Part shown: piece by piece, positions 1 through 21,699 of the stretch
Layout: the number at the start of each line of letters is the position of its first letter
Numbering within the stretch: the first letter of the stretch is position 1
DNA from: a virus
Reading direction: 5' to 3' (one strand)
Virus record (IMG/VR): IMGVR_UViG_3300025892_000187
Coordinates: 1 to 21,699 of that record
DNA: 21,699 nucleotides
Notes under the pieces: generated by a model
Told to the model about the DNA's origin: nothing
Seen by the model: the letters and a program-made list of their open reading frames with translations, nothing else
Databases searched by the model: none
Made by a program: the position numbers and the translations under genes

Positions 1-8
1 GATTTATA

Positions 9-17
9 ATATTTATA
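9..17 (+). promoter_or_regulatory. Candidate late promoter element ATATTTATA (fibre gene)
   Basis: The sequence shows the 9-mer ATATTTATA ending 32 nt before the start codon of the fibre gene. The same exact 9-mer lies in the leaders of the sheath, tube, tape-measure and 102-residue genes. Its core TATTTATA is the reverse complement of the T4 late -10 box TATAAATA. The promoter role is inferred from recurrence and position. The RNA start is unknown. Confidence 0.5.
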
Positions 18-49
18 TATGAACCTTTGGAAAGTGAAAAAGGAATAAT

Positions 50-3000
50 ATGGCAAACGAATTTATAGCAAGAAAAGGGCTTATAGCTCTAGATGATACT
101 CAAATCACAGGTAGTTTAGGTGTATCATCAACATTATCAATCCCTGGATTTACAAATGTATCTGCTTCATTAGCAGCAGCTAGTGAGGGAAGTGGTGATG
201 GTTTTCCTTTTACAGGAAGCGCAGGTATCTCAGGAAGTTTAGAACTTATAGGTTCAGGCTCAACATTATTTAACATTGTAGGTTCCGAAGGAACATTATT
301 CTCAATTACAGATTCCCTTTCGGGCTCACTTTTTGCAGTTAGTGATGTTTCTGGTTTACCAATTTTAGAGGTATTCTCAGACGATACCGTAAAAATAGGC
401 TCCTTTAATGATGAGGCAATCACAGTAAGTGGTTCGCATACTACTATTGGTGGAGTATTAGCAATTCCCGGATTTACAGATGTATCCGCCTCATTAGCAG
501 CAGCTACTGCGGGAGACATAACAGGTGTAACAGCTGGAGATGGATTAACAGGTGGTGGTACTTCAGGAACAGTTACTTTAAACGTTGTAGGGGGCACAGG
601 AATTACTGCAAATGCTAACGATATAGCAGTTGATGCTACTATAGCAACTGTAGTTCAGTTAAACGCTTCAAGCTCTGCACTCCAAAGTAACATAGACGCT
701 AAATCTAGTATTACTCAATTAAATGCTTCAAGCTCCGCACTCCAAAGCAACATTGACGCTAAAGCCAGCATTACCCAGTTAAATGCATCTAGCTCTGCAC
801 TCCAAAGTAACATTGACGGAAAACAAGCCACCTTAACTTTCGGTAAATTAAGTGGAAACGCTTTAAAATCAGAGGAAGCATTAACTACTAATGATGTCCT
901 ATTGATGGGTAGTAGCAATGTTAAAGGAAGGACATACGCAGAATTAAAATCCGATCTATCATTAAATCTTGTTGAAAACACAGCACTATCAACTTATACA
1001 GGTAATGGAGGTGCTTTAGACAATCAATATATCACAAATGGTGCAGGTTATACCACAAATACAGGCACAGTAGATACTTCAGGCACCCCAGTAGATAATG
1101 ATTTTGCTAAATTCACAGATGCTAATACAATTGAAGGCAGAAGCTACTCAGAGGTAAAAACCGATTTATCATTAAACAACGTAGAAAACACAGCCTTATC
1201 TACTTACACAGGCAACGGTGGTGCTTTAGACAACCAGTATATTACTAACGGCGCAGGTTATACCACAAACACAGGTACTGTAACATCTGTAGGGGGTACA
1301 GGTACCGTTAGTGGCCTTTCACTCTCAGGCACAGTAACTACTTCAGGTAACCTTACTTTAGGTGGTACAATTTCAATTTCTTCAACCAACATTACAGATG
1401 TAGACGCTTTTTCTCAATCTGGCACCTATGCTTCTTTAAGAGCTCAAGGTACCACAGCAGGAGATGTTGGTTTAGGAAACGTAACTAACGAGAGTAAAGC
1501 TACAATGTTTACCTCTCCCACATTCACGGGTACTGTAGCAATCCCTGGATTTAGTGATGTATCAGCTTCATTAGCAGCCGCTAGTGGAGGAGGAGGAGGT
1601 GACATAACCGCAGTAACCGCGGGCACTGGTTTAAGTGGAGGAGGAGCTTCAGGTGATGTAACCCTAAATGTTGAAGCCGCCCAATCTGGCATAACATCAT
1701 TAGGAACATTAACTGGTCTTGAAGTCCTCCAACCAAATACTTCTGCTAGTTTATTAGTAGGTGAATACAATGTTGGATTTGACATAGCTGGGGTTGATAC
1801 CTTCCAAATTACAGGTTCAGGACTTATAATTTCCGGAGCTGGAATGGATCAAAATCACCATAACATGTTAAAGATTGGTGATGTAGAATTAATAGATTTA
1901 AATACAGTGGGTTCTGTTAATGAATTTTTAATTCATAATGTTAATTCCTTTAAAATTACAAGTGGTAGTGATGGAGGAGATATAGCAAATGACGATGGTA
2001 GATTACTTGAACATAATGGTACTGATTTTAAAATATATAGAAATAATGCGGCCGTAATAACCTCTGATACAAATGGTGACATTACTCTTAATGGTAATAA
2101 TATATCATTTGTACCTACAGGAGATACACTTTTTAAAGCATTGAATGCTACCCCTAACTCTAATAGCCACCTTATATATACTACTGCAAATCCAAGCTCA
2201 AGTCCCCAAACCGCAAAATCAACAGCACTTAATACTTTATTCCCTTACTTAGGTGGTGCTATAACAGCATCTGATGTTAGTGCAAGTGGTAATGTTTATG
2301 CTACAGACTATTTTGACAATGGCACAAACATTTCATCAATCTATCAAGCTACTTTAACCTTTGGTAAATCAAGTGGCAACGCTTTAAAATCAGAGGAAGC
2401 ATTAACTACTAATGATATTTTACTAGCGGGAAGTACTAACATTAAAGGAAGGACATATGCAGAATTAAAATCCGATCTTTCCCTTAATAATGTAGAAAAC
2501 ACAGCCTTGTCTACCTACACAGGTAATGGTGGTGCTCTAGACAACCAATACATTACAAATGGTGCAGGTTATACCACAAACACGGGTACAGTAGATACAA
2601 CAGGTACAGTAAATGCTAATGAATTTGCTAGATTTGATGATTCTAATACATTAGAGGCTTTAACTGTAGCTGAAACAAAAACAGCTTTATCACTTAATAA
2701 TGTTGAAAACACCGCAATATCAACTTTTGCGGGCAGTTCAAATATTACAACAGTAGGCACCTTAGGTTCATTAACCACCACAGGTGATATTAGTGGTAAT
2801 GGATCTACTTTAAAAGTAAGTGAAATAGATACATCTGCAGGTTCTGCAGGTTCCGCAGGAGCAAAAGGAATTAATGCTGAAACTGTTACTTTTTATAGTG
2901 ACACAGTTATAGCAGGTTATGTATATTATTTGGGGGCAAGTGCATGGGCTTCTTCGGATGCCGATGCTGTATCAACTTCTAAAGGATTTATGGGAGTTGC

Positions 3001-3232
3001 AACTTCAACAAATTCTAACACAGGTATGGTAATACGTGGTATTGTTTACATGGGAGCCGACCCAGGGGGGTCAGTTGGAGATGTAGTTTATTTATCAACA
3101 GCCACAGGAAGGCTAACCACAGATATTAGTGGATTTACAACAGGTGATGTAGTTAGAATAATGGGGTATAAAGTAGGCACAAACTTAGTATTTTTCGATC
3201 CATCAAAGGATTGGATAGAATTAGATTCATAA
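50..3232 (+). CDS. Repetitive tail fibre-like structural protein
   Basis: This 1060-residue protein is dominated by Gly, Ser, Thr, Asn and Ala and is built of internal repeats, as is usual for phage fibres and adhesins. An IPGF-[TS]-[ND]-VSASLAAA unit occurs three times (about residues 31-44, 139-152 and 498-511). A 20-residue QLNASSSALQSNIDAK-type unit is repeated three times at 203-258. An 87-residue block at 260-346 recurs at 767-853, with a partial copy at 368-411. Two 'GDIT-x-VTAG-x-GL-x-GGG' segments, a motif common in phage fibres, follow IPGF units. The last ~140 residues lose the repeats and form a Gly/Val-rich beta-type region ending in a D-P-S-K-D-W tail. The start is supported by AAAAAGGA at 37-44, one of the few clear ribosome-binding sites here, and by the N-terminus MANEFIARKGL. 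Its likely role is host recognition or virion decoration. No catalytic motif, autoprotease or fibre chaperone domain was recognised. The fibre call rests on composition and context. Confidence 0.72.
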   Translation: MANEFIARKGLIALDDTQITGSLGVSSTLSIPGFTNVSASLAAASEGSGDGFPFTGSAGISGSLELIGSGSTLFNIVGSEGTLFSITDSLSGSLFAVSDVSGLPILEVFSDDTVKIGSFNDEAITVSGSHTTIGGVLAIPGFTDVSASLAAATAGDITGVTAGDGLTGGGTSGTVTLNVVGGTGITANANDIAVDATIATVVQLNASSSALQSNIDAKSSITQLNASSSALQSNIDAKASITQLNASSSALQSNIDGKQATLTFGKLSGNALKSEEALTTNDVLLMGSSNVKGRTYAELKSDLSLNLVENTALSTYTGNGGALDNQYITNGAGYTTNTGTVDTSGTPVDNDFAKFTDANTIEGRSYSEVKTDLSLNNVENTALSTYTGNGGALDNQYITNGAGYTTNTGTVTSVGGTGTVSGLSLSGTVTTSGNLTLGGTISISSTNITDVDAFSQSGTYASLRAQGTTAGDVGLGNVTNESKATMFTSPTFTGTVAIPGFSDVSASLAAASGGGGGDITAVTAGTGLSGGGASGDVTLNVEAAQSGITSLGTLTGLEVLQPNTSASLLVGEYNVGFDIAGVDTFQITGSGLIISGAGMDQNHHNMLKIGDVELIDLNTVGSVNEFLIHNVNSFKITSGSDGGDIANDDGRLLEHNGTDFKIYRNNAAVITSDTNGDITLNGNNISFVPTGDTLFKALNATPNSNSHLIYTTANPSSSPQTAKSTALNTLFPYLGGAITASDVSASGNVYATDYFDNGTNISSIYQATLTFGKSSGNALKSEEALTTNDILLAGSTNIKGRTYAELKSDLSLNNVENTALSTYTGNGGALDNQYITNGAGYTTNTGTVDTTGTVNANEFARFDDSNTLEALTVAETKTALSLNNVENTAISTFAGSSNITTVGTLGSLTTTGDISGNGSTLKVSEIDTSAGSAGSAGAKGINAETVTFYSDTVIAGYVYYLGASAWASSDADAVSTSKGFMGVATSTNSNTGMVIRGIVYMGADPGGSVGDVVYLSTATGRLTTDISGFTTGDVVRIMGYKVGTNLVFFDPSKDWIELDS
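656..823 (+). repeat. Three tandem 60-nt units inside the fibre gene
   Basis: Units begin at 656, 716 and 776 (the last shortened to 48 nt). Each encodes QLNASSSALQSNIDAK followed by a short SIT-type linker. The copies differ mainly at synonymous positions, for example GCT versus GCC and AGT versus AGC. This suggests an old tandem duplication kept under protein-level selection. The spacing of Leu, Ala and Ile is compatible with a short helical or coiled-coil stalk segment. Confidence 0.85.
827..1087 (+). repeat. 87-codon repeat block, copy 1 (fibre gene)
   Basis: This block encodes a segment running from ATLTFGK through LKSEEALTTND, GRTYAELKSDLSLN and NGAGYTTNTGTV. It is matched almost residue for residue by the block at 2348-2608, and its second half by 1151-1282. 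The DNA copies have many silent differences but share runs such as AACGCTTTAAAATCAGAGGA. Confidence 0.85.
1151..1282 (+). repeat. Partial copy of the 87-codon repeat (fibre gene)
   Basis: This 44-codon segment runs from EVKTDLSLNNVENTAL to NGAGYTTNTGTV and matches the second half of the blocks at 827-1087 and 2348-2608. It lies directly downstream of the first copy, so the order is full block, ~60-nt spacer, half block. Confidence 0.82.
2348..2608 (+). repeat. 87-codon repeat block, copy 2 (fibre gene)
   Basis: This is the second full copy of the block at 827-1087, placed about 1.3 kb downstream and in frame. Protein differences are few and conservative (for example VLLMGSSNVK versus ILLAGSTNIK). 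A diverged half copy follows at about 2680-2730 (SLNNVENTAISTFAG). Confidence 0.85.
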
Positions 3233-4089
3233 TGGGACAAATTTCAGGAGTATCAACAGCAGATTTAAATAATGTAGATGGATTTTTCACTACGCAAGGT
3301 GGTGGTGGTGGCACTCCTACAGCAACCCCCCAAACCGCTAGTATAGCAGCAACCCAATATACAAACCAAACACTAACTATATCAAATACCGCTTCATATA
3401 CCGATGGAGGTGTAAATTTAGCTGTATTTTGTGAAATTAAATCTGGTAGTGTTTTAGTAATCCCTAATACATCCATGTCTTATGACCAAACAAATGGGAA
3501 ATTAACATGGGTAGATGAGGGAACTGAAGGTACCCGTACATTCTCCCTTAAGGTACAAGACTTTGGATATGCATCAAGTTCACAAATAACAGGCACATAT
3601 ACTAGAGGGAATGACGCAAGAACTTATTGGAGATACCATTTACATGGAACAGGTGGCCACACGTATACTAAAGACCTAAGATTTTACGATGATGTATACA
3701 GTAATAGAGCTAGTGCAAATGAATATCCTCCAAACATGACTGCTAATAATGCACCTTCTCCATATGTAGCTGACGCTAATTATGCATTTCAGGGTATTAA
3801 TAGTACTTATGCGCCCTTCAAAGCATTTGATTCCGATGCGAATACAGGTTGGTGGAACTTAGGTACTCACACTAATCAGTATAATGATTATCTTACACTT
3901 TATGTTGGAACTACCCCAATAACAGTATTAAGTGCGGGAATAAGACTTAACTCTAGTTATAATGGGGGATCTGATTTAACTATTTCTATAGAAGGAGCTA
4001 ATAGTGAAGATTTTACTCAAGATTACCTTATATTAGTTAGTAGCCAATCAAAATCAACATCAACAGATCAACTTGACATAACAATTTAA
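3232..4089 (+). CDS. Virion adhesin-like protein with discoidin (F5/8 type C)-like C-terminus
   Basis: The protein is 285 residues from the ATG at 3232, which overlaps the fibre stop codon as TAATG, so the two genes are probably translationally coupled. An in-frame TTG at 3211 would add seven residues, but the coupled ATG is preferred. The N-terminus MGQISGVSTADLNNVDGFF is followed by a five-Gly linker and a Thr/Ser-rich beta-type region (about 30-125) that could be an Ig-like fold. From about residue 184 the pattern 'AFQGINST..PFKAFDSD..TGWWNLG' followed by regularly spaced beta strands resembles discoidin or F5/8 type C carbohydrate-binding domains found on phage tails. The likely role is binding of a surface glycan as a fibre or tail accessory. 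The discoidin assignment is from pattern recognition and needs a profile search. Nothing enzymatic is visible. Confidence 0.6.
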   Translation: MGQISGVSTADLNNVDGFFTTQGGGGGTPTATPQTASIAATQYTNQTLTISNTASYTDGGVNLAVFCEIKSGSVLVIPNTSMSYDQTNGKLTWVDEGTEGTRTFSLKVQDFGYASSSQITGTYTRGNDARTYWRYHLHGTGGHTYTKDLRFYDDVYSNRASANEYPPNMTANNAPSPYVADANYAFQGINSTYAPFKAFDSDANTGWWNLGTHTNQYNDYLTLYVGTTPITVLSAGIRLNSSYNGGSDLTISIEGANSEDFTQDYLILVSSQSKSTSTDQLDITI

Positions 4090-4097
4090 ATATAAAA

Positions 4098-4307
4098 ATG
4101 GAAGAACAATGTAAACTTATCATCTTATCATACGCAGATGAACAAATGCAGCGTAATGCTGCTTTAACAGGAGAAAATAAAGTATGGGTTAATACTGTAC
4201 TTACATTAATACGGGATGAATACCATAATCAAGTTAATAGTGGTGCTACTGAATTTATTCTCCCAAGTAGTATATCTAATCAATTAGACTCTACAAAGCC
4301 CTATTAA
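4098..4307 (+). CDS. Small hypothetical protein (69 residues)
   Basis: This short ORF starts 8 nt after the adhesin-like gene with an A-rich leader (TAAATATAAAA) and no Shine-Dalgarno sequence. The product is soluble, mostly helical by composition, and has one Cys near the N-terminus (MEEQCKLIILSYADEQMQ). A central KVWVNTVLTLIRDEYHNQV segment looks amphipathic. I do not recognise the family. Close spacing suggests co-transcription with the fibre genes, so it may be a virion component or an assembly helper, but nothing in the sequence decides this. Confidence 0.6.
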   Translation: MEEQCKLIILSYADEQMQRNAALTGENKVWVNTVLTLIRDEYHNQVNSGATEFILPSSISNQLDSTKPY

Positions 4308-4331
4308 ATCTTTTGGTTCTTTAAAAATTAC

Positions 4332-4356
4332 TACATACGTATATCCAAACATACAA
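4332..4356 (+). promoter_or_regulatory. Promoter/operator-like element, class 2, copy 1
   Basis: The element reads TACATACGTATAT at its 5' end and CCAAACATACAA at its 3' end, and lies 37 nt upstream of the ATG at 4369. The copy at 7458-7482, 36 nt upstream of another ATG, differs at only three of 25 positions. The left part is a near-palindrome (TACATACGTA). No ATATTTATA motif is present in this gap, so this looks like a different promoter class or a regulator site. Function is inferred. Confidence 0.5.
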
Positions 4357-4368
4357 AATTAAAAAGTT

Positions 4369-4635
4369 ATGGCTGTTAAAAAATCAAAAACTTCAAAACT
4401 TGCAACTGAAGAAGTTGTAGAACTTAATGAACTTCGTACTAAAACAAGTGAACTTACTTTCCAAAGAGGACAAATGGGTATTGCTGAAGACAATATTAAA
4501 AGGCAATTAAATCAACTTGCTGAGCAATTTAATGAATTATATACTAAAGAAAATGAAATTTCATCAAAATTGTTCGAAAAATATGGTAAAGGTTCTGTTA
4601 ATTTAGAAGAGGGTACTTTTACGGTTGAAGAATAA
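4369..4635 (+). CDS. Small coiled-coil protein (88 residues)
   Basis: The protein has a basic N-terminus (MAVKKSKTSK), then a long charged helix from about residue 14 to 72 with heptad-like Leu/Ile spacing (ELNELRTKTSEL, IKRQLNQLAEQFNELY), and ends in a short acidic stretch. This predicts a coiled coil. The family is not recognised. It sits alone between the fibre cluster and the sheath, behind a promoter-like element shared only with the gp26-like gene. It may therefore belong to the same expression class and act as a scaffold, chaperone or small regulator. This is inference. The leader has no clear Shine-Dalgarno sequence. Confidence 0.65.
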   Translation: MAVKKSKTSKLATEEVVELNELRTKTSELTFQRGQMGIAEDNIKRQLNQLAEQFNELYTKENEISSKLFEKYGKGSVNLEEGTFTVEE

Positions 4636-4713
4636 TTCTTTTATTAAGGTTTAATATTTTTCTAGATATTTATTATTAGCTTTCACTTTGTTCATGTTTT
4701 GACAAAGGAACCC

Positions 4714-4722
4714 ATATTTATA
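4714..4722 (+). promoter_or_regulatory. Candidate late promoter element ATATTTATA (sheath gene)
   Basis: An exact ATATTTATA lies in the 112-nt gap before the sheath gene and ends 25 nt before its ATG. A near match (ATATTTATT) lies earlier in the same gap at 4666-4674. Role inferred from the five-copy pattern. Confidence 0.55.
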
Positions 4723-4747
4723 TACAACACAAATAATCTAGAAGATA

Positions 4748-6883
4748 ATGGCCGAACAAATAGTATCACCGGGAGTATTTCAAAGAGAAACCGACCAGTC
4801 ATTTATAACACCTGCTCCCGTAGAAGTAGGTGCTGCAATCGTTGGTCCAACAGTAAAAGGACCCATTGAACAACCAACTGTAGTCACTTCATTTGCTGAC
4901 TACAAAGACAAATTTGGAACAACCTTTGTTTCTGGTTCTGATAATTTAGAATTTTTTACTTCTATTGCAGTACAAAAGTATTTTGCTAATGGAGGTAATA
5001 GCATGTTAGTTACTAGAGTAGTTTCAGGTTCTGGAACTGCATGGGACTATGCAACAAGTACGAACATAAGTTCAAATCAAGGGGCATCTTCAGGATTTGC
5101 TAGTGGCTCATTAGTATTTGTTAATAATTTCTTCCAAGACGAAGGAGATGAATTACAAGTAACTGTTGGCAGTACTGAATTTAGATTCATTGCTTCAGAC
5201 CCCAATGAAATTCCTGCAGATAACTCACCTTTATTCTTTGTTTCTACTGGTTCAAATAATGCAACATCAATTGATAACTTAGTATCTAAAATTGGTACTT
5301 CAAATGCATTAGGTGCTGGAATCACAGTTAATGATGGCACAACATTCTTAGGAATATCAGCTTCTAATGCGGGTACAGTTGGTAATTTAATTACTATAGA
5401 AACTGGTTCTGGTGGTAGCATTTCAACAGATGTATTAACCTTATCAGGTGGTACTGATGGTGCAGGAAATATAACATTTACTTTAAAAACTTTAGGTGAA
5501 GGTATTGTTCTTAATAACTCAACAGGTGCTACAGATGCTGGTGCTCAATATTCAGATGGATCATTACAATCAGGATCTAAAGATAACTTAAGATATGAAA
5601 TTAGTGGGGTAAACACCAATACAGGAACATTTAATGTTTCTATTAGAAGGGGTGATGATAACACTAACAACAAAATTATTTTAGAAACATTTATAGGATG
5701 TAGTTTAGACCCTAAATCAGATAACTATATAGCAAAAGTAATTGGTGATCAATACACTTCAGCAACTGAATATGAAGGCCAAACTGTTGTTAGAGTTAAC
5801 GGTGATTATCCAAATAGATCTAGATTTGTAAGAGTATCATCTGTAACTCTACAAACACCTGATTATTTGCGTGTAGATGGAGAAGTCGGATCCGACTCTA
5901 ATGGAGTATCTTACTCACAACGTTTACCAAATGTACAAAGTGGATCCTTCCACGGTGCTACTGGTACTAATATCCCTGCGAGTGAAGCATTATTAACTTT
6001 TGAAAATATTTCTCCTACTAATTCTCAAGGATTAGTAGCTAGTGATTACACAACAACTTTAAATATCCTTAAAAACGCAGACGAATACAGATTTGCTACT
6101 ATTACTATCCCTGGAATGTATGATCAGAACTATGCAAGTGCTGTAGCTTCATGTATTGAATTATGTGAAGGAAGAGGAGACACATTCTTTATTACAGATT
6201 TAGTAGCTTACAATGCTTCTATAAGTGATGTAACAACAGAATCAGGAACTTTAAATACTAATTTTGCTGGTACTTACTGGCCTTGGGTTCAAGTTCCATC
6301 TACTGAATTAAGTAGAAACGTTTGGGTTCCTGCTTCAACAGTAATGCAGGGTGTATATGCAGCAAATGACAGAATAGCAGCTCCATGGTTTGCACCAGCA
6401 GGCTTAAATAGAGGTGGATTACCTGTAGTAAGAACTGAATTTAAACTAACCCAAGCATTAAGAGATACTTTATATGATAATAGAGTAAACCCACTTGCAA
6501 CTTTCCCTAAAGTTGGACCTGTTGCTTATGGGCAAAAAACATTACAGAAAAAAGCAAGTGCTTTAGATCGTATTAATGTTAGAAGATTATTAATTTCCCT
6601 TAAAAACTTTATAGGTGACACTTCTAAAAATTTAGTATTTGAACAAAATACAACTGTAACAAGAAATAAATTCTTAAACGCAGTTAACCCATTTTTAGAA
6701 TCAGTACAGCAGAGACAAGGTTTATATGCCTTTAGAGTTGTTATGGATGAAACTAATAACACCGCTGAAGCAATTGATAGAAACCAATTAGTTGGTCAGA
6801 TATTTATCCAACCCACTAAAACTGCTGAATTTATAGTCTTAGACTACACTATCCAACCAACAGGTGCAACATTTAACGACTAA
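4748..6883 (+). CDS. Contractile tail sheath protein (T4 gp18 family)
   Basis: At 711 residues this is slightly longer than T4 gp18 (659). The N-terminus 'SPGVFQRETDQS' followed by 'VGAAIVGPTVKGP' and 'VVTSFADYKDKFG' is the characteristic opening of myovirus sheath subunits. The C-terminal ~90 residues (DRINVRRLLISLKN, NPFLESVQQRQGL, AIDRNQLVGQIFIQPTKTAEFIVLDYTI in segments) match the conserved sheath C-terminal domain that forms the inter-subunit mesh around the tube. The Gly/Ser/Thr-rich region at about 100-290 is probably the surface-exposed variable insertion. The product polymerises around the tail tube and contracts on infection. The leader contains AGAAG just before the ATG, and the gene is preceded by ATATTTATA. 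The tube gene follows after 40 nt. Confidence 0.93.
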   Translation: MAEQIVSPGVFQRETDQSFITPAPVEVGAAIVGPTVKGPIEQPTVVTSFADYKDKFGTTFVSGSDNLEFFTSIAVQKYFANGGNSMLVTRVVSGSGTAWDYATSTNISSNQGASSGFASGSLVFVNNFFQDEGDELQVTVGSTEFRFIASDPNEIPADNSPLFFVSTGSNNATSIDNLVSKIGTSNALGAGITVNDGTTFLGISASNAGTVGNLITIETGSGGSISTDVLTLSGGTDGAGNITFTLKTLGEGIVLNNSTGATDAGAQYSDGSLQSGSKDNLRYEISGVNTNTGTFNVSIRRGDDNTNNKIILETFIGCSLDPKSDNYIAKVIGDQYTSATEYEGQTVVRVNGDYPNRSRFVRVSSVTLQTPDYLRVDGEVGSDSNGVSYSQRLPNVQSGSFHGATGTNIPASEALLTFENISPTNSQGLVASDYTTTLNILKNADEYRFATITIPGMYDQNYASAVASCIELCEGRGDTFFITDLVAYNASISDVTTESGTLNTNFAGTYWPWVQVPSTELSRNVWVPASTVMQGVYAANDRIAAPWFAPAGLNRGGLPVVRTEFKLTQALRDTLYDNRVNPLATFPKVGPVAYGQKTLQKKASALDRINVRRLLISLKNFIGDTSKNLVFEQNTTVTRNKFLNAVNPFLESVQQRQGLYAFRVVMDETNNTAEAIDRNQLVGQIFIQPTKTAEFIVLDYTIQPTGATFND

Positions 6884-6898
6884 AAATTTAGCTTTAAT

Positions 6899-6907
6899 AT
6901 ATTTATA
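6899..6907 (+). promoter_or_regulatory. Candidate late promoter element ATATTTATA (tube gene)
   Basis: An exact ATATTTATA ends 16 nt before the tube ATG. It is followed by ACAAAACAA, the same 9 nt that follow the copy at 10377-10385. A separate promoter for the tube would let it be made in excess of the sheath. Role inferred. Confidence 0.55.
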
Positions 6908-6923
6908 ACAAAACAACACGACA

Positions 6924-7409
6924 ATGGCAATATTAAGTTCAGCAGATATGTTCTATACAGCTTACGAACCTAAGCTGCAAAATAGATTTATATTTTACAT
7001 CGATGGTATACCCGCTTATCTCATTAAAACCGCAGATAAACCAAAGTATACCGCAGAAGAAGTGGTTCTCGACCATATCAATGTAAAAAGAAAAGTAAAG
7101 GGTAAATCCGATTGGTCTCCAATTACTTGTACATTATACGATCCTGTAACACCTTCAGGAGCACAAGCAGTGATGGAATGGGTTCGTTTACATCACGAGT
7201 CAGTAACTGGTAGAGATGGATATTCTGATTTTTATAAAAAAGATATTAGATTTAATACTTTAGGACCTGTTGGTGATGTTGTTGAAGAATGGATCTGTAA
7301 GGGTGCTTATGTTACTAATGCAGAATTTGGATCAGGTGACTGGACTTCATCTACCCCAATGGAAATAAGCTTAACAATTGCTATGGATTATGCAATCTTA
7401 AATTACTAA
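6924..7409 (+). CDS. Tail tube protein (T4 gp19 family)
   Basis: The protein is 161 residues, almost the length of T4 gp19 (163). It shows the family pattern: an N-terminal 'YEPKLQNRFIFYIDGIPAYLIKTADKP' region (here in pieces), a central 'WSPITCTLYDPVTPSGAQAV' segment and a C-terminal beta segment ending in MDYAILNY. It forms the inner hexameric-ring tube, through which DNA passes, inside the sheath encoded just upstream. The leader is A/C-rich with no Shine-Dalgarno sequence. A strong intrinsic terminator follows 21 nt after the stop codon, so the sheath-tube unit ends here. Confidence 0.93.
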   Translation: MAILSSADMFYTAYEPKLQNRFIFYIDGIPAYLIKTADKPKYTAEEVVLDHINVKRKVKGKSDWSPITCTLYDPVTPSGAQAVMEWVRLHHESVTGRDGYSDFYKKDIRFNTLGPVGDVVEEWICKGAYVTNAEFGSGDWTSSTPMEISLTIAMDYAILNY

Positions 7410-7430
7410 GATTTTTAACATAAATAAATT

Positions 7431-7458
7431 AAGAGGTGCGCAAGCACCTCTTTTTTTT
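7431..7458 (+). terminator. Intrinsic (rho-independent) terminator after the tube gene
   Basis: A perfect 9-bp stem AAGAGGTGC / GCACCTCTT encloses a GCAA (GNRA-type) tetraloop. The eight consecutive T residues at 7451-7458 begin inside the 3' arm. It separates the sheath-tube transcription unit from the gp26-like gene, which has its own promoter-like element immediately after. Confidence 0.92.
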
Positions 7459-7482
7459 ACATATGTATATGCAAACATATAA
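7458..7482 (+). promoter_or_regulatory. Promoter/operator-like element, class 2, copy 2
   Basis: The element starts on the last T of the terminator run with the perfect palindrome TACATATGTA and ends in GCAAACATATAA. It is 36 nt before the ATG of the gp26-like gene and matches 22 of 25 positions of the element at 4332-4356. Its position just after a terminator strongly suggests a new transcription start. The protein or sigma factor that reads it is unknown. Confidence 0.58.
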
Positions 7483-7493
7483 TAAGTTATAAT

Positions 7494-8249
7494 ATGGAAG
7501 AAAATAAATCAATGTTTCCAACCGAGGAAGTAACATTACCCTCAAAAGGATTAATTTATCCCCAAGATAATCCATTAGCTAAAGGTACACTCGAAATGAA
7601 GTACATGACTGCTAAAGAAGAAGACATTTTAACTAATGAAAGTTATATTAAAAATGGTACTGTAATAGATAAGTTATTACAATCTTTAATTGTCACACCA
7701 ATTAATTATAATGATTTAGTAGTAGGTGATAAAAACGCAATTATGATCGCAGCTCGTGTTTTAGGTTATGGTAAAGATTACACCTTTACTTTAGGAGATG
7801 AAGAATTTACTGTAGACCTAACAGAAGTAGATGATAAAGAATTAAAAGAAGAACATTTATTAGAAAAAGGTAAAAATGAGTTTGAATTTACTCTTCCTAC
7901 TATCAATAAGTCTATTACTTTTAAAATTTTAACTCATGCTGATGAGAAAAAAATTGACACTGAAGTTAAAGGTCTTAAAAAAATTAATAAAAATAATTCT
8001 ACTGAATATAGTACTAGATTAAAACATATGATACTTTCTATAGAAGGTGATTATGAACGTAAAACTATTCGTCAGTTCGTAGATACTAATTTATTAGCTA
8101 GAGATGCAAGAGCTTTAAGGGAATACATCAAAGAAATCCAGCCTGATGTAAATTTAACCTTTGATCTTGAAAATGAAGCTGGAAGCGTAAAAGGAGACGT
8201 AAAGATCCCAATTGGGATCACGTTTTTTTGGCCTGACACCGAATTATAA
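7494..8249 (+). CDS. T4 gp26-type baseplate hub/tail assembly protein
   Basis: This 251-residue protein has the features of the T4 gp26 baseplate family: an N-terminal 'VTLPSKGLIYP' signature, 'LEMKYMTAKEEDILTN', a central region 'LLQSLIVTPINYNDLVVGDK', and an IPIGITFFWP C-terminus. In T4 this protein helps to build the baseplate hub. Here it lies between tube and tape measure, the place where tail-assembly chaperones are found in many other tailed phages. It has its own promoter-like element and follows a terminator, so it is probably expressed separately from the virion proteins. The start ATG has an A/T-only leader without a Shine-Dalgarno sequence. Near its end a run of seven T (8223-8229) could support a shift into the overlapping ORF. 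Confidence 0.78.
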   Translation: MEENKSMFPTEEVTLPSKGLIYPQDNPLAKGTLEMKYMTAKEEDILTNESYIKNGTVIDKLLQSLIVTPINYNDLVVGDKNAIMIAARVLGYGKDYTFTLGDEEFTVDLTEVDDKELKEEHLLEKGKNEFEFTLPTINKSITFKILTHADEKKIDTEVKGLKKINKNNSTEYSTRLKHMILSIEGDYERKTIRQFVDTNLLARDARALREYIKEIQPDVNLTFDLENEAGSVKGDVKIPIGITFFWPDTEL

Positions 8250-8478
8250 ATTTCAACTTTACGACGAAATCCATGATTTAGTATATTATGGAAATGGAGG
8301 CTTTTTGCATTCTGAAGTATATAATATGCCTATTCATATTAGAAGATTTCATATTAGAAAAATTAATGATCTTCATGAAAAACATAATGAAGAACACAAA
8401 AAAGCCTTACAAACCTCTAATCGCACAGCCCAAAATATCCCAAAAATGCCTAATATACCAAAAAACTTAAAATCTTAA
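8212..8478 (+). CDS. Overlapping ORF, probable frameshift extension of the gp26-like protein
   Basis: The ORF is open from a TTG at 8212 (88 residues) and overlaps the end of the gp26-like gene by 38 nt in the +1 frame. The protein is clearly non-random: 'YDEIHDLVYYGNGGFLHSEVY' (as pieces), 'NMPIHIRRFHIRKINDLHEKH', then a basic Asn/Pro-rich tail (NIPKMPNIPKNLKS). The aromatic GNGGF and MPIHIRRF parts look like the small proteins that follow gp26-like genes in some marine phages. No ATG lies near its start, and the only AGGAG upstream (8192-8196) is 15 nt from the TTG, so independent initiation looks poor. Reading through a shift at 8223-8229 would fuse residues 1-245 of the upstream protein to 82 residues from this ORF. 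This resembles lambda G/GT in position, though the required shift is +1 or -2. An unrecognised alternative start is the main competing explanation. Confidence 0.65.
   Translation: MGSRFFGLTPNYKFQLYDEIHDLVYYGNGGFLHSEVYNMPIHIRRFHIRKINDLHEKHNEEHKKALQTSNRTAQNIPKMPNIPKNLKS
8220..8231 (+). other. Candidate +1 ribosomal frameshift site at a T7 run
   Basis: In the frame of the gp26-like gene the codons are ACG TTT TTT TGG. A tRNA-Phe on the second TTT can move +1 and re-pair perfectly with TTT at 8227-8229, after which the ribosome reads GGC and continues for 82 codons. This would give a ~327-residue fusion. The downstream ORF is in the +1 (equivalently -2) frame, not -1. No stimulatory structure has been established. 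Frameshifting is inferred. Confidence 0.42.
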
Positions 8479-8486
8479 TATTTATA
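8478..8486 (+). promoter_or_regulatory. Candidate late promoter element ATATTTATA (tape measure gene)
   Basis: The exact 9-mer begins on the last base of the preceding TAA stop codon and ends 19 nt before the tape-measure ATG. This marks a return from the class 2 element to the ATATTTATA class for the virion proteins. Role inferred. Confidence 0.55.
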
Positions 8487-8505
8487 TTAGACATAATTCT
8501 ATTCC

Positions 8506-10377
8506 ATGGCTACAGATAATGTAAATGATCTTAATAATTCAGCAGAAAATATTAGAGAAGCTTTTGCTGAAATTAGTAATCTTGTTGATGAGTTAAATAA
8601 AAATTTAACTCAAACTGTTAATTTAACACAAAACGTTAATAATAATCTTTCACGCAGTACTGACCAAACTAAAGAACAGGTTAGAGAAGAAGCTACACGA
8701 GAAAGTATTCAAAAAAGAATGCAAAGTTTATCTAATGATGAACTAAAAGCTCTTAAAGAAGGGCTAAAAACAGGTAAAGGCCTTACTAAAGAATTAGCAG
8801 CTAAAGTAGGATTAGAAGGTAAAGCAGGAACATTAGCAGGAACTGCGGCTAAAATGAAAGCCCAATCATTAGGTTTAACAGAAAAACAAGTTAAACGGCA
8901 AATTTTGCTTAATGAAGCCCAAGCAGTTTCTAATAAATTACAAGGATTATCTAATAGAATATTAGATGAATTTGTTAAACAATTATTGGCTGCTGATAAA
9001 GAAACTACTCAAATAGCTAGAAACTTAAACTTATCTAAAGAAGAAGCTGTAGATTTAAAGCAAGAATTTGCTGTAGCTGCCCTACAATCAGGCGATATAG
9101 CAGTTAATTCAATTAGAATGGCTAAGGCTATGGGCACATTAAACGAACAGTTAGGAACAGCTGTTAGATTTAATGACGAAATGTTAATGACTACTTCTAA
9201 GTTAACAGATGTAGTTGGTTTATCCGCAGAAGCAGCAGGTAGTTTAGCATTTCAAGCCCAAATATCAGGTAATAGTTTAAGAGAAGTAGAAGAAAATGCT
9301 TTAGGAGCTTCATATGAATTACAACAAGGAGCAGGTATAGCTCTTAACATGAAAGGTATCCTTGAAGCCACAGGTAAAGTTTCAGGACAATTAAGAGCCC
9401 AATTAAATGGAAATCCTGAAATAATAGCTAAAGCCGTTACACAAGCTAAATTATTAGGAGCAGAAATAAATGATATAGCAAATGCTAGTAAACAATTATT
9501 AGATTTTGAAAATAGTATAGAAGCAGAATTAGAAGCAGAATTATTAACAGGCAAACAACTTAACCTTGAGCGTGCTAGGGCAGCAGCATTAGCTGGTGAT
9601 CAAGCTACAGTAGCTGAAGAGTTAGCCAAAAATATGGGTACATTTGGTGATTTTACTAAAATGAATACCTTACAGCAAGACGCTTTAGCCAAATCTATGG
9701 GTATGAGTTCAGATGCCTTATCAGATATGCTTTTTAAGCAAGAAACTATGGGTATGAATGCCGAACAGCTTAGAGCAGTTGGTAAAGGTGAGTTAGCAGA
9801 CAGGTTAGAACAATTAGATACCCAAGAAAGATTACAACTTGCCCAAGAAAAATTCCAAGCTACTTTAGGTGATATAGCAACAGCCTTTATACCCTTTATG
9901 GATATGGTTTCTGGAGTAGCAGCTGCATTTGCTTCAATGCCTGGGGTTATGGGGGCTTTATTAGGAATAATAGGAACATTAGTAGTAGCTCAAAAAGTAT
10001 TAGCAGCTATATCTATGGTAACTGCTGTAGCTAAAATATTTGGAGAAAATGCTAAAGCAGGGCCCATAGTAGGTACTATAGCAGCATTAGCAGGAGTTGC
10101 AGCATTATTTGGTGCTGTAGCCATGTCTAAACAAAAAGTTAGAGATGGTATAGCACCTGCAAGTAAAGGCCCATTTACAATCACTGACAATTATGGTGGA
10201 ATGGCAACAACTACCCCTGGTGATAATCTACAAGTTGGTCCTAAAGTAGGTGCTAAATCCTCTCCAACACCTATAGTAATCCAAAATAATTGGGATGCTT
10301 TTGCTGCATCAAATGGTAATGGTAGACGAGGATTAGGAGGAACCCAAGAAATGCAGGCAAGTCCTACATTTGCTTAA
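8506..10377 (+). CDS. Tail tape measure protein
   Basis: This 623-residue protein is mostly alpha-helical and rich in Ala, Leu, Gln and Glu, with an Asn/Gln-rich N-terminal coiled-coil region (about 1-70). A long helical body follows. A hydrophobic, Gly/Ala-rich stretch at about 456-545 (MPGVMGALLGIIGTLVVAQ, GTIAALAGVAALFGAVAMS) could include two or three membrane-inserting segments. The tail end is Gly/Pro-rich (IVIQNNWDAFAASNGNG). This architecture and its place right after the gp26-like gene are typical of tape measures. Its length is close to T4 gp29 (590 residues), which suggests a tail of roughly T4 size. It should span the tube lumen, set tail length and be ejected early in infection. 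No peptidase or lysozyme motif was seen. The leader lacks a Shine-Dalgarno sequence. Confidence 0.85.
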   Translation: MATDNVNDLNNSAENIREAFAEISNLVDELNKNLTQTVNLTQNVNNNLSRSTDQTKEQVREEATRESIQKRMQSLSNDELKALKEGLKTGKGLTKELAAKVGLEGKAGTLAGTAAKMKAQSLGLTEKQVKRQILLNEAQAVSNKLQGLSNRILDEFVKQLLAADKETTQIARNLNLSKEEAVDLKQEFAVAALQSGDIAVNSIRMAKAMGTLNEQLGTAVRFNDEMLMTTSKLTDVVGLSAEAAGSLAFQAQISGNSLREVEENALGASYELQQGAGIALNMKGILEATGKVSGQLRAQLNGNPEIIAKAVTQAKLLGAEINDIANASKQLLDFENSIEAELEAELLTGKQLNLERARAAALAGDQATVAEELAKNMGTFGDFTKMNTLQQDALAKSMGMSSDALSDMLFKQETMGMNAEQLRAVGKGELADRLEQLDTQERLQLAQEKFQATLGDIATAFIPFMDMVSGVAAAFASMPGVMGALLGIIGTLVVAQKVLAAISMVTAVAKIFGENAKAGPIVGTIAALAGVAALFGAVAMSKQKVRDGIAPASKGPFTITDNYGGMATTTPGDNLQVGPKVGAKSSPTPIVIQNNWDAFAASNGNGRRGLGGTQEMQASPTFA

Positions 10378-10385
10378 TATTTATA
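10377..10385 (+). promoter_or_regulatory. Candidate late promoter element ATATTTATA (102-residue gene and baseplate chain)
   Basis: The exact 9-mer begins on the last base of the tape-measure stop codon and is followed by ACAAAACAA, as in the tube leader. It ends 16 nt before the ATG at 10402, the same spacing as for the tube gene. It probably serves the whole baseplate chain to 17.9 kb, since no further motif is seen there. Confidence 0.55.
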
Positions 10386-10401
10386 ACAAAACAATAATAC
10401 A

Positions 10402-10710
10402 ATGGCACTTAAAGATTTAAAATCAATTCATGACTTAGTACAAGGAGAAGGTCCTGTAGGAGAAATGGCTAATCAATCAGGCCCTAATTTTCCTGTAGTT
10501 GGTCCTGATGTAACTAAAGGAGCATATCCTTTTAGCATCCCTAATAATTCTCAACTTCACGGTGGCCCTTTAGAAAATCAAGCAGGAAGATCATTAGTAG
10601 GCCCCGCTTACCAATATGCTTATGGCAGTGCAGCAGCAGCTGTAAATCCCTCTACTATGGATTTAGATGGGATTACTCCAGATAAGTATATAGACATTCT
10701 TCCTGATTAA
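10402..10710 (+). CDS. Small Gly/Pro-rich hypothetical protein in the tail module
   Basis: The product has 102 residues, is rich in Gly, Pro, Asn and Ala, and contains no Cys and no membrane segment. It contains GPVGEMANQSGPNFPVVGP, SIPNNSQLHGGPLENQAG and an acidic C-terminus (TPDKYIDILPD). Low predicted regularity suggests an extended or partly disordered protein, perhaps a linker in the baseplate or tail tip. The gene starts 24 nt after the tape measure with its own ATATTTATA-class leader and ends 6 nt before the next gene. I do not recognise a family. A structural role is suggested only by promoter class and neighbours. Confidence 0.6.
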   Translation: MALKDLKSIHDLVQGEGPVGEMANQSGPNFPVVGPDVTKGAYPFSIPNNSQLHGGPLENQAGRSLVGPAYQYAYGSAAAAVNPSTMDLDGITPDKYIDILPD

Positions 10711-10716
10711 TGATTC

Positions 10717-12594
10717 ATGGCGATAGCTCTAAAAAATCTCCTCTTACTCGCCGAAGAAAATAATTCAATCACGGTTAATCACCCTGATGGGACAACTTCT
10801 ACCCTTCCTTTTGAGCAAAGATCATTAGGGTATGGAGAGGGTGCTGGAAAATTTCAATTTGATACCCAACCTCCTTTTATAATTAAAGATTTACCAAAAG
10901 TTGAAGAAACAACTAATGGAAGATTAGATTTAGTAGGAGAAATTACTGATAATTTTGTAAGGGGAGGAGCAGTAACTTTAGCTACAAGAGCTGTTGAGGA
11001 TGTAGTAAGGTTAGGAAAATTATTATTATCACCTAATGGTTTAGCTTGGGCAGGAGCACAAGTAGCTTTAGCAGCAACTAACCCTAAAGGTCCTATTTTA
11101 CCTATAAAACCAGGAAGCCGTAAAGAAGAAGGGCAAGGATTTATATCAAATGTAAGAGATACAATACAAGAAAATCTCCCCCCTCGAAATAGATTAAAAA
11201 CCCCTGTTAACTTATTATTAACCACAGGTACTGGAGCCGCTGGAATTAGATTTAGAAAAGATGGCTTACTTGATACTGAATTTGAAAATGGATTTAACTA
11301 TAACCCTAATTTAGGGGGTCCTAAATATGAGTCTACATTACTTGCATATAGTACAACTGATTCAGAAAATGAAACTGATTTTAGTCTTTTTGGAAAATAT
11401 ACTAATGTATATGGAGGTGGTTTTGAAGATAAGGGAGTAAAAAGAGAAGACTTAATATTAAGATATCCTGCGGGCCCCCATTCAACTTTTGGTATTGGTG
11501 ATACTGAAATAAAAAGATATAAAGCAGACCCTTATAGAGGTTATTTACCTTTATTTAATCAAGATTTATTTGTGTTAAGGCAAGGTGACTTAACTACTAA
11601 CCCTAATATAGGAGAAGCTAATTATGTTGATTATAGAACTATCCAAGGTAAAGGTCCTATTATAGAAAGTTCTAAAACACGAATTAATCTTTATAATTTA
11701 GGTGATCCAGGAATTGATTTACAAAATAATGAAGGTAATTATGATGTTTATAATATAAAAACCATAGATAGAATATCTGCAGCTAATATATTTAAAAGAG
11801 AAAACCTTGAATCTTTTGATAATACTTTTAAAGACTACATCAAATTTAAAATAGCAGTAGTTGATAATGAAAATCCATTAAATGATAATATTATATTATT
11901 TAGAGCCTTATTAGATAATATAGCAGATAATTATAGCGGTAATTGGAATAGTTTTAAATATAATGGTAGAGCTGAAGAATTTTATACGTACGATGGGTTT
12001 AAAAGAAATATAAGTTTTGGGTTTAAAGTCCATACCCAAACACGTCACGAACAAAAACCTTTATGGAGAAAATTAAATTACTTAGTAGCTCAAACCGCAC
12101 CCGAATATAAAAACAGAAGAATGAGAGGTGTATTTTCTCGTTTAACTATAGGAGATTGGATGAATGAAATCCCCGGATTTTTTACTTCAGTAAATTTAAG
12201 CTGGAATACTGCTTATCCTTGGGAAATTAGGCATGATGCTAATGGGGTTGATAGAGATTTAAATGAATATCCTCACATCTTAGATGTATCTTGTGAGTTC
12301 CAACCAGTACATAATTTTGCTCCCTCAAATAGTCCTACTACACCATTTATATTACCTGAAATTGGGGTTAATAATAATAGAAAATACGCTAGACAAAGTG
12401 ACAATGAAAATCAAGACGAGTTTGATATAAATGGAATCGCAGCAGATGCTCAAGTAGCTGATATAGATATAATATCAGTTCCAGAACCTCCTGCCCCACC
12501 TCCTGCTTTAAACCCATTACCTACTCCCTCTATAAATAACCCCTCACTTTCTAATGATATAACACCAATAGAAGAAAGAGGATTAGCATTATAA
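10717..12594 (+). CDS. Baseplate/tail-tip protein with a tail-tube-like domain
   Basis: This 625-residue protein has a long N-terminal region without recognised motifs, including a hydrophobic Ala-rich patch at about 107-123. It then has a domain at about 372-507 with the pattern 'FRALLDNIADNYSGNWNSFKY', 'GRAEEFYTYDGFKRNISFGF', 'PLWRKLNYLVAQTAPEY' and 'LTIGDWMNEIPGFFTSVNLSW' (each a separate segment). This is the style of tube-like domains found in baseplate tube-initiator or cap proteins (functional equivalents of T4 gp54 and gp48). The C-terminus is Pro-rich (PEPPAPPPALNPLPTP). It probably joins the tail tube to the hub. The stop codon overlaps the next start as TAATG, so it is translationally coupled to the gp53-like gene. 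Assignment to a particular T4 gene is not justified without a profile search. Confidence 0.62.
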   Translation: MAIALKNLLLLAEENNSITVNHPDGTTSTLPFEQRSLGYGEGAGKFQFDTQPPFIIKDLPKVEETTNGRLDLVGEITDNFVRGGAVTLATRAVEDVVRLGKLLLSPNGLAWAGAQVALAATNPKGPILPIKPGSRKEEGQGFISNVRDTIQENLPPRNRLKTPVNLLLTTGTGAAGIRFRKDGLLDTEFENGFNYNPNLGGPKYESTLLAYSTTDSENETDFSLFGKYTNVYGGGFEDKGVKREDLILRYPAGPHSTFGIGDTEIKRYKADPYRGYLPLFNQDLFVLRQGDLTTNPNIGEANYVDYRTIQGKGPIIESSKTRINLYNLGDPGIDLQNNEGNYDVYNIKTIDRISAANIFKRENLESFDNTFKDYIKFKIAVVDNENPLNDNIILFRALLDNIADNYSGNWNSFKYNGRAEEFYTYDGFKRNISFGFKVHTQTRHEQKPLWRKLNYLVAQTAPEYKNRRMRGVFSRLTIGDWMNEIPGFFTSVNLSWNTAYPWEIRHDANGVDRDLNEYPHILDVSCEFQPVHNFAPSNSPTTPFILPEIGVNNNRKYARQSDNENQDEFDINGIAADAQVADIDIISVPEPPAPPPALNPLPTPSINNPSLSNDITPIEERGLAL

Positions 12595-12905
12595 TGAAAA
12601 GATTTACTGATATAAAAAAATTACGTAATCGTCAAGGTAAAAGATATTATATAAATACTATTTTACCTGATGTACCATTAAGTCAAGATGATACATATAT
12701 CATTACACAAGATGGTGATCGCTTAGATAATTTAAGTTATGAGTTTTATAATGATACTCAATATTGGTGGATAATTTTAGCAGCTAACCCTAATAAATTA
12801 CGTAAAGATAGTTATTATGTAGCTTTAGGTGAACAGATTAGAATACCTGCTAATCCAGATAGATATGTAAATTCATTTACAAATTTTAATAATAATCTTA
12901 GATGA
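12594..12905 (+). CDS. gp53-like baseplate protein with a LysM-type fold
   Basis: This 103-residue protein has the segment 'GDRLDNLSYEFYNDTQYWWIILAANP' (read as two pieces) followed by 'LGEQIRIPANPDRYV'. This is the arrangement seen in T4 gp53 and in small LysM/tail-X proteins, where a Y-x-D-xx-xWW-I-I-xxANP helix precedes a G-xx-I-RIP strand. Such proteins clamp the central baseplate around the tube or tape measure. The start overlaps the previous stop by one base (TAATG) and the end overlaps the next start by four (ATGA), so it lies in the middle of a translationally coupled chain. The N-terminus is basic (MKRFTDIKKLRNRQGKRYY). Confidence 0.72.
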   Translation: MKRFTDIKKLRNRQGKRYYINTILPDVPLSQDDTYIITQDGDRLDNLSYEFYNDTQYWWIILAANPNKLRKDSYYVALGEQIRIPANPDRYVNSFTNFNNNLR

Positions 12906-15900
12906 GTATTTTTAAAGATACCTTTAGAAAGTATGTTAGAGACCAAATATCACTTAGAGAAGAGATAATATCTATAGGAAACCCTAAAGACACAGATACT
13001 CTTACAGGTGATGTTATTAGTCAAAAAAATCGTCTTTCTTCACAACACAATATTGAATTACAAAGTGGAACTGTAGTCAAAGAACTAGATGCAGGAGCAT
13101 ATTATAATTATACTTTAAATAAACAATGTATTCTTAGGTTAACCTCTATGGTTGATTATGTTGAAAATGTTAACCTTGAGATAGGTGGTTTAGAAGGCGA
13201 ACAAAGCTTTAATTCTTTAAAAGGAGCTGCTTTATCTCAAAATTTTATTTTAGAAGGAGGTGTATTAAGTGACTTTGCCAGAGTAAAAGATGGTAACAAA
13301 ATAACTAGAAGAGTAACTACACCAAGGGATTCATTCCCCCGACCAGGACAAAAAACTAATTTAGGATATGGTGATTTAGCTATTGGGGCTGATGCATCAA
13401 GAGATGGATACGGGATTGTCCCTATGCCTGGTATTATAGATGCTAATATTAGAACAAAATCAGCATACGGTTCTTTAAGAGAAGCTAAAGTTAATTTTGA
13501 ATGTCATAATAGAAGGCAACTAGAAGTTCTAGAAATGCTTTATATGAGACCTGGTTATATGGTTGTTTTAGAATGGGGTTGGACACCTTATATTAATAAT
13601 AGAGGAGAAGTATATAAAGGTAAAAGATTATTAGAAGATTTTTTTGCTGATAAAGACGGTAAAAATTCTAGAATCTATACTAATAACTTAACTCAAGAAG
13701 AAGTATTTTCAGGTATAAATAAATTAAAAGAATTTCATAATGGTAATTATGATGGGTTTCTAGGATTTGTTAAAAACTTTGGGTTTCAAGCAAGAGAAGA
13801 TGGTGGTTTTAGCTGTTATACAGAGTTAATTTCTATAGGTGAGGTAATAGATAGTCTTAAAATACCTAGCCTTTCTACAGTTAATGGTACACCTAGTATT
13901 TTTGCTAATAATGAATCTACAAATGATGGAGATTCAAATGTAATAATTTCATCTAAAAAATTTTCTAATAATTCTGGACTTAGAGACGGCTGGGACAGTG
14001 GTGACAATATTACTACTACAACTGTTTCTGTAGATCAAACTACATTTAATAATGCATTAGAAGCAGGAATATTTCCTCAATATAATGGTTTAGAAGGATT
14101 AATAAGATCACTAAGTAATTATGCCCACTTTAATTCATTTAGTAGTGAAGGTGGTAGTAGTATTACTACTTTAGATTATGAAGACCAAGCGTTAAGCGAA
14201 ATCTTTGATTTTAGCAATGAAGATATAACAAACGCCGCTAGTAAGGATGAAAAAGAATTTTATGAAGAACAAGCTGAAGTAGCCTCAGCCCTAGCACAAG
14301 ATGCTAATTATGGTGAACAATCTGGTGATGTTAAAATGTTTTTAAGAGATTTAGTTAAATTTCAATCTGTTAATTTAGAAAATTACTTGATTAACGTTCT
14401 TCAAATTCAAAATAAAGAAGAATTAAGAAATTATATTATTCCTGTAGGGGGTAGAAAAAAAAAGGCTGATGGTGGGCTCGAATATAAAAACCCACAACCT
14501 TTTATTAGATGGGATGCTTTTTGTACATTAATTAATGAAAATCTTATAACCAAAGATGAAAAAGGTAAACACCCTGTACACATAATTTCTGATAGATTAT
14601 ATGATACCGATGATCCTATAGAAGGAATAACTAAATTAGATCCACTGCTCCATGTCCCTATTGGAAATTATACTAATACTCAAAATAATACTATAATAGA
14701 TTTTTCATGTGACGCTAATGTTTGTATTTTACCTGTTCAATTTGAAACTAACCCCTTAGAATCCCAAGGAGGCGAAATAGATACTTTAGGAATTGAAGAT
14801 AGTTTAGGATATATTCCTAAAACTGATATTTTCCCTTTAAATTATATTATAGGAACTTATGACAAAGACAAACCTGTATATTACAAGGGTGTAGAAATAT
14901 CCCCTGAAACCCCCCTAAAAATAACTACCACAGATAGATCTAGGCGTATTGGTAATATTTTTTTAAACATTAACATGCTTACTAATTTAGCAGAAAAAAA
15001 CAACGATAATGCTGATTATACTTTAGGTAAATTTTTAAATGATATTTGGGGTGAAGTTAATAAAGTATGTCCTAACCATAATTTTGTAATTACTGATGAT
15101 AAAGAAGGCAATACTATTTTTGTTATTGATTTACCCGTAGATAATAGTGAAGTACCTTTAGACCTACATGAATTTATTCCTTTTAGTAATAAAAATATTT
15201 TAAGAAAATTTGAATATACTAGCAATGTCCCAAGTGCTATGTCTTCTACTATAGCAATACAATCACAGGACCCTAGAAGTATTCAAGATATTGATGGGGT
15301 TACTTTTGCTGCTTTTAATAGATCTATAAAAAATCGTTTATTAAGTACTAATATTACTTCTAATTGGGAAAAAACCAAAAATGATGTTACATCAAACGCT
15401 AGTCAATACGAGTCTAAACAAAATGAATTAGGTATTGAAATAAATCGTTATTTTTCTAGCTTTTTTAGAAACTTAAAACTCACAGCAAATGATAAAGAAA
15501 CATTAGGTGAAGGAAATATTACAGGTATTCTTAAAGAATACCAAAAAAATGCAGCTTATCTTAGTATGGCTTATTCAAAAACTTCAGTATTTAATTCTGT
15601 AATACCCTTAGAATTTAGTGCTGAGTTAGATGGTATTGCTGGGGTAGTTATAGGTAATATGTTTAAGGTTAGAAAAGATCGCTTACCTAAGGCATATTCT
15701 AATGCTAATATTGGTTTTATAGTATTTGGGGAAGAACAAAAAATAACAGCAGGTCAAGACTGGACTACAGATATAAGTGGTAAAATGACTATATTACCTG
15801 AAGAAGGTAAAAAACCAATTGTAACTGGAGTAACTACAGCTACTTTTACAGACGAAGAAATATTAAAACAAAAAAGTCAAGTTAGTGCAGATAGTAATAC

Positions 15901-16945
15901 CAATGAATACCCCAAAGGACAACCAGATGTAACTGATATATCTCAAGCTACTGATAATGACTTAGTTTATTTAAAGAAAATTAAAGATAATACTATTAAA
16001 TCTAAAGATGGCGATGCAATTACACCCCTGACTAATATTGGTATTACTTTCTTAAGAAGCTCCCCCGAAATTAATAATGAAAGTCATGCTGATTGGGGTG
16101 ATAATGTTATAGGTGCTTTTGATAGTTGGCAAAACGGTGGAATGGTTTTAGGTACTATAAAACCCGAAGGAGTTAGACCTATAGAATTTTCAAATGGGTA
16201 TGTAGCTATATTACCTGAGGCTTATAGTACTTATTTTGCTGAGACCCCTTCTAAAACACCTACATTTAAACCACAAAAAATAGATGGTAAATCTACTACT
16301 TTTATTAAAAAAGATGGCCAAGATATAGAATGTTATGTTGTAACCCAGGCGTATATTTCCGTAGGAACCCCATCAAATATCAATAATGTTAAGATTCGAG
16401 ATTTTAGAACAGGTGAATTTATAGATTCTAAAGCCCCAGATCAAACTCACTATATTAAAAAATCTGATTGTACTACAACCGATAAAGTGTGGTATAATAT
16501 AGCATTTACTAAGGAAGCCTCAGATCTTTTCTTAAATGGCTGGGTAAGAGATAGAAATAATATTAGAACTAATGGTGCTAATGACCAACTAAAATCAGGA
16601 ACTACTCTTCAAGAATTTAGTGCAGGAGATACTGGGTGTTGGATGAGGTTTGATACGTTAGCCGCTACTGCTGGATCTGCTGTACAAGCATTTATTGAAA
16701 ACGATGAGCCTGAAGTTATTAATAACCCCCCAGAACCCTTCTTAATAGAAAACTATGAGGGCTTTGATATTTATGAAATAGAAACCCCAGGAGGATCCCA
16801 ATATTATACTATACCAACTTTAATAGAAGATGGTGAAGTTATACTTAGTGAAGATGATACCACTTATTCTGTTGATGATGTTAAAGAAGAAATAGATCTT
16901 GTATTAGAAAGTTTTAATAATAATGAAATCCCCGATCCTGGATAA
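12902..16945 (+). CDS. Very large baseplate hub protein (gp27-like core with extra domains)
   Basis: This 1347-residue protein is more than three times the length of T4 gp27 (391). At about 168-231, the segments 'YGIVPMPGIIDANIRTKSAYG' (in pieces), 'REAKVNFECHNRRQLEVLEML' and 'MRPGYMVVLEWGW' match the opening of large-phage hub proteins. At about 899-967, 'VIPLEFSAELDGIAGVVIGNMF' (two pieces), 'RLPKAY' and 'WTTDISGKMTILP' match the second hub half, in which WTT-x-I-x-G-x-M is typical. Between them lies a ~650-residue insertion. Two SH3-like patterns follow, at about 1040-1107 (FLRSSPEINN, DNVIGAFDSW) and 1141-1225 (KVWYNIAF, NGWVRDRNNI). A short acidic domain forms the end. It should form the trimeric spike base under the tube. 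No lysozyme motif was recognised. It overlaps both neighbours by 4 nt and 1 nt. Hub identity is fairly secure; the domain details are tentative. Confidence 0.72.
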   Translation: MSIFKDTFRKYVRDQISLREEIISIGNPKDTDTLTGDVISQKNRLSSQHNIELQSGTVVKELDAGAYYNYTLNKQCILRLTSMVDYVENVNLEIGGLEGEQSFNSLKGAALSQNFILEGGVLSDFARVKDGNKITRRVTTPRDSFPRPGQKTNLGYGDLAIGADASRDGYGIVPMPGIIDANIRTKSAYGSLREAKVNFECHNRRQLEVLEMLYMRPGYMVVLEWGWTPYINNRGEVYKGKRLLEDFFADKDGKNSRIYTNNLTQEEVFSGINKLKEFHNGNYDGFLGFVKNFGFQAREDGGFSCYTELISIGEVIDSLKIPSLSTVNGTPSIFANNESTNDGDSNVIISSKKFSNNSGLRDGWDSGDNITTTTVSVDQTTFNNALEAGIFPQYNGLEGLIRSLSNYAHFNSFSSEGGSSITTLDYEDQALSEIFDFSNEDITNAASKDEKEFYEEQAEVASALAQDANYGEQSGDVKMFLRDLVKFQSVNLENYLINVLQIQNKEELRNYIIPVGGRKKKADGGLEYKNPQPFIRWDAFCTLINENLITKDEKGKHPVHIISDRLYDTDDPIEGITKLDPLLHVPIGNYTNTQNNTIIDFSCDANVCILPVQFETNPLESQGGEIDTLGIEDSLGYIPKTDIFPLNYIIGTYDKDKPVYYKGVEISPETPLKITTTDRSRRIGNIFLNINMLTNLAEKNNDNADYTLGKFLNDIWGEVNKVCPNHNFVITDDKEGNTIFVIDLPVDNSEVPLDLHEFIPFSNKNILRKFEYTSNVPSAMSSTIAIQSQDPRSIQDIDGVTFAAFNRSIKNRLLSTNITSNWEKTKNDVTSNASQYESKQNELGIEINRYFSSFFRNLKLTANDKETLGEGNITGILKEYQKNAAYLSMAYSKTSVFNSVIPLEFSAELDGIAGVVIGNMFKVRKDRLPKAYSNANIGFIVFGEEQKITAGQDWTTDISGKMTILPEEGKKPIVTGVTTATFTDEEILKQKSQVSADSNTNEYPKGQPDVTDISQATDNDLVYLKKIKDNTIKSKDGDAITPLTNIGITFLRSSPEINNESHADWGDNVIGAFDSWQNGGMVLGTIKPEGVRPIEFSNGYVAILPEAYSTYFAETPSKTPTFKPQKIDGKSTTFIKKDGQDIECYVVTQAYISVGTPSNINNVKIRDFRTGEFIDSKAPDQTHYIKKSDCTTTDKVWYNIAFTKEASDLFLNGWVRDRNNIRTNGANDQLKSGTTLQEFSAGDTGCWMRFDTLAATAGSAVQAFIENDEPEVINNPPEPFLIENYEGFDIYEIETPGGSQYYTIPTLIEDGEVILSEDDTTYSVDDVKEEIDLVLESFNNNEIPDPG

Positions 16946-17883
16946 TGGCTTATTTACCAAAAAATAAATACAAAGTATTATACACAGATGGAACTGAATT
17001 TAAACTTCTATCTGATGGAAAGTCTTATACTGGAAATTACATTAAATTAAATGATGGAAGGGTATTTGCAGGTGACAGTCCTCAAAACTTAAAAGGCAAA
17101 CTAGGCCCCCTTAAAATCAATCGCAACCAAAATGTTGTAGATAGATATACTAATAATAGAGTATATTCTGCATTACAACGCCAATTATCTAAAAAACAAG
17201 ACGAATATATTCAAATTCCATCTTCAACCCCTATTCCTACTTTATTAGATTATGGTAATGGGTATTTTAATAGATATATTTCAGTGAGATTAAATACGAA
17301 AGAATTTACAGAAATATCAAAGGATACTTATGAAAATTTTAATAAAAGAAAATATAATAAATCTTTAAATAGGATATTTTTTATAAAATGGTCTTTAGGA
17401 GAAAATAATGAAGAAGAAAATACTAAAAGATTACGCCAATTAGAATTCGATATACCTGGAATATTTAATTATTTCCCTAATAAAAATGAATTTGGTTTAA
17501 AAAATGGAGTAATACTATTAAATAATTCAAATAGAATTTATCCTAACGCTCAAATAGTTCCTAAAACATTACCTGCTGCTTATCAATTAGGTAATAAGCA
17601 CCCTAATACTATAGACAATGAAAATGTTCCTAAACACCAACATTGTAAAAGATGTAAATTTTATAACGAAACAACTGGTAATTGTGGAAAATGGAATGCT
17701 ATAGTAGAAACCCAATATTGGTGCAGAGCTTATAAAGGAAAAAATGCAAGTGATATGGTTACGGATAATACACCTCCTGAACCTCCTATTACCCCTTCTC
17801 CACAACCTACATCTTCTCCTACCCCACCAACAACTGTACCTACTTCCCAACCTGTTTCTACTCCTAGTGGTGGATCTTACTAA
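16945..17883 (+). CDS. Tail-module protein with a HiPIP-like four-cysteine motif
   Basis: This 312-residue protein starts with a beta-type N-terminus (SYTGNYIKLNDGRVFAGDSP) of a kind common in phage structural proteins. It has a helical/beta middle, then a Cys cluster at C234, C237, C247 and C260: 'HCKRCKFYNETTGNCGKW' ... 'YWCRAYKG'. The spacing C-x2-C-x9-C-x12-C with FY after the second Cys and aromatics before and after the last Cys resembles high-potential iron-sulfur proteins (HiPIP), which hold a [4Fe-4S] cluster. These are the only cysteines in the protein. The C-terminal 35 residues are a Pro/Ser/Thr-rich, probably disordered tail. The start overlaps the hub stop codon (TAATG), so it is co-translated with the hub and is likely a baseplate component. 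Metal binding (iron-sulfur or zinc) is inferred. Confidence 0.62.
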   Translation: MAYLPKNKYKVLYTDGTEFKLLSDGKSYTGNYIKLNDGRVFAGDSPQNLKGKLGPLKINRNQNVVDRYTNNRVYSALQRQLSKKQDEYIQIPSSTPIPTLLDYGNGYFNRYISVRLNTKEFTEISKDTYENFNKRKYNKSLNRIFFIKWSLGENNEEENTKRLRQLEFDIPGIFNYFPNKNEFGLKNGVILLNNSNRIYPNAQIVPKTLPAAYQLGNKHPNTIDNENVPKHQHCKRCKFYNETTGNCGKWNAIVETQYWCRAYKGKNASDMVTDNTPPEPPITPSPQPTSSPTPPTTVPTSQPVSTPSGGSY

Positions 17884-17904
17884 TTTTGTTCGTATATTTA
17901 AGGT

Positions 17905-19230
17905 ATGTACTACCTTATAGAAACACAAGAGCAATTAGATAGGTTTTTTAAAGATGAGGGTAGCGAATGTTACCTTCAATTTATTACCAATAACGACGAA
18001 ACCCATCCTAAATTACAATCACTGTGTGCTTTGTACATTTATTCATTTAGTAAGGAAAAGGGATTCATTATTAATATAGATCATCCCGAGGCGTTTAAGC
18101 TCAGTTTACCATTAAAATATTTGAAATCTTATACGAATATATTCGTCAAAGAAAAAACCAAAGCTTTACTACACATTCCCACACTCCCTTATACGGATAT
18201 ACAATCCATATATTATTTAATAAAAAACGAACCGTTAGATTCATTACCTAAAACTGGCGCTCACACATATTTTGAGCGTAAATACGGCGCATATAATGCG
18301 AATAAAATCATTCCAATTGCAAAGCACCACGAGGCGTTGACACAAGAGTTTGATGCGTTATACCCGTATATAAACAACTTTAAGGAAGAAGAATCAAACA
18401 AGTGGTACAATGAAATTCTTACACCTACGTTAGCTAAAATGGTAAGTGAGGGATTTAAAATTAACCCCACATTTAAAAAACACTTTGACATCAATGAAAA
18501 GTTTAGCATTAACGAAGATAAGGCTTATGGATGGTACAATTTTTGCACTACAACAGGACGCCCTACAAACAACTTTAATAGCATTAATTTCTCAGCTCTA
18601 AAACACGATAGTGGAGAGCGAGATAGTTTTGAAGCCGACAACGATACATTAATTGAAATGGATTACGAGGGGTATCACCCCCGTATTATAGCACGTTTTG
18701 TAGGACACCATATTGATAAAAGTGAGTCTGTACATAAACAACTAGCTCAAATGTATTTTGAAACAGCTGAGATTAGTGATGAAATGTATAAAAAGAGTAA
18801 AGAATTAACGTTCCAACAAATGTATGGAGGCATAAATAAAAAATACCTTAAACACGAGTACTTTAATAAAACACAAAAGTTTATAGACTCATTGTGGCAC
18901 GAATTTAATACTAATGGATACGTTAAAACTGTAATTGCGAGGCGTAAGCTTTTAAAGGGTAATTATAAGAATATAACGCCACAAAAATTATTTAACTATT
19001 ATATCCAGGCATTCGAAACTGAATACAATATTACTTTGTTATCGCGAGTATTTAAGCTTTTAGAAGGTAAACAAACAAAAATGGTGTTATATGTGTATGA
19101 CTCCATGCTATTCGATTTTTCGTTGGAGGATGGTAAGGAACTCCTTCAATCCCTTAGAGACATAATTTCATCAGATTTTCCCGTAAAGTTAAAGAAAGGA
19201 TATACGTACGCTTCCCTTGAGGCCTTTTGA
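17905..19230 (+). CDS. Divergent family A DNA polymerase-like protein
   Basis: In this 441-residue protein the polymerase motifs of family A are recognisable. They are: TTTGRP at 215-220; motif A 'EMDYEGYHPR' with D253; motif B 'KELTFQQMYGG' with K299, F303 and Y307 in the Pol I spacing; 'TVIARRKLL' at 342-350; 'LFNYYIQAFETE' with N364 and Q368; and motif C 'LYVYDSMLFDF' with D399. Both metal-binding Asp residues are present. Unusual changes are His258 at the steric-gate Glu position (Pol I E710), and Tyr398 and Ser400 flanking the motif C Asp, where His and Glu are usual. The N-terminal ~150 residues follow the outline of the 3'-5' exonuclease domain, but its D-x-E, N-x3-D and Y-x3-D motifs are not visible. 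'LTPTLAKMVSEGFKIN' marks the domain junction, and only ~28 residues then separate it from TTTGRP, so most of the thumb is missing. It may be the replicative enzyme, a subunit of a split polymerase, or a repair polymerase. An AAGG lies four bases before the ATG. Confidence 0.8.
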   Translation: MYYLIETQEQLDRFFKDEGSECYLQFITNNDETHPKLQSLCALYIYSFSKEKGFIINIDHPEAFKLSLPLKYLKSYTNIFVKEKTKALLHIPTLPYTDIQSIYYLIKNEPLDSLPKTGAHTYFERKYGAYNANKIIPIAKHHEALTQEFDALYPYINNFKEEESNKWYNEILTPTLAKMVSEGFKINPTFKKHFDINEKFSINEDKAYGWYNFCTTTGRPTNNFNSINFSALKHDSGERDSFEADNDTLIEMDYEGYHPRIIARFVGHHIDKSESVHKQLAQMYFETAEISDEMYKKSKELTFQQMYGGINKKYLKHEYFNKTQKFIDSLWHEFNTNGYVKTVIARRKLLKGNYKNITPQKLFNYYIQAFETEYNITLLSRVFKLLEGKQTKMVLYVYDSMLFDFSLEDGKELLQSLRDIISSDFPVKLKKGYTYASLEAF

Positions 19231-19238
19231 TATTTATT
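19230..19238 (+). promoter_or_regulatory. Weak match to the ATATTTATA element
   Basis: ATATTTATT begins on the last base of the polymerase stop codon and ends 25 nt before the ATG at 19264. It differs at the last position from the five exact copies, so it may be a weaker promoter or a chance match. Confidence 0.3.
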
Positions 19239-19263
19239 GCCACAACAATGCAATAAACATAAC

Positions 19264-19653
19264 ATGAATAATAAACTTTACTGTACTTTTCTTCAAGGGG
19301 AAACAGTAGAGGAAGTTGTAGGCACAATATTAGAGGAACACGATATTTTATTTAACAAAATTTTTGTTTTAATTTCACCAGAGGAGGATAAAACCATGTT
19401 AACTTACAATATAGATGGACCTGTATATAACCTACAGATTCCTAATACTATCTTAGTACACAGAAAAAAACAAACTAACACTTTGTATACGATTAATGCT
19501 TTAAATGAAGTAATTCGTTATATGAATAATGATGAATTAGATACCTCATACCAAGTTGATTGGACAAAATTTAGAAATTGTCTTCTCCTAACGCGTCCTG
19601 GGGGATTTAAAAAGGTTAAAACCCGCCTTAAGAAAATTATTGAAGTAGATTAA
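19264..19653 (+). CDS. Hypothetical protein in the replication module (129 residues)
   Basis: The ATG at 19264 is preferred to the in-frame TTG at 19237, which overlaps the promoter-like motif. The product is a small soluble alpha/beta-type protein with 'GETVEEVVGTILEEHDILFNK' (in pieces), 'IFVLISPEEDKTMLTYNI', 'TLYTINALNEVIRYM' and a basic C-terminus (RPGGFKKVKTRLKKIIEVD). The strongly basic end could contact nucleic acid or the gp32 acidic tail. I recognise no family. Its position between a DNA polymerase and the single-strand DNA-binding protein suggests a replication accessory or regulator, but no motif proves this. The leader shows no Shine-Dalgarno sequence. Confidence 0.65.
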   Translation: MNNKLYCTFLQGETVEEVVGTILEEHDILFNKIFVLISPEEDKTMLTYNIDGPVYNLQIPNTILVHRKKQTNTLYTINALNEVIRYMNNDELDTSYQVDWTKFRNCLLLTRPGGFKKVKTRLKKIIEVD

Positions 19654-19719
19654 AAAGCCTTTTGGTAATATTTGGATTCCGTGGCCTGGGTTATTATATT
19701 TACCCAAAATTAAAAGGTC
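19654..19719 (+). promoter_or_regulatory. gp32 leader with possible RBS-sequestering structure
   Basis: The 66-nt leader contains the ribosome-binding sequence AAAAGG (19712-19717). CCTTTT at 19658-19663 is its exact complement. The overlapping TTTTGGTAA (19660-19668) can instead pair with TTACCCAAAA (19700-19709) with one bulged C. A third option is TGGGT/ACCCA (19687-19691 with 19702-19706). These mutually exclusive pairings could form a switch or pseudoknot. T4 gene 32 is known to be autoregulated through its leader, so a similar role is plausible. An ATATTTA at 19696-19702 is a partial promoter match. Confidence 0.35.
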
Positions 19720-20472
19720 ATGAATCTAGACGAAATCAGAAAGCGAATGGACCGCTTGCAAAATAAGTCCAATGGAAAATCAGGTGGTGAATTCAGAAAG
19801 AACTTTTGGAAACCACCAAGTGGAGAAAAATCAGTAGTACGTATTGTACCATATAAGCACAATAAAGATGTGCCCTTCACTGAATTATATTTTTACTTCG
19901 GTATTGGTAAACCCCGAATGATGTCACTCTCAAATTTTGATGAGTCAGACCCAATTTTGGAATTTGCTTCTCAACTCCGTAAGTCAAATGAACCAGATAA
20001 TGTAGAGTTAGCTAAGAAACTCTATCCTAAAATGCGTATTTTCGCCCCTGTACTTGTACGTGGTGAGGAAGATAAGGGCGTTCGATTCTGGGAATTTGGT
20101 AAAATGGTATACACTGAACTTTTAGGTGTTATGATGGATGAAGATTATGGTGATATTACCGACATTGCAGCAGGTAGAGACATTACAGTTGAAGTAATTC
20201 CGGCAGCTGAGACAGGTAAAATGTTTGACACAACAACAGTTCGTGTTAAGCCAGTACAATCACCACTTTCAACAGATGGTAGCGCAGCTGAAGGATACCT
20301 TGATGATCAAAAAGATATTAAGGAACTCTTTACTAAGTTTTCATTTGATGAAATGAAAGATTCACTCCAAAAATATTTGGCACCAAGTGAAGAAAATGAA
20401 ACCGTTGAAGTAACCCCACCTGCAAAGGATAAGGTTGACATTAATTCTAAAATAGACGATTTATTCGGTTAA
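19720..20472 (+). CDS. 32: Single-stranded DNA-binding protein, gp32-like
   Basis: This 250-residue protein (T4 gp32 has 301) shows the gp32 plan. A basic N-terminal helix (LDEIRKRMDRLQNK) for cooperative self-association is followed by 'FWKPPSGEKSVVRIVPYKHN' and an OB-fold core with 'FYFGIGKPRMM'. 'FWEFGKMVYTELLGVMMDEDYG' (in pieces) and 'GRDITVEVIP' come next, then an acidic linker and a final 'INSKIDDLFG', a short acidic tip of the kind used to recruit replication proteins. Unlike T4 gp32, which holds zinc through His and three Cys, this protein has no cysteine at all, so the zinc site is absent. It should coat single-stranded DNA in replication and recombination and cooperate with the recombinase encoded one base downstream. 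It has one of the clearest Shine-Dalgarno sequences in the window (AAAAGG). Confidence 0.85.
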   Translation: MNLDEIRKRMDRLQNKSNGKSGGEFRKNFWKPPSGEKSVVRIVPYKHNKDVPFTELYFYFGIGKPRMMSLSNFDESDPILEFASQLRKSNEPDNVELAKKLYPKMRIFAPVLVRGEEDKGVRFWEFGKMVYTELLGVMMDEDYGDITDIAAGRDITVEVIPAAETGKMFDTTTVRVKPVQSPLSTDGSAAEGYLDDQKDIKELFTKFSFDEMKDSLQKYLAPSEENETVEVTPPAKDKVDINSKIDDLFG

Positions 20473-20473
20473 T

Positions 20474-21622
20474 ATGGCAAAGAAAAAATCCAACAATAAA
20501 ACCCCAGAAGGGGGAAGTCTCACTGAAGAATTAGCAGTATCGCTAAATAAAAAATTCAGTAAAGAATACAACCAAGTTGCCTACTTTCTCAATGGAGGGG
20601 ATGAATCGCCAACAGATGTAAAGTCGTGGGTATCTACAGGATGCACACCACTAGACCTAGCGATTGCTAATAGACCAAACGGGGGTTTGCCTGTTAGTAA
20701 AATTGTTGAGATTACGGGCCTAGAGCAAAGCGGTAAATCCCTCCTTGCAGCCCACGTTATAGCTTCTACTCAAAAACAAGATGGAGTAGCAATTTATATT
20801 GACACTGAATCTGCACTTGACGCTCAGTTTTTAACCGCCATTGGCGTTGATGTTGATAAAATGCTTTATATACCCCTTAATACAATTGAGGACGTATTTG
20901 AAGCAATGGAAGACATTATCGTAAAAATTCGCGAAAAACAAAAAGACAGATTAGTCACAATTGTTGTTGACAGTGTTGCTGCTGCTACTACTAAAATTGA
21001 GTCAGCTGCTGACTATGATAAAGATGGATACGCTACTGCGAAAGCCATTATTATGTCAAAGTCAATGCGTAAGATTACTAATTTAATTGGTAAACAAAAC
21101 ATCCTGTGTGTATTTACAAATCAGTTACGACAGAAACTAAACGCTATGCCGTTTGGTGATCAATACACAACATCAGGAGGTAAAGCGCTTCAATTCCATG
21201 CATCTGTTCGCTTGCGACTCAAAGGAGTAGGCAAGATTAAAGAAAAGCTTAATGGAGTTGACACAGTAGTTGGTCAAGAAGTTGAATGTGAAGTTGTAAA
21301 AAACCGCCTAGGCCCCCCTAACCGAAAAGTCCGTTATAGCGTATTTTACGATTCTGGAATTGATGATGTTTTTGGTACTTTAAAGTTACTTAAAGAATAT
21401 GGAGTTGTAAAACAAGGTGGAGCATGGTATAAGTATACTACTGCTGATGGTGAAACACACCAATTTTTAGCTAAAGAGTTTGGTGATTTATTAGAAAGTC
21501 ATCCAACAGCTAAAGAAGAATTATATAAAGCCCTTTGTGACAATTATATTATGAAGTATCGTCACGAGAAAGAAGAAGGTCTAGATCGTGATCCTGACGA
21601 AACAATAGTAGAGAATGAGTAA
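20474..21622 (+). CDS. uvsX: RecA/UvsX-type strand exchange recombinase
   Basis: This 382-residue protein (T4 UvsX has 391) contains Walker A 'GLEQSGKS' (G82-K88-S89), a catalytic Glu in 'YIDTES' (E112), Walker B 'VTIVVDS' (D166), and a DNA-binding loop region 'FTNQLRQKLNAMPFG' followed by 'TTSGGKALQFHASVRLRLK'. The loop 2 region and the following 'VVKNRLGPPNRKVRY' and 'GGAWYKY' look closer to cellular RecA than to T4 UvsX, while the size and the gp32 neighbour fit the phage role. It should form filaments on gp32-coated single-stranded DNA and drive strand exchange and recombination-dependent replication. The gene begins one base after the gp32 stop, without its own ribosome-binding site, so it is probably translationally coupled. 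The C-terminus is acidic (DRDPDETIVENE). The symbol marks function. By sequence, recA would fit as well. Confidence 0.9.
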   Translation: MAKKKSNNKTPEGGSLTEELAVSLNKKFSKEYNQVAYFLNGGDESPTDVKSWVSTGCTPLDLAIANRPNGGLPVSKIVEITGLEQSGKSLLAAHVIASTQKQDGVAIYIDTESALDAQFLTAIGVDVDKMLYIPLNTIEDVFEAMEDIIVKIREKQKDRLVTIVVDSVAAATTKIESAADYDKDGYATAKAIIMSKSMRKITNLIGKQNILCVFTNQLRQKLNAMPFGDQYTTSGGKALQFHASVRLRLKGVGKIKEKLNGVDTVVGQEVECEVVKNRLGPPNRKVRYSVFYDSGIDDVFGTLKLLKEYGVVKQGGAWYKYTTADGETHQFLAKEFGDLLESHPTAKEELYKALCDNYIMKYRHEKEEGLDRDPDETIVENE

Positions 21623-21699
21623 ATTTGAAGATATCCTAAATAACATAAATCCAGAAGAGAAGCATCCTAATGATAGGGTGCTTCTCATTGACGGACTTA
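21615..21699 (+). CDS. Start of a probable 5'-3' exonuclease/flap endonuclease (truncated by window end)
   Basis: The ATG at 21615 overlaps the recombinase stop by 8 nt. Only 28 codons are visible: MSKFEDILNNINPEE, then HPNDRVLLIDGL at the window edge. 'RVLLIDGL' is the usual first beta strand of PIN/FEN-type 5'-3' exonucleases (as in T4 rnh-like proteins), where the Asp binds metal. In a module whose polymerase has lost its exonuclease motifs, a separate nuclease for Okazaki fragment processing would fit. The call depends on one short strand and needs the downstream sequence. Confidence 0.45.
   Translation, partial: MSKFEDILNNINPEEKHPNDRVLLIDGL
21657..21686 (+). other. Stable hairpin inside the start of the last gene
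   Basis: GAGAAGCATCCT and AGGGTGCTTCTC pair over 12 positions with one T-G (U-G in RNA) pair and enclose the hexamer AATGAT. The stem begins 42 nt after the start codon. No T run follows, so it is not a standard terminator. It could slow ribosomes or mark an RNA processing site. Confidence 0.45.

Follow-up and report, generated by a model that had tools for sequence, protein, structure and literature searches.

A putative +1 programmed ribosomal frameshift in the tail-assembly chaperone gene of a marine T4-like virus and its relatives

Results and Discussion

The 21,699-nucleotide stretch of DNA analyzed here (hereafter called the window; IMG/VR record IMGVR_UViG_3300025892_000187, positions 1 to 21,699) originates from a marine T4-like virus of bacteria. 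A gp26-like gene within it very probably encodes a tail-assembly chaperone pair, consisting of a short form G (251 aa) and a long form GT (327 aa), with the latter being generated by +1 programmed ribosomal frameshifting close to the 3′-end of G. The features of the locus are compiled in Table 1. As stated in a preliminary description made from the sequence alone, G is located between the tail tube gene and the tape-measure gene, with the latter assigned by its position and by the annotated counterpart in Flavobacterium phage immuto, and the T ORF directly precedes the tape-measure gene. Family searches with the probable tape-measure ORF yielded no convincing direct match.

Table 1. Features of the chaperone locus and its neighborhood (positions in the window).
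Feature	Position	Strand	Basis
Tail sheath protein	4748..6883	+	PF17482, E 7e-12
Tail tube protein	6924..7409	+	phrog_4542 tail tube, E 5e-26
G, putative short tail-assembly chaperone, gp26-like ORF of 251 aa, zero frame	7494..8249	+	phrog_150, tblastn, AF2
Candidate shift site TTT TTT TGG CCT	8223..8234	+	conserved in 162/162 loci; codons invariant, 83 representatives
T, +1-frame extension, 82 aa + stop, expected only as fusion to G	8230..8478	+	dN/dS, conservation, profile match
Zero-frame stop TAA, terminates unshifted product	8247..8249	+	sequence
Probable tape-measure protein of 623 aa, presumably served by G/GT	8506..10377	+	position; immuto counterpart annotated tape measure

Genes for a DNA polymerase A-like, a gp32-like ssDNA-binding and a RecA-like protein are found closely behind the tail genes (17905-21622), which supports the assignment to a T4-related phage. 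In addition, a hairpin followed by a T run (AGAGGTGCGCAAGCACCTCTTTTTTTT, 7434-7460) is present 3′ of the tail tube gene and is reminiscent of an intrinsic terminator located between the tube gene and G.

The proposed shift site and mechanism

Divided into the codons of the gp26-like ORF, positions 8220-8249 are ACG TTT TTT TGG CCT GAC ACC GAA TTA TAA. The sequence TTT TTT TGG, with which the gene had initially been thought to end, is therefore present, but it is followed by five further codons and the stop codon. The run described there as consisting of seven T indeed comprises exactly seven (8223-8229). The +1 frame can be read without interruption from 8203 up to the stop codon at 8476-8478 (last coding base 8475), with the coding part after the shift (8230-8475) accounting for 82 residues. 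If base 8229 is skipped, the next codon is GGC at 8230, and 245 residues of G would be joined to 82 residues of T, resulting in a predicted product of 327 aa with the junction ITFF-GLTP. Both the forms of 251 and approximately 327 residues and the junction sequence proposed in the preliminary description are thereby reproduced as predicted products.

According to the mechanism that we propose, the majority of ribosomes would read G through to the stop codon ending at 8249. A fraction would pause with UGG as the A-site codon, presumably owing to its slow decoding, while the P site holds tRNA-Phe on YUU (tRNA-Leu at loci with CUU). The P-site tRNA would then move one base forward and re-pair on UUU, base 8229 would be skipped and translation would resume at GGC CUG ACN, giving rise to the GT fusion. 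By analogy with G and GT of phage lambda, many copies of G together with fewer copies of GT may coat the tape-measure protein, with the T domain bringing in tail-tube subunits and both chaperone forms being gone before the virion is completed.

A stimulatory RNA structure was found neither upstream nor downstream of the site (mean z about -0.5), and no Shine-Dalgarno-like element conserved at a fixed spacing upstream of the site could be detected. The combination of an A-site stop codon and a nearby upstream Shine-Dalgarno sequence that defines RF2-type sites is likewise absent, with the A-site codon being UGG, UAC or UUC and never a stop codon.

Conservation of site and reading-frame arrangement

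Scanning IMG/VR with G yielded 80 relatives; 79 of these extend to the gene end, and each of the 79 contains TTTYTTTGGCCTGAC together with a continuing +1 frame. Apart from three loci ending at the contig edge, the open +1 stretches in these 79 relatives have a length of 73-111 codons. The +1 relation is also kept in the isolates Flavobacterium phage immuto (TTT CTT TGG CCT GAC) and Microcystis phage Mel-JY01 (TTT TTT TGG CCT AAG). A second scan with Mel-JY01 as seed added 80 loci with identities down to 44%, the sites of which read TTT-YTT-TGG-CCT, CTT-TTT-TGG-CCT, TTT-TTT-TAC-CCT or TTT-TTT-TTC-CCT. The +1 frame was the longest one in 79 of them; in the remaining locus (L245) the -1 frame is seemingly longer, and a clear +1 T domain is present there as well.

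Taken together, the pattern YTT-YTT-T(GG/AC/TC)-CCT occurs at the same place and with an open +1 frame in all 162 sequences reaching the site. On the plus strand of 923,507 nt (0.92 Mb), YTTYTTT(GGCCT/ACCCT/TCCCT) is found 162 times, in each case at the G/T junction, a count which describes the rarity of the pattern elsewhere and does not represent an independent test, since the pattern was drawn up after inspection of the loci. The zero-frame stop codon of the relatives ends 11-26 nt past the shift point. The -1 frame closes ahead of the gp26 stop codon, and an in-frame heptamer of the type X XXY YYZ with a second ORF in the -1 frame was not found. More distantly related Firmicute phages (SP-15, GXN1, and LIS04) and the 484-kb phage LR756508 also show the +1 relation, at related sites with UUU followed by C or U; the Firmicute sites read TTT TTT CAC and TTC TTT CGT and represent natural +1 UUU-to-UUC sites. 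The preliminary description had suggested an alignment of related phages as a check, and in every testable locus (162/162) slippery site, frame relation and overlap turned out to be conserved. A second ORF forming a separate, non-overlapping gene with its own ATG, which had been named there as speaking against frameshifting, was looked for in the close relatives and observed in none.

Codon constraint and selection

For the codon analysis, 83 representatives with less than 90% identity were used. At the site, Phe, Phe, and Pro were each encoded by a single codon (TTT, TTT, and CCT) in 100% of cases, without any synonymous variation, whereas no other scored column exceeded 0.91 (n = 83); away from the site, Pro is encoded by CCT in only 37% of cases. 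Eight of the 83 representatives read TTT CTT TGG at the site. As the invariant CCT supplies the Leu codon (CTN) of the +1 frame, both frames are constrained at this position. Past the overlap, T shows a dN/dS of 0.13 in the +1 frame in comparison to 1.3 and 1.7 in the other two frames. Purifying selection is therefore restricted to the +1 frame, which bears out the earlier impression that the +1 ORF encodes a non-random protein. The T protein is conserved from its very first post-slip residue onward (GLTPxYK).

Alternative explanations

Among the alternatives, a -2 frameshift as known from Mu, which would lead into the same frame with one extra Phe, appears improbable. The seven-T run of most members would permit -2 re-pairing of tRNA-Phe; however, in the eight representatives with TTT CTT TGG, tRNA-Leu would land on UUC after a -2 slip, while a +1 slip places it on UUU. 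At the RF2 site, tRNA-Leu likewise moves from CUU to UUU. The Firmicute sites described above, as natural +1 UUU-to-UUC sites, argue against a -2 slip as well.

We regard it as slightly less probable still that T is a separate small protein, synthesized from its own start codon or by coupling to the termination of G. Possible +1-frame starts in the window are TTG at 8212 (inside gp26), TTG at 8305, and ATG at 8326 and 8446. The first of these is preceded by AAGGAG, and in the Ackermannviridae-type phages VP-1 and K474 a T-like ORF does start at an ATG overlapping or adjoining the G stop codon. The AAGGAG is, however, located 15 nt upstream of TTG 8212, a spacing too long for a usual ribosome-binding site, and 58 of the 83 representatives do not possess any ATG able to start T, with 33 lacking ATG, GTG, and TTG ahead of the conserved part. 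This is in accordance with the initial view that the +1 ORF has no convincing start of its own. A Met at codon 32 of T is conserved in 136 of 162 loci, but initiation there would lead to the loss of about half of the domain. Independent initiation is thereby excluded as the general mechanism; moreover, it would leave the invariant codons of the site unexplained.

Transcriptional slippage on the T run, by which a share of the mRNAs would be one base shorter, seems very improbable. RNA polymerase slippage is possible on long U runs and such a run is present at the site, but members with TTTCTTT or CTTTTTT, which lack a seven-base run, retain the frame relation.

A homopolymer sequencing or assembly indel or a decayed gene can practically be dismissed: seven-T runs are prone to errors and the IME-SM1 record seemingly contains one, but the same frame break is found in 162 contigs and isolates, some with TTTCTTT and no run, and this conservation across independent sequences, together with the purifying selection on the +1 ORF, refutes such an origin and excludes a repeated sequencing error.

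Homology and predicted fold of G and T

Homology of G and T to the T4-type tail-chaperone pair gp26/gp51 is supported by profile comparisons. G matches phrog_150 ("baseplate hub") over residues 4-246 (E 8e-10), and tblastn searches with G matched immuto, Mel-JY01, and SP-15. T4 gp26 and gp51 both match phrog_150 as well as PF12322 (Pfam T4_baseplate); gp51 reaches beyond PF12322 and is the only one of the two with an extra C-terminal domain, phrog_634. For the window G no match to PF12322 was obtained even at E 1, whereas its relative SP-15 matches at 1.5e-28. As direct profile comparison of the window G with single T4 proteins yielded no signal, the link between G and T4 rests on phrog_150 and on the intermediate relatives.

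The window T matches a profile of cyanophage T/gp51 at E 4e-6 (hhalign). Cyanophage gp51 in turn matches phrog_634 and the C-terminus of T4 gp51 (E 4e-5); the window T alone gave no direct match to phrog_634. With both halves matching the T4-type pair (G via phrog_150, T via the cyanophage gp51 profile), sequence comparison argues for the G/GT-like interpretation put forward at the outset. A weak match of T to DUF6760 was also obtained; a search for relatives in bacterial genomes and plasmids, performed as a test for contractile injection systems carrying this domain, yielded no match.

The AF2 model of G reached a pLDDT of 88. Its top two VIA-align matches, YqbN (3klu, Z 5.4) and the HK97 tail-assembly chaperone (2ob9, Z 4.7), cover residues 1-94 at modest Z of about 5, and Foldseek returned no significant PDB match for the model. 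T is predicted to form two main helices joined by a GGF...MP turn, and a fold search with the T domain alone gave no significant match.

Comparison with known frameshifting systems

Tail-assembly chaperones of the lambda G/GT type, which are produced by programmed frameshifting (Xu, Hendrix and Duda 2004), have been reviewed in PMC5009743. The window locus resembles them in its position between tube and tape measure, in the common N-terminus of both forms, in the overlapping second ORF and in a predicted shift near the 3′-end of G, and the top fold matches of G, at modest Z, are to members of the chaperone family. In contrast to lambda-type loci, the shift would be +1 and not -1, the site is YUU-U(GG)-CCU instead of a heptamer, and G belongs to the T4 gp26/gp51 family. 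The same review mentions a +1 shift in Listeria phage PSA and considers the tail chaperone of the haloarchaeal myovirus HSTV-2 to be very likely expressed by +1 shifting.

Well-known +1 sites are CUU UGA C of RF2 and CUU AGG C of Ty1. As at these sites, YUU in the P site would re-pair one base forward, and the +1 codon GGC is identical to that of Ty1. Differences to RF2- and Ty1-type sites are the A site without a stop codon as well as a pseudoknot and an upstream Shine-Dalgarno sequence not being detected.

For T4-like phages, the citing passages of PMC10885494 and PMC12846349 attribute the identification of gp26 and gp51 as tail-assembly chaperones to Vladimirov, Gautam and Davidson (2022). 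In its citation of this work, the PRFect paper (PMC10885494) refers to T4-like phages in which a short gene is accompanied by a longer, fused one, and the citation in PMC12846349 concerns poly-T -1 signals in T4-like chaperone genes. The preliminary description had set frameshifting in T4-type tails apart from the textbook view, a remark that is therefore partly outdated, as far as these citations of the 2022 identification go. What is thus already known comprises frameshifting in chaperone genes as well as, for T4-like phages, the chaperones themselves and -1 sites of the poly-T type. No report of a +1 form or of a YUU-UGG-CCU site in T4-type tails was found in the open-access literature, which is weak evidence of absence, and T4-type tails with a +1 site of this kind appear not to have been described before.

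The chaperone pair in other lineages

Cyanophages (Kyanoviridae) were found to contain an in-frame -1 heptamer, T TTT TTC, in gp26-gp51 in 80 of 80 loci, with the stop codon ending 13 nt further on. The two Phe codons of this heptamer are the only 100% columns among 35 representatives, and in nine of the 35 gp51 does not possess a start codon. The 57-aa gp51 of S-PM2 corresponds to the phrog_634 domain and follows T TTT TTC in the -1 frame. The cyanophage pair thus shares both domains, the fusion point after Phe-Phe and overlapping frames with the window, but uses a -1 heptamer instead of a +1 site. A -1 heptamer (TTTTTTC, TTTTTTT, or TTTTTTG) also occurs in Atu_ph07, PA5oct, pf16, P19, ACP17, VH7D, OLIVR6, and RHph_I1_9. 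In a tree of G, most +1 lineages are found apart from the -1 lineages, with Atu_ph07 and PA5oct being unplaced.

In three Ackermannviridae-type loci (L179, L182, and L184) the start of the T-like ORF is found at the G stop codon or close to it (TAATG in VP-1 and K474) and no clear -1 heptamer is present; this arrangement is a separate-gene version of the G/T pair. T4 itself encodes the short and the long form as separate genes without any frameshift: gp26 (5803-6429) and gp51 (6480-7229) are paralogs of one family, of which only gp51 contains a T-like C-terminal domain. While G of the window is homologous to both proteins and T corresponds to the C-terminal extension of gp51 (phrog_634), T4 differs from the window in that its two forms are paralogous genes.

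The record of IME-SM1 (KR560069) reads GAT TTT TCG within positions 2214-2240, one T fewer than its close relative Bhz51 (OR797040), which reads GAT TTT TTC at about 1297-1332. The apparent C-terminal extension of gp26 in IME-SM1 is probably due to a sequencing error or a natural indel.

Evenly balanced, in our view, is the broader proposal that YUU_UGG_CCU represents a new phage class of sense-codon +1 sites, operating without stop codon, pseudoknot or Shine-Dalgarno sequence across a large T4-like clade, and that lineages differ in how they reach the fusion (a shift of +1 or of -1, a separate ORF next to G, or a duplicated gene), so that selection would be directed at the production of two forms, whatever the mechanism. 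One phage protein pair thus appears to be maintained in two forms by several genetic routes. The +1 loci could furthermore serve as a natural series for studying +1 shifts on sense codons that take place with neither a stop codon nor any detectable RNA structure.

The +1 reading also has consequences for existing annotations. At the position of T, the deposited annotation of immuto contains a 36-aa ORF, that of SP-15 a 39-aa ORF and that of LIS04 nothing. The predicted long form is accordingly split, truncated or missing in these records, an annotation that is corrected by the present analysis.

Follow-up and report, generated by a model that had tools for sequence, protein, structure and literature searches.

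What does a family A DNA polymerase do once it has lost its thumb, its exonuclease activity and the residue that normally keeps ribonucleotides out? This question is raised by a 441-aa ORF at positions 17905–19230 (+ strand) of a virus record of 21.7 kb that is probably a fragment; "the window" here means this whole stretch of 21,699 nucleotides. The gene is flanked by T4-like tail and baseplate genes (PHROG tail sheath, baseplate hub) and by an SSB-UvsX cluster, and its coordinates and motifs match those described in an earlier note on this DNA. The product matches Pfam DNA_pol_A (E 2.5e-13). An AlphaFold2 model built from 45 aligned loci was confident (mean pLDDT 95, pTM 0.91), and its top Foldseek and VIA matches were all family A enzymes, namely DNA polymerase I large fragments, with no RNA polymerase among the best. 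The predicted structure thus has the palm/fingers fold that the earlier note's assignment implied. The VIA alignment with Bacillus Pol I (3hpo_A; Z 27.8, 412 residues, rmsd 3.5) spans residues 1–439 of the model and residues 300–876 of the chain, which indicates that both halves of a Klenow fragment, the exonuclease-like and the palm/fingers part, are present. On the Pfam match, the model and the VIA alignment, we annotated the protein as a divPolA1-type minimal family A polymerase.

The lineage has already been published, and by its sequence the window protein is a member. DivPolA1 was named by Yutin et al. (2024, Virol J 21:200; PMC11348598) from 14 phages including Flavobacterium phage immuto, its type here. 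In the accessible text of that paper, divPolA1 keeps the palm, has a truncated thumb and an inactivated exonuclease, is followed downstream by replication genes, and occurs in phages that carry a regular PolA, PolB or PolC elsewhere; the authors view it as replication-linked, with the polymerase kept and the exonuclease lost. Immuto gp001, a named member, is homologous to the window protein over its full length (tblastn: E 2e-61, 31.8% identity at 98% coverage); the two share the truncated thumb, inactive exonuclease, kept palm and downstream replication genes, and we found no structural difference between them. The earlier suggestion of a separate polymerase lineage that is thumbless, exonuclease-dead and altered at the steric gate is therefore correct, but the lineage is not a new one. 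New here are the uniform changes in the nucleotide pocket, a deletion in the fingers, a tightly linked small protein (p129) and the extent of the family, at least 588 stretches in IMG/VR. The accessible text of the published analysis does not mention the steric gate, the histidine, ribonucleotides, the changes at R754 and H881, the fingers deletion or p129; its figures or supplements may show the pocket changes and p129 (PMC11348598).

Close relatives of the window protein were found at 51 IMG/VR loci, and the alignment query recovered the at least 588 confirmed stretches mentioned above. Matching records of annotated phages were only six: four Flavobacterium immuto records, one uncultured 484-kb phage and Microcystis phage Mel-JY01. 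The group belongs to T4-like phages of marine and freshwater environments. Bacterial and archaeal genomes gave 3 matches in 84,980, all on contigs of uncultured MAGs and probably phage contigs, which argues against a bacterial origin. Among the 50 BFVD matches listed there was no minimal PolA; all were longer PolAs of at least 517 residues. One homolog (L044:6178–7497) has a single in-frame stop, due to either sequencing error or decay.

To locate what has been lost, residues were mapped by profile alignment to E. coli Klenow and counted in 133 distinct full-length homologs reaching down to 25% identity. In the window protein 34 residues separate G183, in the domain-junction helix, from T217 in TTTGR; the spacing is 34–36 residues in 129 of the 133 homologs, whereas E. 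coli Pol I has 122 and T7 gp5 about 197. The missing thumb reported earlier for this protein is therefore evidently a deletion shared by the whole divPolA1 family. Residues 163–187 (18391–18465, +), which comprise the junction helix and GFKIN and correspond to IERNGVKID of Pol I, lie just before the deletion, and by landmark spacing a short linker at residues 188–214 (18466–18546, +) takes the place of the thumb. The stretch after motif B, G308–F320, is only 12 residues long in 133/133 homologs and about 28 at the aligned position of E. coli Pol I, which means that the fingers too have evidently been shortened in this family, in their O1/O2 part. The earlier note omitted this second loss, together with the replacement of R754 by Tyr295 and of H881 by Tyr398.

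Structure alignment and conservation assign residues 1–137 (17905–18315, +) to a vestigial 3'-5' exonuclease-like domain without catalytic carboxylates. In Bacillus Pol I the structure alignment begins at the corresponding exonuclease-like domain, which is likewise vestigial. The exonuclease motifs had not been visible in the single sequence, and no D-x-E or N-x3-D column is conserved in the homolog alignment. Conserved positions in the N-terminal half of the 133 homologs are E6, H34, H60, E62 and D98, of which E6, E62 and D98 are the only acidic ones. Since alignment by sequence is weak in this half, it is the structure match and the published analysis (PMC11348598) that support reading it as a decayed exonuclease.

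The palm presents a different picture. The family A landmarks recognized earlier map onto their Klenow counterparts. TTTGRP (residues 215–220; 18547–18564, +) corresponds to TATGRLSS of Pol I, with T217, R219 and P220 invariant in 133/133 homologs. Motif A, DYEGYHPR (residues 253–260; 18661–18684, +), aligns D253 with D705 and H258 with E710; motif B, YKKSKELTFQQMYG (residues 295–308; 18787–18828, +), aligns Y295, K299, F303 and Y307 with R754, K758, F762 and Y766. N364–Q368 (18994–19008, +) are equivalent to N845–Q849 (N in 131/133, Q in 133/133), and motif C, LYVYDS (residues 395–400; 19087–19104, +), places Y398, D399 and S400 at H881, D882 and E883. K299, F303, Y307, Q368 and D399 are invariant in the 133 homologs, as is D253 in 132 (one gap).

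Around these residues the nucleotide pocket has changed, and by the homolog counts the changes are uniform across the family. Histidine replaces the steric-gate Glu in 132/132 homologs with a residue at this position, as the earlier note had pointed out for the window protein. In 129/133 Tyr295 stands in for R754, a contact of the incoming triphosphate in Pol I; H881 is Tyr398 in 133/133, and E883 is Ala in 71 and Ser in 62. At its last position the change from VHDE to VYDS is less telling than the earlier note took it to be, as Tt72 PolA, an active phage enzyme, has a natural Ser there (PMC9324360). The same paper assigns strict conservation in family A to D705 and E710 and has E710 exclude ribonucleotides sterically (PMC9324360). 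The motif A Glu is present in the regular PolAs of immuto and of two related IMG/VR contigs (DYTSLEPH, DYESLEPH). Compared with bacterial DNA polymerase I large fragments (Bacillus, E. coli, Taq), the window protein has the same fold and palm motifs and keeps the equivalents of F762, Y766, K758, Q849, D705 and D882, whereas it lacks the thumb and O1/O2, carries His, Tyr, Tyr and Ser/Ala for E710, R754, H881 and E883, and shares about 15% identity. The canonical Klenow features missing from it are thus the thumb subdomain, the motif A Glu and the motif B Arg. A recent copy of the phage's own PolA is unlikely at ~15% identity by profile.

Between homolog pairs dN/dS was ~0.1 in the N-terminal and C-terminal halves alike, an approximate value because synonymous sites are close to saturation in most pairs. 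Amino-acid changes are, by this estimate, strongly counter-selected across both halves of the protein; together with the invariant catalytic residues this rules out a pseudogene. Since 133 distinct homologs of full length share the motif pattern and amino-acid changes in the protein are counter-selected, the pattern is evidently a product of neither chance nor decay. In this large natural family, itself under purifying selection, a Glu described as strictly conserved and ribonucleotide-excluding has everywhere given way to His, and divPolA1 offers a clean natural test of family A sugar choice and of the minimal hand needed for catalysis.

We examined whether the relatives encode another replicative polymerase, including the family B enzyme that the earlier note expected of T4-like phages. 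In four long contigs of the window's clade (G001–G004: L023, L034, L030, L031) a family B polymerase is split into two frames of 574 aa and about 310–318 aa. Mel-JY01 has PolB in an 855-aa frame and the uncultured 484-kb phage has PolB pieces. A full-size PolA was found in immuto and five further IMG/VR contigs, and the immuto enzyme contains both 3'-5' exonuclease and polymerase domains; the window clade with its split PolB differs in this from the immuto-like phages. The separate PolB or full PolA in relatives argues against divPolA1 as the replicative polymerase, and we concluded that it is in all likelihood a second polymerase beside the regular replicative one. Why phages with PolA, PolB or PolC replicases should all retain the same second polymerase is the question that follows. 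Each of the five records of ≥157 kb encodes a Toprim-type primase (in immuto and Mel-JY01 its annotation is DnaG-like), so divPolA1 would not be the only primase, and a replacement primase as its sole role was rejected. No Toprim primase was found in the shorter contigs, which are fragments. DivPolA2 of barbaviruses and Vibrio phage 1.063.O is likewise a short second family A-like polymerase with no standard thumb beside a PolB, but it keeps Glu in motif A (YDFKAFET) where the window family has His. Kinship between the two was rejected, as there is no profile similarity (hhalign probability 0.4% to AUR84708).

The genomic neighborhood is conserved. Downstream in the window are p129 (19264–19653, +), a gp32-like single-stranded DNA binding protein (19720–20472, +; Pfam gp32 E 7.3e-10, PHROG 1192) and a UvsX/RecA recombinase (20474–21622, +; Pfam RecA 6.7e-54, PHROG 97 UvsX-like). 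The order divPolA1, p129, SSB, recombinase, 5' nuclease, DnaB is near-universal and is kept across 161 distinct loci as far as the contigs extend, with a few insertions; SSB and UvsX lie within the window, and the 5' nuclease and DnaB were found in relatives. At many loci the recombinase is too divergent for the window UvsX query, which leaves a gap of ~1.06 kb; in immuto this position holds a RecA-like gene. Six loci (L054, L113, L140, L160, L175, L226) have roughly 0.4–1.5 kb of extra sequence between divPolA1 and p129.

The 129-aa protein p129, with a conserved HRKKxxNTLYTINALN, is the closest companion of divPolA1. The two occur together in 209 of 218 loci holding either one (the exceptions end at or near the gene), they are adjoining in 147 of 153 distinct loci, and the same six phage records encode both. 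In the same distant members p129 is better conserved than divPolA1 (37–50% vs. 25–33%), and H66, R67, K68, K69, N72, Y75, T76, N78, L80 and N81 are invariant in 31 representatives. Its predicted structure is confident (pLDDT 93); structural matching of it gave no significant or convincing fold. The first half is weakly RRM/ACT-like with Z up to 7.1, which is in the noise range, and a sliding clamp or other known fold was rejected. The linkage suggests p129 as a candidate partner subunit that may bind divPolA1. The partner-subunit idea of the earlier note thus gains a candidate, but there is no sign of a replicative polymerase dependent on processivity and proofreading subunits, given the separate PolB or PolA in relatives.

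We consider divPolA1 to be an accessory polymerase, a minimal second family A enzyme working alongside the regular replicative polymerase, with a probability of roughly 0.55. The family A fold, the invariant catalytic residues, purifying selection, the separate replicase and the conserved gene order are the basis for this reading, and the published view of divPolA1 agrees with it (PMC11348598). The enzyme would carry out short, low-processivity, non-proofread synthesis on intermediates coated by SSB and recombinase, such as gap, Okazaki or D-loop filling and possibly lesion bypass. What Pol I has as its 5' nuclease domain would here be supplied by a separate gene, the downstream PolA-type 5' nuclease, and the thumb's task of holding the primer-template may fall to p129, SSB or both. 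Ordinary extension of primers cannot be taken for granted, because nearly all members have Tyr for R754 and the duplex-holding thumb and O1/O2 are absent. A bolder version, in which divPolA1 and p129 form a two-subunit polymerase, with p129 replacing the thumb and the His/Tyr/Tyr pocket accepting a non-dNTP substrate (rNTPs, a modified nucleotide or a non-DNA acceptor), is doubtful; if p129 did replace the thumb, this would be a rare polymerase subdomain encoded by a separate gene. An altered nucleotide choice, which the earlier note offered as an alternative, is possible.

It is unlikely that the enzyme uses rNTPs, admitted by His258, to make primers or other RNA in an auxiliary role. Such a role would account for the loss, in 132/132 members, of the Glu that blocks ribonucleotides in Pol I (PMC9324360) and that was retained in those regular PolAs of this phage group that we checked, and loss of the thumb would fit short products. 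However, the Toprim-type primase of the ≥157-kb records and the lack of RNA polymerases among the best structural matches count against it, and His, bulkier than the gate-opening Ala or Gly, may still exclude rNTPs. We find it distinctly improbable that the protein has abandoned templated synthesis to become a nucleotidyltransferase with another acceptor (e.g., a protein, p129, or a DNA end, template-independently): the losses of thumb and O1/O2 and the changes at R754, H881 and E883 do touch template-primer or triphosphate contacts, and a small obligate partner such as p129 would suit such an enzyme, but TTxxRP, N364/Q368 and Y307/F303, which make primer, template and nascent-pair contacts in Pol I, are kept almost invariably. 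A role without catalysis, as a structural or regulatory subunit of the replication-recombination complex, for which the extensive loss of DNA-binding parts and the constant linkage to the replication cluster could speak, is highly improbable, as both catalytic Asp residues and Lys299 are invariant down to 25% identity and a scaffold would not need them.

Other features of the locus lie upstream of divPolA1. A TTTNGTATATTTGAGGT-like box, similar to a promoter or to TAnnTTTG, the -7 element of Bacteroidota, is found 7–17 bases upstream of the divPolA1 start in many relatives and within 17884–17904 of the window. The exact TTTNGTATATT occurs at this spacing in about 20 loci; the window copy has one mismatch. 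The protein encoded at 16945–17883 has four cysteines and a Pro/Thr-rich C-terminal tail, and shows a weak HiPIP match below the cut-off (Pfam E 0.006). Positions 50–3232 encode a tail-fibre-like protein with repeated ITQLNASSSALQSNIDAK units.
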